Assembly (NCBI RefSeq): GCF_034522235.1
Contig: NZ_JAXHLN010000002.1
Coordinates: forward strand, 372,896-436,895
Origin: Thiohalophilus sp.
Lineage (GTDB): Bacteria > Pseudomonadota > Gammaproteobacteria > UBA6429 > Thiohalophilaceae
Direction of reading: 5' to 3'
Length of the DNA stretch: 64,000 nucleotides
Shown: positions 1-64,000 of the stretch, one piece after another
Position numbering within the stretch: the stretch's first letter is position 1
Layout of the letters: the number at the start of each line of letters is the position of its first letter
Made by a program: the position numbers and the translations under genes
The notes under the pieces: model-generated
What the model was told of the DNA's origin: nothing
Seen by the model: only the letters and a program-made list of their open reading frames with translations
Databases searched by the model: none

Positions 1-50
1 GCTTTATTACACTGGTCTTGCCGTCGGTGCTGGAACTGGGTGTCAACTGA
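1..50 (+). CDS. C-terminal end of an upstream gene, possibly an RND-type permease
   Basis: Only 15 codons and a TGA stop (48-50) are visible, read from base 3. The peptide FITLVLPSVLELGVN resembles the last membrane helix and tail of RND-superfamily transporters, which often end in a TLxVLPxxxEL-type segment. An RND efflux operon follows about 400 bases downstream. The fragment is too short to identify with confidence, and any membrane protein ending in a hydrophobic helix would also fit. Confidence 0.3.
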   Translation, partial: FITLVLPSVLELGVN

Positions 51-446
51 CGCCCTGTCTTTTTTTGATGAAGAGTGTTTCCTGCGCGGCAGCGAGGGAC
101 GCTTTCAGATCGACAGCCTGATTCCCGTCTCCGGCAACGGCGTGGTGATGGGCGCCGAAGAAGACGGATCGGGGCTGCGTGATGTGACACTGAGCCAGGA
201 GGCGCTGGCTGCCCGAACAAAGTTCCTGTGATACCACGAAAACTCTGATGCCGGTGGCGCGATTGCCGCCTTGCCGGCCTGATCGGTCCGACAGGCGCTG
301 CGGCGTATTGACAGTGATAGAATGGAACCCCGGCGCCAGTCGGAACTCAAACTTTATTATCAGAACCTTGCCATCTGGCCATACAGCCTGGCCGTGACAC
401 TGGCGTCATCCCGGGGTGCCCCGTTTCCCGTAACCGAGTGAATTGA
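51..446. other. Intergenic region without a convincing gene
   Basis: About 400 bases separate the first stop codon from the efflux adaptor gene. A GTG-initiated frame of 63 codons (40-231) overlaps the preceding reading frame and has no recognisable motif, so it is not called. TTGACA occurs at 308-313, but no good -10 hexamer lies at the right distance. The promoter of the efflux operon is probably here but cannot be pinned down. Confidence 0.5.
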
Positions 447-1616
447 ATGGCTATGATCTGGCGTAAACGAAAAACCTGGCTGCTGTTATTGCTGCCAGTG
501 CTGATTGCGATCGGCTGGTTGCTGTACACCAACCTTAATGAAGCACCCCGGCAGCAGGGCAGGGAGTCCGATCGGGCCCTGCCTGTTGAAGTTGCCGAGG
601 TGCGCCGGGGCCCCATGCAGATGCAGCGGACCTTCAGCGGGACACTGCAGGCCCGCGCCCAGTTTGTGGTAGCGCCCAAGATCAGCGGCCGGGTCAAGAA
701 ACTCTATGTGGACCTGGCCGATTCGGTCACCCGCGGACAGGTGGTGGCGGAACTGGACGATGAAGAGTACCAGCAGGCCGTGGCCCGGGCCGAAGCGGAT
801 CTCGAGGTCGCCCGCGCCAATCTCGAAGCCGCCAAAAGCGCGCTGGAAATCGCCCGGCGGGAACTGGCCCGGGTGGATCAACTGCGCAAGCAGGGGTTGA
901 CCACCGATACCCAGTACGATGTCGCCAAGGCCAATCAGCTGGCCAAGCAGGCAGAAGTGGAGGTGGCCCGGGCCAATTTGCGCAAGGCCGAATCGGTGCT
1001 GGAAACCAGTCGCATCCAGCTGGGTTATACCCGGGTCAGGGCGGAATGGAGCGAGGGTCAGGAGCTGCGGGTGGTGGGCGAACGCTATGTGGATGAGGGC
1101 GATACCGTGTCGGCCAATGCGGCCTTGTTGCGCGTGGTCGAACCGGATCCCCTGATGGCGGTGATTCAGGTGACCGAGGCCGGTTATGCCCATCTGCAAG
1201 CCGGGCAACCGGCCACCCTGACCACCGCCGCCTACCCGGGCGAATCGTTCGCGGCGCGTATCGAACGCATCGCCCCGCTGTTCAGTGAAGCCACGCGCCA
1301 GGCCCGGGTTGAGTTGCGGGTGAATAATCCCACGCATCGGCTCAAACCCGGCATGTTTATTCGTGCCACGATTACACTGCAGGAGTTCGAGGCGGCGATC
1401 AGCGTACCGGAACTGGCCCTGACCGTGCGCGAGGGTGAACAGGGTGTGTTCGTGCTCGACGAGGAGACACAGCAGGTGCGCTGGCAGCCGGTGACTGCGG
1501 ACTTTCGCCAGGACGACTGGCGGCGCATTCTCGAACCGGCTGATCTGCGTGGCCGGGTCGTTACTCTGGGCCAGCAGTTTCTTGATGACGGTGTTGCTGT
1601 CAGGGTCGTTGAGTAG
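447..1616 (+). CDS. RND efflux periplasmic adaptor (membrane fusion) protein
   Basis: The 389-residue protein has the layout of HlyD/AcrA-type adaptors that bridge an RND pump to an outer-membrane channel. A single hydrophobic anchor lies at residues about 10-28. A first lipoyl/barrel-sandwich half around 60-110 contains the motif APKISGRVKKLYVDLADSV. A long coiled-coil hairpin rich in Ala, Glu and Arg spans about 110-195. The second lipoyl half (RYVDEGDTVSANAALLRVVE) and a beta-barrel domain follow, with the usual LKPGMFIRATI segment. The stop is 6 bases before the permease start, so the two are one operon. No TolC-like gene follows, so the outer-membrane partner must be encoded elsewhere. 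The substrate cannot be told from sequence. Confidence 0.93.
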   Translation: MAMIWRKRKTWLLLLLPVLIAIGWLLYTNLNEAPRQQGRESDRALPVEVAEVRRGPMQMQRTFSGTLQARAQFVVAPKISGRVKKLYVDLADSVTRGQVVAELDDEEYQQAVARAEADLEVARANLEAAKSALEIARRELARVDQLRKQGLTTDTQYDVAKANQLAKQAEVEVARANLRKAESVLETSRIQLGYTRVRAEWSEGQELRVVGERYVDEGDTVSANAALLRVVEPDPLMAVIQVTEAGYAHLQAGQPATLTTAAYPGESFAARIERIAPLFSEATRQARVELRVNNPTHRLKPGMFIRATITLQEFEAAISVPELALTVREGEQGVFVLDEETQQVRWQPVTADFRQDDWRRILEPADLRGRVVTLGQQFLDDGVAVRVVE

Positions 1617-1622
1617 GCACGG

Positions 1623-4600
1623 ATGATTCTTGCCGACGCCAGTGTCAGACGACCGGTTTTCACCAGCATGGTGGCGCTGGCGATCATCATTATCGGCCTG
1701 GTATCGATGACCCGGCTGCAGATCGATCTGCTGCCCAGTGTCGAACTGCCCACCCTGAATGTCCGCGCCCAGTACGAAAATGCCAGCCCCGAAGTCATGG
1801 AGCGCATGGTTACCCAGATCCTCGAGGAGATCGTGGCCACGGTGCCCGGCGTCGAGGAGATCGTTTCGCAATCCTCCGAAGGCACGGCCAACGTGCGGGT
1901 CAGTTTTTCCTGGGATACGGATATCAATGTCGCCGCCTCCGACATGCGCGCCCGGCTTGATGATGAGCGCAGTGAATTACCGGACGAGGTGACCGGGCTG
2001 CGGGTGCGCAAGTACGACATCGACAGTTTCCCGGTGGTGTTGATGGGGGTGTCGAGCGATATCGACCCGGTCGAGCTGACCCGGATCATCGAGGACCATA
2101 TCCGCCATCGCTTTACCCGGATCCCCGGGGTGGCGCAGGTAGATCCCTGGGGCGGCTTCAATCGGGAAGTGCGCGTGGCGCTGGATCCGGATCGCATCAA
2201 TGCCCTGCAACTGCCGATGAACCAGATCCTGGCCGCCCTGCGCGATGCCAACCTCGATCTGCCGGCCGGCAATCTGGATCAGGGCCGTTACCAGATGACT
2301 TTGCGGGTCCCGGCCGAGTTTGCCAGCCTGGATCAGATCCGCGATACGGTCATTGTTCGGCGCGAGGACGGTTTTGTCACCATCGGCCAGATTGCGCGGG
2401 TGGTGGATACCTATGCGAAGCAGGATCGGATCATCCGGATCAACGGCAAACAGGGCGTGCGCCTGGCGGTGCGTAAACAGTCGGGCGCCAATACCGTGGA
2501 TGTCTCGCGCCGGATCTTGCAGGAGATCGACTCGGTCAATCGCGCTTATCCGCAGTTGAAGATCGTGCCGGTGATTAATCAGGGTAACTTTATCGAACGC
2601 TCGATTACCAATGTGTCCCGCTCGGTGCTCTATGGCGGGGCGCTGGCGATTCTGGTGCTGCTGTTTTTCCTGCGTAACATCCGCAGTACCGCGGTTATCT
2701 CGGTGGCGATCCCCATTTCGGTGATCGCCACCTTTGCCCTGTTGTATTTCGCCGGGCTGACCATCAATCTCATGACCCTGGCGGGACTGGCGCTGGGGGT
2801 CGGGATGATGGTCGACAGCTCGGTGGTGGTGATGGAAAACGTCTTTCGACGTCGCCAGGAACTCAACGAGCCTACGCCGGTGGCCGCCGTCGAAGGCACC
2901 CGCGAAGTTGGCACGGCCATCATTGCCAGTACCCTCACCACGCTGGTGATCTTCTTGCCGCTGGTCTTCGTCGAAGGGGTGACCGGTATCCTGTTTCAGG
3001 ATCTGGGGCTGGTGGTGGTATTTTCCCTGTTATGTGCCCTGCTGGTTTCCCTGAGCCTGGTGCCGATGATGGCGGGGCGGTTGCTTGCGGGGCAGTCCGC
3101 TTCCGGGACATATCGCAGTCGTTATGCCGGGTTGAACCGGCTGATTGACGCCAGTGGCAAGGGGCTGGATAAACTGGCGGACCGCTATCAGCAGATACTG
3201 TCCCTGGCCCTGCGTTATCGGCGCCGCAGTATTCTGAGCGCGGTCGGATTGTTGCTGGGCAGCCTGTTGTTATTACCGTTTATCGGCACCGAGTTTCTGC
3301 CGCCCAGTGACGAGGGCGAGGTGCGGATCAGCGGGGAAATGGAAGTCGGGACCCGGCTGGATCTGGTGGATCGCCAGACCCGCAAGATGGAATCCATTGT
3401 GTATGCGGCGGTACCCGAGATGGTCTCCTCGGTCGCCAGCGTGGTGACCGCCAGCCGGCGGGCCGGCGGTGCCTCGCGCGGGGAGATCCGCCTGTCACTG
3501 GTCCCCGCCACCGAACGTGAGCGTTCCAATACCGAGATCGCACAGGATTTGCGCCAGCGGCTGGAGGGCAAGATCGCGGGCATGCAAATCCGCACCCGCG
3601 CGCCACAGGGACAGTTCCTGCTGGAGCGTTTGCTGGCCGGGGGAGAGGGCATCAATGTGGAAGTCCGCGGTTTCGATTTCGATACGATCGACCAGCTATC
3701 GAAACGGGTGGCCGGGACGGTGGCCGAAGTCGAGGGCATTACCGATGTGGAAATCAGCCGTCGTGCCGGCATTCCACAACTGGCGATCGACATCGATCGC
3801 AACAAGGCGGCGGATCTGGGCCTGAGTCCGCGTGATGTGGCCGAGGTCTTCGAGACGGCCGTGGCCGGATCGCAGGCCGGTGAATACCGTACTGAAGGCG
3901 ATTCCTATCGCATTCTGGTCCAGATCGAGGACGTCGAGCAGCGCGATATCGAGGAAGTGCTGAATCTGGCGCTGAGTACCCCGCGCGGCGAGCAGGTCAC
4001 CCTGCGCAATCTGGTGACGGTCGATTTCAGTCAGGGCCCGGTGATCATCGAACGCAAGGATCAGGAGCGGCTGATCACCGTCACCGGCAATATCGCCGGC
4101 CGGGATCTGGGCTCGGTGGCGGCGGCTATCCAGACCCGGCTGGATCAGATCCCGCGGCCGCGCGGCTATGAGCTGCTGATCGTCGGCAAGTTCGAGGAGC
4201 AGCAGGAAGCGTTTCAGCAATTGCTGATCTCCTTACTGCTGGCGGTCTTGCTGGTTTACATGGTGCTGGCGTCCCAGTATGAATCGTTTCGTGATCCGCT
4301 CATTGTCATGATCTCGGTCCCCCTGGCGGCGATCGGCGTAATCAGCATATTGTTCATAACCGGGACGACCCTTAATCTGCAATCCTATATTGGCTGTATC
4401 ATGCTCGGCGGAATCGTGGTCAATAATGCGATTCTGCTGGTGGATCAGGCCGGTCGCCTGCGCCGTGAAGGATTCGAGCTGCAGCCGGCGGTGATCGAGG
4501 CCGGTCGCCGCCGCCTGCGACCGATCCTGATGACGACCCTGACCACCATTCTCGCCCTGTTGCCGCTGGCACTGGGGATCGGCGAGGGCGCGGATGCCCA

Positions 4601-4706
4601 GGCACCGATGGCCCGGGCGGTCATTGGCGGCCTGACCGCCTCGACCCTGATCACCCTGGTATTGATTCCGGTTCTCTACACCATTGTGCATCAGCGTGAG
4701 CGTTAG
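1623..4706 (+). CDS. RND efflux permease, HAE-1/AcrB-like
   Basis: The 1,027 residues match the normal size of a proton-driven AcrB-type pump. The visible plan is an N-terminal helix, a large periplasmic loop, a block of helices from about residue 335, a second periplasmic loop and a C-terminal helix block. The TM4 motif reads [15 protein letters not shown]: the first of the two conserved Asp residues of AcrB (D407) is kept, while the second (D408) is Ser. Other family motifs such as [10 protein letters not shown] and [14 protein letters not shown] are present. The gene follows the adaptor at a 6-base gap. It is a confident RND permease; the substrate is unknown, and lipids, drugs or metabolites are all possible. 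Confidence 0.94.
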
Positions 4707-4842
4707 CCTACTGATTGAACGGCGGCCGTGGCCTGCCGGGACAGTTTTGGGGTGATCGAAACAGTGATTATTTTCTTCTGATTAATCAAGCGTTAACGTT
4801 CTGGTTCATGCGCCGGGGAAGCCGGTCGCGAAGAACCGATTG

Positions 4843-5103
4843 TTATGCGGCTGATTCGCGCTCAATATCCCAGCCAGGAAATACCAGTACAGCCGGATGG
4901 CAATTCAGTGCTCGTGCCAATACTTTTGCTCGTTCAACTCCGAGTTGAACACGATCATTTTCTATCGCGGAAATCGTTGACTGTGGAATGCCTGTTAATT
5001 CGGCCAGCTCGTTTTGGCTGAGTTCCTGCAACTCACGCAGGATTCTGACAGATTCTCCTACGGAGACATCAATACGTGGTTTGGCTTTGGAATAATCTTT
5101 CAT
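4843..5103 (-). CDS. XRE-family antitoxin of a type II toxin-antitoxin pair
   Basis: The protein has 86 residues when started at the ATG at 5101-5103. An upstream in-frame alternative at 5136 lies inside the toxin gene and has a poorer ribosome site. GGAGG sits just before the chosen ATG, within the end of the toxin gene, and one base separates the two genes, so translation is likely coupled. Residues about 25-75 form a Cro/C1 helix-turn-helix (QNELAELTGIPQSTISAIEND). It should neutralise the RelE-like toxin and repress the shared promoter. Toxin-first order is as in higBA-type modules. Confidence 0.85.
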   Translation of the reverse strand: MKDYSKAKPRIDVSVGESVRILRELQELSQNELAELTGIPQSTISAIENDRVQLGVERAKVLARALNCHPAVLVFPGWDIERESAA

Positions 5104-5104
5104 A

Positions 5105-5386
5105 CTATTTCCTCCGATAATCGTGAGGCGTGACACTTACAACTTCTATGAGAATTCTATCCTTCTCGACCTTATAGATAACTCTATATTGCTGATTTAA
5201 GCGGGATGACCTGTGCCCCTTCCACTCCCCACTTAACGATTCATCACGTAATCCTTTGATTTTACGCAATCCATGAGGACCAGACAGGGTCACGATATCC
5301 TTCCACTTCTCGTACCGTTTTAGTACGTCGGTTGGAATTGAATCGAGTTGTTTGGAAACGCGCCTGTGTTCATATATAGTCCACAT
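5105..5386 (-). CDS. RelE/HigB-like toxin, probable mRNA interferase
   Basis: The small basic protein of 93 residues has the RelE/ParE-fold pattern: an N-terminal WTIYEHRRVSKQLDSIP segment, then a strand with GLRKIKGLRDE and the C-terminal signature YRVIYKVEKDRILIEVVSV followed by HDYRRK. RelE-family toxins cut mRNA at the ribosome; whether this one does so or acts like ParE cannot be decided. It is the first gene of a two-gene operon with the XRE antitoxin. The start codon overlaps a perfect palindrome that probably serves as the autoregulatory operator. Confidence 0.85.
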   Translation of the reverse strand: MWTIYEHRRVSKQLDSIPTDVLKRYEKWKDIVTLSGPHGLRKIKGLRDESLSGEWKGHRSSRLNQQYRVIYKVEKDRILIEVVSVTPHDYRRK

Positions 5387-5418
5387 ACTATATATAGTAT
5401 ATATACCAATTATGGTAT
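5385..5418 (-). promoter_or_regulatory. Double palindromic operator/promoter of the toxin-antitoxin operon
   Basis: Two dyads stand side by side. A perfect 16-bp palindrome (ATACTATATATAGTAT) spans 5385-5400 and overlaps the toxin start codon. A second dyad with arms ATACCA/TGGTAT around ATTA spans 5403-5418. The AT-rich sequence also supplies possible -10 elements reading leftward. This layout fits repression by the antitoxin or toxin-antitoxin complex; the function is inferred. Confidence 0.6.
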
Positions 5419-5451
5419 GTCAATGATTTTTTCGCATAACGACCAATTCCT

Positions 5452-5505
5452 GGGGTCAGGTCATGCGTGTTTTTTCTTGAAAGGCAAAAGGCAAGACCTG
5501 ACCCC
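5452..5505. repeat. REP-like inverted repeat with GGGGTCAGGTC arms
   Basis: GGGGTCAGGTC at 5452-5462 is matched exactly by its inverse at 5495-5505 across a 32-base spacer. Such palindromes often occur dispersed in Gammaproteobacterial genomes and are thought to be mobilised by REP-associated tyrosine transposases. No transposase is in the window and this is the only copy seen here. It lies between the toxin promoter and the 3' end of yceI. Confidence 0.6.
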
Positions 5506-5545
5506 GGTGGGCCCGTTTGAGATGTCGGCTGTTATGCGCGGAACG

Positions 5546-6124
5546 TTACTGACGAATCCCTTCGATCGAGAGTTCCAGCTCGGCATAGGTCGAGGCCGGG
5601 CCCAGATCGTAATCGATATTGAAATCCTTCAGCTTGATGGTGGTGGTGCCTGAAAACCCGCGGCGATAACCGCCCCAGGGGTCCTCGCCGTGACCGATAT
5701 GTTTAACGTCGATGGTGACATTGCGAGTCGCATCCTTGATGGTCAGGTCACCTTTCAGGGTGGCGGTCCCGTTACCATGATCTTCGAAGGAGGTGCTGAC
5801 AAAACGGGCCTCGGGGTATTTGCTGACGTGGAAGAAATCTTCCTCGCGCAGGTGCTTGTCGCGTTCGGCATGGTTGGAATCGATACTATCCATGTCGATG
5901 GTGATGTTGACCTTCGAGTTATTCGGATTATCTTCATCGTAGGTGAAGCTGCCGTCAAAATCATTGAAGCGGCCATACAGCCAGCTGTAGCCCAGGTGCT
6001 GAATGCGGAACTGAACAAAGGCATGTTGCCCTTCGGTGTCGATTTTGTACTCTGCGGCCATCAGCGGGCCGGAGGCAAGTAATAACAGGCCGGTTATAAA
6101 TGAAGTAATGCGCATGCGTGACAT
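5546..6124 (-). CDS. yceI: YceI-family periplasmic lipid-binding protein
   Basis: The 192-residue precursor has a cleavable signal peptide (about residues 1-23, ending LMAAEYKID). The mature part shows the YceI lipocalin-like barrel, with the characteristic start YKIDTEGQHAFVQFRIQHLGYSWLYGRF split over two strands and a KGDLTIKDATRNVTIDV segment. Family members bind isoprenoid or quinone-like lipids in a closed beta barrel; the exact physiological role is unsettled. It lies 22 bases downstream of a cytochrome b561 gene on the same strand, the same order as yceJ-yceI in Escherichia coli, so the two are probably co-transcribed and act together in membrane redox or isoprenoid handling. Confidence 0.9.
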   Translation of the reverse strand: MSRMRITSFITGLLLLASGPLMAAEYKIDTEGQHAFVQFRIQHLGYSWLYGRFNDFDGSFTYDEDNPNNSKVNITIDMDSIDSNHAERDKHLREEDFFHVSKYPEARFVSTSFEDHGNGTATLKGDLTIKDATRNVTIDVKHIGHGEDPWGGYRRGFSGTTTIKLKDFNIDYDLGPASTYAELELSIEGIRQ

Positions 6125-6146
6125 AATGAACTCCTTGTTATTTGTC

Positions 6147-6689
6147 TTAAGTGGAACGTAATATGCGACGCAGGGTAGCGTCGCGGTCGAAAAAATGGTG
6201 TTTGAGTGCCGCCAGGGTATGGCCGCTGCTCAGGACAATCAGCCCCCAGGCCAGCCACAGATGAATCAGGCCGGCAATATCTTCCTGGTTGGGCAAACCG
6301 TGCACGCTGGCCGGCACGGCAAACCAGTCAAACACCTCGATCGGCTTGCCCTTGGCGGTGGAAATGAGATAACCGCTGATCAGTACTGCCAACAGAAAAA
6401 GATAGAGCAGCCAGTGCATGACACCGGCCAGGCGTTTTTCCAGCGGTGGGCCGATCGGCTCGGGATGGGGATTGCCCCATCGCCATAGCAGTCGCAGCAG
6501 GACCAGCACAAACAACAGCAACCCCACCGACTTGTGGATTGCCGGGGCCGTGGTATACCAGCTGTCGTAGTAGGTCAGCTCCACCATCCACAGCCCCAGT
6601 GCAAACAGGCCGATGACGGCCAGCGCCGTCAGCCAGTGGAGAATAATGGCCACCGGGCCGTAACCGCTTGTCGTGTTACCCAGGCGCAT
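6147..6689 (-). CDS. yceJ: Cytochrome b561 family membrane protein (YceJ-like)
   Basis: Started at the ATG at 6687-6689 the protein has 180 residues and four hydrophobic helices. The histidines expected for two b-type hemes are visible: ILHWLTAL in helix 1, AIHKSVG in helix 2, GVMHWLLY in helix 3, and the helix 4 region with LIHLWLAW and SGHTLAALKHHFF. Such proteins pass electrons between the quinone pool and periplasmic or soluble partners. The upstream in-frame ATG would add 22 non-hydrophobic residues and is less likely. The gene precedes yceI in an operon. Confidence 0.88.
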   Translation of the reverse strand: MRLGNTTSGYGPVAIILHWLTALAVIGLFALGLWMVELTYYDSWYTTAPAIHKSVGLLLFVLVLLRLLWRWGNPHPEPIGPPLEKRLAGVMHWLLYLFLLAVLISGYLISTAKGKPIEVFDWFAVPASVHGLPNQEDIAGLIHLWLAWGLIVLSSGHTLAALKHHFFDRDATLRRILRST

Positions 6690-6775
6690 AAAACTATAGA
6701 GCTCCTGTCGATTGAATAAGGGACATCGGTGTTGAATCATGCATGCGTGCGACAATGATATCCCGGGTTAAGTTT

Positions 6776-6936
6776 CACCACGAAGACACGAAGACACGAA
6801 GACACGAAGACACGAAGACACGAAGACACGAAGACACGAAGACACGAAGGAACGCAGTATGGCGTTTTGCCTTGAGCCGCAATTACACCGTCTGCATAGT
6901 GACAACGACTCTTCGTGACTTCGAGCCTTCGTGGTT
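6776..6936. repeat. 8-bp tandem array flanked by an inverted arm (cgaagaca repeat)
   Basis: The 8-bp unit CGAAGACA is repeated perfectly about 8.6 times at 6781-6849. It begins with CACCACGAAG at 6776. An inverted, diverged copy of the same consensus (CTTCGTGACTTCGAGCCTTC, continuing GTGGTTC) lies at 6911-6936, so the block is an imperfect hairpin with a repeat-expanded left arm. It lies between yceJ and the metallo-hydrolase gene. Reading it as protein gives only a low-complexity His-Glu-Asp-Thr-Lys-Arg peptide, so it is treated as non-coding. Confidence 0.85.
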
Positions 6937-7019
6937 CGGGTTTTATACCCCGGCCTTGTCGCTAAAATGTCAGGCAGCGCTGTGCGCAACCTGATCGACG
7001 TCTGGTATTGGAATGCGTA

Positions 7020-7964
7020 TTAAAAAGTCGCGGCTTCAACCTGTAAATAGACCCGCGGCACATCCCGTGGCAGCTTTTCGTCCATGCCGGGATACCTGTC
7101 GGCAAAATCAGACAGTTGTTCGCGTACCAGCGGTACGGTCTCATAGGCGGCCAGGCCGTTATTAACCCCTTCTTCCACGGCCTGCCATAGCGCGCTCAGC
7201 AGTTCATGCAGCCGTTCAATGCCACGGACATCCGTGACGCTGCCGTGTCCCGGTATGACCACGTCGGGCTGCAATTGTTCCAGCTCGGGCAGCAGCGTGA
7301 TCCATTGCTGCAGGTTTGAATTGATGGTCGAGGGCATGCGATCGGCGTAGATGACATCGCCGCTGATCAGCACCCTGTCATCCGGCAACCAGAGCAGCAG
7401 ATCGCCCGGTGAGTGGCTGTCACCGGAAGGAAACAGCACGATTCGTTTGTTACCCGGTAGCCGTTCCTGGCGTGAGTCAATGGGGGTGTCGGGCGGGACA
7501 ATTCTGGAATCGCCGGTGGCGCCGTCGGTCAGGCGTTTGAAACTGGCAACCCAGTTTTCTCCCTGTGATTTGATCTGATCGATGACTGATTGGGTCGCAT
7601 AGATTTGCTCGACAGTGTCTTCGAAGGCCGCGTTACCCAGCCAGTGATCGCCGTGGGCGTGGGTGTTGAGAATCCAGCGCACCGGTTGATCGGTTACCCC
7701 GGCAATGGCCGTTTTCAAGGCGTCGCCGATCTCGGTGGAACTGCCGGTATCCACCACCAGTACGCCGTTGCCGGTAACGACAAAGGCGCTGTTCGAATTC
7801 CAGCCACGATTTTGCGGATTGGGTAACTCCCGGGTCGGCGGGATAACGGCGTAGATACCGTCGGCAACCTGTTGCGGTTGCATGGTGATCTCGGACGCGG
7901 CCGCTGCGCTCGTCGCCAGTAAAATAGTCAGGCTGAATATACCGCACACAAGGCGTCGGAACAT
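7020..7964 (-). CDS. Periplasmic metallo-beta-lactamase-fold hydrolase (SoxH-like)
   Basis: The 314-residue precursor, started at the ATG at 7962-7964, carries a signal peptide (RRLVCGIFSLTILLATSAAAA). The metal-binding motif HAHGDH is clear, as are GDSHSPGDLLLWLP and GDVIYADRMP (bridging Asp) and the final PGHG, so both metal sites should be intact. Exported members of this group occur next to sulfur-oxidation or quinoprotein genes and include SoxH-like proteins, but neither context is present here. The true substrate is unknown and antibiotic hydrolysis should not be assumed. The gene is monocistronic by position. Confidence 0.85.
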   Translation of the reverse strand: MFRRLVCGIFSLTILLATSAAAASEITMQPQQVADGIYAVIPPTRELPNPQNRGWNSNSAFVVTGNGVLVVDTGSSTEIGDALKTAIAGVTDQPVRWILNTHAHGDHWLGNAAFEDTVEQIYATQSVIDQIKSQGENWVASFKRLTDGATGDSRIVPPDTPIDSRQERLPGNKRIVLFPSGDSHSPGDLLLWLPDDRVLISGDVIYADRMPSTINSNLQQWITLLPELEQLQPDVVIPGHGSVTDVRGIERLHELLSALWQAVEEGVNNGLAAYETVPLVREQLSDFADRYPGMDEKLPRDVPRVYLQVEAATF

Positions 7965-8171
7965 GGTGTTTGAATCCTTCAAAACGTGAATGGATTTCAT
8001 TCTATCAGGCAGGCGCTTGTCGTGAAGCGGTTCGGTGAGTTATTTGCGGGCTATGTCGTTTGTCGGGCAACATTGCAACAAGTCTGTAACATTGTGGCGG
8101 GTTGTTCGAGAACCATGTCTTATCCGGACAACGTGTCCGCGTTATACATGAATACTGTCCGGGCACAGTGA

Positions 8172-8405
8172 TTACCGCACGGACCGTTCCGTTGCGGCGG
8201 CGTTTTGTTCCAGCACCAGCACCGGTCCGTCAGCGGCCCTGTCCAGAATGATGGGTTCGAAATCCTGTTCGGGGCTGAGCCCGAGGCCATCAAGGATGTC
8301 AGCCGCCAGAATCCGCAACCCGGAGGCCCGGGTACCAAAAGCGATCGGCCGGCCCTCGAGATCGGCGATACGCTGATTTGTGAGGTGGTCAGCTAAAGAT
8401 AGCAC
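8172..8405 (-). pseudogene. Fragment of a TAXI/TRAP-type solute-binding protein
   Basis: The 77-codon frame contains IADLEGRPIAFGTRASGLR, then ILAADILDGLGL. This fits the segment of TAXI-family binding proteins that reads DLkGkrvavG..GSGtr..a...L...Gl. Genuine members are about 320 residues and have a signal peptide and a second lobe, all absent here. No start with a ribosome site is visible. I read it as a remnant; an unrelated small protein is possible. Confidence 0.4.
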
Positions 8406-8466
8406 GCCGCTGGCGAAGCGCGATTTTCGCCCCGGGAGGATATAAGGGCGGAATATTTTGGCGAGC

Positions 8467-8501
8467 CGAAAAAAGAAACGGCAGCCCTGGGGCTGCCGTT
8501 T
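8467..8501 (-). terminator. Rho-independent terminator of the cold-shock gene
   Basis: An 11-bp perfect stem (AAACGGCAGCC / GGCTGCCGTTT, 8476-8501) with a CTGG loop is followed, reading leftward, by a run of T residues. It lies 27 bases after the stop codon of the cold-shock gene. Confidence 0.85.
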
Positions 8502-8527
8502 CGCTGTGCGGATTGTAGAAATCCGGC

Positions 8528-8731
8528 TCAGGCGGCGGTAACGCGGGCTGCCTGCGGGCCTTTGGGGCCCTGTTCGACTTCAAAGCTGACCTGTTGGCCT
8601 TCAGCCAGAGTCCGGAAGCCATCACCGACAATGGCGGAGAAATGGACAAAGACGTCCTTGCCACCGTCTTCCGGGGTGATAAAGCCGAAACCCTTGGATT
8701 CGTTAAACCACTTAACGGTACCGTTAGTCAT
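8528..8731 (-). CDS. Cold-shock domain protein (CspA family)
   Basis: At 67 residues it is a single OB-fold cold-shock domain with both RNA-binding motifs: KGFGFI (RNP1) and DVFVHF (RNP2). It ends [10 protein letters not shown]. Family members melt RNA secondary structure and bind single-stranded nucleic acid in the cytoplasm. A long upstream leader without a gene (8732 to about 8960) is typical of cold-inducible csp transcripts. The gene is one of three csp paralogues in the window, the others being at 20845 and 38052. Confidence 0.95.
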
Positions 8732-9045
8732 GGAAAATACCTCAATCTTTCTATATGTAAATAATGGTCGTGCAAATCATTTGAGGCAGAATTCAGGAAA
8801 AATCGGGAAGGTACAACTGAGGTCGCGCCGGTATTTCTTGAAGAACCTTAATAATATGCAGTTAGTAACACGGTGCCTTTCGGAACCATGACTTCTCACG
8901 AAGTAGGGCCATGATACCCCGTTTCAACGCCACACAACAACAAAAAATTTAATTCCGGCCAGCGCAGTTGCCGCCCGAATTGAACCGCAGAGGGGGATGT
9001 GTTTCAGTAGATGGCCCAATTCCTGCAAAGCCAGTGTCACAGACG
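8732..9045. other. Leader region between csp and the cnoX-like gene
   Basis: About 310 bases with no convincing reading frame. The part near csp is probably its long 5' untranslated leader on the minus strand. The part near 9046 should hold the rightward promoter of the thioredoxin-like gene. I could not assign clear -35/-10 pairs. Confidence 0.4.
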
Positions 9046-9906
9046 ATGAGCGAGACGCCTGATTCCCCCTACATCCTGAGCGCCGATGGCGAGAATTTTG
9101 CCGCGCGCGTGCTGGAAAACTCCCATCAGGGACCGGTGCTGGTCAACTTCTGCTCGCCCGGCGCAACCGTCTGTACAGATCTGTCGCCGGTGCTGGAGAA
9201 GGTGGTACAGCAGTACGAGGGCCGTGCCCTGCTGGTCACCATCGATCTGGATGCCGAACCGGCGCTGGCCCGCCGTTACGGCGTTATCAGCGTTCCGACC
9301 CTGAAACTGTTTCGCCGCGGTGAGGTGGTGGTCAGCCGACACGGCTACCAGCCGGAACAGGCCGTGCGCCGGCTGCTGGATCACTACGTGGCCCGGGAGT
9401 CGGATCTGGCGCTGGCCGACGCGGTCGATCTGTATGCCCGTGGTGAGCAACAGGCCGCTTACGAGACGATTGCCGAAGCCGTGGCGAACGATCATGACAA
9501 CCCGCGCCTGCCGTTGACCCTGTGCAAACTGCTCAAGCATGAGCAACGCTACGCGGACGCACTGAAGGTCCTGGACAGCCTGCCCGATTATCACGCCGAA
9601 CACCCGGAAATTCGCCGCCTGCACGATCAGCTGACGTTTTTTGCCGAGCGTGATCCCGATCAGGACTGTGCCAGCCTGCAAGCGCAGCTGAGCGAGGCGC
9701 CGGGCGCGCTGGAAATACGCCGGCAGCTGGTGGCTCACCACGTAGTAAGCGAAGACTACGCCTCGGCGCTGCAGGAATTGGGGACTATTTTCGAGCAGTC
9801 CCCTGACTTTGAAGAGGGGTACGCCGCGCAGGCCATGCGACGCATTTTCAACCTGCTGGGGGAAGCGCACTCGCTTGTCCTGGCGTATCGCCGCTATTTG
9901 CACTGA
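9046..9906 (+). CDS. cnoX: CnoX/YbbN-like thioredoxin-TPR co-chaperone
   Basis: The 286-residue protein, started at the ATG at 9046, has an N-terminal thioredoxin fold (about 10-115, with the cis-Pro segment VISVPTLKLFRRGEVV) and a helical TPR-like C-terminal half. This is the architecture of E. coli CnoX (YbbN), a holdase that protects substrates from oxidation and passes them to GroEL and DnaK. The active-site position reads SPGATVC: the first Cys of CxxC is Ala40 and only Cys43 remains. E. coli CnoX also lacks the first Cys (SxxC), so loss of disulfide reductase activity is expected. An upstream in-frame codon at 8968 would add 26 unconserved residues. Confidence 0.85.
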   Translation: MSETPDSPYILSADGENFAARVLENSHQGPVLVNFCSPGATVCTDLSPVLEKVVQQYEGRALLVTIDLDAEPALARRYGVISVPTLKLFRRGEVVVSRHGYQPEQAVRRLLDHYVARESDLALADAVDLYARGEQQAAYETIAEAVANDHDNPRLPLTLCKLLKHEQRYADALKVLDSLPDYHAEHPEIRRLHDQLTFFAERDPDQDCASLQAQLSEAPGALEIRRQLVAHHVVSEDYASALQELGTIFEQSPDFEEGYAAQAMRRIFNLLGEAHSLVLAYRRYLH

Positions 9907-10226
9907 TTCGCCCGGCACAGGCAAGGATTCCAATTTATATATATTCCCGTTTATATCCCGGCCTCTGCCCCGCTTGAAGCGGGCAAATCCGGCCCCATAT
10001 CGGCTCGACAACGCCAAACAGGCCTGCGCCCGACCGATTTTCCGTAAAATCGACCCTCCGGCACCCGATTGTCATGCACATTTTTTGTCACTTTGGGTAT
10101 AATGCGCGGCTTATTTTGGCGCCAGCGCCGCACAGGCAGTCTCCTGGTGGTGGTCCAGGCTTATTACCATCTCACAAACCGGCCCGGGCTCAGTGACGGG
10201 CAATTGAATGAATTGCAGGTAGAAAC
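9907..10226 (+). other. Promoter/leader region of the EF-G2 gene
   Basis: This 320-base gap has no gene. A perfect TATAAT lies at 10098-10103, but the sequence 17 bases upstream is a poor -35, so the promoter assignment is tentative. A leader of about 120 bases would then precede the EF-G gene, whose ATG follows the weak ribosome site GCAGGTAG. Confidence 0.4.
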
Positions 10227-12308
10227 ATGATTGATTTGAGCAAATACAGAAACATCGGCATTTTCGCGCACGTGGATGCCGGCAAGACCACCACCACCGA
10301 ACGTATCCTCAAGCTGAGCGGAAAAATCCACAAGCTGGGCGAGGTGCATGATGGCGAGTCCACCATGGACTTTATGGACCAGGAATCCGAGCGCGGCATC
10401 ACCATCCAGTCCGCGGCCACCAGCTGTGCCTGGAAGGATCACCGTCTTAACATCATCGATACCCCCGGTCACGTGGATTTCACCATTGAGGTTTACCGTT
10501 CCCTGAAAGTACTGGACGGCGGTATCGGTGTGTTCTGTGGCTCCGGCGGTGTCGAGCCCCAGTCGGAAACCAACTGGCGCTACGCCAACGAATCCGGCGT
10601 GTCGCGCCTGATTTTCGTCAATAAGCTGGATCGCGTGGGTGCCGATTTCTATCGGGTGGTCGCCCAGGTGGAAAAAGTACTGGCCGCCACCCCGCTGGTC
10701 ATGGTGTTGCCCATCGGTATCGAGGATCAGTTCTCCGGGGTGGTCGACCTGCTGACCCGTAAAGCCTGGGTCTGGGACGATACCGGCCTGCCGGAAAATT
10801 ACGAAATCCAGGACGTCCCGGCCGAGATGGTCGATCAGGTCGAAGAGTGGCGTGAAAAGCTGATCGAAACCGCCGTCGAGCAGGACGACGATCTGATGGG
10901 AAAATACCTCGAAGGCGAGGAACCGTCGGTCGAGGATATCAAGCGTTGCGTCCGCAAGGGCACCATCGCGCTGGACTTTTTCCCCACTTATTGCGGTTCT
11001 GCTTTCAAGAACAAGGGCATGCAGCTGGTGCTGGACGCAGTCGTGGATTATCTGCCCGATCCGACCCAGGTCCTGCCGCAGCCGGAAGTCGACCTGGAAG
11101 GTAACGAGACGGGTGAATTCGCGATTGTCGATCCCGACAAGCCGCTGCGCGCGCTGGCCTTCAAGATCATGGACGACCGCTACGGCGCGCTGACCTTTAC
11201 CCGAATCTACTCGGGTAAGCTGAAAAAAGGCGATAGCGTTCTGAATACTTTCACCGGCAAGACCGAGCGGATCGGCCGCATCGTGGAAATGAGCGCTGAC
11301 GATCGTGAAGAACGCGATTCTGCCCAGGCCGGTGACATCGTGGCCCTGATCGGTCTCAAGCACACCCAGACCGGTCACACTCTGTGCGATCCCAACAAGC
11401 CGGCCACCCTGGAACCGATGGTGTTCCCGGATCCGGTGATCTCCGTCGCGGTCGCGCCGAAAGACAAGGCGGCTGCCGAGAAAATGGGTATCGCTATCGG
11501 CAAGATGGTAGCCGAGGATCCCTCATTCCGCGTCGAAACCGACGAGGACAGTGGCGAGACCATCCTCAAGGGCATGGGCGAGTTGCATCTGGATATCAAG
11601 GTGGACATCCTCAAGCGAACCCACAACGTGGAAGTCGTGGTCGGCAAGCCGCAGGTAGCCTATCGCGAAACCATTACCCAGAAGGTGGAAGATACCTACA
11701 CCCACAAGAAACAGACCGGCGGTTCCGGTCAGTTCGCCAAAATCGATTACACCATCGAGCCGGGCGAACAGGGCAGCGGGTTCGAGTTTGAATCCGTGGT
11801 CACCGGCGGTAACGTGCCGCGTGAATTCTGGCCCGCCGTGCAAAAGGGCTTCCAAAAGAGCCTGGATAAAGGTGTGTTGGCCGGATACCCCTGCCTGGAC
11901 TTCAAGGTGACCCTGGTCGACGGTGGCTATCACCCGGTGGATTCCTCGGCGGTGGCCTATGAGCTGGCTGCGGCTGCGGCCTATCGTCAATCCATGCCCA
12001 AGGCCGGTCCGCAGCTGATGGAACCGGTCATGAAGGTCGACGTGTTTTCTCCGGAAGATAACGTGGGTGATGTCATCGGTGACCTCAACCGCCGCCGCGG
12101 CATGATCAAATCCCAGGAACCGGGCCCCACCGGCGTGCGCGTCAAAGCCGATTGCCCGCTGAGCGAAATGTTCGGCTACATCGGCGATCTGCGTACCATG
12201 ACCTCCGGCCGTGGCCAGTTCTCCATGGAGTTCTCGCACTACATGCCGTGTCCGGCCAATGTCGCCGAAGAGGTGATCAAGGAAGCCAAGGAGCGCAACG
12301 CCAGATAA
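10227..12308 (+). CDS. fusA2: Elongation factor G, second paralogue (EF-G2 type)
   Basis: The 693-residue translational GTPase has all G motifs: AHVDAGKTT (P-loop), RGITIQSAA (switch I), DTPGHVDF (G3) and NKLDRVG (G4). EF-G domains II-V follow, including GGSGQFAKI and a C-terminal [11 protein letters not shown] loop that includes the domain IV/V tip. It stands alone, not in the str operon with rpsL, rpsG and tufA, and its opening resembles the second EF-G found in Vibrio and related genera. Primary EF-G moves tRNA and mRNA after peptide transfer; paralogues can be specialised for recycling or stress. That this copy is specialised is inference from position and similarity. A terminator follows directly. 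Confidence 0.88.
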
Positions 12309-12327
12309 ACCGGGCGTTATGTTGTGA

Positions 12328-12357
12328 TAAAAAAGGGGCCTTCGGGTCCCTTTTTTT
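12328..12357 (+). terminator. Rho-independent terminator after EF-G2
   Basis: A GGGGCC-TTCG-GGTCCC hairpin with a stable TTCG loop is flanked by an A-run and followed by seven Ts. It begins about 20 bases after the EF-G stop codon. Confidence 0.9.
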
Positions 12358-12391
12358 GTATCTGTTTATTATTGGCTCAATTGCGACAGGT

Positions 12392-12432
12392 TTGATCTGG
12401 ATCAGAATACGGCCACCGGAGCTCGGTATGAT
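12392..12432 (+). promoter_or_regulatory. FNR/Dnr-type box and promoter of bacteriohemerythrin
   Basis: TTGATCTGGATCAG at 12392-12405 matches the FNR/Dnr consensus TTGAT-N4-ATCAA at 9 of 10 defined bases. A TATGAT -10 hexamer lies at 12427-12432, which would put the box near position -41 as in a class II activated promoter. The gene starts 79 bases further on. The regulator itself is not in the window. Confidence 0.6.
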
Positions 12433-12510
12433 CGGCCGTGTTAGCCAAATCAAGTCATCGCAAGCCCCTTGCCACGTCGTAAGGCGTGGCATTTTTTCGG
12501 AGAAAGCATT

Positions 12511-13008
12511 ATGTCGCAACCTGCCATCAACATGGGTTCGGAAGAGAAACTGGTCGAATGGTCCGAAGAGTTAAGTGTCGGTATCGAGGAGATCGATAAT
12601 CAGCATAAAATTCTTGTTGATTTATTGAATGAACTGCACAAGGCGATCGTGGAACACCACGGCTCCGAAGCGGCGCAACGGATTCTGGCAGAGCTTTTGG
12701 AATACACTCGAATTCATTTTGCGGTCGAAGAGAGCCTGATGCGAATTCTCGGTTATCCCGAGTATGACGAGCACAAGCATCATCATGAATTATTGCTCAA
12801 TGAAGTCCATACACTGAGCCAGAAGCTGGCCGAAGGCAAAAAATCGGTCAACTTTGAATTGCTCCATTTTCTCAAGATGTGGCTGACCAAGCACATCATG
12901 GAAGAGGACCGGCAATATACGTCACACTTTATCTCCAGGGGCGTCCAGCAAAGTTATGAAAAACGCTCCTGGGTGGGTAAATTCTGGAATTCCCTGCAAC
13001 ACAAATAG
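12511..13008 (+). CDS. Bacteriohemerythrin
   Basis: The 165-residue four-helix protein carries the full non-heme di-iron ligand set of hemerythrins: H32, H69-xxx-E73, H88-xxx-H92, and H128-xxxx-D133. Bacteriohemerythrins bind O2 reversibly and may deliver it to oxidases or respond to oxygen and nitric oxide. The ATG at 12511 follows the ribosome site GGAGAAAG; an upstream in-frame ATG at 12469 would add 14 residues without support. No extra sensor domain is fused. The FNR-type box upstream and the nearby nsrR point to control by low oxygen or nitrosative stress (inference). Confidence 0.93.
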   Translation: MSQPAINMGSEEKLVEWSEELSVGIEEIDNQHKILVDLLNELHKAIVEHHGSEAAQRILAELLEYTRIHFAVEESLMRILGYPEYDEHKHHHELLLNEVHTLSQKLAEGKKSVNFELLHFLKMWLTKHIMEEDRQYTSHFISRGVQQSYEKRSWVGKFWNSLQHK

Positions 13009-13260
13009 ACTACGCCATGGCGGGCTATTTACCGAATCAGCTGGCAGCATTGAGGATTTCGGGCAAAATCGGGCAGGGCTTCTTACGTCTGTTTATATCC
13101 CATCCACCGCGGGCTGAACGCATCGCGGTGCTGAAGGTGGGCCGGTAAGGCGGTAGTTCGCGCGGGCTCAAATTGACGCAGATGATTGTCCGACGGCTAT
13201 TATTCAGCGCGAAAAATGTCGGTTTCAGCGTGTTGTTCGCGTTCACTGGCGGACAACGAT
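13009..13260. other. Convergent intergenic spacer
   Basis: The 250 bases lie between the ends of the bacteriohemerythrin and CBS-domain genes. A 69-codon leftward frame (13037-13246) has no ribosome site or recognisable motif and is not called. Confidence 0.4.
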
Positions 13261-13857
13261 CTATAACATCTGCCGGAGCAGGACCTGTACCAGGTTGGAG
13301 CGGGTGATAATACCGCAGACCCGGTCTTGATCGTCAGTGACGATAACCCGCTTGATGTGGTGTTTTTTCATCAGTTCAATAACGTCATGCAGAGTTTTGT
13401 TTTCATTAATGCTGACGACCTGGTCAACCATGATATCACCCACCTTCGAAGGCATGTCTGTGGTACGCGGCGGGTGTCGGAACATATTCTCCAGGGTCTG
13501 CCAGACGCTGTGCGTTGGATGATGGCAGGGTATACCCATGGCACAAAGAAAATCGGCCTCGGTGACCACGCCAACCAGTTTGCTCTCATCGTTGGTGACC
13601 GGTAGTCCGCTGATACGTTGTTCCACAAGGATACGCGCTGCATCGGACAAGGGTGTGTCGGGTGTGACGGTAATCACCTTCGGGGTCATGATTTCACGGA
13701 CTGTTAGCACCTCTGTTTCGCGCAGGCGGGCATGCTTGTTGGCCATGCGATCAATTTGCATGATATCCTCCAGCGTGATGTCGATATAGGTGTCGAACTC
13801 CTTGAGCGCCTGCTGGAAGTCCTCTCGGCGTAATTCACGGGATGACTTATCACTCAT
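13261..13857 (-). CDS. Protein with paired CBS domains
   Basis: The 198-residue cytoplasmic protein has two CBS motifs. The first, about residues 50-115, has VREIMTPKVITVTPDTPLSD and SGLPVTNDESKLVGVVTEAD. The second, about 135-198, has VGDIMVDQVVSINEN and HIKRVIVTDDQDRVCGIITRS. CBS pairs bind adenine nucleotides or other ligands and usually regulate a partner. The ATG at 13855-13857 lies inside the end of nsrR (ATGAGTGA overlap of 8 bases), so the two are translationally coupled. No enzymatic domain is attached; its role in the NsrR circuit is unknown. Confidence 0.88.
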   Translation of the reverse strand: MSDKSSRELRREDFQQALKEFDTYIDITLEDIMQIDRMANKHARLRETEVLTVREIMTPKVITVTPDTPLSDAARILVEQRISGLPVTNDESKLVGVVTEADFLCAMGIPCHHPTHSVWQTLENMFRHPPRTTDMPSKVGDIMVDQVVSINENKTLHDVIELMKKHHIKRVIVTDDQDRVCGIITRSNLVQVLLRQML

Positions 13858-14299
13858 AATTTGCCTCCGAACCGGTTTGAGCCAGCAAGTTGACCAGTCT
13901 GTCCTGTTGATTGCCAATCAGATCCGCGAGTGTATAACGATCCAGCTGATCAAAAAATGCCTGTTGCGCCTCATCCAATGCCTGGTTCAGCGTGCAAGCC
14001 GGCAGGATAGGGCAAAGCGGTTTTGTACAATTGATCAGGGGCGACTCGCCTTCCAGCTTTCTGGTCAGATGGCCGACGTTGATGTCGGCCGGTAACTTGC
14101 TCAGTTGCAGACCACCGCTTTTACCGCGGTAGGTGGTGACTAATTTGCTGGCCACCAGTTCATTGACGACTTTGAGCAGGTGATTGCGTGACATATCAAA
14201 TGCCCGGGCGATCTCGTTGATCGAAATGATCCGTTGTGGGTGCAGCGCCAGATAGATCAGCACGCGCAGGGCAAAATCGGTAAAACGTTTCAGATGCAT
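13850..14299 (-). CDS. nsrR: NsrR-type nitric-oxide-sensing Rrf2 repressor
   Basis: Started at the ATG at 14297-14299 the protein has 149 residues. The N-terminal winged helix reads LKRFTDFALRVLIYLALHP and then MSRNHLLKVVNELV. The cluster ligands are Cys91, Cys96 and Cys102 (INCTKPLCPILPAC), the same numbers as in E. coli NsrR, followed by the conserved YTLADL near the C-terminus. NsrR holds an Fe-S cluster that nitric oxide destroys, which releases genes such as hmp, ytfE and nnrS. The product is cytoplasmic and the gene leads an operon with the CBS gene. IscR has a different Cys spacing, so NsrR is preferred. Confidence 0.9.
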   Translation of the reverse strand: MHLKRFTDFALRVLIYLALHPQRIISINEIARAFDMSRNHLLKVVNELVASKLVTTYRGKSGGLQLSKLPADINVGHLTRKLEGESPLINCTKPLCPILPACTLNQALDEAQQAFFDQLDRYTLADLIGNQQDRLVNLLAQTGSEANYE

Positions 14300-14322
14300 G
14301 GCTCTTGTACGCTGAATATATG

Positions 14323-14339
14323 TAGTATTAAAGTTACTA
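14323..14339. promoter_or_regulatory. Dyad upstream of nsrR, possible operator
   Basis: TAGTA at 14323-14327 and TACTA at 14335-14339 form an inverted repeat around seven A/T-rich bases, 24 bases upstream of the nsrR start and on the side of the divergent CDF gene. It could be an autoregulatory site. It does not match the enteric NsrR consensus closely, so the assignment is weak. Confidence 0.35.
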
Positions 14340-14479
14340 TATTTGACTGGAAAAGTCATTTTTGGCATTTGCCCTGTTCCTGCTCATAGATGCGATAAAA
14401 GTGATTTATAAGGTGTGGTTATTACGCGAGTAAAGACTTCACCGCAGGGCGGGCAGAGGCGACAAACAGGACAGGAGCG

Positions 14480-15115
14480 ATGATGAGCGGTTGTTGCGAC
14501 AACGACTGTTCCGTGGAGCAGCTTCACACGCGTCAACGGGGCACGCTGCAGGCGGTGTTGCTGATTAATGCGGTGATGTTCGGGGTTATTGTCACCGCCG
14601 CGCTGTATGCGGATTCGAGCGCGCTATTGGCGGACAGTCTGGATAACCTGGGTGATGCCCTGACCTACGCCCTCAGTCTCTACGCTGTGTCACGGGGTGC
14701 CACGATCAAGGCCAGGGTGGCTTTGTTCAAGGGCGCACTGATTTTTCTTGCCGCCTGTGTGGTGGCCGGACAGCTTGTCTATCGTCTGATTGTTCCTGCT
14801 GTGCCGGTATTTGAACTGATGGGCCTGTTCAGCGTGTTGGCCCTGGCTGCCAATAGTGTGTGTCTATACCTGTTGTGGCGACACCGACACGAAGATGTCA
14901 ACATGAGTTCAGTATGGGAATGCTCACGCAACGACATTGCCGCGAACATCTCGGTATTCCTGGCCGCCGGCGGTGTGTGGCTAACAGGTTCGCCCTGGCC
15001 TGACTGGATTGTGGCACTGGCTCTGGTGATTCTGTTGCTGCGTTCCGCCCTGCGGGTCATTACCTCGGCGTTGAATGAACTACACCGCGCTGCAGTAGTC
15101 AAAAAAGTCGGCTGA
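14480..15115 (+). CDS. Cation diffusion facilitator-like transporter
   Basis: The 211-residue protein has about six hydrophobic helices. It shows the CDF signature in helix 2 (LLADSLDNLGDAL) and a matching site in helix 5 (SRNDIAANISVFLAA), with Asp residues where CDF proteins hold metal. The Cys-rich N-terminus SGCCDNDCS may bind metal before transport. The usual cytoplasmic C-terminal domain is absent, so it is a short CDF form. These proteins export divalent metals such as Zn, Co or Fe by proton exchange; the metal cannot be told. It is divergent from nsrR. ATG codons at 14480 and 14483 are both plausible after GGACAGGAG. Confidence 0.78.
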   Translation: MMSGCCDNDCSVEQLHTRQRGTLQAVLLINAVMFGVIVTAALYADSSALLADSLDNLGDALTYALSLYAVSRGATIKARVALFKGALIFLAACVVAGQLVYRLIVPAVPVFELMGLFSVLALAANSVCLYLLWRHRHEDVNMSSVWECSRNDIAANISVFLAAGGVWLTGSPWPDWIVALALVILLLRSALRVITSALNELHRAAVVKKVG

Positions 15116-15313
15116 CGGAACAGCCGACCCATCGACTACAACCAGCGGTGCCTGAATAGAAATTCCGAATTGCCGAACCTTGTGATGGTAACAAAGTGCC
15201 CCGTGCCTGCCTGGATCGCAGTCGCGACCGCCCTGTCCGCTCGACGGCCACATCCCTGGCCGACGGTCCGGAGGCATGGGGCTCTCACCGGTACGGCTAT
15301 TCGGATCGCCTGT
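15116..15313. other. Non-coding or decayed DNA after the CDF gene
   Basis: Leftward frames here are short and contradictory. One (15080-15277) ends FGISIQAPLVVVDGSA, faintly like the cis-Pro region of a thioredoxin fold, but it overlaps the CDF gene and lacks an active site. With the SodC-like fragment next door, the area looks like degraded gene remains. Confidence 0.3.
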
Positions 15314-15595
15314 TCAGTTTTCCAGAGCCCCGCAGGCCACTTTACTGGAAATGGCATCCATCGGCGCGGTTTCGTCCAGTCGCGAGAGCATGATGCTGCG
15401 GTTTTTTATATCCTGTAGACGCATATTGCGCGAGATTATCGCTTGCGGGGTCTGCCCTTCGCGCAGCTCCAGTACCGGTAGGTTGGCGATCGGATTGCCG
15501 GCGGAGGCGCCGGGTTCGATACTCCCGTCGTCGTTGTAGCGGCCGTGGCAGGTCGCATATTCATGGATGTTGACTTCGTAACTGCCCCTTTCCAG
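15314..15595 (-). pseudogene. C-terminal fragment of a Cu/Zn superoxide dismutase-like protein
   Basis: A 93-codon open frame bounded by stop codons (TAA at 15596-15598, TGA at 15314-15316) has no usable start. Its peptide runs SYEVNIHEYATC, then SAGNPIANLPVLELREGQ, then NRSIMLSR and ends SSKVACGALEN. This follows the order of Cu/Zn SOD landmarks: HE motif, first disulfide Cys, G-x-LP segment, GRS segment and the final ACG. The N-terminal half is missing, and the His residues for copper after the first HE are absent, so even the intact ancestor may have been a non-catalytic SOD-like protein. A Spy-like gene follows to the right on the same strand. Confidence 0.5.
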
Positions 15596-15701
15596 TTATA
15601 AGGTGGTTTTATTTTCGGCTTGTCCGTGGCGATGCAAGTGGTGAGACACTCGAGATAACAAGCAGAGAGGTTGTGCGTCAAACAAAAGTTTGTGCTCGGG
15701 C

Positions 15702-15729
15702 AAAAAAAAGCGGGCCAGGGATGGCCCGC
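15702..15729 (-). terminator. Rho-independent terminator of the Spy-like gene
   Basis: The GCGGGCC / GGCCCGC stem (15710-15729) is followed leftward by eight Ts (15709-15702). It lies about 40 bases beyond the stop of the Spy-like gene. Confidence 0.88.
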
Positions 15730-15770
15730 AAAACACACTCAGGGGAGAGAGAGCATGAACAAGAAAGGGT

Positions 15771-16241
15771 TTAACTTTTGTGATGGCGATGCTGGCCGCG
15801 CATCGCCTGGAGCTTCTTCTGCTGTTCCGGGGTCAGTTGCTGATAGATGTTGTGCATCATCCTGGTCCGCTGTAGCGTCATCTCGCCTGCCAGGCGAGCT
15901 TTTTGTTCGGCCAGTTGTTTGACCTTCGCCGCATCATACTCATCACTGGTGACGATCTGACGCAGTTTTTCGCGAATGTCCCGCATGGCCTGGCGTTGTT
16001 CCTGCATGGCGTCGTGCCGACTGGTGACAATTTTTTCTACCTGTTCGCGCTGGGCCTGTTCCATGTCCAGCTTCTCCATCAGCCGCTGCATGGGCCGGGC
16101 GCCGCGTTTGTGATCCTTGTATGCGGCATGTTTGCCGCCTTTGTTACAGAGGTCGCCATTGTCGGCCAGGGCCGGCGTGCTGGCACCGGCCAGCAGGCCG
16201 CTCGTCATGACCGTGGTGACAATGAACTGTTTCATTTTCAT
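15771..16241 (-). CDS. Spy/CpxP-family periplasmic chaperone-like protein
   Basis: The 156-residue precursor has a signal peptide (VTTVMTSGLLAGASTPALA) and a basic, helical mature part rich in Gln, Arg and Met. The repeated LTxxQ-type motif is visible near the C-terminus (LTPEQQKKLQAM), and a diverged version (MEQAQREQVEKI) lies around residue 60. Spy and CpxP are periplasmic: Spy protects folding proteins and CpxP restrains the CpxA sensor. The gene diverges from a cpxRA-like operon with CpxR-like boxes between, the same layout as cpxP-cpxRA, so feedback control of the kinase is likely (inference). A final His/Lys-rich tail (RGQHRHHKS) could bind metal. Confidence 0.85.
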   Translation of the reverse strand: MKMKQFIVTTVMTSGLLAGASTPALADNGDLCNKGGKHAAYKDHKRGARPMQRLMEKLDMEQAQREQVEKIVTSRHDAMQEQRQAMRDIREKLRQIVTSDEYDAAKVKQLAEQKARLAGEMTLQRTRMMHNIYQQLTPEQQKKLQAMRGQHRHHKS

Positions 16242-16341
16242 AACCCGTTCCTCGCTGGTTAATCGGTATGGATGGGGCGCTCTGCCGTCATCCGATGTGC
16301 AGAGTATGGACAGGCTGACCGCAAACTTGGGTCACGGGGAG

Positions 16342-16366
16342 GTAAATGAATGTAAAGGTAGGTAAA
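16342..16366 (+). promoter_or_regulatory. Triple CpxR-like box
   Basis: Three GTAAA words at 16342-16346, 16352-16356 and 16362-16366 are each spaced by exactly five bases. The E. coli CpxR site is GTAAA-N5-GTAAA, so this is one and a half tandem sites on the same helical face. It lies 69 bases before cpxR and 100 bases from the divergent Spy-like gene, well placed to control both. Confidence 0.8.
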
Positions 16367-16434
16367 TCCCTGATTTTGTGGTCGGGTCTGTGGCAACATA
16401 AGCGTCGGTTGTTAATAACGGAATCCCTGCACGA

Positions 16435-17124
16435 ATGAACCGGGTCCTGCTGATCGATGACGATACCGAGCTGACCGAGATGTTGAGCGACTACCTGAGC
16501 GCCGAGGATTTCACGGTGGAGGCCGTATACGATGGTGAAACCGGGGTCGAGGCGGCGCTGTCGGGGCAGCACGATGTGGTGGTGCTGGACATCATGCTCC
16601 CCCGGCTCAGTGGTGTCGAAGCCCTGCGCCGGATTCGCCAGCAATCGCGGGTGCCGGTGCTGATGCTGACCGCCAAGGGCGACGATGTGGATCGCATCGT
16701 CGGCCTGGAGCTGGGGGCCGACGATTATCTGCCCAAACCCTGCAATCCGCGCGAGCTGGTGGCCCGGCTGCGGGCTATCCTGCGGCGTGCCGCCGCCCCG
16801 GGGGCGCCCGGCGGGGTCGAGGATCGGATGGTGGGGCGCATCAGTCTGCAACCGGGCAAGCGGGTGGCCTGCTGGGACGGGCAGCGCCTCGATCTGACCA
16901 GCACCGAATTCAATATCCTCGACACGCTCATGCGCCATGCCGGCCAGGTGGTGAGCAAGGCGGACCTGTCCAGCGAGGCGCTCGGGCGCGAGCTGGAGCG
17001 CTATGATCGCGGGCTGGACATGCATGTCAGTAATCTGCGGCGCAAGCTGGGCACGCTCGCCGACGGGCGTTCCCCTATCCAGACGGTGCGCGGAGTCGGC
17101 TACCAACTGCTGCAGGACGAGTGA
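16435..17124 (+). CDS. cpxR: CpxR-like response regulator
   Basis: The 229-residue OmpR/PhoB-type regulator has a receiver domain at about 1-120, with the acidic pocket DDD at 8-10, phospho-acceptor Asp52, Thr79 and Lys101. The winged-helix output at about 135-225 includes LDLTSTEFNIL and VSNLRRKLG. It would be phosphorylated by the partner kinase and bind GTAAA repeats. Its TGA overlaps the kinase ATG by one base, indicating coupled translation. The triple GTAAA upstream and the divergent Spy-like gene support a Cpx role over other OmpR-type regulators. Confidence 0.85.
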   Translation: MNRVLLIDDDTELTEMLSDYLSAEDFTVEAVYDGETGVEAALSGQHDVVVLDIMLPRLSGVEALRRIRQQSRVPVLMLTAKGDDVDRIVGLELGADDYLPKPCNPRELVARLRAILRRAAAPGAPGGVEDRMVGRISLQPGKRVACWDGQRLDLTSTEFNILDTLMRHAGQVVSKADLSSEALGRELERYDRGLDMHVSNLRRKLGTLADGRSPIQTVRGVGYQLLQDE

Positions 17125-18503
17125 TGGGCCGCCTGTTCTGGAAAATCTTTCTGGGCTTCTGGCTGACGCTGGTGTTGATTGCCATCGGCGTCGGGCTGGC
17201 CGTGCATTTTTACAATCAAAGCCGGATCGAGGCGATCACCGATCTGGCGGCGGGGCCGCGGGCCAGTTTCGTGGTCAATGCCACGGCACTGGCGCTGGCC
17301 CAGGGCGGGCCGGAGTCGGTGGAGTCCCTGTTCCGCAGCTGGCCCGGACAACGTCTGCCACTGGTGTTGATCGTTGATGAACAGGGCCGGGATATTTTTG
17401 ATCGACCGGTGCCCACTGTGGCGCTGGAGCGGGCCCGCGAGCAGTTGCGCGGGGCGCAGGTGTTATCCGGGGTGCGCCGGGTGCTGGGCCATAACGGCCA
17501 TGAATATGTCATTTTTATTCCCCGTCCCGGCCCCGAAGGGTTGCCACAAACGCCCTCGCGCCAGATGTCACTGGGTTTTCAGCTGGTGGCGGCGTTAATC
17601 GCCAGTCTGTTGTTCAGCGCGGTCCTGGCCTGGTATCTGACCCGCCCGGTTCGCCACCTGCAGTCGGCCGCCAATCGGCTGGCTCGCGGTGAGCTGGCGA
17701 CCCGGGTGATGCCCCGCATCGGCCGCCGCCGTGACGAAATCGCCGATCTGGGGCGTGATTTTGACCATATGGCGGCCCAACTCCAGGCCCTGGTGTCCGC
17801 CCAACAGCGGCTGCTGCACGACGTCTCACACGAGTTGCGTTCACCGCTGGCGCGACTGCAGGTGGCGGTCGGTCTGGGCCAACAACAGCCGGATAAACTG
17901 GCCGCGATGCTGGTGCGCATCGAGCGTGAGACCGGACGGCTGGATGAGCTGGTCGGCGAGCTGCTGACCCTGTCACGGCTGGAAGCCCACGTGGACAGCG
18001 AGCACGATGAGCAGGTTGATGTGCCGGTCTTACTGGAGACGGTCGTCGAAGACGCCCGTTTCGAAGCCGGGGCGAGCGGGCGCGGTGTGGAGCTGGCCAT
18101 TGACGGTGAGGCGAACCTGATTGGCAAACCGGAGTTGTTGCGCCGGGCATTTGAGAATGTGATTCGCAACGCTGTGCGCTATACCGCGCCCGAAACGAAT
18201 GTGGTGGTGAGTGTCCAACCGGATCCGGGCGGAACTGAAGTGATGGTTCGGGTTTGCGATCGGGGGCCGGGGGTGGCGTCCGCGGATCTGGCGACAATTT
18301 TCGAGCCGTTTGTCCGTGCGGGCGAAGGCGCGACCGGCGGTCGTGAAGGTTACGGTCTGGGACTGGCTATTGCCAAGCGGGCGGTGATGGCCCACGGCGG
18401 CCAGGTGGCGGCGAGTCAGCGTGAGGGGGGTGGCCTGTGTATCGAACTCACTTTGCCTCTGATGAACAACGCGGGGAAGGGGGGAAAACGTCCGACGGAA
18501 TGA
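17124..18503 (+). CDS. cpxA: CpxA-like envelope-stress sensor histidine kinase
   Basis: The 459-residue inner-membrane kinase has TM1 at about 5-30, a periplasmic domain of about 120 residues and TM2 at about 150-175. A HAMP linker with RPVRHLQSAANRLARGEL follows, then the H-box DVSHELRSPLARLQ with phospho-acceptor His236. The C-terminal ATPase domain shows an N-box (FENVIRNAVRYT), G1 (DRGPGV) and G2 (GYGLGLAIAKRAV). The ATG at 17124 overlaps the regulator's stop; a GTG three bases earlier is the alternative. It senses envelope misfolding in Cpx systems, and the adjacent Spy-like protein is the natural inhibitor candidate. Confidence 0.86.
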   Translation: MGRLFWKIFLGFWLTLVLIAIGVGLAVHFYNQSRIEAITDLAAGPRASFVVNATALALAQGGPESVESLFRSWPGQRLPLVLIVDEQGRDIFDRPVPTVALERAREQLRGAQVLSGVRRVLGHNGHEYVIFIPRPGPEGLPQTPSRQMSLGFQLVAALIASLLFSAVLAWYLTRPVRHLQSAANRLARGELATRVMPRIGRRRDEIADLGRDFDHMAAQLQALVSAQQRLLHDVSHELRSPLARLQVAVGLGQQQPDKLAAMLVRIERETGRLDELVGELLTLSRLEAHVDSEHDEQVDVPVLLETVVEDARFEAGASGRGVELAIDGEANLIGKPELLRRAFENVIRNAVRYTAPETNVVVSVQPDPGGTEVMVRVCDRGPGVASADLATIFEPFVRAGEGATGGREGYGLGLAIAKRAVMAHGGQVAASQREGGGLCIELTLPLMNNAGKGGKRPTE

Positions 18504-18526
18504 GGCGCCACGGCCTCACTCCGTCG
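18493..18526. terminator. Hairpin between convergent cpxA and HbpS-like genes
   Basis: The stem pairs GACGGA, TGAGGC with GCCTCA, TCCGTC (18494-18525) with one A-C mismatch and a six-base loop. It includes the cpxA stop codon. There is no clear T-run on either side, so it may be a bidirectional transcription barrier or an mRNA-end stabiliser, not a classical terminator. Confidence 0.5.
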
Positions 18527-18536
18527 ACGGGTTGAT

Positions 18537-19046
18537 TTACATGCCTTCCATTTCCAGATCGGTTTCCACTGCCTTGAGGCCGGCGACGGCGCATTTTTCA
18601 TCGATCTCGCCGGAGGGGGCACCGCTGACGCCGATGCCGCCCATGATGCTGCCGCCGACGTTGATCGGGATCCCGCCGGCACTGATCACCAGGCCGTCAA
18701 TTTTGGGAACCGAATAGGCGCCTTCGAAGCGACCTTCCATCTGTGACAACGGGCTGTTGAAGGCCATCGCGGTATGGGCTTTTTGCTTGCTGATGGGGAG
18801 GGTGATGTCCATGGCCAGATCATCGCGCAGCACGGCCTGGATATGGCCGCCGCGATCCACCACGGTGACGGCGATCTGCACCCCTTCCTTGCGGCACTGT
18901 TCAATCGCCGCTTCGGCGATTTTCAAGGCGGTATGCATCTTCAGACGCTTGATATCGATGGTCATCTTCTCGGCCTGCACGGCGGCCGGTGTCAGCAAAG
19001 ACAGCCCCAGCAGCGCGGCAAACAGGGGTTTGATGTTCAGTTTCAT
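18537..19046 (-). CDS. GlcG/HbpS-family protein, exported
   Basis: The 169-residue precursor has a signal peptide (LFAALLGLSLLTPAAVQA). The body has the GlcG/HbpS fold pattern: AEAAIEQCRKEGVQIAVTVVD, with RGGHIQAVLRDD and, towards the C-terminus, GGIPI, GGIGVSGAPSGEIDEKCA. HbpS of Streptomyces binds heme and modulates a redox sensor, while GlcG accompanies glycolate oxidase; neither neighbour is present. It is probably a periplasmic small-molecule or heme-binding protein. It is convergent with cpxA. Confidence 0.82.
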   Translation of the reverse strand: MKLNIKPLFAALLGLSLLTPAAVQAEKMTIDIKRLKMHTALKIAEAAIEQCRKEGVQIAVTVVDRGGHIQAVLRDDLAMDITLPISKQKAHTAMAFNSPLSQMEGRFEGAYSVPKIDGLVISAGGIPINVGGSIMGGIGVSGAPSGEIDEKCAVAGLKAVETDLEMEGM

Positions 19047-19181
19047 GGAAGAGCTCCTCGTCGCTTTATTGATTGTGAGTGAGAGATTATTAACGCGTAC
19101 GTAACACTGTAGACCATCGACAGCCAGAAAAGTGCAACCCGATTCGGGTTAATCACCCGAGTGTGATTCGGTCTTTCGGGT

Positions 19182-20003
19182 TCAGTGGCGGACCAGAAAC
19201 GCCTGCAGTCCGCGGGTGTAGGTCTGATAATCGTTCAGCTGGGCATCGTTGTGGCCGCCATTGAGGGCCAGCCACTGTTTGGGTTGCGAGGCGAGCTGAT
19301 ACAGTTCTCGGCCCTGTTCATACGGGGCGATCGCATCCTCCGTCGCGTGTACGAACAGCACCGGGCAGTCCAGCCTGACGATGCGCTGGCGGTTATCAAA
19401 TTGATAGCGACTTAACCAGCGCACCGGTAACCAGCCGTAATGCACGGCGGCCATGTCGGGGATGGAGGTAAAGGCCGATTCCATTATCAGGGCGCGAGGG
19501 CGGTGTTGTTCGGCCAGATACAACGCCACGGCGGCACCCAGCGAGCGGCCGCTGAGGACAATCTCCCCGGACGATAACTGGCGGTCCTGGCGCAGATAGC
19601 GCCAGGCTGCTTCGGCGTCGGCATACAGGCCCTGTTCCGAAGGTTTGCCCCCGCTTTGCCCGTAACCGCGATAATCGATGATCAGGCTGCGGTAGCCCAG
19701 CTCGTGGAACAGGCGCAGCGTCTGCAGCCGGTGACTGATATTGCCGGCATTGCCGTGAAAAAACAGGATCGTCCCCCGTGGTTGGGGATGGCCCACCCAC
19801 CAGCCGTGCAGACGCACGCCATCGCGGGTCGACAGATGCACCGCCTCGTAGACCAGATCGATGTCCGCCGGCGTGCGTGTCAGCTCGCGCGAGGGCAGAG
19901 CGGGTAAAAACAACAGGTGTGGCTGGTAGAAATAGACCGCGGCCACCAGCAGCAGATAGCCGCCGGCCAGGGCCAGCAGCCACGTGGTCATGGTGCGCCA
20001 CAT
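19182..20003 (-). CDS. Membrane-anchored alpha/beta hydrolase (YfhR/ABHD-like)
   Basis: The 273-residue protein has an N-terminal hydrophobic anchor (WLLALAGGYLLLVAAVYFY) followed by a serine-hydrolase domain. The oxyanion-region motif is FFHGNAGN, the nucleophile elbow is GRSLG (Ser near residue 150), an Asp candidate lies in HATEDAIAPYEQG, and the catalytic His is in NGGHNDA. Family members are uncharacterised esterases or thioesterases resembling E. coli YfhR. The catalytic domain is probably on the periplasmic face, but topology cannot be settled from sequence. It is not clearly in an operon. Confidence 0.85.
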   Translation of the reverse strand: MWRTMTTWLLALAGGYLLLVAAVYFYQPHLLFLPALPSRELTRTPADIDLVYEAVHLSTRDGVRLHGWWVGHPQPRGTILFFHGNAGNISHRLQTLRLFHELGYRSLIIDYRGYGQSGGKPSEQGLYADAEAAWRYLRQDRQLSSGEIVLSGRSLGAAVALYLAEQHRPRALIMESAFTSIPDMAAVHYGWLPVRWLSRYQFDNRQRIVRLDCPVLFVHATEDAIAPYEQGRELYQLASQPKQWLALNGGHNDAQLNDYQTYTRGLQAFLVRH

Positions 20004-20056
20004 GTCGAACCCGGGGCCGGGGGTACGTTACGCCGGGCTCGCCAGGTCACCGGGAT

Positions 20057-20710
20057 TCAGGTGTCCGGTTGCGCGGTATCATGAGCGGCGGTGTGCCGGG
20101 CCTGTCGCCGGCCGAAGCCGGGCAGCCAGGATTGAACCCGGGCCATGCCTTTTTCGCAGCGATCGACCAGCCCCAGACGCCGATGCAAAAAGCGGCGCGT
20201 CTTGCTCTGGCCGGCGGAACTGTCGCCCATCCAGTAGAGGAAGGTTTGCAGATAGAGGCCGGTCAGCCCCACTTCCTCGATAATCCGTCGCAGGTGGGTG
20301 CTGTCCTGCAGGGCGGCCTCGCGGATCCACTGCACGGTGCGGCTGACGCGCAGCAGCCCCTGCAGTTGCAGGTGCACATGCGCCGGTTCCAGTTTATACA
20401 ACAGCATGTCGCGGGAGACGGTCTTGTATTCAGCCAGCGTGTCGAGCCAGCGCATGATCAGCAGATGCAGCCGTTCGTGCAGCGTCAGCTCGCTGTAGCC
20501 CGGTGCCTGGGCCGCCTTTAACATGGCCCGATCGGCGCGGTCATACCAGGCTTCGACCAGATCGTCTTTTTGTCGGTAGTGCTGGTGGATCGCGTGTAGC
20601 GGAATTTCCAGTTCCCGGGCGATGTCGTGCAGATAGAGTTTTTCCCACGAACGCTCGTTGGCCAGATGCATGGCGGTATCGAGAATGGTATCGGCGGTTG
20701 GTTTTGGCAT
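20057..20710 (-). CDS. TetR-family transcriptional regulator
   Basis: Started at the ATG at 20708-20710, after a clear GGAGG, the protein has 217 residues. The N-terminal helix-turn-helix is typical (ADTILDTAMHLANERSWEKL, then DIARELEIPLHAIHQHYRQKDDL). The rest is a ligand-binding helical domain without recognisable identity. The last 35 residues are basic and probably disordered. The upstream in-frame ATG at 20752 would add 14 residues and lacks a ribosome site. The target is unknown; the hydrolase downstream on the same strand is the nearest candidate. Confidence 0.85.
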   Translation of the reverse strand: MPKPTADTILDTAMHLANERSWEKLYLHDIARELEIPLHAIHQHYRQKDDLVEAWYDRADRAMLKAAQAPGYSELTLHERLHLLIMRWLDTLAEYKTVSRDMLLYKLEPAHVHLQLQGLLRVSRTVQWIREAALQDSTHLRRIIEEVGLTGLYLQTFLYWMGDSSAGQSKTRRFLHRRLGLVDRCEKGMARVQSWLPGFGRRQARHTAAHDTAQPDT

Positions 20711-20793
20711 GTTGGTGCCTCCGGGTTGACTGGGATCAAGCATAGCCAACAAGCGAGGCGGATTTCAAAGGTAAGGGAATAGACGAATGATGA

Positions 20794-20813
20794 ACCCCCG
20801 TCGAAGCGGGGGT
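20794..20813 (-). terminator. GC-rich hairpin after the second csp gene
   Basis: ACCCCCG pairs with CGGGGGT around a six-base loop, about 30 bases after the csp stop. The T-run that follows leftward is weak (TCATC), so termination strength is uncertain. Confidence 0.6.
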
Positions 20814-20844
20814 GTATTGCTGCGGGATTGTCGTGGGAGGGAAA

Positions 20845-21048
20845 TTACTGGGGGACCACGTTTGTCGCCTGGGGACCCTTGGGACCGTCTTCCACGTCAA
20901 AACTGACGCTCTGGCCCTCCGCCAGAGTACGAAATCCTTCGCCCTGAATGGCGCGAAAATGGACGAAAACATCGCCTTCACCGTTATCCTGGGCGATGAA
21001 ACCATACCCCTTGCGTTCGTTAAACCACTTCACTTTACCTGTAGCCAT
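20845..21048 (-). CDS. Cold-shock domain protein, second paralogue
   Basis: The 67-residue cold-shock domain carries KGYGFIAQD and DVFVHFRAI motifs and ends [13 protein letters not shown]. It differs from the csp at 8528 mainly in the loops. A long gene-free leader lies upstream. It is divergent from the rhlE gene, an association that fits a cold-response role because DEAD-box helicases and Csp proteins both remodel RNA structure (inference). Confidence 0.95.
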
Positions 21049-21460
21049 GACACTTAACCTTTAACCTTTGAAAATCAAACCGGATGCGGCAGCAGCCTGT
21101 CAGGCGGAGCAGCTTGAGGGCGTCCCGGGACGATCAATCTATCCCCCGACATTTCTGCAGCCTTTTTGAATGTACGACACTTTGCAGGGGGCTGCCACCG
21201 TTTGAGGGCAAATATTTGTATCGAGTGGGGTTAGCGGCGGCGATTTGTGGTATACTAAATAACATAGTTTGTCTGACTTCTCGCTCATGAACCATCGGCG
21301 GGATCCAGGTGTCGGCCGGTATAGTCTACCCGGATCGGACACAAACCCGCCGTGGTATGACCTCCCGGGCCATTCCCCGCACAATCGTTTCGGTCCTGTC
21401 ACGCATTTTTTCTGCCAGGCTCGATGCTTGGCTTTTTCATTTTCAAATAAGGCGAAATTT
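21049..21460. other. Divergent leader region between csp and rhlE
   Basis: About 410 bases hold no gene I can support. The left part is probably the csp leader on the minus strand. The right part contains the extended -10 promoter at 21248 and would give rhlE a 5' leader of about 200 bases. Rightward reading is open in frame from 21269 to the rhlE ATG, but that stretch is Cys/Pro-rich and not DEAD-box-like. Confidence 0.5.
21248..21256 (+). promoter_or_regulatory. Extended -10 promoter candidate for rhlE
   Basis: TGGTATACT is an extended -10 element (TGn + TATACT). The -35 region is weak, which extended -10 promoters tolerate. It lies about 205 bases before the rhlE start. Confidence 0.45.
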
Positions 21461-22729
21461 ATGTCGTTTTCTGATCTCGGTCTGCGTACCGAGCTACTCA
21501 CTGCTATTGCAGATCAAGGTTATTCTTCCCCGACAGCCATTCAATCCCGGGCAATTCCGGCTATTTTGGCGGGTCGGGACATTCTGGCCGGTGCCCAGAC
21601 CGGGACCGGCAAGACCGCGGCATTCACGCTGCCGTTGTTGCAGCGTCTGAGCCAGACCAGTGACTCGCCACGTCGCGTCCGCGTCCTGATGGTCACGCCG
21701 ACCCGTGAGCTGGCCCAGCAGGTAGCGGACAGCGTCCGCACCTATGGCAAACATCTGCCGTTGCGCAGCACCGTGGTTTACGGTGGAACAAACATCAGTA
21801 ATCAGATCAAGCAGTTGAAAGACGGTGTGGATCTGCTGATCGCAACCCCCGGGCGTCTGCTGGATCTGGTCAACCGCCGTTCCGTGGACCTCTCCCGGGT
21901 GGAGTCGGTGGTACTGGATGAGGCTGATCGCATGCTGGATATGGGGTTTTTGCCCGCGATCGAGCAGATTTTCAAGCTGATCCCGGCCGAACGCCAGACC
22001 CTGCTGCTGTCGGCCACGTTCTCCGACGCAATCAAGAAAATGTCAGCCCGTTTTCTTAATAAGCCGGAATATATCCAGGTGGCCGAAGCCAACAGCGCCG
22101 CACTGAACATCGATCAGTCGTTTTACTGGGTGGATGGTCCGCGCAAACGCGAATTGCTGTCCCATATGATCGACGGTGGTGACTGGCAACAATTACTGGT
22201 TTTCACCCGCACCAAACGGGGTGCCGACAAACTGGCCAAACAATTGCAGGCCGACGGCGTGCGTGCCACGGCGATCCACGGCGATAAGACCCAGAATGCC
22301 CGTACCCGGGCGTTGCGTGATTTCAAACATCACAAGGTGACTGCACTGATTGCTACCGATGTGGCGGCACGGGGTCTGGATATCGATCACCTGCCGCTGG
22401 TGATCAACTTTGAATTGCCCGATAACCCGGAAGATTACCTGCATCGCATCGGTCGGACCGGGCGTGGCGGCAAATCCGGCACCGCAATCTCTCTGGTCGG
22501 TGCGGACGAGCGCCAGCGGGTTACCTCGATTCAGCGGCTGCTCAAGACCACGATTCCAGGCAAGACCATGACCGGTTTTGAACCCCAGGCACGCAGCGCC
22601 GCAAATGAGCGCGACGCGTCACGGCCGGGTAAACCGAACCAGAACCGCGGCCGTCGCGGTGCGGCACCGGCCGCTCAACCGGTCAGGAGCAAACGCCGTC
22701 CTGCCAGGGCGCAGAGCCGTCACACCTAA
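21461..22729 (+). CDS. rhlE: DEAD-box RNA helicase RhlE
   Basis: The 422-residue helicase starts MSFSDLGL, the usual RhlE opening. All motifs are visible: Q motif (GYSSPTAIQ), I (AQTGTGKT), Ia (PTRELAQQ), II (DEAD), III (SAT), IV (LVFTRTK), V (TDVAARGLDI) and VI (HRIGRTGRGG). The basic, low-complexity C-terminal tail (from about 370) is typical of RhlE and binds RNA. It remodels RNA in ribosome assembly and mRNA decay. The ATG at 21461 gives family-typical length. It heads a cluster with an RRM protein 14 bases downstream. Confidence 0.93.
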   Translation: MSFSDLGLRTELLTAIADQGYSSPTAIQSRAIPAILAGRDILAGAQTGTGKTAAFTLPLLQRLSQTSDSPRRVRVLMVTPTRELAQQVADSVRTYGKHLPLRSTVVYGGTNISNQIKQLKDGVDLLIATPGRLLDLVNRRSVDLSRVESVVLDEADRMLDMGFLPAIEQIFKLIPAERQTLLLSATFSDAIKKMSARFLNKPEYIQVAEANSAALNIDQSFYWVDGPRKRELLSHMIDGGDWQQLLVFTRTKRGADKLAKQLQADGVRATAIHGDKTQNARTRALRDFKHHKVTALIATDVAARGLDIDHLPLVINFELPDNPEDYLHRIGRTGRGGKSGTAISLVGADERQRVTSIQRLLKTTIPGKTMTGFEPQARSAANERDASRPGKPNQNRGRRGAAPAAQPVRSKRRPARAQSRHT

Positions 22730-22743
22730 ACACGGGAGAGATT

Positions 22744-23013
22744 ATGAAGACCCTATTTGTGTCCAATTTGGCCCCCGATACAGATGATGCGCAAATTGAA
22801 CAATTGTTCGGCGAGTTCGGCACTGTCCGCGGGATCAAGATTGCCATGGATGTTTTCAGTGGCCAGTGCCGTGGTCATGCCACAGTGGACATGGAAGGCC
22901 ATGAGGCCCGGGCTGCGATGTCCGGTCTGAATGGTCGTGACTTTAAAGGCAATGCCCTGCGTGTCAGCGAAGAGCGCAAGCGTATGAAGGGCAAGACACG
23001 GGGTCGTCGTTAG
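22744..23013 (+). CDS. Small RRM-domain RNA-binding protein
   Basis: The 89-residue protein is one RNA recognition motif. RNP2 is TLFVSNL at the N-terminus and the RNP1 position reads CRGHATVDM. In classical RRMs RNP1 carries aromatic residues at its third and fifth positions; here these are His and Thr, so base stacking may be altered. A basic tail (ERKRMKGKTRGRR) adds RNA affinity. Bacterial single-RRM proteins are often cold-induced. It follows rhlE closely with its own GGGAGAG ribosome site, suggesting an RNA-handling operon. Confidence 0.88.
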   Translation: MKTLFVSNLAPDTDDAQIEQLFGEFGTVRGIKIAMDVFSGQCRGHATVDMEGHEARAAMSGLNGRDFKGNALRVSEERKRMKGKTRGRR

Positions 23014-23065
23014 AAATTCCGGCAGGTTGTCGCCCGGCAACCTGTCGGCAACCGAGGTGAACAGT

Positions 23066-23323
23066 ATGGATACCATCAATACAATCGATTTGACGAGTGC
23101 GCGCTATATGGTCAAGGCGGTGGAGAAGACGACTACGCCGGCCGGCTGCGATGGCAATAACTGGTACCGTTATGTGCTGGAACGTAACGGCTCGACTCTG
23201 GTAGGTCAGCGCCGGGGGACCTTGAACCAGGTGACCCGTTATGCGGAGGAGTTGGCCGATGATGTCAATTCTCGCAGCGGTGGCAATGGGCCGTCACAGT
23301 GGTCCTCGCGTAACAAGAAATAG
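23066..23323 (+). CDS. Uncharacterised small protein in the rhlE-RRM cluster
   Basis: The 85-residue cytoplasmic protein starts at the ATG at 23066 after GAGGTG. I do not recognise a family. It has aromatic and basic residues in the middle (GNNWYRYVLERNGSTLVGQRR), an amphipathic segment (VTRYAEELADDVN) and a Ser/Gly/Asn-rich basic tail. Position after an RNA helicase and an RRM protein, and before a terminator, suggests the third gene of an RNA-related operon. The upstream in-frame codon at 23027 is less likely as a start. Confidence 0.65.
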   Translation: MDTINTIDLTSARYMVKAVEKTTTPAGCDGNNWYRYVLERNGSTLVGQRRGTLNQVTRYAEELADDVNSRSGGNGPSQWSSRNKK

Positions 23324-23329
23324 TATCGC

Positions 23330-23349
23330 CCCGGCCTCAGGCCGGGTTT
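23330..23349 (+). terminator. Terminator after the rhlE-RRM cluster
   Basis: CCCGGCC and GGCCGGG form a seven-base-pair stem with a TCA loop, followed by TTT. It starts six bases after the stop of the 85-residue gene. Confidence 0.65.
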
Positions 23350-23424
23350 CCTCAATCCGGCCCGGCAACGGGTCGCCGGCTAAATGACACCGGTTTGGCT
23401 ATTCTGCCGGACCCTTCCGTCTGC

Positions 23425-23631
23425 TCAGTCCAGGCGAAAGCCCACTTTAATCTTGACCTGATAATGGCCGATTTTTCCTTCCACAATATGGCCGCGGGTT
23501 TCCACCACTTCAAACCAGTCGAGGTTATGCAGACTGGTGCCTGCCTTGGCAATAGCCTGTTGAATGGCTTCATCGCTGCCTTTGGCGGATGAACCAACAA
23601 GCTCAATCACTTTGTATACATTATCTGACAT
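23425..23631 (-). CDS. Dodecin, flavin-binding storage protein
   Basis: The 68-residue protein matches the dodecin pattern: SDNVYKVIELVGSSAKGSDEAI, split by the conserved WFEVVETRGHIVEG segment with the flavin-stacking Trp, and a final YQVKIKVGFRLD strand. Dodecins assemble into hollow dodecamers that bind riboflavin, FMN or related ligands in the cytoplasm. The ATG at 23629-23631 follows AGGAGATC. It is divergent from the carbamate kinase gene with about 85 bases between. Confidence 0.93.
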   Translation of the reverse strand: MSDNVYKVIELVGSSAKGSDEAIQQAIAKAGTSLHNLDWFEVVETRGHIVEGKIGHYQVKIKVGFRLD

Positions 23632-23716
23632 TTTTGATCTCCTGTCGGGTCTTGTTCCGTGAAAAACATAGCAGTAATGTGATCGGAAGAAAACCGGCAG
23701 TTCCGATACAGGTCGT

Positions 23717-24628
23717 ATGATGAGAATACTGGTAGCTATTGGCGGTAATGCACTGACTGACAGCAATAATCAACAGGGGCAGATCGATCAGGGCAAGGTG
23801 GATGCCGTTGCCCGTACGCTGGTCGATCTGGAACAGGCACATACCTTGATTATTACCCACGGCAATGGACCTCAGGTAGGCTGGTTGGCCATGCAGGAAG
23901 TGGAAGCGAATATGTCCATGGATATGCTGGATGCCCAGAGTGAAGGACTGCTCGGCTATCGATTGGCACAGGCCATGGATAACTATCGTCAAACGGAACG
24001 TGCTGTCACGCTGTTGACCCGGGTTGAAGTTGACCTGGCGGATCCGGCGTTCACCAACCCTACCAAGCCGGTCGGCCCGGTGCTGGAAGAAGGTCGAGCC
24101 GAACGGTTGGCGCGTCAGCAAGGCTGGCAATTCAAGGCCGTGGCAGGAGGAAAACGTCGTGTGGTTGCTTCCCCTCATCCGATCAGAGTTGTTGAAAGGC
24201 AGGCTATCGCAACCCTGTCAAAACAGGGCTATTGTGTCATCTGCGCCGGAGGTGGTGGTATCCCGGTCGTCAAGGAACATGACCGCTACCGGGGTATTAG
24301 CGCGGTCATCGACAAGGACTATACCAGCGCCCTGCTGGCGGCGGAGCTGAAACTGGATGCGCTGCTGTTATTGACCAATGTCGAGGCGCTTTATCGTGAC
24401 TGGAACACGCCCTCTGCAAGAGCGATACGCCAGGCAGGCTGTGATAGTCTTGACGATGCGGTGTTGCAGGCCGGTTCAATGGCACCAAAAGTGATCGCTG
24501 CCTGCCAGTTTGTCACTGCGACGGGCGGGTTCGCCGGAATTGGTCTGCTGACCGAAGCCCAGGCTATACTGGAGGGGCGTCGGGGTACCCGGTTCGTCGA
24601 TGGCGACAGTCACCTGAGCTACTGGTGA
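23717..24628 (+). CDS. arcC: Carbamate kinase
   Basis: The 303-residue amino-acid-kinase-fold enzyme opens VAIGGNALTD and carries HGNGPQVGWLAMQ, CAGGGGIPVV and the final MAPKVIAACQFV segment, all typical of carbamate kinase. It makes ATP from carbamoyl phosphate and ADP, the last step of the arginine deiminase pathway, in the cytoplasm. Neither arcA nor arcB is next to it, so the stand-alone enzyme may use carbamoyl phosphate from another source, or work in reverse. Two adjacent ATGs (23717, 23720) are possible starts. Confidence 0.92.
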   Translation: MMRILVAIGGNALTDSNNQQGQIDQGKVDAVARTLVDLEQAHTLIITHGNGPQVGWLAMQEVEANMSMDMLDAQSEGLLGYRLAQAMDNYRQTERAVTLLTRVEVDLADPAFTNPTKPVGPVLEEGRAERLARQQGWQFKAVAGGKRRVVASPHPIRVVERQAIATLSKQGYCVICAGGGGIPVVKEHDRYRGISAVIDKDYTSALLAAELKLDALLLLTNVEALYRDWNTPSARAIRQAGCDSLDDAVLQAGSMAPKVIAACQFVTATGGFAGIGLLTEAQAILEGRRGTRFVDGDSHLSYW

Positions 24629-24773
24629 CCGGCTATAGCATGATGTGCCGCAATGTCTTGTTCATTACCACTGAAATGGATAAAGCGAGTAAAGACACCC
24701 GGCGTCAGAAATTGGTCATTTGGGCACTATGGGCTAGGCTTGAGGCATTAACAATGCAGGACAGGTGGTAGAG

Positions 24774-25205
24774 ATGAAAGATATCAAGGTCGAGGAACTG
24801 AGGCCCCAACAGGCCTGGCAGCTGCTGCAGGACGAGCCGAAAGCCGTTTTGGTGGATGTGCGCTCGCATATGGAGTTCCTGTTTATCGGTCATCCTGTCG
24901 GCGCGATCAATATCCCCTGGATCGATGAACCCGACTGGGAAGTGAACCCGAATTTTGTCCGTGAATTACGGCAGTTGTTGCTGGGTGGCTTATCTCATGA
25001 TGAAACGGTCAGCCAGAGTGTGCCGGTGGTGCTGATCTGTCGCAGCGGTAAACGCTCCCTTGAGGCGGGGAAGCTGTTGCTGCAGGAGGAATTTGATCGG
25101 GTCTATAACGTCAGCGAAGGTTTTGAAGGGGAGCTGGATGAACATCACCATCGCAGTTCTAAAGGGGGCTGGCGATTTGCCGGGCTACCCTGGGAGCAGT
25201 GCTGA
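24774..25205 (+). CDS. Rhodanese-domain sulfurtransferase
   Basis: The 143-residue single-domain protein contains the rhodanese opening (VLVDVRSHMEFLFIGHPVGA) and the active-site loop CRSGKRS, whose Cys carries the persulfide. The CRSGKRS loop resembles cytoplasmic GlpE-like sulfurtransferases. No signal peptide is visible. The ATG at 24774 is chosen over a GTG at 24765. Its 3' end collides with a truncated rhodanese reading leftward. Confidence 0.9.
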   Translation: MKDIKVEELRPQQAWQLLQDEPKAVLVDVRSHMEFLFIGHPVGAINIPWIDEPDWEVNPNFVRELRQLLLGGLSHDETVSQSVPVVLICRSGKRSLEAGKLLLQEEFDRVYNVSEGFEGELDEHHHRSSKGGWRFAGLPWEQC

Positions 25206-25363
25206 ATATCGGAGGATTCGCGGACATCCACCAGCAGCATCTCTTCGCCGTTATCCATTTTTGTCTGCAACGCATCGGCCGAGCATTCCGGGATACAGGA
25301 CCTGGCCGCTTTGACAAAGTCCATCAGACCAACGGGTTGCTCGGGCTTGAAGGTGTTATACAT
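25145..25363 (-). pseudogene. Truncated second rhodanese gene
   Basis: Starting at the ATG at 25361-25363 with ribosome site GGAGAG, the first 50 codons read like an intact rhodanese N-terminus (MDFVKAARSCIPECSADALQ, then LLVDVRESSDI). Similarity stops near 25208, almost exactly where the convergent rhodanese gene ends, and the following 20 codons are antisense to that gene. The active-site Cys loop is missing, so no activity is expected. A deletion that removed its 3' two thirds is the simplest explanation. Confidence 0.7.
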
Positions 25364-25575
25364 GAATCTCTCCTGCATAGTTATTAGACAGCATTTTCCG
25401 GCCAGCGATGAGCTGCCGGGCGGGGGCATTATTGTAATGATTCAGAATATTATTCCAAGCGGCTAAGGTCCCGGCAGTCCAGGGCTTTGTGGCCAGTGGG
25501 ACGAACTGAATTACCTGATCCAGAAGATGGAAATATGGCATAATCGCGCTGAAATTGATTTAATTCCCGCGAAAT

Positions 25576-26571
25576 ATGACTCCGGTAAAGGATACCCGCG
25601 TGCCTGAACCTGCCACACAACTGCTTTCTGTCATCGTGCCCGCCTACAACGAGCAGGAGGTACTGCCCGAATTCCATCGTCGGCTGTGCGCTGTTCTTGA
25701 CACAGTGCCGATGGCGGCGGAGATCATCTACGTCAATGACGGTAGTCAAGATGAAACGTTGGCAGAGTTACAGCGCTTGCGTGAGCAGGATGCGCGGGTG
25801 GCCGTGCTGGATCTGAGCCGCAATTTTGGCAAGGAGATAGCACTGAGTGCCGGTCTGCAGCATGCCGGCGGTGATGTTGTGGTGGTTATCGACGCGGATT
25901 TGCAGGATCCCCCTGAACTGATTCCCGAATTTATTACTCAGTGGCAGGCAGGCTATGATGTGGTGTATGCCCAGCGTACCCGGCGGGAAGGCGAAACCTG
26001 GATCAAAAAAGCCACGGCCAGTGCATTCTATCGCCTCATGCAGCGTATTGGGCATGTGAAACTGCCGCAGGATACTGGAGATTTTCGGCTATTGAGCCGC
26101 CGGGCGGTGGAGGCACTCAACACCCTGAGTGAACAGCACCGCTTTATGAAAGGCTTGTTTGCCTGGATCGGGTTTCACCAGAAGGCGATACCGTATGAGC
26201 GGGATGCCCGCTTTGCCGGAGATACCAAATGGAACTACTGGAAGCTGTGGAACTTCGCCATCGAGGGCATTACCTCGTTTACTATCGCGCCGCTAAAATT
26301 TGCCACCTACCTTGGCTTGCTGACTGCGCTGGGTGCATTCATTTTCGGCATCTATACCATTGTTAAAACCCTGATCTTCGGCAACCCGGTACCCGGTTAT
26401 CCCTCGATTATCGTTATCATGCTGTTTCTGGGGGGTGTGCAGTTGATGGCGATTGGTGTGCTGGGCGAATACATCGGGCGCATTTTTACCGAGAGCAAAC
26501 GTCGGCCCCTGTACTTTCTGAATGAGTATCTGCCCCCCCGGGCGAGTGATAACAAAAGCGATCAGGGATAA
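25576..26571 (+). CDS. Family 2 glycosyltransferase of the polyprenyl-phosphate type (GtrB/DPM1-like)
   Basis: The 331-residue protein has an N-terminal GT-A domain with VIVPAYNEQEVLPEF and VNDGSQDETL, and the metal-binding DADLQDPPELI motif. Two C-terminal membrane helices follow (about 235-260 and 270-300), the last with GVLGEYIGRIFTESKRRPLY. This is the layout of GtrB, ArnC and related enzymes that move a sugar from a nucleotide donor to undecaprenyl phosphate on the cytoplasmic face. It lies 8 bases before a GtrA gene and then a GT-C protein, forming a three-gene glycosyl-transfer operon. Confidence 0.92.
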   Translation: MTPVKDTRVPEPATQLLSVIVPAYNEQEVLPEFHRRLCAVLDTVPMAAEIIYVNDGSQDETLAELQRLREQDARVAVLDLSRNFGKEIALSAGLQHAGGDVVVVIDADLQDPPELIPEFITQWQAGYDVVYAQRTRREGETWIKKATASAFYRLMQRIGHVKLPQDTGDFRLLSRRAVEALNTLSEQHRFMKGLFAWIGFHQKAIPYERDARFAGDTKWNYWKLWNFAIEGITSFTIAPLKFATYLGLLTALGAFIFGIYTIVKTLIFGNPVPGYPSIIVIMLFLGGVQLMAIGVLGEYIGRIFTESKRRPLYFLNEYLPPRASDNKSDQG

Positions 26572-26579
26572 CAGTTACT

Positions 26580-26981
26580 ATGCCTGAGATGCGGACTGTA
26601 CGGCAATTTCTGGCGTTCACTGGTGTGGGGGCCGTCGGTACGGCCGGGCATTATCTGACCCTGATACTCCTTGTCGAAGCCCTGCAGTGGGATCCGGTTC
26701 TGTCGACCAGCCTGGGGTTTGTTGTCGGTGCCCTGATCAATTACATCCTCAACTATAAATATACATTTTCCAGTAACAAGTCTCACCACGAAACCCTGTT
26801 CCGGTTTCTGCTCGTAGCCGTGTTCGGCGCGTTGATCAACAGTGGCATTATGTATCTCGGTACAACGCTCTGGTCGGTTAACTATCTGTTGACGCAGATT
26901 GTCGCCACGGGGGTTGTTCTGATTCAAAACTTTACCCTTAACAAACTCTGGACCTTTGCCGAGCGTGAGGGTCTTTCATGA
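26580..26981 (+). CDS. GtrA-family membrane protein, probable lipid-linked sugar flippase
   Basis: The 133 residues form four hydrophobic helices with the GtrA signature: RQFLAFTGVGAVGTAGHYLTL split around the first helix and GFVVGALINYILNYKYTF at the second. GtrA proteins are thought to flip undecaprenyl-phosphate sugars across the inner membrane. Its stop overlaps the start of the next gene by four bases (ATGA). Between a GtrB-like and a GT-C-like gene, it should hand the lipid-linked sugar to the periplasmic transferase. Confidence 0.9.
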   Translation: MPEMRTVRQFLAFTGVGAVGTAGHYLTLILLVEALQWDPVLSTSLGFVVGALINYILNYKYTFSSNKSHHETLFRFLLVAVFGALINSGIMYLGTTLWSVNYLLTQIVATGVVLIQNFTLNKLWTFAEREGLS

Positions 26982-28579
26982 TGGCGCTGATAACCACCCG
27001 GGTACGTCAATGGAGTACCTGTCTGTCGCAGGCAGATACTGTGTGTTATCGCAATACGTTGCTGCTGATTCTTTTGACGGGATTGGGTCTGCGTCTGGCG
27101 GCGATTTATTTCGCCCAGGGCTATCACCATTTTATGGTGAATGATGAGGTCAGTGCCCTGGGGCAGGTTCTGGCCCTGCTCGCCGGCGACGAACAGGCGT
27201 TCTATCTCGCCCAGCCCTCGCTCAACGACGGTAAGTTACCGGGGCCGTTGTGGACCCTGTTCGGCGTATTGCTGTTCAAGCTGGGTGGCGAGTCGGCGCA
27301 AGGCGTCCTCTACGGAATGGCCATCATCAACAGCGTGACGGTTTTCTTTATCTATTTGCTGGCCAGACGGTTTTTTACCCCGGGGCTGGCACTGGCCAGC
27401 GCGGCAATCTACGCACTGGCCCCCTGGACCGTGTACTACTCCTACGGTCTGTACAATCCGGTGCCGCTGGATCTCATTGGTGTGCTGTTGTTTCTCGCCC
27501 TGTGGCAGACCCTCAACCGGGAACGCTCCCGGCAGGTTTTCTGGGTTTTTTTCTTCAGCGCGGTGATTCCCCAGTTTCATATGATCGGGGTTTTTGTCTT
27601 CCCGGCGATTTTGCTGGTACTGCTGTTGTCTGCAAAACCGTTGAACTGGCGCTGGCTGCTCGCCGGCGTGATTGCGGGAGGGTTGCTCTATCTGCCCTAT
27701 CTGATTGGCGATATGCAGAACGATTGGCAGAATCTGCGCGCCATGGCTGGCGGCGGTGAAGCAGGTGAGTATTCGGCCAGTGTGTTGAAAATTATTACGG
27801 CCCCGGCGACGGTGCTCTCCAGCGTGCCGGCGGGCTGGAGCGGAGACGGGCTGACGCCGTTCAAAGCCTTCGGCAACCAATGGTTCGGCCATTTTACCGT
27901 GCTGGCTGTGCTGGCAAGCTGGACGCTGTTGCACAGTTTTGTGTTTTTGTTTCATATTGTGCGACGGACGGTGGCGACTCTCTGGCAACGCCGGGGCCGA
28001 TTAAAGGACGCGATGCAAGTTGATACGCCGGTGATGTTTGTCGGCCTGCTGGTTCTGATCCCGCTGCTGCTGTTCCTGTTGACCGGGCGTAATTTCTCCA
28101 CCCGTTACACCATTGTCCTGTTTCCGCTGCTGTTTCTGCTGCCGGGCCTGTTTTTGCAGAGCCTACGTCGGCCCGCAGTTGTAAAATACTGGTCTATCAG
28201 CCTGGTGATTATCGGTGTGTTCAATCTGTATCTCTTGGGCAGCTACTATGTCCATCAGCAGCAGCGGTTTGCCGCCGCCGAGTCATTTATGCCCAGCTTC
28301 AATACCCTGGCGTCAATCCGGCAAACTTTGCAACAAGAAGCCGGCGTCGACCGGGCGGTTGACGTCGTACTGTCGCCGCAACTTCCCGAGGAGCTTCCTC
28401 ACTTTGACTACAAACTGATAGCCACTATCCGTCAGTATGTGCAAATCTGGCGTGAATACCGCGAACCGGAAAATACTGCTCCGGCAGTGACGTATATGGT
28501 CAGTCTCGAAGACAAAGAGGTAACCGGCGAGGAAGTTTATAGTAACGGCGGGATTGTGATCATTCGCGCGAATAAGTAG
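26978..28579 (+). CDS. GT-C family membrane glycosyltransferase (ArnT/PMT-like)
   Basis: The 533-residue polytopic protein has about eleven hydrophobic helices. The first periplasmic loop holds the expected acidic site (HHFMVNDEVSALGQ). GT-C enzymes use lipid-phosphate sugars to glycosylate lipids, glycans or proteins in the periplasm. A soluble C-terminal part begins near residue 425. The start overlaps gtrA, so this is the last gene of the GtrB-GtrA-transferase operon. The acceptor cannot be told; lipid A, O-antigen or an outer-membrane protein are possible. Confidence 0.85.
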   Translation: MMALITTRVRQWSTCLSQADTVCYRNTLLLILLTGLGLRLAAIYFAQGYHHFMVNDEVSALGQVLALLAGDEQAFYLAQPSLNDGKLPGPLWTLFGVLLFKLGGESAQGVLYGMAIINSVTVFFIYLLARRFFTPGLALASAAIYALAPWTVYYSYGLYNPVPLDLIGVLLFLALWQTLNRERSRQVFWVFFFSAVIPQFHMIGVFVFPAILLVLLLSAKPLNWRWLLAGVIAGGLLYLPYLIGDMQNDWQNLRAMAGGGEAGEYSASVLKIITAPATVLSSVPAGWSGDGLTPFKAFGNQWFGHFTVLAVLASWTLLHSFVFLFHIVRRTVATLWQRRGRLKDAMQVDTPVMFVGLLVLIPLLLFLLTGRNFSTRYTIVLFPLLFLLPGLFLQSLRRPAVVKYWSISLVIIGVFNLYLLGSYYVHQQQRFAAAESFMPSFNTLASIRQTLQQEAGVDRAVDVVLSPQLPEELPHFDYKLIATIRQYVQIWREYREPENTAPAVTYMVSLEDKEVTGEEVYSNGGIVIIRANK

Positions 28580-28653
28580 CCTGCTATTTAGATAGCTGTT
28601 CATGTTAATATTGTGAGCAGTAACAATCAACCGAGTATTCGCTAGAATCTGTT

Positions 28654-29043
28654 ATGAGCCAGAAAGTTGTTTATTCCATTATCGAATCCCCGGGACACCC
28701 GGACTTTTCTGCGCTGTATAGCCGCCTCGGCTGGCAAGAGGTTCGGCTTCCCTCTATGCGCAAGGCGATCAGCCAGTTGCACAAGCAGCCACCGGACGTC
28801 GTGGTCGCCGAGTTTTTCTACGGTTATGGTAATAACTATGCGGGAATCAACATCAGTAACCTGGATGTGTTTCTGCACAGCTTATTGAAGTATGCCCCGC
28901 AGGCCCGGGTGGTTGTCATGGTGGAGAAAACCGAACGTCAGTATGTCGATAAGCTGGCGGAGCTGTTTGAGCTGGAAGCGATACTCGTTCAGCCGGTCAG
29001 CGAGGCACAAATGTGGGAGGTGCTGGTAAAACCGGAAAGTTGA
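28654..29043 (+). CDS. Uncharacterised protein with receiver-like fold features
   Basis: The 129-residue cytoplasmic protein is not one I can name. The alternating strands and helices (PPDVVVAEFFYGYG, then LLKYAPQARVVVMVEKTE and ELEAILVQPVSEAQMWEVL) suggest a CheY-like fold, but the phospho-acceptor Asp and the N-terminal acidic pocket are not present. It could be a degenerate receiver or a small regulatory protein. It follows the glycosyl-transfer operon after 75 bases and is probably transcribed separately or by read-through. Confidence 0.6.
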   Translation: MSQKVVYSIIESPGHPDFSALYSRLGWQEVRLPSMRKAISQLHKQPPDVVVAEFFYGYGNNYAGINISNLDVFLHSLLKYAPQARVVVMVEKTERQYVDKLAELFELEAILVQPVSEAQMWEVLVKPES

Positions 29044-29105
29044 ATTCCACACGCCGTTGATAATGGTTCAACAGGCGATTGTCACTTCGATATATCAACC
29101 AACGA

Positions 29106-29173
29106 GCCACCGAAGACACCGAAAGCACTGACGATAAGTTATCTGCGGTATTATCTTGGTCTTTTCGGTGGTT
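29106..29173. repeat. Imperfect inverted repeat of the CCGAAGACACCGAAA type
   Basis: GCCACCGAAGACACCGAAAG at 29106-29125 is partly matched by the inverse CTTTTCGGTGGTT at 29161-29173 across about 35 bases. The unit resembles the arms at 6776 and 41657. It lies in the 190-base spacer between convergent genes. Confidence 0.55.
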
Positions 29174-29229
29174 ACATCTGGCCCCTTACGCCGTGGGCAG
29201 GCACGAAATGACATGTGTCTGTTCAGGCA

Positions 29230-29877
29230 TTAGTCTGCCAGCATGTCGTCCCGCTGGCGGAACCAGCCGGTGATGCTATAGCGCTCCCGCCCGGCGGGCA
29301 GTACTTCATGATAGAAGCGGTCGCTGAGAAACGTCACCAGTCGGCCCGCATAGGGATAAATATCCTGATACGACCCCAGCTTGTCGTTATCCAGATACAG
29401 GCGCAGGGCACCACCGTCGTTCATAGTCCAGTTCTCGTTCAGGTACAAAACCGCGCTGACCCGGCGGGTGCCCATATCCCGGAACTGATCGAGATGTCGC
29501 TGATACCGGGCGCCGGGGGGATAGACTGCCATATGCCCTTCGAAGTTGAACAGCCCCAGCAGTAGCTCCTGGTTGAGTTTGAGGCGCAGATTCTCCAGCG
29601 TGGCGAGATACCTTCGCTGCGCCGGGGAGCATGCCATCGGCTCCAGCCACAGAACCTTGTCATTACGGATCGTCGGCTGCAGTTCCCGGTTCTCGCCCCG
29701 GCCCACCCCGGCATGGCGGAAGCAGCCGCTTTGCCAAACCTGGACCATCTCCTCACGAAGCGTTCTGAACTGTCCGCCGGGCAGATAATTGTCCACCACC
29801 GCATAGCCGTTTGTGACCAGTTGGCGGGCAATAATGGATTCACTTGAAACAAAATGCGCCTGGTACTGGACTGTCAA
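29230..29877 (-). CDS. 2-oxoglutarate/Fe(II) dioxygenase, prolyl-4-hydroxylase type
   Basis: The 215-residue protein has the double-stranded beta-helix signature of P4H-like oxygenases: RHLDQFRD (His128 and Asp130 as iron ligands), VLYLNENW, DGGALRLYL, and FYHEVLPAGRERYSITGWF with His190 as third ligand and Arg199 for 2-oxoglutarate. Members hydroxylate proline or related residues on proteins such as EF-Tu or ribosomal targets; EF-Tu hydroxylation by a Pseudomonas P4H is the best-known bacterial case. No substrate gene is obvious nearby. Confidence 0.88.
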   Translation of the reverse strand: MTVQYQAHFVSSESIIARQLVTNGYAVVDNYLPGGQFRTLREEMVQVWQSGCFRHAGVGRGENRELQPTIRNDKVLWLEPMACSPAQRRYLATLENLRLKLNQELLLGLFNFEGHMAVYPPGARYQRHLDQFRDMGTRRVSAVLYLNENWTMNDGGALRLYLDNDKLGSYQDIYPYAGRLVTFLSDRFYHEVLPAGRERYSITGWFRQRDDMLAD

Positions 29878-30155
29878 GATTGTCGCCTCTGCTGAAAATG
29901 CCCTGCTGAACCAGTGAATGACTTACCTTACCACCAGGCAGGTGGGTGCCTGATCGGATACGGTCTTACTGCACACAGAATTAGGTCAGATGATCTCAGG
30001 GTGGTAAGGATGGATTATTGTTTGAGCTACAGGAGAATGTCTACTGTTTTTCTTCTAGAGCGACGCCGAAATATGGCCGGCATGCGGAGGACCGGCAGGG
30101 TCGCCATCGACCCCCCCGCCAGGTTCGAGCCACTATCGGGTCAACGACGCCGGCT

Positions 30156-33100
30156 TCAGTTCTGTTGGGCGTGAGCCGAGTGATCCCGTGCCAGCAGCAT
30201 GTAAACGGCGGGCAGGATAAATAGCGTAAACAGGGTACCGATCCCCAGCCCGGCGGCCACGGTCATGCCGATATGGCTGCGACTGACCGCGCCCGGGCCG
30301 GTGGCGATTAACAGGGGGACCATGGCGACGATCAGCGCGACAGAGGTCATGATGATGGGACGCAGGCGGATAGTCGCGGCCTGTTCCACCGCCTTGCGTC
30401 GGCTCAGCCCCTCTTTGATCTGCAGCTTGTTGGCGAACTCGACGATCAAGATACCGTTTTTGGCCACCACGCCAATCAGGGTGATCAATCCGACCCAGGT
30501 GTAAATATTCATCGAGGCGTCGGCCACGCCGAGCATGATGAAGACCAGGGCGCCGGCGGTGGAGACGGGCACGGAGACCAGGATGATAAGCGGATCGCGC
30601 CAGCTTTCGAACTGGGCGGCGAGTACCAGGTAGATGACCAGCATTGCCAGGAAGAAGGTCAGCATCAGGCTTCCGCCTTCCGCGGCGTACTGGCGCGACT
30701 CGCCAAGATAGTTGTAATCAAAGCCCTGGGGCAGCAGTTTGCTGGCCTGGGATTCGAGAAAGTCCAGGGCCTGGCCCATGGTGACGCCCGGGGCCAGGTT
30801 GCCCTGAATAACCAGCGAATTGAGTTGCTGGAACTGGGTACGGCTCGAGGGCTCGACCGTGCGCTTGAGGCTGGCGATGCTCGACAGGGGAACCTGTTCG
30901 CCGCTGGCGGTTGGCAGGTAATAATCTTTGAGCATTTCGACATCCAGGCGAAATTCCCGTTCCACCTGCGGGATAACCCGGTAACTGCGACCATCCATGC
31001 TGAAGCGGTTGACATAGCCGCCGCCCAGCAGGGTGCCGAGATTGCGGCCGATATCGCGCATGCTGATCCCCAGATCGGCGGCGCGATCCCGATCGATCTG
31101 AATACTGACTGTGGGCCGGTCCAGCTCGATGGATTTCATCAGAAACAGGAAATTGCCGCTTTGCATACCCCGGGCGATGATCTGGTCCGCCAGATTGACC
31201 ATCTCGTCATAACTCTGATCGGAGGTCAGCACAAACTGGACCGGCAGACCGCGACTGGCACCGGGGATACTGGGACGGGGAAAGACCCCGATCTGATAAC
31301 CGGCAACCTGGTTCAGTTGTGCATTGAGTTGCGGCTTGATTTGCATTTGCGAGCGCTCACGCTGATCCTGCGGCGCCATCTTGAAACCACCGAACACTGA
31401 GTCCTGGGTGCGGCCGAGAATAAAAAAGCTGTCGGTGTATTCGGGGAAGGTTTCGAAGATTTTCTGGATCTGGTTCGAATAGGCCTTGTGGTAATCCAGC
31501 GTGGCAGTGCGCGGACCGGTGCCGTTGAAAAACAGGATACTCTGGTCTTCGGTGGGCGCCAGCTCATGCTTGCTTTCGATAAACATGAAGATATTCGAGG
31601 CGAAGATGACGGCTCCGACCAGAACAGAAACCCAGACCGTATCCAGCGAACTGTTCAACAGCCGGTGATAGTGGTGGGACAGCCAGTTGAAGAATCTCTC
31701 CACCTGTTGTTCGAACTTGCCCTCACTACCGTGCGGCTTGAGAACCGCGGCCGATAAAACCGGTGAGAGAGTCAGGGCAATGACCCCGGAAATCAGTACC
31801 GCGCCGCTGAGGGTGAAGGCAAACTCGGTAAACAGCGTCCCGGTCAATCCTGTCTGAAAACCGATCGGCGCATACACCGCCAGCAGGGTGGTGGTCATGG
31901 CGATGATCGGCACCGCCAGTTCCCGGGCGCCCTTGAGCGCGGCGTCGAGCTTTTTCTCGCCCTCTTCGATGTGGCGGTGAATGTTTTCCACCACGATGAT
32001 GGCGTCATCCACCACCAGGCCGATGGCCAGCACCATCGACAGCAGGGTCAACAGGTTCAGCGAATAACCCAGCGCCAGCATGACAAAGGCGGCGCCGATC
32101 AGGGACAGGGGCACGGCCACCGCGGGAATGATCGCGGCGCGGAACGAGCCCAGCGTCAGATAAATGACCACCAGTACGATCAGCACGGCCTCGGCGATGG
32201 TTTTGTAGACTTCCTTGATGGAGTTCTTGATGAACTGGCTGGCATCATAGGGGATCTTGACCTGGATCCCCTCGGGCAACTGCTGGCGCAGTTGCGGGAT
32301 CAGGTTATTGACCCGATCGGCGACATCGATCGGATTGGCGCCGGGGGCCGGTTCCACGGCGATGAAGGCGGCCGGAATCCCCTTGTACCAGGCAGTCGAG
32401 TCGTAATTCTCCGCCCCCAGTTCGGTGCGAGCGATGTCCTGCAGGCGCACCAGCGCCCCATTTTCACTACGCACCACCAGCTGGCGAAAATCCTCGGGTT
32501 CGCTGACATCGGTGGTGGCGGTCAGGTTCATGGCCACGTACTTGCCCTTGGTGGAGCCGATCCCGGCCAGGTAGTTGTTGGCACGCAGCACTTCGGCAAC
32601 CTGTTCGGCACTGACGCCCTGGGCGGCCATGCGATCGGGATCCAGCCAGATGCGCATGGCGAACTGTTCGCCGAACAGGCGCGCCTTGGCGACCCCGGCC
32701 AGTGCCTGGATCTGCGGCTGGGTGACCCGCAGCACGTAATCGGTGATATGCGAGCGGGGCAGCGTATCGCTGAAGAAGGCGACATACATCAGCGCCGTGG
32801 AATCCCCGGTACTCGAATCGATGACCGGATCCTCCACGTCGGCCGGCAGCACATTGCGCTTGCTGGCCACCTTGGCCTGGATTTCCGACACCGCCGCATT
32901 GGGGTCGTAGTCCAGCTCCATATAGACTTCGATGGTCGATTGTCCCTGAGCACTGGTTGAAGTGATGTAGTCGATGCCGTTGGCTTCCGCCACGGCCTGT
33001 TGCAGGGGGGTGGTGACAAAACCCTTGACCAGCTCGGAACTGGCGCCGGGATAGACCGTGGTAATGGTCACCACGGTATTTTTCATTTCCGGATACTGGC

Positions 33101-33203
33101 GTACTTCCAGTATGCCGAGCGAGCGTAATCCGATCAGCAGAATCAACAAACTGACGACCGTCGCCAGAACCGGACGGTGGATGAAAATATCGGTGAACTT
33201 CAT
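30156..33203 (-). CDS. RND efflux permease, second system
   Basis: The 1,015-residue AcrB-type pump starts MKFTDIFIHRPVLATVV. It has two periplasmic loops and twelve expected helices. The proton-relay motif GLVVDDAIIVVENIH keeps both Asp residues, unlike the first pump at 1623. The N-terminal third resembles the MexI/MuxB-like branch of HAE-1 pumps. Its start codon overlaps the adaptor's stop by four bases. No outer-membrane channel gene accompanies it. The substrate is unknown. Confidence 0.94.
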   Translation of the reverse strand: MKFTDIFIHRPVLATVVSLLILLIGLRSLGILEVRQYPEMKNTVVTITTVYPGASSELVKGFVTTPLQQAVAEANGIDYITSTSAQGQSTIEVYMELDYDPNAAVSEIQAKVASKRNVLPADVEDPVIDSSTGDSTALMYVAFFSDTLPRSHITDYVLRVTQPQIQALAGVAKARLFGEQFAMRIWLDPDRMAAQGVSAEQVAEVLRANNYLAGIGSTKGKYVAMNLTATTDVSEPEDFRQLVVRSENGALVRLQDIARTELGAENYDSTAWYKGIPAAFIAVEPAPGANPIDVADRVNNLIPQLRQQLPEGIQVKIPYDASQFIKNSIKEVYKTIAEAVLIVLVVIYLTLGSFRAAIIPAVAVPLSLIGAAFVMLALGYSLNLLTLLSMVLAIGLVVDDAIIVVENIHRHIEEGEKKLDAALKGARELAVPIIAMTTTLLAVYAPIGFQTGLTGTLFTEFAFTLSGAVLISGVIALTLSPVLSAAVLKPHGSEGKFEQQVERFFNWLSHHYHRLLNSSLDTVWVSVLVGAVIFASNIFMFIESKHELAPTEDQSILFFNGTGPRTATLDYHKAYSNQIQKIFETFPEYTDSFFILGRTQDSVFGGFKMAPQDQRERSQMQIKPQLNAQLNQVAGYQIGVFPRPSIPGASRGLPVQFVLTSDQSYDEMVNLADQIIARGMQSGNFLFLMKSIELDRPTVSIQIDRDRAADLGISMRDIGRNLGTLLGGGYVNRFSMDGRSYRVIPQVEREFRLDVEMLKDYYLPTASGEQVPLSSIASLKRTVEPSSRTQFQQLNSLVIQGNLAPGVTMGQALDFLESQASKLLPQGFDYNYLGESRQYAAEGGSLMLTFFLAMLVIYLVLAAQFESWRDPLIILVSVPVSTAGALVFIMLGVADASMNIYTWVGLITLIGVVAKNGILIVEFANKLQIKEGLSRRKAVEQAATIRLRPIIMTSVALIVAMVPLLIATGPGAVSRSHIGMTVAAGLGIGTLFTLFILPAVYMLLARDHSAHAQQN

Positions 33204-34306
33204 TCGGTGTCGACCTTGTCGTCGTCCAGTTCGATACTGTTATCGATTTTTACCGGCATGCCGTCACGCAGTTTGACCAGACCGGCCCGGACCACTTGTT
33301 GACCGGCTTTGAGGCCGTTAATTTCGATGCGGCCGTTGCGCGATTCACCTGTATCGACCTGCTGGCGTTTGACGGTCGATTGACCTTCGTCGTTTTTCTC
33401 AATGAGATAGACAAAGTCGCCATAGGTGTTGTAACTGATCGCGGTACGGGGAAGGGTCAGCACGGTTTTTTCCTCGGGCGACAGCGTCTTGACCTTGGCA
33501 AACATCCCGGGCTGGAGCTGGCCTTCGGGGTTATCCAGTGTAGCGCGCAATTTGACAGTCCGGGTGCCGGCGTCGATACCCGAATCGATCGCAGTGATTT
33601 TGCCGCTGAATGTTTCCCCGGGGACGGCATCGACCCGGATACGAATATTCTGTCCGGTTGCCAGGCGCGGCAAATAACGTTCCGGAAGGGTATAGTCGAC
33701 GTAAATCGGATCCAGCGCCTGCAGCAGGACAATGGGCTGTCCCGGTTCCAGATACTGACCGATATTCACCTGACGAATGCCCAGCCGTCCGCTGAACGGC
33801 GCGCGAATGGCCTTGCGGCGGATTGTGGCCTCCTGCTGTTTAACCCGCGCGGTGGCGGCATCGAAGCTGGCCCGGGCCTCGTCGTACTCCGAACGGGACA
33901 TCACCTGGCGTTTGAGCAGATCCTGGGCCCGCTTGAACTTGATCTCGGCCAGTCGGCGCTCGGCGCGCAGGGCCTCCAATGCGGCCTGATCGATCGAGTC
34001 ATCCAGTTGTAACAACACCTCACCCTGTTCTGTCCAGGTGCCGGATTCAAACTGAATCTTGCTGACCAGCCCGGCGACTTCGGTGGTAACGGCCGTGCCA
34101 TGGATGGCGACCAGGGAACCCACCGAATCGAGCATGGGGCGCCAGCGTTCTTCACGTACTTCAGTGGAAGCGATGGTAGCCGGGGGACGCGGCTGGGCCA
34201 TCTGTGCGGCCTGTTGCTGGTTTTGCCAGAATTTGATGCCAAAGATGGCGGCCATAAACAGAGCAAGCAGCAAGATGGCCAGTATCAGACGTTTACGCAT
34301 AATCAT
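33200..34306 (-). CDS. RND efflux periplasmic adaptor, second system
   Basis: The 368-residue adaptor has an N-terminal anchor (LILAILLLALFMAAIFGIKFW) and the lipoyl motif VAGLVSKIQFESGTWTEQGEVLLQ. A short coiled-coil hairpin with the typical QVMSRSEYDEARASFDAA turn follows, then the second lipoyl half (IRAPFSGRLGIRQVNIGQYL) and a C-terminal barrel. It links the inner-membrane pump to an outer-membrane channel. It precedes the permease with a four-base overlap on the minus strand. Confidence 0.93.
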   Translation of the reverse strand: MIMRKRLILAILLLALFMAAIFGIKFWQNQQQAAQMAQPRPPATIASTEVREERWRPMLDSVGSLVAIHGTAVTTEVAGLVSKIQFESGTWTEQGEVLLQLDDSIDQAALEALRAERRLAEIKFKRAQDLLKRQVMSRSEYDEARASFDAATARVKQQEATIRRKAIRAPFSGRLGIRQVNIGQYLEPGQPIVLLQALDPIYVDYTLPERYLPRLATGQNIRIRVDAVPGETFSGKITAIDSGIDAGTRTVKLRATLDNPEGQLQPGMFAKVKTLSPEEKTVLTLPRTAISYNTYGDFVYLIEKNDEGQSTVKRQQVDTGESRNGRIEINGLKAGQQVVRAGLVKLRDGMPVKIDNSIELDDDKVDTE

Positions 34307-34629
34307 ATTTCAGTGACATCCGGGTGGTTTCCAGGCGGGCGCCCGGTATAAAAGCCAAAACAGCGCAAATACTAACGAGGTCAGGCGCAAATCTCAATTG
34401 TTGACGAAATCGTGACATTCGCGGCTCCAGACAGCGCGCAGGCAATTATCACTACTTTTGCGGCGGGATCGACAGAAAAACAACCTGATTAGGGGTTTCC
34501 CCCGATACCCGAATGCCTGGCGCCATCGCATAATAGGCCGACGGGAACTCATTCACGGGCGATGGTGAGATTAAAATTAGTATAGGAACCTCCGCACTGC
34601 CAGCGACGAAACCCCGGCTCAGGCCGCTG
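34307..34629. other. Divergent promoter region between efflux adaptor and diguanylate cyclase
   Basis: About 320 bases without a gene. Promoters for both the leftward efflux operon and the rightward cyclase must lie here. I see no strong consensus hexamers and no obvious regulator gene next to the efflux operon. Confidence 0.4.
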
Positions 34630-36114
34630 ATGCGATTGTATCTGCTGATTGTGATCGTCTGGTTTGTTTTTGTCGCGGTGCTGGTCGGTTTCATTATTAG
34701 CAGTGAGCTTCGGGAAGAACAGCAGCAGTTCCAGCACAGTGGTGACGCCCTGTTTCAACAGCTCAGTAACAAGACAGAGATTAACGAGTCGGTGATCGAA
34801 GGATTCGCCAGCCTGCTGGCGAGCAATCGGCAACATGAGTGGCAACAACTGCGTCAGTATGCGCAACGCATACTGCGGCGTTATCCCCACATCCATACGT
34901 TTGAGATTGCGCGGGAGGTCAGCCATGAAAACCTGCCGGAGTTTGTCGCTGATATGCGCCGCAGGATTGCCCCGGGGTTTCGTATCGCCCGGTTCGATTT
35001 CAATGACCGGCGCCAGTGGCTGAATGTCGAACCCCGTGAGAGTTACTTCCCGGTTGTGTTTATGGAACCCATGCAGGCGGATAATCGCGCGATTCTTGGT
35101 CTGGATCTGGCGTCCCACCAACTGTTTCGTCAGGCACTGCAACAATCCAAACGCATGGATGTGCCGGTTGCCAGTCCGCCCTTTACCTTACTGGAAGGTC
35201 AGCGCGGGTTCCTGTTACATCGTGCGGTCAGGCAGGGTGATGCTGAATCCCAACCCGTGCAGTTTGCGATTCTGGCGGTCAAGGCGGAAGAGCTGGTCCC
35301 GGCAGAGCTGCTGGAACGTGATGATTTCACGGCAAGCCTGTATCACCGTGACTACAGCAATGATATCAAAGATGCCGAGCTCTATTATAAATCAGGGCGT
35401 TCTGCCGGTGACCTGGAAAGGCAACTTTTCCCGCGGTTGCACTATGAGCGCATGACCATGAATCCGGGGCAACCTTTTGTGCTGGCTGTCGAAAAGCAGA
35501 TCGGGTTCGGCGACGTGAATACAGGGCTGATAGCCGCGGTTCTGCTTGTCGGGGCAATCTCCTTTGGCGCTGTATTGGTGTTTTCAAGACTGCATCATCG
35601 CAATGAAATGTCTCGCCTTCAGTACGAGAATCGTCTGTACTATCTGGCCAATAACGACAGCCTGACCGGTCTGGCCAACAGGAATTTTCTTCTCGATCGG
35701 ATGCGTCAGGTATTGGCCAGAGCCAGGCGCAGGGAGAGCCGTTTTGCTGTGGTATTTATGGATATGAATAATTTCAAAATGATCAACGATGAATTCGGCC
35801 ATGCATCAGGTGATGTGTTGTTGCGTGAAATTGCTCAGCGATTCAAGGACTGTACGCGCGAAGAAGATACGGTGTGCCGCTATCAGGGTGATGAATTCAT
35901 TGTCTTGCTGGAAGAGGTGAGCCATCGTGACGAGACCAAATACATTCGGGAAAAGCTACGGGAATGCCTGGAGGCACCGTTTTTAATCGACGGCCATGCA
36001 GTTTATGCCAGTGTCAGTATTGGAATAGCCGTCTTCCCCGATGATGGAAAAAGCATCGAGAGTCTGCTGCATGTTGCCGATCAGAATATGTACCGGGAAA
36101 AGAAGAACGTCTGA
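34630..36114 (+). CDS. Membrane-bound GGDEF protein with periplasmic sensor domain
   Basis: The 494-residue protein has TM1 at about 3-23, a periplasmic sensor domain of about 270 residues with CHASE-like features (FEIAREVSHENLPEFV and later VEPRESYFPVVFMEP), TM2 at about 298-318 and a C-terminal GGDEF domain. The active-site loop reads RYQGDEF, so the first Gly of GGDEF is Gln. The inhibitory-site RxxD (REED) lies the canonical five residues upstream. It would make or sense cyclic di-GMP. Activity is uncertain because of the QGDEF loop. Confidence 0.88.
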   Translation: MRLYLLIVIVWFVFVAVLVGFIISSELREEQQQFQHSGDALFQQLSNKTEINESVIEGFASLLASNRQHEWQQLRQYAQRILRRYPHIHTFEIAREVSHENLPEFVADMRRRIAPGFRIARFDFNDRRQWLNVEPRESYFPVVFMEPMQADNRAILGLDLASHQLFRQALQQSKRMDVPVASPPFTLLEGQRGFLLHRAVRQGDAESQPVQFAILAVKAEELVPAELLERDDFTASLYHRDYSNDIKDAELYYKSGRSAGDLERQLFPRLHYERMTMNPGQPFVLAVEKQIGFGDVNTGLIAAVLLVGAISFGAVLVFSRLHHRNEMSRLQYENRLYYLANNDSLTGLANRNFLLDRMRQVLARARRRESRFAVVFMDMNNFKMINDEFGHASGDVLLREIAQRFKDCTREEDTVCRYQGDEFIVLLEEVSHRDETKYIREKLRECLEAPFLIDGHAVYASVSIGIAVFPDDGKSIESLLHVADQNMYREKKNV

Positions 36115-36208
36115 TTAGAGTTTTTAAAACCCGGCACGGATTGTTCCTGCAAGAAAACTCTCTTCGAGCAGGTGCCGGTGCTGTAAATAGTGACGCGTGC
36201 CATGATAA

Positions 36209-37024
36209 TCAAAAACCTCTTGACGGCCAGGTTGTCGGGCGGTACAGAATAAAGCTCAAATCATCGGGATGACAGGGTTGCCCGGGATCCCGAAGGGCCA
36301 TACGATGGTGCGCGAGTTCCACCAGGCGGCGGGCGGCAGTCTGCAGCGGCCCCTTGCGTATCAGCGCCACGATCTCTTCGTAATACAGATTGTCGAACAG
36401 GCCGTCGCTGGCCAGTAGCAGGGTGTCGCGGGGCGCCAGGGTGATCAGCGAACCCATGGAGATATTCATATCCTCGGCACCCACCACATTGGAGATTAGA
36501 TGACGTTCTTCATGGTGTATCGCCTCTTCTTCATTGAGTAAACCCGCTTCCACGGCATAACCGACCGGGGAATGCGATACTGTGAACAGTTTTTGCTTGC
36601 CGCGTTGCCCGGTGGCCACGATCATCGAATCGCCCACATGGTAGGGTCGTAACTGATTGGCCTGGATTTCGACCACGGCCAGCGTGGTGGCGGCACCGGT
36701 GCCGCTGTCCATAATCCGGTGGTTGGCGCGATCGAAGCCTTCCAGAATGGCCTCACGGGGGGTACTGCCGGCGCGCGCCAGTGATTGGGCCAGGGCCTTG
36801 ATGGCGATCTCCGAGGCGGTGGCACCGCCGGGTTGACCACCAAGGCCGTCCGCCACCATCAGTACCGAGGTGTCCGGGTCAATATCCACCAGCGCCAGGC
36901 TGTCTTCATTGACCGTCTCTTTATCCGGTGAGCAATGGGTGTAGAACACCGCCTGTCCGCTACCCAGTTCGATATGTTGCGGAGTCTCGAAGTCCTGTTT
37001 GCTGAAAAGCTGCGTCGATGTCAG
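36209..37024 (-). CDS. PP2C-type Ser/Thr protein phosphatase, probable CTG start
   Basis: The catalytic core shows the PP2C metal motifs: NEDSLALV, VADGLGGQPGGATAS, LLASDGLFDNL and a final HPDDLSFIL with the metal-binding Asp pair. The frame is open upstream of the first GTG (36949) with no ATG, GTG or TTG, back to CTG at 37022-37024. That CTG sits seven bases after a perfect AAAGGAG (37032-37038), giving 271 residues. It is cytoplasmic and lies 41 bases downstream of a kinase gene, so it should reverse that kinase's phosphorylation. If the GTG is used instead, the protein has 246 residues. Confidence 0.87.
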   Translation of the reverse strand: MTSTQLFSKQDFETPQHIELGSGQAVFYTHCSPDKETVNEDSLALVDIDPDTSVLMVADGLGGQPGGATASEIAIKALAQSLARAGSTPREAILEGFDRANHRIMDSGTGAATTLAVVEIQANQLRPYHVGDSMIVATGQRGKQKLFTVSHSPVGYAVEAGLLNEEEAIHHEERHLISNVVGAEDMNISMGSLITLAPRDTLLLASDGLFDNLYYEEIVALIRKGPLQTAARRLVELAHHRMALRDPGQPCHPDDLSFILYRPTTWPSRGF

Positions 37025-37065
37025 AGCCGGACTCCTTTAGTTATGCGGATGGTTGATGGCCATAT

Positions 37066-37809
37066 TCAGCTCCAGTGCATGGTTTCCAGGTACTGACGCA
37101 GTTGGCCGGCCGATTTGAATTTTTTCAGAATCAGGCTGCGCTTGAGGCCGTTGACGATGTACTTGATTTCGGGTGGCTGGCGGGCATAGTGCTTCTGGCC
37201 ACCGAGCGCTTCGTAAAACACATGAATCATGTCGACGGTGTCCATACGAATATGCTCCCGGGTGGGGGCGCCAAGATGGAACAGATCCACCAGCTTGAGA
37301 TCAAAGCGCAGACCGAAGCCCTGCACGATGATGTTTTCCGAGTGCAGATCGCCGTGGTATTCACCCATCGCATGGATGCACTCCATCCCCGAAGCCAGTG
37401 CATGCAGCAGATGGACCGCCTCGAACGGGGGCAGACGTTTGCCGGCGTGACGCTGGATGAACTGGCTGAGCAGGTCGCCCTCGACATACTCCGAGATCAG
37501 CAGGGTCACCGGCTCGCCCTGAACGGTGATGGTGTCCTGGTGGCTGTACTGGATGACAATCGGACAGTGGCGCAGCTTGTGCAATTTGGTGGCATAGAAG
37601 TGGGTATTCTTGTCGCGCAGATTGCGCTGCGGGAAGAACAGTTTGGCGGTGCGCTCGATACCGGTGGCCAGCTCGCGGATCAGATAGACTTCGCCCTCCC
37701 AGCCGGCACCCAGCTGCCGGATGACCTCGTATTTGCGGGCCAGCACCCGTCCGGGAGCAAGATTGAAGGCGTCGATTTTCCGGGTCTTTTTTGCGGGCTT
37801 TGCGGCCAT
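37066..37809 (-). CDS. Eukaryotic-like Ser/Thr protein kinase
   Basis: The 247-residue soluble kinase has a glycine-rich loop (GAGWEGEVY, 35-42), the ATP-binding Lys56 (RTAKLFF), a catalytic loop HGDLHSEN (152-159, in place of HRDLKPEN) and a DLF metal motif (175-177, in place of DFG). It lacks a membrane anchor and PASTA or other sensor domains. The HGDLHxEN loop occurs in atypical kinases that are still active. It precedes a PP2C phosphatase, forming a reversible phosphorylation pair; substrates are unknown. Confidence 0.87.
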   Translation of the reverse strand: MAAKPAKKTRKIDAFNLAPGRVLARKYEVIRQLGAGWEGEVYLIRELATGIERTAKLFFPQRNLRDKNTHFYATKLHKLRHCPIVIQYSHQDTITVQGEPVTLLISEYVEGDLLSQFIQRHAGKRLPPFEAVHLLHALASGMECIHAMGEYHGDLHSENIIVQGFGLRFDLKLVDLFHLGAPTREHIRMDTVDMIHVFYEALGGQKHYARQPPEIKYIVNGLKRSLILKKFKSAGQLRQYLETMHWS

Positions 37810-38051
37810 GCGTGGATAAGTCTCTGTTTTTATTTCCCGTCAGACGATTTTATATATTACGGTTTGTTAATAATCCAGCGCTTTCTGCCGGATGGACAGA
37901 AAAATTGTATCAGTATATTTATTCATAAAATACTTGGTCTATACTTTATGACAAGCTTTGTCCGGGTGGGGAAGGGCAAGCCTGTTGACGCTGCATTTTC
38001 CCGTATGACGGATAAAAACGGCAGTACACAAGAAACAGAGGTTGGAGGAAA

Positions 38052-38258
38052 ATGGTGAACGGTACAGTAAAATGGTTTAACAATTCCAAGGGCTACGGAT
38101 TTATTCAGGCAGAAGAAGGCGGGGAGGATGTCTTCGTCCATTACTCGGCCATCAGTGCCGAAGGCTACAAGACTCTCAAGGAGGGGCAACCGGTCTCCTT
38201 TGATGCCGAACGCGGTCCCAAGGGGCTACACGCCACCAATGTTGTGCCGTCCGCATAG
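38052..38258 (+). CDS. Cold-shock domain protein, third paralogue
   Basis: The 68-residue domain carries [12 protein letters not shown] and DVFVHYSAI and ends [13 protein letters not shown]. The ATG at 38052 follows TTGGAGGAA. The divergent upstream region to the kinase gene (about 240 bases) is AT-rich, with TATACT at 37940-37945. The stop codon shares a base with the start of the next gene, so it is the first gene of a two-gene unit, unlike the other two csp genes, which stand alone. Confidence 0.95.
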
Positions 38259-38635
38259 TGTCGGGCCAGCCTGGCGTGAGAAAGTCTCATGTAGAACTGA
38301 ATGGCAAGCCGGTTGAAGTGCGTCTGTCCGGGGCCGCCGAACAGGCCCTGGCAGAGCGCCACCAGCCCCTGCTTGCCGAGATGGAACTCTATTTCAGTTG
38401 TCTGATCCGTTACAAGGTTCGGTTTTATGAAGAGGCGGACAGCGCGGGTGTCGTGGTCAATGACAAATTACAACTGCACTTCCGTCCGGTAATGACGGCC
38501 AGCTGCGGTAATGATTATGACGGTGACGAACCGCCCCTGACCGATTTCCCTATTGAGAAACCGGCGGCCTTTACGCCGCACTGGCTGCATATTGATTATC
38601 GACATGGACAATGGCAGGGGGAGTTCGGTTACTAA
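38258..38635 (+). CDS. Uncharacterised protein overlapping the csp gene
   Basis: The 125-residue acidic cytoplasmic protein starts with GTG at 38258, overlapping the csp stop by one base. I do not recognise the family. It has a helical N-terminal half (AAEQALAERHQPLLAEMELYF) and a middle strand region (VRFYEEADSAGVVVNDKLQL), then a Cys/Asp-rich stretch (TASCGNDYDGDEPP) and an aromatic C-terminus (PHWLHIDYRHGQW). Coupling to csp suggests a role in the same stress response. Confidence 0.65.
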   Translation: MSGQPGVRKSHVELNGKPVEVRLSGAAEQALAERHQPLLAEMELYFSCLIRYKVRFYEEADSAGVVVNDKLQLHFRPVMTASCGNDYDGDEPPLTDFPIEKPAAFTPHWLHIDYRHGQWQGEFGY

Positions 38636-38647
38636 GCCGTGCATTGC

Positions 38648-39499
38648 ATGTCCCGCAGATTGTCGTACCTTTTCCCGGTTTCCCTGGGCCTCTTGTTACT
38701 GAGCTTTGCGCGGGTGCCCCCGGCGTTGGCCAGCGAGGTAACGCTGTTTCCGGAACAACAGATCTACCCGGTGAATGTCGCCGATCCACGGCGCATCCAG
38801 TTTGCCGCCAAAGCACTCTTTTTTGATCACACTACCATTGAACAAACGAGTACGCGTCGTTTTGATCTCAAGCTGGGCGGTCGCCTTGGTCTGTTGCATT
38901 TATCCCGCGACAAGGATGACCAGCTGGGCTGGTTGCTGAGCCTGGATGCCGGTTTTCATGGCCAGTTTGATGCCAAGGCCAGCCAGGACAATATCGGCTG
39001 GGACGGCAACTATGCCCTGATGCTCTCCTACCGTCCTGATCGGCGCGTTGCTTTCAAGTTTGGCACTTATCATGTATCCGGCCATATCGGGGATGAGTAT
39101 ATAGAACGTAACGGGCGCACCCGCATTAACTACACGCGAGAAGAGTTGCAGGCAGGTATGAATCTGTCGCTAGGTGATAATCTGCAATGGTATGTTGAGG
39201 CGGGCCTGGCCTATGGTCTGCGCAACAAGCAGGCACAGAAACCCTGGCGCGTGCAGAGCGGCGTACAATACCAACCGGGGAAATCTCACCAGTCACAGTG
39301 GTATGCCGGACTGGATATCGGTGCCACGCAAGAGCGCGACTGGCAGAGCGATGTTAGCCTGCAGATTGGTTGGCAGATTCCGACCGATAACCGGATATGG
39401 CGGGTCGGTCTGGAAGCCTACGAGGGTAAAGCCCAACTGAGTGAATTCTTTCAGGATGATGAACGTTACATCGGTCTGGGTTTATGGTTGGATATATGA
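38648..39499 (+). CDS. DUF1207-like outer-membrane beta-barrel protein
   Basis: The 283-residue precursor, from the ATG at 38648, has a signal peptide (LFPVSLGLLLLSFARVPPALA). The mature part starts with FPEQQIYPVNVADPRRIQFA, the ADPR-type opening of DUF1207 proteins. Alternating aromatic strands fill the rest and it ends in a strand with a terminal hydrophobic residue (YIGLGLWLDI), as in outer-membrane barrels. Function is unknown. It follows the csp-linked gene by a short gap. Confidence 0.75.
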   Translation: MSRRLSYLFPVSLGLLLLSFARVPPALASEVTLFPEQQIYPVNVADPRRIQFAAKALFFDHTTIEQTSTRRFDLKLGGRLGLLHLSRDKDDQLGWLLSLDAGFHGQFDAKASQDNIGWDGNYALMLSYRPDRRVAFKFGTYHVSGHIGDEYIERNGRTRINYTREELQAGMNLSLGDNLQWYVEAGLAYGLRNKQAQKPWRVQSGVQYQPGKSHQSQWYAGLDIGATQERDWQSDVSLQIGWQIPTDNRIWRVGLEAYEGKAQLSEFFQDDERYIGLGLWLDI

Positions 39500-39517
39500 T
39501 AATAAGGTGTGTTCACC

Positions 39518-39531
39518 TTGACATGCATCAA
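39518..39531 (+). promoter_or_regulatory. FNR/Dnr-type box upstream of nnrS
   Basis: TTGACATGCATCAA matches TTGAT-N4-ATCAA at 9 of 10 defined bases. It lies 92 bases before the nnrS ATG. Candidate -10 hexamers are TATGAT (39548-39553) and CAGAAT (39555-39560); the second would place the box near -42. Activation by an FNR or Dnr/NnrR-type regulator under low oxygen or nitric oxide is inferred. Confidence 0.65.
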
Positions 39532-39622
39532 ACCCGGCAGGGCACACTATGATCAGAATCACTGTTTCAGATTCCGGCCAGGATGCCGGGATCATTGGCC
39601 GAGATAAATCCGGAGAGTGTGC

Positions 39623-40819
39623 ATGTCGTTAAACCTTGATAATCGTAATACTACCCTGCCACCCCGCTTCGCGCTGTGGCAACTCGGGTTTCGACCGTTT
39701 TTTCTGCTTGGCGGTCTGGCGGCCGTTATTCTGATGGCTCACTGGCTGTTGGTTTATCTCGGTCCTGTGAGCGCCCCCTATTTTGCCAATCCCGCTTTTT
39801 GGCACAGCCATGAGCTGTTGTTCGGTTACACAGTGGCAGTGATTGCCGGCTTTTTGCTGACGGCGGTGAGGAACTGGACGGGCTTGAATACCCTGTCACA
39901 GTTGCCACTGATGCTGCTGGCACTGGTGTGGCTGGCCGGGCGTGTGGTGATTGCAACGGGTGACGCTTTGCCTCCCATGTTGGTACTGGTGATCGATGTG
40001 GCCTTCCTGCCCTTGTTACTAGTGGCGATTGCCTTCCCCTTGCTCAAAGCGCGGCAGTATCCCAATCTGCTGATTTTTGCAGGCTTGCTCGGATTGATGA
40101 CTCTGGCCAATCTGTTGACCCATCTGGATCACGACGTCATTCGCCCGCTGGCCGGTTCCGGCATTCAGCTGATGATTTTTCTGATCATGTTACTGATCGC
40201 CATTATGGCGGGCCGGGTGGTGCCATCTTTTACCGAAAACGGTGTGGGCGGGATCAAGTTAAAGCGCTATCCCTGGCTGGACCAGCTGGCCATTCTCGCC
40301 TTGCTGGGTTATGCCCTGGTGGAACTGTTCAGCCTGGGCGAACAGGCGGCCATGCTGCTGGCGGGGCTTGCTTTTCTGAGTCATTCCGCGCGCTGGCTGA
40401 GCTGGCAGCATCCCGGATTGTGGCGCGTGCCGATGCTATGGGTATTGCATCTGGCTTATGCGTGGCTGGTGCTGAGTTTGCTATTGGGTTTGCTGGCGCG
40501 ACTGGACTGGGTTCCGGCCGTGGTCGAGGTGCATGCCTTTACCGCGGGTGCCCTGGGGATGATGACCCTGGGGATGATGGCACGGGTCAGTCTGGGGCAC
40601 AGTGGTCGCAATATCGATGCATCGCGTCTGACCATTGTGGCATTCATCTGTTTATTACTGGCAGCCGTCATCCGGGTCGTCGGGGGGATCTTTGCCGGGA
40701 ACAGCTATAGTCACAGTATTGTGTTATCGGCCACACTCTGGCTGGTTGCATTCGTTCTGTTTGTGATTGAGTATGCTCCTATACTTATCAAGCCCCGGGT
40801 CGACGGTCGGCCCGGGTAA
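39623..40819 (+). CDS. nnrS: NnrS family protein, nitric-oxide response
   Basis: The 398-residue protein has twelve hydrophobic helices and the family opening FALWQLGFRPFFLLGG. The conserved histidines are visible in FWHSHELLFGY and in the later HAFTAGALGMMTLGMMARVSLGHSGR segment. NnrS is a heme- and copper-containing inner-membrane protein that protects cells from nitric oxide stress. The ATG at 39623 has GGAG at a seven-base spacing; a GTG at 39617 is the alternative. NnrS genes are classic NsrR or NnrR targets, and an nsrR lies elsewhere in this window. Confidence 0.93.
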   Translation: MSLNLDNRNTTLPPRFALWQLGFRPFFLLGGLAAVILMAHWLLVYLGPVSAPYFANPAFWHSHELLFGYTVAVIAGFLLTAVRNWTGLNTLSQLPLMLLALVWLAGRVVIATGDALPPMLVLVIDVAFLPLLLVAIAFPLLKARQYPNLLIFAGLLGLMTLANLLTHLDHDVIRPLAGSGIQLMIFLIMLLIAIMAGRVVPSFTENGVGGIKLKRYPWLDQLAILALLGYALVELFSLGEQAAMLLAGLAFLSHSARWLSWQHPGLWRVPMLWVLHLAYAWLVLSLLLGLLARLDWVPAVVEVHAFTAGALGMMTLGMMARVSLGHSGRNIDASRLTIVAFICLLLAAVIRVVGGIFAGNSYSHSIVLSATLWLVAFVLFVIEYAPILIKPRVDGRPG

Positions 40820-40848
40820 ATCACGACAAAAAGTACAAGGAGTGAATA

Positions 40849-41637
40849 ATGAAGCGGATGATCTCTTTAGTGATGGGTCTGCTGCTGGTCAGTTCGTTTG
40901 CCTCGGCAGCAATTAAAACCGAAACAGTGACCTACCGCGATAACGGCACCCAGATGAAAGGTTATGTCGCCTATGATGACAGCATTGAGGGGGAGAGGCC
41001 CGGTGTTCTGGTGGTTCATGAATGGTGGGGCCACAATGACTATTCCCGCGAACGGGCCCGCATGCTGGCCAAAGAAGGTTATGTGGCTTTTGCCCTGGAT
41101 ATGTACGGCGATGGCAAGACCGCCGATCACCCCGACACGGCCGGCAAATTCGCCGGTGAGGTACGCAAGAACATGGATGTGGCCGAATCCCGTTTTCTTG
41201 CCGCATTGCAACAATTGAAAAAATACCCCATGACAGACGCCGATGAGATCGCTGCGATCGGTTACTGCTTTGGCGGTGGCGTGCTGCTGGAAATGGCCCG
41301 TCGTGGTGTTGACCTGGAGGGCGTGGCCAGCTTCCACGGTATGCTCGGTACTAACAGTCCGGCTTCAAAAGGTGATGTCGAAGCGCAGATCCGCGTCTAT
41401 ACCGGTGAAGCCGATCTAATGGTCAAAGCGGAAGATGTTGAAGCATTCAAAAAAGAGATGGATGCGGCCGATGTTGACTACAAGCTGATCAGCTATCCGG
41501 GAGTCAAACACGGTTTCACCAATCCCGATGCGACCGAGAGCGGCAAGAAATTCGGGCTGCCACTGGCCTATGATGAAGCGGCTGACAAGGATTCCTGGGG
41601 GGATATGCTGGAGTTTTTCGAACAGATATTTGACTGA
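40849..41637 (+). CDS. Exported dienelactone hydrolase family protein
   Basis: The 262-residue precursor has a signal peptide (ISLVMGLLLVSSFASAA). The fold shows HEWWGHNDYSRERARMLA, the nucleophile elbow GYCFGG (Cys, as in dienelactone hydrolases) and the C-terminal YPGVKHGF with the catalytic His. An Asp in GEADLMV is the likely third member of the triad. Dienelactone hydrolases open lactone rings in aromatic degradation, but the exported members have unknown substrates. It follows nnrS by 30 bases. Confidence 0.9.
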   Translation: MKRMISLVMGLLLVSSFASAAIKTETVTYRDNGTQMKGYVAYDDSIEGERPGVLVVHEWWGHNDYSRERARMLAKEGYVAFALDMYGDGKTADHPDTAGKFAGEVRKNMDVAESRFLAALQQLKKYPMTDADEIAAIGYCFGGGVLLEMARRGVDLEGVASFHGMLGTNSPASKGDVEAQIRVYTGEADLMVKAEDVEAFKKEMDAADVDYKLISYPGVKHGFTNPDATESGKKFGLPLAYDEAADKDSWGDMLEFFEQIFD

Positions 41638-41656
41638 ACCGGTATCAGGGCGATTA

Positions 41657-41743
41657 AACCATCGAAGACACCGAAATACACTGAAACCACCGAACTGTTA
41701 AAGCTTCTTCTTTGCGTGTAGAAATCTTTCGGTGTCGACGGTT
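41657..41743. repeat. Imperfect inverted repeat of the CGAAGACACCGAAA type
   Basis: AACCATCGAAGACACCGAAA at 41657-41676 pairs with TCTTTCGGTGTCGACGGTT at 41725-41743, across a spacer that contains further partial units (ACCACCGAA). It lies between convergent genes. It resembles the loci at 6776 and 29106. Confidence 0.6.
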
Positions 41744-41749
41744 GTTTGG

Positions 41750-43024
41750 TCAATCAGTCGTTTCTTCGATTAAGCGTCGCAGGGCCTGGATGACCTGCGG
41801 CGTATCCCATTCGATGGCGGCATTCACGCCGTAACGAATCCTGCCCTGGCCGTCGATGATATAGGTGGAAGGAAACGCCAGTACCTTCCAGCGCGCGGCT
41901 TCGGTGCCGTCGTGATCGATCAGCACCGGAAACTGTACATCCACCTTTTCCAGGAATTCCTTGACCTCGTCGGCCTGCTGGGCATAGTTGACCGAGATGA
42001 GCTCGAATGGTTCGTCCTCGAAATGCTGACGCAGACGATTCAGCGAGGGGATTTCCTCGACACAGGGCGGGCACCAGGTGGCCCAGAAATTGATGACCCG
42101 TACCTTGCCGGTGTAATCGTCAATACTATGTTGCCGGCCCCTGGCATCTTTCAGGTCCAGCGCCGGCGGGGACCAGTCGCCACGAAACGGCCTGAGACCA
42201 ATGTCCAGACCGAGCGGATCTTCCGCGGGTGCCGGCGTTTCTTCGCGCAGGGCGGCGACATGGTCGGGTTTGGGCAGTTTGTCCAGCAGAGAAATGGCGC
42301 GCAGGATTCGCGCCGGTGTCTGCTGCAGATGATCGAGCGTCGCCTCGGCCTTATCCTCTTCGTAAAACAGCGACGTGGCGCCGGGCATCATTTGCACGAA
42401 CACCTGGCTGCCGCCAAAACGCAATGCCGCGATCAGATCGTCAAGTTGGCCGCGGTTGCCATTGCGCGCGCTTTGCAGAATCATCAGCGGCATGTTGCTG
42501 GCGTAGGTTTCAGGCACATACTGAGGCGGCAGGCCCAGCGATGGAATTCCCTGATAGGTGTTGGGAGAGAACAGGATAGCGCCGAGCAGTGTCTGATCGC
42601 TCAGGTTTTTCCGCTGCCAGGCACGCATGCCGCGCAGGGCCAGAATCGCCCCGTAGGAATTACTGATCAATACGACCGGTTTACCGCTTCGGCGCTGGAC
42701 CTGTTCGATCAGGTTGGCGGGCAGCGTGGGATCGATCTGGCGGATACTGGCCGAGCCGCGGGGCAAGAACAAATTTTCCAACAGATCCACCTGCCAGGAT
42801 TCGATGCCCTGCTGTTGCAGACCCCGGGCGACCTGATCGTGGCGCAGGCCAAAACCGTTGCCCGGGGCAAACCACAGGGCCACCACCTCGCCCTCGGCGG
42901 GATACTGGCGCAGCTCGAGTTCCTGGTTCTGGACATTGAGCGTCAGGCGCGCCGGTTCGGCGGCAAGCGGCGACGCTGACGCAAAGAATAACAGCAGGAC
43001 AATCAGCTTCACGCGCAGCGACAC
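41750..43024 (-). CDS. Alpha/beta hydrolase-thioredoxin (TlpA-like) fusion, exported
   Basis: The 424-residue precursor has a signal peptide (LIVLLLFFASASPLAA). Residues about 25-250 look like an alpha/beta hydrolase: WFAPGNGFGLR at the first strand and the elbow SNSYGA with the nucleophile Ser. A linker follows, then a thioredoxin domain of TlpA/ResA type at about 275-420 with WATWCPPC (Cys318 and Cys321), the FPVLIDHDGTEA segment and the cis-Pro site (FPSTYIIDGQG). Two normally separate activities are joined in one periplasmic protein. The thioredoxin part probably reduces or oxidises thiols; the substrate of the hydrolase part is unknown. Confidence 0.83.
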   Translation of the reverse strand: MSLRVKLIVLLLFFASASPLAAEPARLTLNVQNQELELRQYPAEGEVVALWFAPGNGFGLRHDQVARGLQQQGIESWQVDLLENLFLPRGSASIRQIDPTLPANLIEQVQRRSGKPVVLISNSYGAILALRGMRAWQRKNLSDQTLLGAILFSPNTYQGIPSLGLPPQYVPETYASNMPLMILQSARNGNRGQLDDLIAALRFGGSQVFVQMMPGATSLFYEEDKAEATLDHLQQTPARILRAISLLDKLPKPDHVAALREETPAPAEDPLGLDIGLRPFRGDWSPPALDLKDARGRQHSIDDYTGKVRVINFWATWCPPCVEEIPSLNRLRQHFEDEPFELISVNYAQQADEVKEFLEKVDVQFPVLIDHDGTEAARWKVLAFPSTYIIDGQGRIRYGVNAAIEWDTPQVIQALRRLIEETTD

Positions 43025-43085
43025 GACGGGCTCCTCTCAGGCTTACCGGGTTAAACAGACAGGGAAAGGCGGGGTTGGTTCGGGT

Positions 43086-43586
43086 TCAGAGTCCGTGGCC
43101 TTCCAGTAGCCGCTTGACCAGCTCGCGGGTGTCGTCGCTGTCGTGTTCGTTGACCGTGGCCATATCGGTCCAGGACATATCGGCCTCCAGGCGATAGGAA
43201 CCGACATATTCGTTGGGCGGCTGGCCTCCCCAGTCATCGGGCGAGAGCATGGAGAACCAGCTGCGTCCATCGGGCTTGCGGTAAAGATGATAAATGTGCC
43301 CCGGCTGGCGCTGGAAATTGCAGGCCGCCTGGTGCAGTTGTTGATCCTTCTGCGTGTCCTCGAGGACCTGGCGGGCCTCGTCCTGCAGATGCCGGATCTG
43401 ATCGGCGATCACATTCAACTTGGAGCTGACACGGGTATTGATCATCTTGTCCGCTTCGCTGATCTGCTTGGCCAGATCCACCAGCTCGAAGGCGGGCGCC
43501 AATCGGCTGACCGGATAGGGGGCGGAGCGGTCTTCGCCCTGATGCAGTTCACCGGAATATTTTTTCGTGTCGTCGTCGTTTGTCAT
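43086..43586 (-). CDS. DUF2452 family protein
   Basis: The 166-residue cytoplasmic protein has the DUF2452/C1orf50-like pattern: ELVDLAKQISEADKMI, a helical QIRHLQDEARQVLED segment, then ACNFQRQPGHIYHLYRK and WFSMLSPDDWGG. Homologues occur in bacteria and eukaryotes without an established function. It lies downstream of a PhnD-like gene on the same strand. Confidence 0.75.
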   Translation of the reverse strand: MTNDDDTKKYSGELHQGEDRSAPYPVSRLAPAFELVDLAKQISEADKMINTRVSSKLNVIADQIRHLQDEARQVLEDTQKDQQLHQAACNFQRQPGHIYHLYRKPDGRSWFSMLSPDDWGGQPPNEYVGSYRLEADMSWTDMATVNEHDSDDTRELVKRLLEGHGL

Positions 43587-43654
43587 AGCGCGATATACAG
43601 TTTAAACCGCGTCTATTGTAACAGCTTGGGAGGAAGCGGCAAAAAAGCCGGGGT

Positions 43655-44680
43655 TCAGGGGTGCAGGCGGCGCTGAGGCAGGCGACCCAACAGGCGCAAC
43701 AGTAACCAGACAAAGAGTGTGACTCCCACACTAATCAACACGCTGCGCCGGTTTTGTTGCAGCCAGAGATTGGCGACAGTCAACTGGCGTTCGACCACAT
43801 GTTGAGTCAGGCTTTTATCCAGTAGCGGGCGCACAGCCTGATAATGCACGGACTCGACCCAGCCGGCATAATCACCCGCCTGTCCGGCCGGGTGCCCGGC
43901 CGGCATGGCCAGCAGGGCCTCTGTGACGGCGCCGCGCAGTGGCGCCGGCGTGTCCGGCAGGGCGCCCAGCGGCCACTGGGGATACAGCGCACCACTGTAG
44001 CGGAACGGGAAACCCGGCATCTCGTTCCCCTCAAGAATCCGTACGGCCTGAGGCGTGATGCGCCCCTGACGCAAAAAGCGGTCAAAATCGCGGGCGGCCA
44101 TGGCGCCGGCGGGGTAGTCGCCGGCCATGACGCCCCGCAACACGCCTTCCGCGTTGCCGGCAAAATCCACCCGGGAGAAGGCCCTGGCCGGATCCCGTTG
44201 CCGACGTAGCAGTTCCAGCTGCACCAGTTGCCAGGCGTTGTAATCCTGTTCATCCGTGCAGATGAACGGCGTTTGGGTGAAATCAGCGAGGCTGTTGAGT
44301 TGGTCATTATCCGCCCGGGTGAAGATGACGGTGGCGGCATGGGTGTGGATTTGCCCCTGATCTCGCTGTGCACGGGATACGAGCCGAACCAGTCCGACCT
44401 GTTGCTCCAGGCGGACGTATGAGGCGGGGTGGGTCAGGACCAGATCAAACTTGCCGCGTCGCGCATCCTGTTCCAGCTCGGCCAGCTCCTGGTAGGGCAA
44501 CATCTGAAAGCGCTTTTCGGGGATGCGGGATTGTAGATACTCGGCCGTGGGTTGCCAGCGATGTATCCCGGTTTTGAAACCGTCCGGACTGAATACGCCG
44601 ATCTTGATGACGCCGGCGGCCATCGCCGACTGGCCCGGCAGAAACAGAATCAGCAAGGTAATGGCATGAGATACTCGCAT
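43655..44680 (-). CDS. PhnD-like substrate-binding protein with C-terminal membrane anchor
   Basis: From the ATG at 44678-44680 the protein has 341 residues. A signal peptide (ITLLILFLPGQSAMAA) is followed by a type II periplasmic binding domain of the phosphate/phosphonate (PhnD) kind, with GVFSPDGFKTGIHRWQP, DLVLTHPASYVRL and AGDYPAGAMAA. A single helix near the C-terminus (VLISVGVTLFVWLLLRLLG) and a ten-residue basic tail end the protein. The same sensor-plus-helix arrangement opens TtrS-type hybrid kinases, but no kinase domain follows. It may be an anchored binding protein, or a sensor kinase that lost its signalling half. Confidence 0.75.
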   Translation of the reverse strand: MRVSHAITLLILFLPGQSAMAAGVIKIGVFSPDGFKTGIHRWQPTAEYLQSRIPEKRFQMLPYQELAELEQDARRGKFDLVLTHPASYVRLEQQVGLVRLVSRAQRDQGQIHTHAATVIFTRADNDQLNSLADFTQTPFICTDEQDYNAWQLVQLELLRRQRDPARAFSRVDFAGNAEGVLRGVMAGDYPAGAMAARDFDRFLRQGRITPQAVRILEGNEMPGFPFRYSGALYPQWPLGALPDTPAPLRGAVTEALLAMPAGHPAGQAGDYAGWVESVHYQAVRPLLDKSLTQHVVERQLTVANLWLQQNRRSVLISVGVTLFVWLLLRLLGRLPQRRLHP

Positions 44681-44863
44681 GCCTGTGATTATAGAAACTC
44701 CGGCGGTAGAAGCGGGCAACCGTCCCGGGAACTGTGACTGCCGTCACCCAGATAATTGGCAACCGGTTGCAAGTTCTGGAGGTTGACTGAAAGCGTTTAG
44801 AATTCGAAAGCAGGTTTGTGACCCGGTTCCGGTTACAGCCGATATGGCGATACGGGTATCGCG

Positions 44864-45541
44864 TTATGCAGGCAACCGTTGTTCGGCCGTATTTTCCAAC
44901 CCGTGGAGTGTCTGCTCCAGCGCCTGTTGCAGGGGTTCCAGTTCGGTCATGCCGAGCTGGCGTTCGACATAACGAGGCTCGCCCACCGCGATGACAATGC
45001 GGGAAAAGGGCTTGGGAATGATAAAACGATCCCAGGAGGCCAGTTGCCAGTACCGGCTGGCTGCCCAGGAGATTGGCAGGATGGGGGCACCGCTCATCTG
45101 TGAGAGCATGAGCGCGCCGGGTTTGAACTTGTGAATCGGGCCGGTGGGTCCGTCGGAGGTGTTGACCGGGGAGATGCCTTCTTTGGTGATCAACTCATAC
45201 AGCTCTTTCATGGCCCGGGCACCGGTGCGGTTGCTGGAGCCACGAATCGCCCGCAATCCCCAGGATTCGGCAATTCTGGCGGGGACTTCACCGTCACGCG
45301 AGGGGCTGATGAGAAAACCGACCTTGAGGCCGCGTTGGCGCAGTTGCAGCATGTACCAGATGCCGAAAATATGGTGCTGATGCCAGTAACAGGGAATCAC
45401 CGGCTTGCCGTTGGCCAGAATCTGCTCGGCATGTTCCTCCCCAATCACCGCCTTGACCCGGCAGGTGAGCCACAACACATTCATCAGGCCCTTGAGCAAG
45501 GGTTTGGCAAACAGATACAGCAGACGGCGGCGTAGTTTCAT
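44864..45541 (-). CDS. DUF374 family lysophospholipid acyltransferase-like protein
   Basis: The 225-residue protein has a hydrophobic, basic N-terminus for membrane attachment. The DUF374 landmarks are visible: CYWHQHHIFG (WHxx catalytic region), SPSRDGEVPARIAESWG (SxDGE motif), IRGSSNRTGA and NTSDGPTGPIHKFKPG. The DUF374 family includes LpxJ, a late acyltransferase of lipid A in Campylobacter and Helicobacter. It probably transfers an acyl chain to a membrane lipid on the cytoplasmic face. It lies 197 bases downstream of the phosphopantetheinyl transferase gene on the same strand. Confidence 0.82.
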   Translation of the reverse strand: MKLRRRLLYLFAKPLLKGLMNVLWLTCRVKAVIGEEHAEQILANGKPVIPCYWHQHHIFGIWYMLQLRQRGLKVGFLISPSRDGEVPARIAESWGLRAIRGSSNRTGARAMKELYELITKEGISPVNTSDGPTGPIHKFKPGALMLSQMSGAPILPISWAASRYWQLASWDRFIIPKPFSRIVIAVGEPRYVERQLGMTELEPLQQALEQTLHGLENTAEQRLPA

Positions 45542-45738
45542 AACGGCTTATAGTGACAGGCGGATGCCGGCCAGTATAACGGTTTGGGGTACGACAACGC
45601 CATTGTGGCAGTTCAGTTCGCAAACAACACCAGAACGCGCAAATATAAATTAACCTGCGTAAACCGGAAGCCGGCTCTCGTATGTTCTACTGTTTTGAGC
45701 AAAACAGTTATTTGCGGCTATTTGCCTGCCTTTGGTGT

Positions 45739-46395
45739 TCATGTGCGGACTTGATCCGAATCGATCTGTTCGATTTCGAGCCGGGTTGACGACAGATCGG
45801 TGGCGATGTGACCGACGTAACCGTCGGCCAGAGACAGCGGGGTCAGGTACCAGGTTTTATCCGCGAAGTGGGCCTTGCCGTCGTGCAGTTCGACCTCGCG
45901 CAGCCGGGCGATGCCTTCCTGGCCATGGGCCTTGACCACGGCCTCTTTTTGTGTCCAGAAATCAAAAAACCGGTTCGGATCTGTCTCGCACTGGCGTGCC
46001 TGTGCCGGGGTCAGATATTTATGGATGACATCGCTTTTCAGTGGCCGAAACTGTTCCACATCGATGCCGATGCGCCCGTTACGCAGCGCCGCGGCGCAGA
46101 CCAGTTGACCCGAATGGCTGATATTGAAATCGGCGGGGAAGGCGGAGCCGGATTTGTGGGGACTGGCGAAGTCGACCGCCTCGAGGCTGAAATCGGCAAA
46201 ACCGAGGTCACGCATGGCCTGTTCCACCAGTCGCCAGCCAGCGGCTGACTGGACCCGGTTGGCGTGATGGCGGTGTTTGCCAATCTGGTCACGTTTACGG
46301 GCGGGAAGTTGAGCCAGCCACCGCTCCAGCGTCGCCGGGCTGATTTTCTCCGGATCGATATTCATATATAGTAGGCGGACTTCAGACTGGCTCAT
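45739..46395 (-). CDS. Sfp-type 4'-phosphopantetheinyl transferase
   Basis: The 218-residue enzyme, from the ATG at 46393-46395, has the Sfp-class motifs: FNISHSGQLV, GIDVEQF (metal-binding Asp) and FWTQKEAVVKA. It moves the phosphopantetheine arm from coenzyme A to carrier-protein serines. Sfp-type enzymes usually serve secondary-metabolite carriers, not fatty acid synthesis. It is divergent by 41 bases from a P450 gene and near an acyl-AMP ligase with a fused carrier domain, its likely client. Confidence 0.9.
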   Translation of the reverse strand: MSQSEVRLLYMNIDPEKISPATLERWLAQLPARKRDQIGKHRHHANRVQSAAGWRLVEQAMRDLGFADFSLEAVDFASPHKSGSAFPADFNISHSGQLVCAAALRNGRIGIDVEQFRPLKSDVIHKYLTPAQARQCETDPNRFFDFWTQKEAVVKAHGQEGIARLREVELHDGKAHFADKTWYLTPLSLADGYVGHIATDLSSTRLEIEQIDSDQVRT

Positions 46396-46436
46396 AATCA
46401 ACCCGTATCACGATTTTCCAACATTCAGGCAAGCGA

Positions 46437-47750
46437 ATGACGGCGACAGCACAGGGTTCAAAAAAATTGCCGCCCGGCCCGGCCCAGCCCTGCGATCTCA
46501 ATACCACACCGGAATCCTTTGACATTATCGCCGGGCTGATTGCCAAGTATGGCGATATCTGCCGGTTGACGTCCAGTGGCCGCAAGAGTGATGCCTATCT
46601 GGTCAATCATCCCGATTACCTCAAGCACATTCTGGTCAAGAATCATCAGAATTATACCAAAGGCGTGGGTTTCGATCGGGTCAAGATGTTGCTGGGCAAC
46701 GGGATTATTGTCAGTGACGGTCCATTCTGGCGTCGCCAGCGCCGAATGATCCAGCCGGCTTTCAGTCGCAAGGTAATCGCCGAGCTCTCCGATCAGATCA
46801 AACGTTGTAACCTGGAACGGCTCGACAGCTGGGAGGCGAAGACCGATCGTGGCGAACCGATCAATATCACCAGTGAGGCCAGTGAGCTGGCATTGCAGAT
46901 CGTTTTGCGATCCCTGTTCAGCGAGGACCTGGATCGGATCATCGCCGAGCAGGGCAGTAATCCGTTCTCGATCCTCACCGAGGAGATGACCCGGGATATG
47001 CAGCTGGTGATCAAGTTCCGGGCCCTGAGCAAAATCATTCTGGAAGTGATCGAACGGCGTCGGCGCGAGCAGCCCGAGCGGGTCGATTTTCTGGCCATGT
47101 TCATGGACTCGCGGGACAAGGAAACCGACGAGGCCATGAGCGACAGAGAATTGCTGGACGAGATCATGACCATGATCATTGCCGGGCACGAGACCAGTGC
47201 GATTACTCTCAACTGGGTCTGGTACTTCCTGGCCAGCTATCCCGAGGTCGAGCGCAAGCTGCATGCCGAGGTCGACGGGGCCGATTACGCGCAGATTCCC
47301 GGTTTTGATGATCTGGAACAGCTGCCCTACGTCAAGCAGGTGGTCGAAGAGGCGTTGCGCTATTATCCGCCGGTCTGGCTTTACACTCGCCGGGCCATCG
47401 AGGACGATCAGCTCGGCGACTATTTTGTGCCGGCCGGCACGGATATCTTTATTACACCCTATTTCCTGCATCGCCATCCCCGCTACTGGCCGCAGCCGGA
47501 AAAATTCGACCCGGAACGTTTTGCCGAGGAGAATATTCGCGAGCAGCACAAGCAGGCTTATATTCCCTTCTCTGCCGGGCCGCGGCGCTGCATCGGGGAT
47601 TTTTTTGCCACCGTCGAGATGCAGATACACTTCGGGCTGATGGCGCGAAAATTCCGCGTGCAGCTACTGGACGACAGCCCGCTTGAACTGGAGCCGGCGG
47701 TGAATCTGCGTAACAAGCAGCCCATTTATTTGCAACTGATACGTCGTTGA
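46437..47750 (+). CDS. Cytochrome P450
   Basis: The 437-residue protein shows the P450 signatures: the I-helix AGHETSAI (249-256), the ExxR motif (EALR), a PxRx region (FDPERFAEE) and the heme-binding loop FSAGPRRCIG with Cys385 as axial ligand. The general pattern resembles the fatty-acid-hydroxylase branch (CYP4/CYP102-like), not bacterial CYP153. No membrane anchor, ferredoxin or reductase gene is nearby, so electrons must come from a general source. It lies nine bases before the acyl-AMP ligase gene, so the substrate may be a carrier-bound acyl chain (inference). Confidence 0.92.
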   Translation: MTATAQGSKKLPPGPAQPCDLNTTPESFDIIAGLIAKYGDICRLTSSGRKSDAYLVNHPDYLKHILVKNHQNYTKGVGFDRVKMLLGNGIIVSDGPFWRRQRRMIQPAFSRKVIAELSDQIKRCNLERLDSWEAKTDRGEPINITSEASELALQIVLRSLFSEDLDRIIAEQGSNPFSILTEEMTRDMQLVIKFRALSKIILEVIERRRREQPERVDFLAMFMDSRDKETDEAMSDRELLDEIMTMIIAGHETSAITLNWVWYFLASYPEVERKLHAEVDGADYAQIPGFDDLEQLPYVKQVVEEALRYYPPVWLYTRRAIEDDQLGDYFVPAGTDIFITPYFLHRHPRYWPQPEKFDPERFAEENIREQHKQAYIPFSAGPRRCIGDFFATVEMQIHFGLMARKFRVQLLDDSPLELEPAVNLRNKQPIYLQLIRR

Positions 47751-47759
47751 AACAACCCC

Positions 47760-49721
47760 ATGCTGAATTATCAAACGCTTAACGAAGCCTTGATCGGCAA
47801 TGCTTCCGATCAGCGCACTGTTACCTATATCGAGGGCCGGGACAGCGAACAGGTCATTAGCTATCGCCAATTGCACGAACAGGCCCTGCGAATGCTGGGT
47901 CGACTGCAGACGGCGGGCTTAAAAGCCGGTGATGAGCTGATCATCCTGACCCGCAGTAACCCCGATTTCATCGACGCCTTCTGGGGCGCCGTGCTCGGCG
48001 GCATTGTGCCGGTGCCGGTGGCTGTCGGGATCAGTGACGAGCACCGCTCCAAGCTCTACAAGATATTCAACAAACTGGAGCGGCCCTGGCTATTTACCGA
48101 TGCGGACAATCTCGAACGTCTGAAGAAGTTTGCCGAGGCGCACGAGATGGCTTCCGACTACGCATTTGTTGAACAGCGGACCCTGTTGCAGGATCAACTC
48201 GATCAGCCTCATGAGGCAGGCCAACCCCATACGCCGCAACCGGAGGATGTGGCGTTTATCCAGTTTTCCTCTGGTTCCACCAGCGATCCCAAGGGCGTGG
48301 TGCTGACCCATCGCAATATTCTGACCAACCTCAATGCGATCGCCGAAGGGGCCGGTTATACCGATACCGATATCAGCCTGAGCTGGATGCCCCTGACCCA
48401 CGATATGGGACTGATTGGCTTTCATCTAAACATGGTCGCCTGCAACATGAGCCAGTGCCTGATTCCCACCGATCTGTTCAGCCGCCGACCGTTGATCTGG
48501 TGGCAAAAAGCCAGCGAGAAAAAGGCCACCGTGCTCTGCTCGCCCAATTTCGGCTACAAGCATTTTCTCAAGTCGCTGGGTGACAAACAGCTCGAGAATG
48601 TGGATTTATCTCATGTGCGGGTACTGTACAACGGTGCCGAGCCGATTTCCGTCACGCTGATCGAACAGTTTCTGGAAGTGATGCAGGATTACGGCCTCCG
48701 GCGTGAGGTCATGTTTACCGTCTACGGCCTGGCCGAGGCGACGCTGGCGGTGGCGTTCCCGTCTCAAGGGGAGATGTACCGCGCTGTGCATCTGGATCGG
48801 CACAAGCTGCGGCTCGATGATCAGGTCACCTTTGTCGATACAACCCATCCCGATGCGGTCAGTTTTGCCATCGAAGGGCCGCCGGTGCGGGATATGCAGA
48901 TCAAAATCACCGACGAGCGCAACGGGACGTTACCCGAAAATCATATTGGGGATGTCCAGATCAAGGGGCCCAGTGTCACCGCCGGTTACTATCGCAACGA
49001 GGCGGCCAATCATGTGGCCCTGACCGGCGATGGCTGGCTGAATACCGGCGATCAGGGGTTTCTTACCGAGAATAACGAACTGGTGATCACCGGGCGCACC
49101 AAGGAGATCATCTTTGCCAATGGCCTGAATTACTATCCCCACGATCTCGAGAACATCGCCCTGCAGTGCGAGCAACTGGAACTGGGCAAGGTCGTCGCCT
49201 ACGGTGTGCGCCAGCCGGATGAGCAGGAAGACGAACTGTTAATCTTTATTCTGTATCGCGGCGACCTCGCCGGGTTCCTGCCCCTGGCAAGGGAAGTGAC
49301 CCATATTATCAACGAGCAGACCGGGCTGGATATTGCGCATGTTATCCCGGTCAAACGCATACCCAAAACCACCAGCGGCAAACTGCAACGCCGGTTGCTG
49401 GGTGACGACTATCTCAAGGGGGAATACGACAGCGTGCTGCAGGCGTTGCAGCAGCAGGATAATGCCCTCCACGCCGGTGAGGATGACGATCTGAATCCCA
49501 CTGAGCGTGAAATAAAAACGATTTGCGACGAGGTGCTGACCGACAAGCCGCTGCACCTGCACGATAACTTCTTCGATGTCGGCATCAGCTCGCTGGCCCT
49601 GGCCGAGATTCATCAGCGTATCGACGACAAACATCCCGGGCTGATCGACGTGGTGGATCTGTTCGAATACCAGACCATCGCCGAGCTTGCGGCATTCATG
49701 GACCAGAAACGAGCGGGCTAG
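47760..49721 (+). CDS. Fatty acyl-AMP ligase fused to an acyl carrier domain
   Basis: The 653-residue protein has an adenylation domain at about 1-565. It has the P-loop SSGSTSDPKGV, the FAAL-type motif SWMPLTHDMGLIG and the C-terminal GRTKEIIFANG and KTTSGKLQRR segments. A carrier domain at about 575-650 has the phosphopantetheine site FFDVGISSLAL, with Ser611 as acceptor. FAAL enzymes activate fatty acids as acyl adenylates and load them on carrier proteins. The fusion allows loading in cis, and the neighbouring phosphopantetheinyl transferase should activate the carrier. No ketosynthase, thioesterase or condensation domain follows, so the acyl chain is probably modified, not extended. Confidence 0.92.
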   Translation: MLNYQTLNEALIGNASDQRTVTYIEGRDSEQVISYRQLHEQALRMLGRLQTAGLKAGDELIILTRSNPDFIDAFWGAVLGGIVPVPVAVGISDEHRSKLYKIFNKLERPWLFTDADNLERLKKFAEAHEMASDYAFVEQRTLLQDQLDQPHEAGQPHTPQPEDVAFIQFSSGSTSDPKGVVLTHRNILTNLNAIAEGAGYTDTDISLSWMPLTHDMGLIGFHLNMVACNMSQCLIPTDLFSRRPLIWWQKASEKKATVLCSPNFGYKHFLKSLGDKQLENVDLSHVRVLYNGAEPISVTLIEQFLEVMQDYGLRREVMFTVYGLAEATLAVAFPSQGEMYRAVHLDRHKLRLDDQVTFVDTTHPDAVSFAIEGPPVRDMQIKITDERNGTLPENHIGDVQIKGPSVTAGYYRNEAANHVALTGDGWLNTGDQGFLTENNELVITGRTKEIIFANGLNYYPHDLENIALQCEQLELGKVVAYGVRQPDEQEDELLIFILYRGDLAGFLPLAREVTHIINEQTGLDIAHVIPVKRIPKTTSGKLQRRLLGDDYLKGEYDSVLQALQQQDNALHAGEDDDLNPTEREIKTICDEVLTDKPLHLHDNFFDVGISSLALAEIHQRIDDKHPGLIDVVDLFEYQTIAELAAFMDQKRAG

Positions 49722-49794
49722 ACGCTTCCCCGTCCCGGACAGCACCCCGGCGGACGCCGAAATGATCGATGCCTCTGGCGGCATCACTTCTATA

Positions 49795-50379
49795 CTAAGG
49801 CGACTGATCCCGGCGCCAGCTATCGGCCTGGGTCCGGATCAGGTCGCTCAATAACTGCGCCGCCGGCCCGGGGTGTTCCTGGCCGAAGGCCAGATACAGA
49901 TGGGTGCGGTAGATCTGGCCGCTGGCCAGCGGCAGAGGCAGTAACTGGCCATTTTCCAGTTCGGCCTGAATCCGATGGCGGGGCAACCAGCCGTAACCCA
50001 GTCCGTGGCGAATCGTGGTGACTGCGGTGTCGATACTGCTGACGGTCCAGCGGTGTTCGGCCCCCAGCCAGCCAAAGTCGCGCGGCGCCTGCTGGCCGGA
50101 GTCCTTTACCACCACCTGCATCTCCTTTTCCAGATCGGCCATTTTCAGCTGGCGGCCGAGCCCGTGCAGGGGATGCCCGGGATGGGCGACGGCCACAAAT
50201 TCAATTTCCAGCAGCGGATCGGCCAGACTGGCCGACGGCAGCTCGGCCCCGATGATCAGATCCGCGTGATCCTGCTCCAGCGCTTCCAGCGCGCCGGAGA
50301 GCACCACTTCCTCCAGCAGCACCCGGGTGCCGCGATCCTGTGGGGCAAAGGCGTGCAGGGCATTGAGTAACCGATAAAT
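49795..50379 (-). pseudogene. LysR-family regulator lacking its DNA-binding half
   Basis: The open frame from 50379 to the stop at 49795 reads as a LysR effector-binding domain (LLNALHAFAPQDRGTR, EEVVLSGALEALEQ, HADLIIGAELPS). The helix-turn-helix and linker are missing and a TAA stop at 50380-50382 closes the frame. Homologous regulators sit divergently next to doxX, yqjG and pirin genes, exactly what follows here, so the regulator of this operon has been lost or truncated. Without its DNA-binding domain it cannot act as a regulator. Confidence 0.75.
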
Positions 50380-50412
50380 TTAAGCCAATATTTGAACTTT
50401 TTTTATCGGTTA
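50368..50412. repeat. 11-bp perfect inverted repeat at the LysR/DoxX junction
   Basis: TAACCGATAAA (50368-50378) and TTTATCGGTTA (50402-50412) are exact inverses across 23 A/T-rich bases. The left arm overlaps the broken end of the LysR frame. It may be the old operator or promoter region, or the footprint of a small excised element. Confidence 0.6.
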
Positions 50413-50464
50413 ATTTGGGGCTATGTTTCTCGCACTGGATAACTCAACGTGTAAGGAGAACAAC

Positions 50465-50811
50465 ATGAACCAATATCAGACGCTGGCCGGGCGGATACTG
50501 CTGGCGCATTTTTACTGGCGGGTATCAGCAAGATCACCGGCTACGCCGGGACCCAGGGCTACATGGAATCGATGGGCGTGCCGGGCATGTTGCTGCCCCT
50601 GGTCATTCTGCTGGAAATCGGCGGGGCCCTGGCCCTGATCGTCGGCTGGAAGACTCGCTGGGCCGCCTGGGCGCTGGCGGCGATTATTTTCCACAGTAAC
50701 TTTGCCGATCAAATGCAGTCGGTTCTGTTTATGAAGAACCTGGCCATGGCCGGCGGCCTGCTGATACTGGCAGCACACGGTCCCGGTGTACTGAGTCTGG
50801 GCAAAAAGTAG
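50465..50811 (+). pseudogene. Frameshifted DoxX-family gene
   Basis: The ATG at 50465 starts a normal DoxX N-terminus (NQYQTLAGRILLA). The frame then breaks near 50500-50530 and the rest (GISKITGYAGTQGYMESMGV, then LLPLVILLEIGGALALIVGW) continues in another frame to the stop at 50811. A second lesion, an apparent in-frame loss of several residues, shortens the next helix (ALAAIIFHSNFADQM). DoxX proteins are small four-helix membrane proteins linked to redox stress. Two lesions make a sequencing error less likely than true decay, but it is not excluded. Confidence 0.72.
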
Positions 50812-50946
50812 GTCCGGCCGAGAGGTCCGCGAAGCGACGTAAACAGGATTTTGCCGTTCCTATCCAGTTGGTTGATTCGCGGATTATTTAGCGATCTGCG
50901 GCCATGCCACACTTGCTATCAAACACAATCAAAGAGGGAGATAACC

Positions 50947-51900
50947 GTGAGCCTGATGATAAACGGCCAGTTACACGAGGACTGGCTCGATGCCGAAACC
51001 GAAGACGGCGAATTTGTGCGCCAGGACTCGCAGTTTCGCCACTGGGTGACGCCCGACGGTTCCCCCGGTCCCGGTGGCGAGGGGGGCTTCAAGGCCGAAC
51101 CGGGGCGTTATCATTTGTATGTTTCCTATGCCTGCCCCTGGGCCCACCGGACACTGATTTTCCGCAAGCTGAAAAAACTGGAGACGATGATCAGCGTCTC
51201 GGTGGTCCACCCGCACATGGGACCGAAGGGTTGGGACTTTCGCGATTATCCCGGTGCCACCGGCGACACGCTGTATGGGTATGAGTACATGCACCAGCTG
51301 TACACCCGGGCTGATCCGCACTATAGCGGCATCGTGACCGTGCCGGCATTGTGGGACAAGCAGCGCGAAACCCTGGTGAATAACGAGTCGGCGGAAATCA
51401 TTCGCATGTTGAACAGTGCGTTTGATACGTGGGCGGAAGACAGCGTGGATATGTATCCCGCACCTTTGCGCGAGGCGATTGATAACATCAACGAGATGGT
51501 CTATGAATCGGTCAACAACGGAGTCTATCGCACCGGCTTTGCCAGCACTCAGGAAGCCTACGAAAAAAACTTCAACTGTCTGTTTGCCGCGCTGGATGAG
51601 CTGGAGCAACGGCTGTCGAAACAGCGTTATCTTCTCGGCAGCCAACTGACCGAGGCCGACTGGCGCCTGTTCCCCACCCTGTTACGTTTTGATCCGGTCT
51701 ATGTGGGCCATTTCAAGTGCAATAAACAGCGCATTGTCGATTACCCAAATCTGTCCAACTATCTGCTCGAGTTGTATCAGATGCCGGGTATTGCCGACAC
51801 GACCGATTTCGAGCATATCAAGCAACACTATTATTATAGTCATGTGGAACTGAATCCGACCCGTATCGTTCCCAAAGGGCCGGTGCAGGATTTATTATAG
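50947..51900 (+). CDS. yqjG: Glutathionyl-hydroquinone reductase (YqjG-like)
   Basis: The 318-residue Xi-class glutathione transferase has the active-site motif SYACPWAHRT, with Cys63 as in E. coli YqjG, and the usual GWDF region before it. The helical GST domain follows at about 160-310. It uses glutathione to reduce glutathionylated hydroquinones in the cytoplasm. The GTG at 50947 follows GAGGGAG at six bases; the next ATG (50956) is spaced too far and the upstream ATG (50851) adds unconserved residues. It precedes a pirin gene and follows the broken DoxX gene. Confidence 0.9.
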   Translation: MSLMINGQLHEDWLDAETEDGEFVRQDSQFRHWVTPDGSPGPGGEGGFKAEPGRYHLYVSYACPWAHRTLIFRKLKKLETMISVSVVHPHMGPKGWDFRDYPGATGDTLYGYEYMHQLYTRADPHYSGIVTVPALWDKQRETLVNNESAEIIRMLNSAFDTWAEDSVDMYPAPLREAIDNINEMVYESVNNGVYRTGFASTQEAYEKNFNCLFAALDELEQRLSKQRYLLGSQLTEADWRLFPTLLRFDPVYVGHFKCNKQRIVDYPNLSNYLLELYQMPGIADTTDFEHIKQHYYYSHVELNPTRIVPKGPVQDLL

Positions 51901-51923
51901 CCACACAATCGTGGAGAACTGAC

Positions 51924-52664
51924 ATGAGTGCGCAATCCCTGTTTGTGACTGATGCCTTGTTGATGCAGGAAGGCGATGGCGCCGAGGTGCAGCGGCTGTT
52001 TCCCATTCCGCGGCGCATGATGAACTACGACCCGTTCGTCTTATGGGATCATTTTACCATCGAGCCGGGCAATGGCTTCCCGACCCATCCCCATCGCGGT
52101 TTCGAGGCGATCACCTACATGTTCAGTGGCAGTATGCAGCACAAGGACAATCTGGGTAATGAGTCGACAGTAACGGGTGGCGGCGCGCAGCGGTTTACTG
52201 CCGGACGCGGCATCGAACATTTGGAAATGCCGGCGGCAGAGGGACAGAGTAGCGGGATCCAGTTATGGATTAATTTGCCGCAAAATCTCAAGCAGATCGA
52301 TCCCGATTATCAACAGGTCGACGAGGATCAGGTGCCGGTGCTGCAAAAAGACGATGCCCGGGTGCGGGTGATCGTCGGCGAATCATCACCAATGAAACTC
52401 TCAACCGACATACGCTATTACGATATCAGCCAGTCGGGCGGCGGGATTTACACCGAAAGTGTTCCACCGGGTTTTCGTGGATTGTTGTACCTGATGCAGG
52501 GTGCCGTTGAGGTCAATGGCCATGGCCTGAACCCGGGACAGGCCCTATTTTTTGAGGCCCAGAAGGACCTGGCGGTCAAAGGGCGGGGGACGAGCCGTTT
52601 CATGCTGGTCATGGGCCGGCCTCATGGCGAGCCGATTCGTCAATGGGGGCCATTCGTCGATTGA
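51924..52664 (+). CDS. Pirin family protein
   Basis: The 246-residue bicupin has the pirin signature in its N-terminal cupin: DPFVLWDHF, PTHPHRGFEAITYMFSG (His metal ligands) and MQHKDNLGN, with GIEHLEMP closing the site. A C-terminal cupin without clear ligands follows. Bacterial pirins of the YhaK/YhhW type include quercetinases and redox-linked regulators. It lies 23 bases after the glutathionyl-hydroquinone reductase gene, an arrangement common with doxX, so all three probably serve quinone or redox stress. Confidence 0.9.
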   Translation: MSAQSLFVTDALLMQEGDGAEVQRLFPIPRRMMNYDPFVLWDHFTIEPGNGFPTHPHRGFEAITYMFSGSMQHKDNLGNESTVTGGGAQRFTAGRGIEHLEMPAAEGQSSGIQLWINLPQNLKQIDPDYQQVDEDQVPVLQKDDARVRVIVGESSPMKLSTDIRYYDISQSGGGIYTESVPPGFRGLLYLMQGAVEVNGHGLNPGQALFFEAQKDLAVKGRGTSRFMLVMGRPHGEPIRQWGPFVD

Positions 52665-52669
52665 TGGCG

Positions 52670-53248
52670 CTATTGAGCAGCCGTCTGCTTGCTTTCCTGT
52701 AGTTCCGGCAGTTGCAAGCTGAACGTGTCACCCAGAGCGCGGCGGATCTGGTTAATCGTGACATGATTGGCTTCAGTAGCGTCTTCCCATTGACTGCAAA
52801 TCAACCGATAAACATCCGGTTGTCGCTCGGAGCGCAGAAACATTTCCGTCGCGGTGTTGATCGGACTGGGATCGCTGCCGTTGATGTGTACGCCAATACC
52901 TGCAGAAATCCGTGAAGAAGCCAGTTGCACCGGCTGCATGGCATAATCGTCCCAGCGTACGACCTTATGGATGAGGAACGTATCCGGCTCTACGGTTTTT
53001 TCGCTATCAAGCATCTGCCAGGTTTCGAATTTGCAATGGGGATAATACCGGTTCAGACTGTTGGCTGGCATCTGTTTCCCATCCTGAAACCAGAGACTGA
53101 CAGTGTTTGGTGCAATACGCAGAGGCTGGTGGAGTATCAGCGTCGATTGGATGGGTACCGGAGTTAATGGTGAGTCGGGCGAGAAGGGTGGGGCCTGGCA
53201 CGATGTACCAAGGCACAGGGGAATAATGACAGAGAAAAACTTATACAT
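52670..53248 (-). CDS. Uncharacterised probable lipoprotein
   Basis: From the ATG at 53246-53248 the protein has 192 residues. The N-terminus FFSVIIPLCLGTSCQAPPF looks like a lipoprotein signal with Cys near residue 17, though the lipobox is imperfect (GTSC). The mature part has a PHCKFETW segment and a C-terminal helix-turn (NHVTINQIRRALGDTFSL). I do not recognise the family. It is convergent with the pirin gene. Confidence 0.65.
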   Translation of the reverse strand: MYKFFSVIIPLCLGTSCQAPPFSPDSPLTPVPIQSTLILHQPLRIAPNTVSLWFQDGKQMPANSLNRYYPHCKFETWQMLDSEKTVEPDTFLIHKVVRWDDYAMQPVQLASSRISAGIGVHINGSDPSPINTATEMFLRSERQPDVYRLICSQWEDATEANHVTINQIRRALGDTFSLQLPELQESKQTAAQ

Positions 53249-53629
53249 AAGACACCCCCGGATGGGTGTTTGACTAAGGGAAAACCCGTAGATGCAAGTT
53301 AAAATCATAGCACTTTTTCAAAAGCGCGCAGCTGACATCTCAATTCGTTAGATGCCATAATTAATCGAACTGTTTACGAAATTGCTCTAAGTTATTGTGT
53401 AGAGGGAGAATCGCTGTCTGGAAGATTCTACAGACGGGGGGTGGGTGGCAGGAACTGCTTGCACCTGAAGGAGTGATGGGATAATTTCGAAAGGAATTGT
53501 TTGGCGCAACTGACTGCACTTATCCCCCACATTTCTGTCTTGCCATGGGTAACGGCAAATGGCAGGTCAATGATGCCGAGTAATTGTTTGGATAGTGATA
53601 AAAAGATATTGGATATATAAGGAAAGGTG
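53249..53629. other. Divergent promoter region of the lipoprotein and GGDEF genes
   Basis: About 380 bases, AT-richer than the surroundings, with no gene. A possible rightward promoter has TTGCAC (53459-53464) and GATAAT (53480-53485) with a rather short 15-base spacer. Little else stands out. Confidence 0.4.
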
Positions 53630-55099
53630 ATGTCAGCACCTGATAACAAGGCGGTCTCTGATACTCTGGGTAGCACTCAGGGTACTGGCCAAAAAGTGCC
53701 TCTCTCCTCCAATTCAATCGCACGTATTCTGAACCTGCTGGATGATCTGAAGTCTTCCGCTGCCGGGATGGTGCTCTATCAGTATGTTGAGCGTATGCTG
53801 TTAGAAATGGATCAGGAACATGGGGAGCGGGACAAGGTCTTGCGTTTCTGGTTACGTTCATTAATGGATGTCTATGCCAAACATCTGGATCCAGGTAGCT
53901 CCATGCATGTGCATGTCAAGTTGCTGCAGAAACAGTTGCAAATGCCGCATACCAGTCATGAGCTTCAAGAGCTTCAAAGGCATATGGACTTGTATGCCAT
54001 GCACATTGCGCGCATGGAGTTAATCGATGAAGCTGTATTGCGCCGGGCACTGGAGCCGATATTTTCATATTACAGTGATGACATTTGTCCAGAGACGACA
54101 GAAAACGAGAAAAGTTCTCAGAAGGAGAGCGAGAATTCCGCCTCGGGAGATGAAACTCAACGGGAACTAATCCAGAGTCTGATCGAGGAGCTTCTGCCGC
54201 ATAATGATCAGGACACGGAACAGAAGCTGGCTTCCAAGTATCGGCAATATCTTAACAGTCAGCATCGCGAGGCGGAAAAGGTACAGGCCAAATTGATGCA
54301 GCACATCCAGGACACCATCGATGAAAACAAACAGTTCGGTGATATGCTGGAAAATGTCAAACTGGGTCTGGTCGAAGCCGAAGAAATTGATGATATCAAC
54401 CTATTGCGCCAGAGTCTGATGGAAGATGTCGAAAAACTTGGCGGGGCCTATCGGGGTTTGCTTGGCAAGCTGGACGACGCCAAAAGTTACCTCAAAATGA
54501 TCGAGACGGACAGCCAGAATCTGAGCGAGGAACTGGCCAGAGTGCGTCTGCTAAGCATGACCGATGAACTCACCGATTTACCCAACAGACGTGCCCTGAT
54601 GCGACGTCTTGAAGACGAGATGAGCCGTTCCCAGCGTTACGGATTTCAATTGGGTCTGGCCTTGCTGGATCTCGATTCATTCAAAGATATTAATGATGAA
54701 CATGGCCATGCAGTCGGTGATGCGGTATTGACCTGTTATGCCGAACAGATATTATCGACATTCCGCCATCATGACATGGTCGCGCGTTACGGCGGGGAAG
54801 AGTTTGCTGTAATTTTACCAAATACCGATCTCAAGGGTGCGTTGTCCGCGTTGCACAAAGTACAAAGAGAGGCGAAATCCACAATATGTCATTACGGTGA
54901 AGTTGAGGTGCCGGCACCGACATTCTCCGCCGGAGTGGCCATGTTGCATGAATCAGATGACGTGGAGTCATTAATGAAACGGGCCGATGACGCTATGTAT
55001 GAAGCCAAGCGCCTTGGCCGTAACCAGATCGTGCTGGATCGACAGGATCAACTCCGGGCGCATGACGCGGGCAGTACTTCAATCAGCGATACTAACTGA
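53630..55099 (+). CDS. Cytoplasmic diguanylate cyclase (GGDEF)
   Basis: The 489-residue protein has no membrane segment. A helical N-terminal domain (about 20-150) and a Glu/Gln-rich coiled-coil (about 165-305) lead into a GGDEF domain with the active-site loop RYGGEEF and an intact inhibitory site RHHD five residues upstream. It should make cyclic di-GMP with product inhibition. The ATG at 53630 is preferred over a GTG three bases earlier. No EAL or sensory domain is recognisable; the coiled-coil may promote dimerisation. Confidence 0.92.
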   Translation: MSAPDNKAVSDTLGSTQGTGQKVPLSSNSIARILNLLDDLKSSAAGMVLYQYVERMLLEMDQEHGERDKVLRFWLRSLMDVYAKHLDPGSSMHVHVKLLQKQLQMPHTSHELQELQRHMDLYAMHIARMELIDEAVLRRALEPIFSYYSDDICPETTENEKSSQKESENSASGDETQRELIQSLIEELLPHNDQDTEQKLASKYRQYLNSQHREAEKVQAKLMQHIQDTIDENKQFGDMLENVKLGLVEAEEIDDINLLRQSLMEDVEKLGGAYRGLLGKLDDAKSYLKMIETDSQNLSEELARVRLLSMTDELTDLPNRRALMRRLEDEMSRSQRYGFQLGLALLDLDSFKDINDEHGHAVGDAVLTCYAEQILSTFRHHDMVARYGGEEFAVILPNTDLKGALSALHKVQREAKSTICHYGEVEVPAPTFSAGVAMLHESDDVESLMKRADDAMYEAKRLGRNQIVLDRQDQLRAHDAGSTSISDTN

Positions 55100-55132
55100 C
55101 GAACAGAGCAGGCTGTCTTTAAGACAGCAGTT

Positions 55133-55834
55133 TTAGTGTACCGGAAGTTTTTCCCGTACGGCCTCTCGATCGAACCACCAGTCATCCTGTACCAGCACAT
55201 CAATGACCATCGACAGACGTGGTAGAAATGCCTTCGGGTCCTCAAGCTCCAGCTTCTTGAGCCACATATCCATTTGTTCTTGCGTTTCCACGTCACTGTG
55301 CCGTTTGGCGACATCAGCCAGTATTTTCGATGTCAGAAAGGTCAGGCTTTCGTGCTTGTCTTCGGGCGAACGCAGATCGGCAATATAATGCGAGGTTATG
55401 GCGGCCACGGCGGCGCCGTCCGCGTCAGCCGGTGTTTCATCGATAATATGGTTCAGCATGGTGATAGTGGTTTGCGGCATAATCGGAAAAGTAACCGCCA
55501 GCCAGACGCCCTGGCCCAGCGCGGATAGCGATGCCGGCTGCTCGCACTGAAACAGGACATTATAAGTTTCCACTGCATCTTGCCACGCTTCCTGGTTCAG
55601 GAAGGTGTCAATAATATCCCGGCCCTCCTGCCAGGCTTCTTCCTTGCGTTCCAGCGCCAGTAACAGTTCGGCGACATCCAGTCGTGCGCGTGCGCGATCC
55701 AGCGTCGAGGCGTCTTTGGACAATTCAGCCACACGCTGTTGATGCATCTGGAGCTGCTCCTCCAGTGACATCTCGGAATGAGCAGCCTGGGCCTTGTTGC
55801 CGAACATGGCCTCATCAATTTCAAAGTCGCTCAT
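55133..55834 (-). CDS. Uncharacterised TPR-like helical protein
   Basis: The 233-residue acidic cytoplasmic protein is all-helical by composition, with repeat-like helices (RARARLDVAELLLALERKEE and similar) that resemble tetratricopeptide repeats. No catalytic motif is visible. The ATG at 55832-55834 has GGAG at a six-base spacing; a GTG just before it is the alternative. It is convergent with the diguanylate cyclase gene, so a partnership is only a guess. Confidence 0.7.
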   Translation of the reverse strand: MSDFEIDEAMFGNKAQAAHSEMSLEEQLQMHQQRVAELSKDASTLDRARARLDVAELLLALERKEEAWQEGRDIIDTFLNQEAWQDAVETYNVLFQCEQPASLSALGQGVWLAVTFPIMPQTTITMLNHIIDETPADADGAAVAAITSHYIADLRSPEDKHESLTFLTSKILADVAKRHSDVETQEQMDMWLKKLELEDPKAFLPRLSMVIDVLVQDDWWFDREAVREKLPVH

Positions 55835-55991
55835 CACTAACTCCCGTGCAATCGTTGTGTGTATATGTCATATTAGGGGCGATATTATAGTGGCTATCAG
55901 CTCGATTTTACAGGTACCTGGTACAAGCCTGGATATTTGATCAGGTTGCCGTGCAATCAGACTATAACCCGTAATAAGGAAGGGAATTGAC

Positions 55992-56681
55992 ATGCAGGAT
56001 TATTTGCCCATGATCAGTCGACTGCTTGTGGCATTAGTTGTCGGCAGTATTATCGGATTGGAGAGGGCCTTTCACGGGCGGCCCGCCGGGCTGCGCACGC
56101 ATGCGCTGGTGTCCACGTCTTCCTGTTTGTTGATGTTATTAACCGTCTATCAATGGGATTTGCTGGCCGGGGTGCCGGTGGAAACCATTCGGGTGGATCC
56201 CACTCGCATGGCCCAGGGGATCATGACCGGCATCGGCTTTCTGGGTGCCGGGGTGATAATGAAGGAAAAGCTGGCTGTCCGTGGTCTGACCACGGCGGCT
56301 TCTATCTGGATGACCGCCGCCATCGGCATTATGGTCGGTATGGGGTTCTATAGTGCGAGTCTGCTGACCACTCTGATTGCATTGATCGTTCTGGGTTTGT
56401 TTGGCTGGAGTGAAAGAGTCATGCCGAACCGGCATTTTGCCAGCTTGTCGATTCGGTATAACCGTGATGAAGGACTGTCGCGCACACGATTGATTGAGAT
56501 ACTCAAGGAACACAATATTACCTGTGCCAATATGAGCTATCACATGTATGAAAAAGACAGGATGGGTGAGTACAAGCTGACCATGTTTACACTCAATCCC
56601 GAAAACTTTCACACCTTGTCCGAGACCCTGCAACAAACCGGCCTGGTGCGGGAGTTTAACCTGTTTCCCTCTGGTGGCTGA
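55992..56681 (+). CDS. MgtC/SapB family membrane protein
   Basis: The 229-residue protein has four to five hydrophobic helices in its first 145 residues and the MgtC signature IGLERAFHGRPAGLRTHALV, followed by GIGFLGAGVIMKEKLAVRGLTTAASIW. A C-terminal soluble domain of about 80 residues has an ACT-like pattern. Members affect Mg2+ homeostasis, acid tolerance and ATP synthase activity in different bacteria; the precise role here is not predictable. Confidence 0.92.
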   Translation: MQDYLPMISRLLVALVVGSIIGLERAFHGRPAGLRTHALVSTSSCLLMLLTVYQWDLLAGVPVETIRVDPTRMAQGIMTGIGFLGAGVIMKEKLAVRGLTTAASIWMTAAIGIMVGMGFYSASLLTTLIALIVLGLFGWSERVMPNRHFASLSIRYNRDEGLSRTRLIEILKEHNITCANMSYHMYEKDRMGEYKLTMFTLNPENFHTLSETLQQTGLVREFNLFPSGG

Positions 56682-56772
56682 TGGTTGGGTTTGTCCGCGC
56701 GGACGATCAAGGTTTCGAGGTTTAGCTATAAACCGTTATTGGTGAGCAGGCTTTACAACAAGGAATGTTGAA

Positions 56773-57456
56773 TCAGCCGGCGTAGTGTTGTTCGAGAATC
56801 TGTCGGGTGAAGTCGGTACGCAGATAAAAACCCCGCGGCAGGATCTGACAAAGATTGCCCTCACTGTCATGGGCTTCGGTCAGCACGCGTGAATGAGCAG
56901 CTTTGGGGCGGATTTGCAAATAGCGGCCATGACGGGCAGATAGCTCTTCCCAGCGGCCCAGACAAACAAGCTCCATCAACTCTTCCCAGTCATCCCGCAA
57001 CATGGCTTCCTGGCCGGGGCTCGGCGACCAGAGCAGGGCGTTACCGATACAGCGTTGCGCCAGCGGCAGTCGGGGATCGGCTTCGATCGGTATCCACAAC
57101 ACCCGCTGCAATTTCTGGCGCAGCCAGGAGCGCTCCCAGCGCAGCTGGTGGGTCTCGTTCATGGGAACCGTGCAGACATAGGTGGATTCGCGCGGCAGGC
57201 CATTGGCGTTCAGGGGCAGGCTTTTAAGTTCCACGCCTAGCTGTTGAAAATCGGGTTCGGGCAGGGAGGCCGCACTGGCGCCCAGGGCCCGTTCCAGTAA
57301 CTGGCCAACCCAGCCTTTGGCATGGCGTTGATTGGCGGGTACCGGCTCGCCCAGCTGTTCGGCCAGTTCGGCAAACCGCTGGCCGGCGATCTCGCGCGCA
57401 CGTTCCAGCAGCGCCTGCTCACTGTGCGGTGGTGTAATGTAAGCGGAGCGTGACAT
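56773..57456 (-). CDS. mutH: DNA mismatch repair endonuclease MutH
   Basis: The 227-residue protein, from the ATG at 57454-57456, matches MutH in length and motifs. The catalytic DEK set is Asp69, Glu76 and Lys78 (PDFQQLGVELKSLP), next to Glu55 (LLERALG). It cuts the unmethylated strand at hemimethylated GATC sites when recruited by MutS and MutL. MutH implies Dam methylation and is confined to part of the Gammaproteobacteria, which supports the taxonomic placement. No dam, mutS or mutL is in the window. Confidence 0.94.
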   Translation of the reverse strand: MSRSAYITPPHSEQALLERAREIAGQRFAELAEQLGEPVPANQRHAKGWVGQLLERALGASAASLPEPDFQQLGVELKSLPLNANGLPRESTYVCTVPMNETHQLRWERSWLRQKLQRVLWIPIEADPRLPLAQRCIGNALLWSPSPGQEAMLRDDWEELMELVCLGRWEELSARHGRYLQIRPKAAHSRVLTEAHDSEGNLCQILPRGFYLRTDFTRQILEQHYAG

Positions 57457-57496
57457 GCTCGCTATTGTAAATCCTCGGATCCGTTTCAACCAGGTA

Positions 57497-58477
57497 TTAC
57501 TGGGTGGTGAAGCTGACTTTGCGGTACTGATCTTTTACACAAGTGATAGTATCGCGACTCTCCAATGTGCATTCCAGTTTATGAGGAGCGCTCTTTTGGC
57601 CGGGCTGGATGCCTCCGCTGGTTGATGTCCGGGATTCCTCTTCTCCATACACTTCTATTTGGGTGCTTTCCTGTTGTTCAACTTCCAGTACGTTGTTCAC
57701 ATAAGATATATGAAATTGTTTCCCGTTGAAGTTCGACAGGGTGGCCTCGGTATTGTAGGTGATAATTTGCGCGCCGGTACTGCGTTCCTGGGGAGTTGAA
57801 ATACATTTTATAATTTTACCTTGTTTACGACACCGGCTGATGTTGGAGGGGAGGTAACCGGAGTAGCGACCGCTGCGTTGCCAGTTACCCTTTAAAATCG
57901 CAGCAGTTATGTCCTGTTGCGGTTGCCGTTTGCTAACCGCTGCGCTACGGCGCTTATTCTGACCGATCAGGGCTGACAGTTCCTCGACCTTGCCTTGTGC
58001 CGGATAGTAACCCCCGTTGGCGGCCTGGCGATATAAACGAATTGCCTGTTTGAGATCCTTGTCGAATCCCATGCCCAGTTCATGCATGTTGGCGAGCTGA
58101 TACCGGGCGCTGGCAATATCCTGTTCAGCGGCCTTGCTCAGCAGTTTGATCGCCTTGTTCAGATTGCGATCAACACCGTTTCCTTCGACATACAGGATAC
58201 CGAGCCGGGCCATGGAAAGCGCGTGATTGGCCTCGGCGGCTTTGCCATACCATTCGGCGGCCTTTTGGATATTACGCCCGGTTCCCCGGCCCCGCTCATA
58301 TTTGAGTCCCACTTCGTACATGGCCTGGAGCTTGCCTTTCTCGGCTTCTTTCAACACCTCCTTGAAGCGTTTGACCTGTAACCAGTCCGAACTGTTGGCC
58401 AGGGCGGGTTGCGGGGTCATCAGGGAGAAACCGAGCAGACTCAGGGACAGCAGCCGCATGATTAATGAACGACGCAT
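57497..58477 (-). CDS. Exported Sel1-repeat protein
   Basis: The 326-residue precursor has a signal peptide (LLSLSLLGFSLMTPQPALA). At least four Sel1-like repeats occupy about 45-180, with the usual GLKYERGRGTGRNIQKAAEWY and GILYVEGNGVDRNLNKAIKLL pattern. The C-terminal 130 residues form a separate domain with a Cys pair (SRCRKQGKIIKCI and later KLECTLESRDTITCV) that may be disulfide-bonded. Sel1 repeats bind proteins; the partner is unknown. The ribosome site is exceptional and listed separately. Confidence 0.87.
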   Translation of the reverse strand: MRRSLIMRLLSLSLLGFSLMTPQPALANSSDWLQVKRFKEVLKEAEKGKLQAMYEVGLKYERGRGTGRNIQKAAEWYGKAAEANHALSMARLGILYVEGNGVDRNLNKAIKLLSKAAEQDIASARYQLANMHELGMGFDKDLKQAIRLYRQAANGGYYPAQGKVEELSALIGQNKRRSAAVSKRQPQQDITAAILKGNWQRSGRYSGYLPSNISRCRKQGKIIKCISTPQERSTGAQIITYNTEATLSNFNGKQFHISYVNNVLEVEQQESTQIEVYGEEESRTSTSGGIQPGQKSAPHKLECTLESRDTITCVKDQYRKVSFTTQ

Positions 58478-58489
58478 GGATCACCTCCT
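58478..58489 (-). promoter_or_regulatory. Full-length Shine-Dalgarno of the Sel1-repeat gene
   Basis: AGGAGGTGATCC on the minus strand is complementary over 12 bases to the conserved 3' tail of bacterial 16S rRNA (GGAUCACCUCCU). It ends directly before the ATG at 58475-58477. Most ribosome sites use four to six bases. Confidence 0.75.
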
Positions 58490-58608
58490 CTTGGTGTGAT
58501 GGTGCTCTATGCACAGTCGGCAGATAACCCCACGATTTTAGTATTTTATTCAAATGGGCCAGATAACCATCCGTAAACAGCGTATGGACGGGCACTCGGT
58601 AATCAGGG

Positions 58609-59091
58609 TCAGGCCGTTTCACGTTGCCAATGGCCTGATTTACCGCCCTTTTTCTCCAGCAGGCAAATGTTCTGCATGTGCATGCCGCGATCCACCGCCT
58701 TGCACATGTCGTAGATGGTCAGCAGCGCAATCTGGGTGGCGGTGAGGGCTTCCATCTCCACACCGGTCTGCCCCCGGGTTTCGACAATACTGCGACAGCG
58801 CACGCAGTTGCGCGCTGGATCGGGAGTCAGCTCCACTTCCACATGGGTTAGCATCAGCGGATGACACAGGGGTATCAGATCGGCGGTGCGTTTGGCGGCC
58901 ATGATGCCGGCGATGCGCGCGATACCCAGTACATCGCCTTTTTGATGGCCGCCCTCGATAATCAGTTGCAGGGTGTCAGGCTGCATGTGGATCTCGCCGC
59001 CGGCCACCGCCTCGCGCAGGGTGACGGACTTTTCGCCCACATCGACCATGTGGGCCTTGCCGTCCTGATTGAAATGGGTCAGTTTGCTCAT
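58609..59091 (-). CDS. moaC: Cyclic pyranopterin monophosphate synthase MoaC
   Basis: The 160-residue enzyme has MoaC landmarks: [38 protein letters not shown] (key substrate-binding region) and [25 protein letters not shown]. It converts the MoaA product to cyclic pyranopterin monophosphate in molybdenum cofactor synthesis. It is divergent from moaD and moaE by 93 bases. moaA and moaB/mogA are not in the window. Confidence 0.96.
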
Positions 59092-59184
59092 AAATAGTAG
59101 AGTCTATCAGGTTGGGAGTGTGTCAAAATCCATGATAGGCTGCTTGCCCCGTTTGGGCAATCCCGCCCGCAATCCGGTACAGGA

Positions 59185-59421
59185 ATGATGACGATCGAGG
59201 TGAAATTCTTTGCCAGCCTGCGCGAGCAGCTGGGCCGTGACGAGGCCAGCCTGGCGGCCACCAAATCGATGAGCGTGGCGGAGGTCTGGTCACAGGCGAC
59301 CGACAATGCTGATATGCCGGCCAACGTGCTGATGGCGTTGAACATGGCGTATGTGACTGCCGAAACAACGGTCAATGATGGCGATGAAGTGGCTTTTTTT
59401 CCGCCGGTGACCGGAGGCTGA
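59185..59421 (+). CDS. moaD: Molybdopterin synthase sulfur carrier subunit MoaD
   Basis: The 78-residue ubiquitin-fold protein ends in the required Gly-Gly (FFPPVTGG), the site of thiocarboxylation. The start ATG at 59185 is followed by a second at 59188. It donates sulfur to cyclic pyranopterin as a small subunit of molybdopterin synthase. Its stop is two bases before moaE, so both subunits are made together. Confidence 0.94.
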   Translation: MMTIEVKFFASLREQLGRDEASLAATKSMSVAEVWSQATDNADMPANVLMALNMAYVTAETTVNDGDEVAFFPPVTGG

Positions 59422-59423
59422 CG

Positions 59424-59861
59424 ATGCACAGTGAAATTCGCGAGCAACCTTTCGAGCCTTATGCCGAGCTGCTCAAATATCAGCAGGCCATGCAGGCCGC
59501 CGGGCGTTACGGGGCGACCGCAGTGTTTGTCGGCAGCATGCGGGATATTAACGAAGATGAGACCGTTACGGCCATGGAGCTGGAACACTATCCCGGCATG
59601 ACCGAAACGTACCTGCACACCCTCGGCGTACAGGCCGCCGCCCACTGGGATTTGATCGACAGTCTGATTCTCCACCGCGTCGGTCGGGTCAAGCCCGATG
59701 ACGCCATCGTCCTGGTCGCAGTCTGGTCCGCGCACCGCAAGGACGCCTTTGAAGCCAGCCGTTATCTGATGGAAGAGCTTAAATCCAGCGCCCCGTTCTG
59801 GAAAAAAGAACAGACCCCCGAGGGTGAACGCTGGGTCGAAAACAACACCGCCGGGTATTAA
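59424..59861 (+). CDS. moaE: Molybdopterin synthase catalytic subunit MoaE
   Basis: The 145-residue subunit shows MoaE motifs: GATAVFVGSMRDINED, MELEHYPGMTE, ILHRVGRVKPDDAIVLVAVWSAHRKDAF, split, and FWKKEQTPEGERWVE, which carries the catalytic Lys residues. It converts cyclic pyranopterin to molybdopterin using MoaD sulfur. It is co-transcribed with moaD. Confidence 0.95.
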   Translation: MHSEIREQPFEPYAELLKYQQAMQAAGRYGATAVFVGSMRDINEDETVTAMELEHYPGMTETYLHTLGVQAAAHWDLIDSLILHRVGRVKPDDAIVLVAVWSAHRKDAFEASRYLMEELKSSAPFWKKEQTPEGERWVENNTAGY

Positions 59862-59908
59862 ACCCCACCAACTCCTTTGATGGTTCTTTTCTCGCTTTCT
59901 GGAAATTA

Positions 59909-60000
59909 ACGCGGAGTTCGCAGAGGCGCAGAGACGCAGAGGAAACAAGCAATTTTATTATTTAACCCTCCGCGTCTCTGCGCCTCCGCGTCCTCCGCGT
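59909..60000. repeat. 34-bp near-perfect hairpin of CGCAGAGG-type units
   Basis: The 34-base arm at 59909-59942 (starting ACGCGGAGTTCGCAGAGGCG) is nearly the exact inverse of 59967-60000, across a 24-base A/T-rich loop. The arms differ at four positions. The units GCAGAGRCGCAGAG are repeated inside each arm. It lies between convergent moaE and phosphoesterase genes and could form a very strong hairpin in RNA from either strand. Confidence 0.85.
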
Positions 60001-60038
60001 TTTTAAACAGAGCCTGAATAGAATCCGCGTTGGTGGGA

Positions 60039-60596
60039 CTAGTCGTGCGGGGTGACGGAGGCTTTGTTGACTTTGAGGCTTTCGTCCACCGGGACCGGCA
60101 GGATTTCGAATTCCAGATTGTCGAGATCGCCCATGGCGTAGGTGGGTTCGGCGCCGATGCCGCCGACGGTGCCGGGATTGATGTACAGGGTATGACCCTG
60201 GCGGATGTTGACGATCGGTTCGATCAGGGCGCGATGGTCGTGGCCGCAGCAGACGAGGTCCCATTCGCCGGTGGTGGCCATGGCCCGGGCGTAGTGCGGA
60301 TAGTGAACAATAAAGATTTTTCGTCCGGCCAGTTCGAGGCCGGCGTCCTGGCCGTGATAGTGGATCACGCTGTCGGGATCGTAAGAGAGCCGGGCCATGC
60401 TGTACATGTCGCCGGTGTTGTTGCCATGGATGACATGCACCGGCAGCCCCAGGGGATTGAGTATGCGCAGGGTGGTGGGGGCGACCACATCACCGCAATG
60501 CAGTACGGCCTCGGCGCCCCGCTGTTTGCCATCTTCCACCGCGGCCTTGAGCAGGAAACGGTTATCGTGACTGTCGGAGACAATACAGACTTTCAT
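60039..60596 (-). CDS. YfcE/MJ0936-type metallophosphoesterase
   Basis: The 185-residue enzyme has the calcineurin-like metal motifs: VSDSHDN, HCGDVV, HGNNTGD, HYPHYAR and CGHDHRA. This two-metal set is typical of YfcE-like phosphodiesterases, whose natural substrates are not settled. It is cytoplasmic. It follows ppa on the same strand by 43 bases and may share its transcript. Confidence 0.88.
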   Translation of the reverse strand: MKVCIVSDSHDNRFLLKAAVEDGKQRGAEAVLHCGDVVAPTTLRILNPLGLPVHVIHGNNTGDMYSMARLSYDPDSVIHYHGQDAGLELAGRKIFIVHYPHYARAMATTGEWDLVCCGHDHRALIEPIVNIRQGHTLYINPGTVGGIGAEPTYAMGDLDNLEFEILPVPVDESLKVNKASVTPHD

Positions 60597-60639
60597 GGCA
60601 GAAGCGTTTTGCTAACGTTAATGGAGTAACGTTGGTTTA

Positions 60640-61188
60640 TCAGAAGCAGGGTTTTTCCGGGGCATTGTTATAACGCTCAATGGAGTCCAGAATTTCCTGA
60701 TGGGCGGCCTGTTTGTCACCCCAGCCATCGATCTTGACCCACTTGCCTTCTTCGAGATCCTTGTAATGTTCGAAAAAGTGGGCCATCTGATCCAGCAGCT
60801 GTTGCGGCATGTCCGTGGGGGAGTCGGCCTTGTCGTAGAGCTGGCATAGTTTGGTAATCGGCACGGCCAGCAACTTGGCATCGGGACCGGCTTCATCGGT
60901 CATTTTCAAAATACCGATGGGACGACAGCGCACCACCGAGCCGCTGATGAGGGGCATGGGGGTCACTACCAGAACATCGACCGGATCGCCGTCCTCGGAC
61001 AGGGTATGGGGCACATAACCGTAGTTGCAGGGATAATGCATGGCGGTGTTCATGAAACGGTCCACGAACATGGCGCCGGTGTCCTTGTCCACTTCGTATT
61101 TGACCGGATCGCTGTGGGCCGGGATCTCGATAATGACGTTGATGTTCTCGGGAATATTCTTGCCGGAATCGACTCTGTCCAGATTCAT
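60640..61188 (-). CDS. ppa: Soluble inorganic pyrophosphatase, family I
   Basis: The 182-residue enzyme has the family I signature [11 protein letters not shown] (metal-binding Asp residues), preceded by NYGYVPHT. The active-site Lys/Tyr residues lie in [16 protein letters not shown] and later segments. It hydrolyses cytoplasmic pyrophosphate to phosphate with Mg2+. It is divergent from a membrane pyrophosphatase gene, so the cell has both dissipating and ion-pumping ways of using pyrophosphate. Confidence 0.95.
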
Positions 61189-61400
61189 TACTTAAGCCTC
61201 GAAATGGTATCTGATGGGCTGCCAGGGCCGCGAACGCGGAAGAATGTCCGGCGCGACGGGCAGCAAACGAGGAACATTCTACCAGCCCGGGGCCAAAACA
61301 GAAACGTCAGGTGATTGCCAGCCAGTCTCCCTTTGGGTAATGTGGAGAAGCCGTATCGCTGTACCCGTCAGAATCAATAACAACATTCAAAGGGGGAGAT

Positions 61401-63404
61401 ATGTCGCTCACACTGGTACCACCGATTATCGGGGCCTTTGGCCTGATGGCGGCCCTGTTGGTTTTCTATCGCATCAGTCGCCATCCGGCCGGCGATAGTC
61501 GCCTGCAGGAGATTGCGGGAGAAATCCATCGTGGTGCCATGGTATTTTTGCGTCGCGAATATCTGCAGTTGACCCTGTTTTCCGTGGTGGTGGCTGTACT
61601 CCTCTATGTCTATCTGGGCGTGGGGACTACCGTATCGTTCGTGGTCGGTGCCGTCTGTTCGGCCGGTGCCGGTTATATCGGTATGCAGGCGGCCACCTAT
61701 GCCAATGTGCGCACCACCCACGCCGCCAACACATTTGGTGCCGGCCGGGCCCTGAGCGTGGCGTTTTCCGGCGGTGCGGTGATGGGGCTGACGGTGGCGG
61801 CGCTGGGACTGCTTGGACTGGGTGCGCTGTTTGTTGTTTACGGCGGCGATCCCCAGGGTTCTCACGTGATTCACGGTTTCGGCATGGGCGCCTCGTTGGT
61901 GGCCCTGTTTTCCCGTGTTGGCGGGGGTATCTTCACCAAATCGGCCGATGTGGGGGCGGATCTGGTGGGTAAGTTCGAGGCCGGTATTCCCGAGGATGAT
62001 CCGCGCAATCCCGGGGTGATCGCCGACAACGTGGGCGATAACGTCGGTGATGTTGCTGGCATGGGCTCGGATATTTTCGAATCCTACTGCGGCGCGATGA
62101 TCGCCACCCTGGCACTGGCGGCCGTCATGTCCGAGGCCGCCCTGGCCCGGCTGGGAACCCAGTCGACCCTGATGTTCCTGCCCCTGGCGTTAAGCAGTAT
62201 GGGTCTGTTGTGTGTGTTGGTCGGCATTGCCGTGATGCGCCTGTACCAGAACCGGGGTGCTCAGCAGGCGATTCGTTATTCATTGCTCGGTACCGCCATG
62301 CTGTTTATGCTCGGCGCCTGGTTTGTCATCAGCGCGCTCGATGTGCATGTCGATGTCTGGTTCTGTGTCTTGCTGGGGGCCGGCGGCGGCATGGTGATTG
62401 GCCTGTCCACCGAGTATTACACTGCCGGCAAGCCGGTGCGGCACCTGGCCGAATCCTCCCAGACCGGGGCGGCCACCGTCATCATTACCGGCCTGGCGAC
62501 CGGTTTTCGTTCGGTATTGTTCCCGGTGTTGAGTATCGCGGTGATTATTTTCCTTGCCAGTCATTGGGTCGGGCTCTACGGCGTGGGTATCGCGGCGGTG
62601 GGGATGCTGGCGACCGTCGGGATGACCATGGCCATCGATGCCTATGGGCCGGTGGCGGATAACGCCGGCGGCATCGCCGAGATGGCGGAGCTCGGCGAGG
62701 AGACCCGCGAGATTACCGATGCCCTGGATCGCGTCGGCAATACCACCGCGGCCATCGGCAAGGGGTTTGCTATCGGCGCCGCGGCGCTGGCTGCCCTGAC
62801 CCTGATCACCGCGTTTATCCAGACGGTAGCCCATGATCGGCCCGATTTCAGCCTGCATCTGGGCCAGCCGGAGGTCCTGGTGGGGATGTTCATCGGCGGG
62901 ATTTTCCCGTTTCTGGTGACCTCCATGACCCTGACCGCCGTGGGCGATGCGGCCTATACGATGATCCAGGAGATCCGGCGGCAGTTCCGCGAGATACCGG
63001 GATTGATGGACGGCACCGCCAAACCGGACACGGACCGCTGTATCACGATTGCCACCGACGCCGCTCTGCGCAAGATGTTACTGCCCGGCGGCATGGCGGT
63101 CGCCGCGCCACCCCTGGTCGGTTTTCTGATCGGCCCGGAGGCACTGGGCGGCATGCTCGGTGGCGCGCTGGTTACCGGTGTCTTGCTGGCGTTGATGATG
63201 TCCAACGCCGGCGGGGCCTGGGATAACGCCAAAAAGTATATCGAAGGCGGCGAACTTGGCGGCAAGGGTTCCGAGAATCACAAATCGGCCATCGTCGGCG
63301 ATACGGTGGGCGATCCGTTCAAGGATACCTCCGGGCCCTCCATGAACATCCTGATCAATGTGCTGGCGATTGTCAGTCTGGTGATCGCGCCGCTGTTGAG
63401 TTAG
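61401..63404 (+). CDS. hppA: Ion-translocating membrane pyrophosphatase, K+-dependent type
   Basis: The 667-residue protein has about sixteen hydrophobic helices and the membrane pyrophosphatase active-site motifs: [38 protein letters not shown] and the final [15 protein letters not shown]. The potassium determinant reads [10 protein letters not shown], with Ala and Gly where K+-independent enzymes carry Lys and Thr, so K+ dependence is predicted. It couples pyrophosphate hydrolysis to H+ or Na+ export across the inner membrane; which ion cannot be judged reliably here. Confidence 0.95.
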
Positions 63405-63440
63405 CCGAGGTGAGCAAAATTGCGGCGGATTCACATTGAC

Positions 63441-63468
63441 TTGAACAATGTCAGGGATTAGTTTTAAT
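63441..63468 (+). promoter_or_regulatory. Candidate promoter of adk
   Basis: TTGAAC (63441-63446) and TTTAAT (63463-63468) are separated by 16 bases and lie about 90 bases before the adk start. The match to sigma-70 consensus is moderate. Confidence 0.4.
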
Positions 63469-63559
63469 CAACATGTACACAGGCCCCCGGTCTGTTTAAC
63501 AACAAGAATTTCAATGCAATCCTGATTCAGACAAATACAGCCAACGGAGTTAGATAACA

Positions 63560-64000
63560 ATGAGAATCGTATTAATTGGTGCGCCGGGTGGCGGCAAAGG
63601 CACCCAGGCCAAACTGCTGGTAGAAAAATACGGGATTCCGCAGATTTCAACCGGCGATCTGCTACGCGAAGCCGTCTCCAAAGGAACCCCGCTCGGTATG
63701 CAGGCCAAGGCGGCGATGGATGCCGGCCAGCTGGTCTCCGACGATATCGTGCTGGGGATGATTCGCGATCGTCTCTCTCGTCCCGATACCGACAAGGGCT
63801 TTATTCTGGACGGCTTCCCGCGCAATACGGCCCAGGCCGAATCGCTCGATAAACTGCTCGGCGATATGGGCAAGCCGCTGCAGGTCAGTCTGCTGATCGA
63901 TGTGGACAAGAATGTGCTGGTCAAGCGACTGACCGGGCGCCGTACCTGCAGCTCTTGCGGCCAGATGTATAACATCTATTTTTCCCCGCCGCGGATCGAG
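63560..64000 (+). CDS. adk: Adenylate kinase, 5' part (runs off the window)
   Basis: The first 147 codons are present. The P-loop is GAPGGGKGTQAK, the AMP-binding region is STGDLLREAV, and the conserved FILDGFPRN motif follows. The lid region holds RRTCSSCGQMYN, a Cys-x2-Cys half of a zinc-binding lid or its relic. The enzyme interconverts AMP, ADP and ATP. The ATG at 63560 follows GGAGTTAG. It lies downstream of the membrane pyrophosphatase gene, a neighbourhood tied to adenylate and pyrophosphate metabolism. Confidence 0.96.
   Translation, partial: MRIVLIGAPGGGKGTQAKLLVEKYGIPQISTGDLLREAVSKGTPLGMQAKAAMDAGQLVSDDIVLGMIRDRLSRPDTDKGFILDGFPRNTAQAESLDKLLGDMGKPLQVSLLIDVDKNVLVKRLTGRRTCSSCGQMYNIYFSPPRIE

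Follow-up and report, generated by a model that had tools for sequence, protein, structure and literature searches.

A conserved FAAL-carrier, cytochrome P450 and DUF374 acyltransferase unit as a candidate branch of late lipid A acylation

Which lipid would receive an acyl chain that appears to be activated, held on a carrier, oxidized and transferred by the products of four adjacent genes? The locus that raises this question lies in a stretch of 64,000 nucleotides from Thiohalophilus sp., which we call the window. A first-pass annotation had claimed four ORFs with the domains listed here, and all of them are found by Pfam.

44864-45541, minus strand: DUF374 (LpxJ-family) acyltransferase, 225 amino acids, core of the unit (DUF374, 4.4e-19)
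45739-46395, minus strand: Sfp-type 4'-phosphopantetheinyl transferase (PPTase), 218 amino acids, a frequent, inconstant member (ACPS, 1.9e-10)
46396-46436, no strand: divergent start region of PPTase and P450, 41 bases between two ATGs, read from the sequence
46437-47750, plus strand: cytochrome P450, 437 amino acids, putative chain-oxidizing accessory (p450, 3.9e-86)
47760-49721, plus strand: FAAL-carrier (fatty acyl-AMP ligase with acyl carrier domain), 653 amino acids (AMP-binding, 1.1e-56; PP-binding, 3.3e-10)

As had also been claimed, Pfam detects neither ketosynthase nor condensation nor thioesterase domains in the four proteins, and it detects none in the scanned flanking proteins of the window. 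The 41-base region had been read as a promoter region; the divergent gap is there, but a sigma-70 scan of 44700-50000 placed no site in it (the sole site, at 47308-47335, compares with 2.9 expected by chance), and the promoter and repeat scans of the locus yielded nothing above chance or useful. An alternative TTG start of the PPTase is possible at 46401.

The P450, FAAL-carrier and DUF374 genes are a conserved unit. Among 58 sampled genomes, 37 of them in the family of the window, genes of the window type for these three proteins occur in an identical set of 19 family genomes; the three are adjacent in the 18 other unit-bearing family genomes, with 51-65% protein identity to those of the window. 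This joint presence in 19 of 58 genomes, together with the conserved adjacency, rules out a chance neighborhood. The synteny that had been proposed as a check is thus seen in 18 further family genomes, and it is seen in the class-wide sample as well, the unit being found in 15 of the sampled family-level groups. A lipid-A-type acyltransferase adjoins the FAAL in all 39 readable loci of the FAAL subfamily, family and class-wide sample combined (outside the family, 20 of 24 genomes were counted, after G152, with a FAAL fused to a polyketide synthase (PKS), and G346, G301 and G240, with contig ends, were dropped). This acyltransferase is a DUF374 protein in 36 loci, and in the remaining three (G053, G191 and G378) its place beside the FAAL is taken by a PF03279 protein, of the LpxL family. 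Since the P450 is absent from 4 of the 39 loci and the PPTase is patchy (present in 9 of 19 family loci), the core consists of the FAAL-carrier and the acyltransferase; the four-gene locus originally described stands in the linkage of P450, FAAL and DUF374, but its P450 is an accessory and its PPTase an inconstant member. Pairwise distances of P450, FAAL and DUF374 correlate with one another at 0.82-0.89, versus 0.36-0.57 with LpxL. The G346 genome, which is 78% complete and has contig ends at this point, contains the P450, the PPTase and a partial FAAL, and a DUF374 of this type was not found in it. An apparent P450-FAAL fusion in G007 (an ORF of 1106 amino acids) was rejected, because the two genes lie in different frames and the long ORF is therefore an extension.

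The FAAL-carrier has the features expected of an enzyme that loads a carrier rather than CoA. Its best match among solved structures is McyG (4r0m, residues 3-649), and the known FAALs 3kxw and 3pbk align with it in one stretch. The FAAL-specific insertion, on which the first-pass annotation had made the assignment depend, is present at about residues 328-370, where 3kxw and 3pbk align without a long gap, while McyG is short of about 21 of these residues and the alignments of several CoA ligases break into two stretches. The features by which EcFAAL rejects CoA are W224, M231, F279 and the helix T252-R258 (PMC8460268); based on the 3pbk alignment, in which chain numbers are one below those of that source, their counterparts are W209, M216, F264 and TDLFSRR at 237-243. 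All 17 aligned sequences, the window included, have Ser611 of the carrier domain, the predicted pantetheine site, in agreement with its earlier designation. In domain order, CoA-rejecting features and pantetheine serine, the protein resembles the FAAL-ACP didomain starters HapA, NocH and AmbG, as far as these are described in the sources available; unlike them, it has no PKS or NRPS partner in the window, and its partner is instead a lipid-A-type acyltransferase. We rejected an ordinary polyketide or peptide starter, as only one FAAL of the same subfamily, that of G152, was found fused to a PKS module.

The P450 and PPTase also retain their signatures. Cys385, the heme cysteine of the P450 and a residue already named in the first-pass annotation, does not vary across the 17 aligned sequences, that of the window among them, and neither do the ExxR residues E305 and R308 and the acid-Thr pair of the I helix, E252 and T253; when the genome of the window was searched with this P450, the only match was the protein itself. 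Sfp-type PPTases are characterized by the motifs GxDxE and WTxxEAxxK, and the PPTase carries both, along with the ACPS domain, with G110, D112, E114, W147, E151 and K155 invariant in 10 of 10 aligned sequences. The PPTase is intact in a sister species that has lost the rest of the unit.

The DUF374 protein carries the LpxJ signature. The domain scores 68.3 bits against a Pfam cut-off of 26.8. LpxJ has the same domain, and its essential residues, in R. typhi numbering, are W60, H61, D86, D132, W172 and D173 in the available text of PMC6148475; pairing by order and spacing, rather than by alignment of the R. typhi protein, places W53, H54, D83, D130, W170 and D171 opposite them, with steps of 1, 29, 47, 40 and 1 residues versus 1, 25, 46, 40 and 1. 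All six are invariant in 16 of 16 aligned sequences. Like LpxJ as described there, the protein lacks the HX4D motif of glycerolipid acyltransferases at its active His and is an apparent stand-in for LpxM. In a tree of DUF374 proteins (those shorter than 170 amino acids dropped, and the window's own protein absent), the FAAL-linked members cluster at 99/99 support, and 39 of the 41 members of this group are FAAL-linked, the other two (G122 and G309) being without this FAAL nearby. Unlike LpxJ, the DUF374 of the window is tied to its own acyl-activating enzyme and carrier, and usually to a P450; neither this FAAL nor this P450 was found near any of 18 other DUF374 loci examined. One of these, L193, has a weak match to an acyl-activating enzyme, 81 bits versus at least 560 for the FAAL subfamily where at least two-thirds of the gene is read.

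In the family, an intact LpxM-clade or '114-type' LpxL2 enzyme is found in 0 of 19 genomes with the unit versus 13 of 18 without it; the strongest P value comes from clades grouped after inspection of the tree, and the Fisher test ignores relatedness. Replacement is not strict, because three of the 19 unit-bearing genomes (G015, G024 and G036) retain another full-length second PF03279 enzyme. PF03279 proteins of weak score (27-68 bits, for example L112) were excluded from counts of second LpxL-type enzymes, and a second PF03279 match in G009 that carries a stop was counted as absent; including it instead gives P = 2.3e-4 when second enzymes of any kind are compared. Between sister species, unit and second acyltransferase show reciprocal loss: the sister species has lost the unit and kept two PF03279-type enzymes, and the genome of the window has kept the unit together with a gutted copy of one of these two. 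Of six sister contrasts, three are exchanges, one is a swap to an ordinary DUF374, and two, involving incomplete genomes, are neither.

We think that the locus is probably an alternative late-acylation branch in the synthesis of lipid A, or of a close glycolipid. The FAAL domain would convert a free fatty acid to an acyl-adenylate and pass the chain to the fused carrier domain, which would be armed by the PPTase of the locus or by another of the cell. The P450, where present, would oxidize the chain, most likely on the carrier, and the DUF374 enzyme would transfer it to lipid A in the slot filled in relatives by LpxM or a second LpxL-type enzyme, with the primary LpxL retained beside the unit. 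The sequences show four enzyme types with intact signatures, their linkage, the exchange of acyltransferase families and, in this family, the exclusion of LpxM-type enzymes. A route that runs from activation through carrier loading to a transfer step catalyzed by a lipid-A-type acyltransferase has good support; the acceptor, the order of oxidation and loading, and the position and kind of oxidation are what we infer. The first-pass annotation had named lipid A or a phospholipid as acceptor. Lipid A is favored, because of the exchange of DUF374 for PF03279 and the exclusion of LpxM-type enzymes, and the phospholipid is correspondingly less so. More tentatively, we extend this reading to a second, widespread pathway that completes lipid A acylation, in which an adenylated, carrier-held and P450-oxidized chain is attached by a specialized LpxJ clade that has displaced LpxM, so that the outer membrane would contain lipid A chains oxidized by a P450.

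It is unlikely, though worth weighing, that the unit builds another outer-membrane glycolipid, aryl-polyene-like or capsule-anchor-like, that is acylated by the DUF374 or PF03279 enzyme. PF03279-type enzymes acylate other glycolipids too, and those of G053, G191 and G378 form a separate long-branched group. A single ORF of G292 encodes both the DUF374 and an ApeI-like dehydratase, and its neighbors are a glycosyltransferase, a ketosynthase and a protein of the PF03279 family; in G053 the unit is followed by a glycosyltransferase and a PMT-type protein. In the available text of PMC8253772, aryl polyene clusters comprise ketosynthases, dehydratases, their own carriers and transporter genes, and the acyltransferases ApeD and ApeJ, with the anchor unknown; a dedicated hydroxyacyltransferase serves the Vi glycolipid anchor (PMC9597891, in part). 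However, G292 is the only annotated locus with aryl-polyene-like neighbors, and no aryl polyene cluster genes are found among the 15 proteins scanned in the window (38.3-52.7 kb). The flanks differ between loci, falling into different sets, and in six Pfam-scanned loci (G000, G005, G020, G121, G278 and G213) they are housekeeping or unrelated genes, such as those for sugar-phosphate enzymes, tRNA synthetases, SUF, kinases and DoxX. Moreover, another glycolipid leaves the exclusion of LpxM-type enzymes unexplained.

It is improbable that the DUF374 step makes a phospholipid, or another membrane lipid, that carries an oxidized acyl chain. DUF374 resembles the wider lysophospholipid acyltransferases, but the LpxJ signature is complete, HX4D is absent at the active His, and the domain that replaces DUF374, PF03279, is a lipid A acyltransferase family. 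Sphingolipid synthesis in some Proteobacteria likewise devotes its own carrier and acyl-activating enzyme to one membrane lipid; unlike here, the acyl user is serine palmitoyltransferase, and a P450 goes unmentioned in the available part of that source (PMC9386255). Least probable, and very much so, is a small secreted natural product, a P450-oxidized fatty acid or lipid with DUF374 as mere release step. Most FAAL-carrier didomains do act as starters of polyketide or peptide synthesis (PMC11837247, in part), the FAAL of G152 forms one protein with a PKS module, a DUF374 domain terminates an NRPS in G008, the unit of G202 is followed by a FabH-like gene, and G292 has a ketosynthase nearby. However, the unit and the scanned flanking proteins of the window lack ketosynthase, condensation and thioesterase domains, and a lipid-A-type acyltransferase is paired with the FAAL in every readable locus.

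Lipid A acyl chains are normally drawn from the main acyl-ACP pool of the cell. A late-acylation branch with a separately activated, P450-tailored chain would, if true, be a new means of altering both the packing of the outer membrane and the LPS portion sensed by hosts; it would open P450 chemistry on lipid A to testing, extend the roles of FAALs beyond the synthesis of polyketides and peptides, and represent an uncharacterized mode of decorating the Gram-negative surface, probably at lipid A. No description of this gene unit was found in titles and abstract openings of openly licensed PMC literature. A known parallel in lipid A synthesis is AcpXL-LpxXL of rhizobia and Agrobacterium, in which a dedicated carrier and a late acyltransferase add a special, very-long chain to lipid A (PMC11901934, in part). 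In that system, as far as the source goes, fabZ and fabF elongation genes accompany a separate carrier gene, whereas here the FAAL fused to the carrier would adenylate a free fatty acid and a P450 is present, and neither a carrier gene of that type nor fabZ or fabF is present among the same 15 scanned window proteins.

P450BioI is a P450 that acts on carrier-bound acyl chains, and the P450 of the window may share its substrate logic. The best 50 structure matches listed for the predicted P450 model belong to other CYP families (CYP184A1, CYP102, CYP120A1, CYP97 and CYP3A4), and a P450BioI-like family is not among them, which does not in itself exclude a role in biotin synthesis. Within those 50 matches, the closest structures are CYP184A1 and CYP102, and CYP184A1 has also been solved with oleate.

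The first-pass annotation had proposed a possible lipid-tailoring locus of four genes, and its description of each agrees with the open reading frames and their Pfam support:

44864-45541, minus strand, DUF374 acyltransferase (Pfam)
45739-46395, minus strand, Sfp-type phosphopantetheinyl transferase, PPTase (Pfam)
46437-47750, plus strand, P450 (Pfam)
47760-49721, plus strand, fatty acyl-AMP ligase fused to an acyl carrier domain, FAAL-carrier (Pfam)

The signature residues of all four proteins are invariant among relatives, and this P450, used as a query, matched nothing else in the genome the window comes from. In a sample of 58 genomes, including the window's and comprising 37 of its family, we find that strong matches to the P450, the DUF374 protein and the FAAL pick out an identical set of 19 family members; G053, from another family, has the P450 and FAAL without a DUF374 of the unit type. 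The three-gene arrangement of the window is present in all 19 (in G021, G027 and G036 the contig ends within the FAAL), with the PPTase between DUF374 and P450 in nine, and the same three genes occur on metagenome contigs L021-L023, with DUF374 cut in L021.

The genes flanking the unit are of several different kinds across genomes. The flanking proteins covered by Pfam scans have housekeeping or unrelated functions: G005 has sugar-phosphate enzymes and tRNA synthetases, G020 a transporter and an exonuclease, G121 SUF genes and G278 a kinase-caspase protein, and the window's unit is surrounded by NnrS, DoxX, GST and pirin. By protein distances the unit evolves as one block, because pairwise distances of the P450, FAAL and DUF374 correlate mutually at r of 0.82-0.89 (15 genomes) and only at 0.36-0.57 with those of the host LpxL (14 genomes), and the three unit proteins still correlate at 0.85 once LpxL is regressed out. 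Two fusions were noted near units: a protein kinase domain joined to a caspase-like peptidase domain in G278 (L077, 5345-7930) and, at 41750-43024 of the window, a protein whose first half matches alpha/beta-hydrolases just under the cut-off, joined to a TlpA/ResA-like thioredoxin domain.

Across a class-wide sample of 369 genomes, a unit-type P450 (>430 bits) occurs in 20, all 20 of which also have a FAAL of the unit's subfamily, and 17 of which have a DUF374 above 170 bits (absent from G053, G191 and G346). Genomes with a hit in the FAAL search numbered 27, of which three belong to the family and 24 do not; removal of G152 (fused to a PKS) and of G346, G301 and G240 (contig ends) left 20 readable non-family loci. 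A lipid-A-type acyltransferase adjoins the FAAL in every one of these, 17 being DUF374 and three PF03279 (LpxL family) proteins, which replace DUF374 in G053, G191 and G378. The core of the unit is, as judged from gene content, the FAAL-carrier and the acyltransferase, with the P450 as a common tailoring partner, because in the family and class combined the FAAL-acyltransferase pairing holds at 39/39 loci (15 family-level groups) and the P450 is present at 35/39 (12 groups). The P450 is absent in G335, G202, G231 and G378, and in the first three FAAL and DUF374 remain divergent neighbours despite its absence. DUF374 occurs as tandem pairs in two genomes (G206 and G313); two diverged tandem copies adjoin the same FAAL at L090 (5717-7321) and L091 (12436-14072). 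In G202, which lacks the P450, the gene after the FAAL-carrier encodes a FabH-like ketosynthase III (L101, 11330-12298), and L108 (2085-9641) encodes a same-subfamily FAAL joined to a PKS module (KS, AT, DH and KR domains, two carriers).

The window FAAL aligns to known FAALs across the entire ligase part and has the FAAL insertion, the W/M/F residues and the CoA-excluding helix; these residues and helix exclude CoA in FAALs, according to an excerpt of PMC8460268. Like McyG, it has a C-terminal carrier. The P450 was modelled with AlphaFold (mean pLDDT 83.6, with residues 80-94 weak). Among the structural matches listed, the model's nearest are CYP184A1 (a structure with oleic acid also exists), CYP102, CYP120A1 and CYP97, as well as CYP3A4, at Z 35.6-37.1 and 21-31% identity, with many rows tied within one Z unit; these predicted likenesses would fit a long-chain or lipid substrate.

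An excerpt of PMC6148475 reports that W60, H61, D86, D132, W172 and D173 of R. typhi LpxJ, of the DUF374 family, were essential on testing, and that LpxJ homologues lack the HX4D motif. The DUF374 protein of the window (ACYLTRANSFERASE) and all 15 relatives have W53, H54, D83, D130, W170 and D171, spaced nearly as in LpxJ. In a midpoint-rooted tree of 60 DUF374 rows, a 41-row group (99/99) holds all 39 unit-locus rows plus G122 and G309; the unit label requires three changes, versus 17.7 when shuffled. No unit-type FAAL or P450 was found near the 18 other DUF374 loci examined. Two DUF374 fusions were seen: a 2864-aa synthetase in G008, a family member without the unit (L093, 3135-11729), with FAAL, acyl-CoA dehydrogenase, luciferase-like monooxygenase, condensation and adenylation domains and two carriers, ending in a DUF374 domain at its C-terminus; and an ORF joining DUF374 to an ApeI-like dehydratase (L084, 10428-15183), beside a glycosyltransferase, a PF03279 protein and a ketosynthase.

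We searched the 58 genomes for PF03279 and built a tree from the fetched proteins together with LpxL and LpxM of E. coli. An LpxL orthologue is present in 32 of the 37 family members. A second late acyltransferase belonging to either the LpxM clade or the '114-type' LpxL2 clade occurs in 0/19 members with the unit versus 13/18 without (Fisher P = 2.4e-6), and in 0/13 versus 10/11 at completeness of at least 90% (P = 5.6e-6), with clades grouped post hoc after tree inspection, the position of E. coli LpxM depending on a long branch, and the Fisher test ignoring relatedness. For any second PF03279 enzyme the counts are 3/19 versus 13/18 (P = 8.3e-4), and 3/13 versus 10/11 at the same completeness (P = 1.3e-3). 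Among six well-supported sister contrasts readable in the LpxL part of the tree, G000/G001 (the window's genome and its sister species), G034/G013 and G002/G008 exchange the unit for a second enzyme; G024/G029 trades it for an ordinary DUF374, with another second enzyme retained in G024; G019/G032 and G014,G025/G035 make neither exchange (G032 is 86% and G035 83% complete). In the window's genome LpxL and the Kdo transferase WaaA form a single 735-aa fusion protein (L110, 312-2519, own genome C2), and across the family LpxL repeatedly lies in ORFs of 700-800 aa. A divergent, weakly scoring PF03279 paralogue of ~300 aa also occurs there (L112, 867-1763, own genome C3), with similar weak matches in members both with and without the unit.

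The simplest account of these patterns is that the unit carries out a late acylation of lipid A by an alternative route, using its own activated, usually oxidised chain. The sequences show the enzyme types, their linkage, the swap between acyltransferase families and, within this family of bacteria, the exclusion of LpxM-type enzymes; that lipid A is the acceptor, that the chain is oxidised and at which step this happens are inferred, and the P450 may oxidise either the free acid or the carrier-bound chain. The component enzymes are of known kinds; no description of the FAAL-carrier/P450/lipid-A-type acyltransferase combination was found in the titles and abstract openings of the literature searched, and a 2025 review of FAALs never mentions P450 in its main text and contains 'lipid a' once (word-start match).

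The sister species G001 resembles a natural knockout: its PPTase is intact (75% identical to the window's), the P450 is reduced to residues 1-66 and the DUF374 to residues 145-222 with a stop, and no unit-type FAAL was found in its genome. Two main deletions, to the left and right of the PPTase, would fit the alignment of the two DNAs. This species has two full-length second LpxL-type enzymes, L114 and L115; the window genome's L114 orthologue is shortened to 176 aa, its middle part with the HLGNWE motif gone (possibly an assembly error), and no L115 orthologue was found among that genome's PF03279 matches. Each species has lost the member of an apparently redundant pair that the other retains. 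Just downstream of the FAAL gene in the window (49795-50370) lies a LysR-type regulator without its DNA-binding part; the regulator is whole in the sister species (about 296 aa), and the alignment suggests that ~370 bases were lost from the window's gene.
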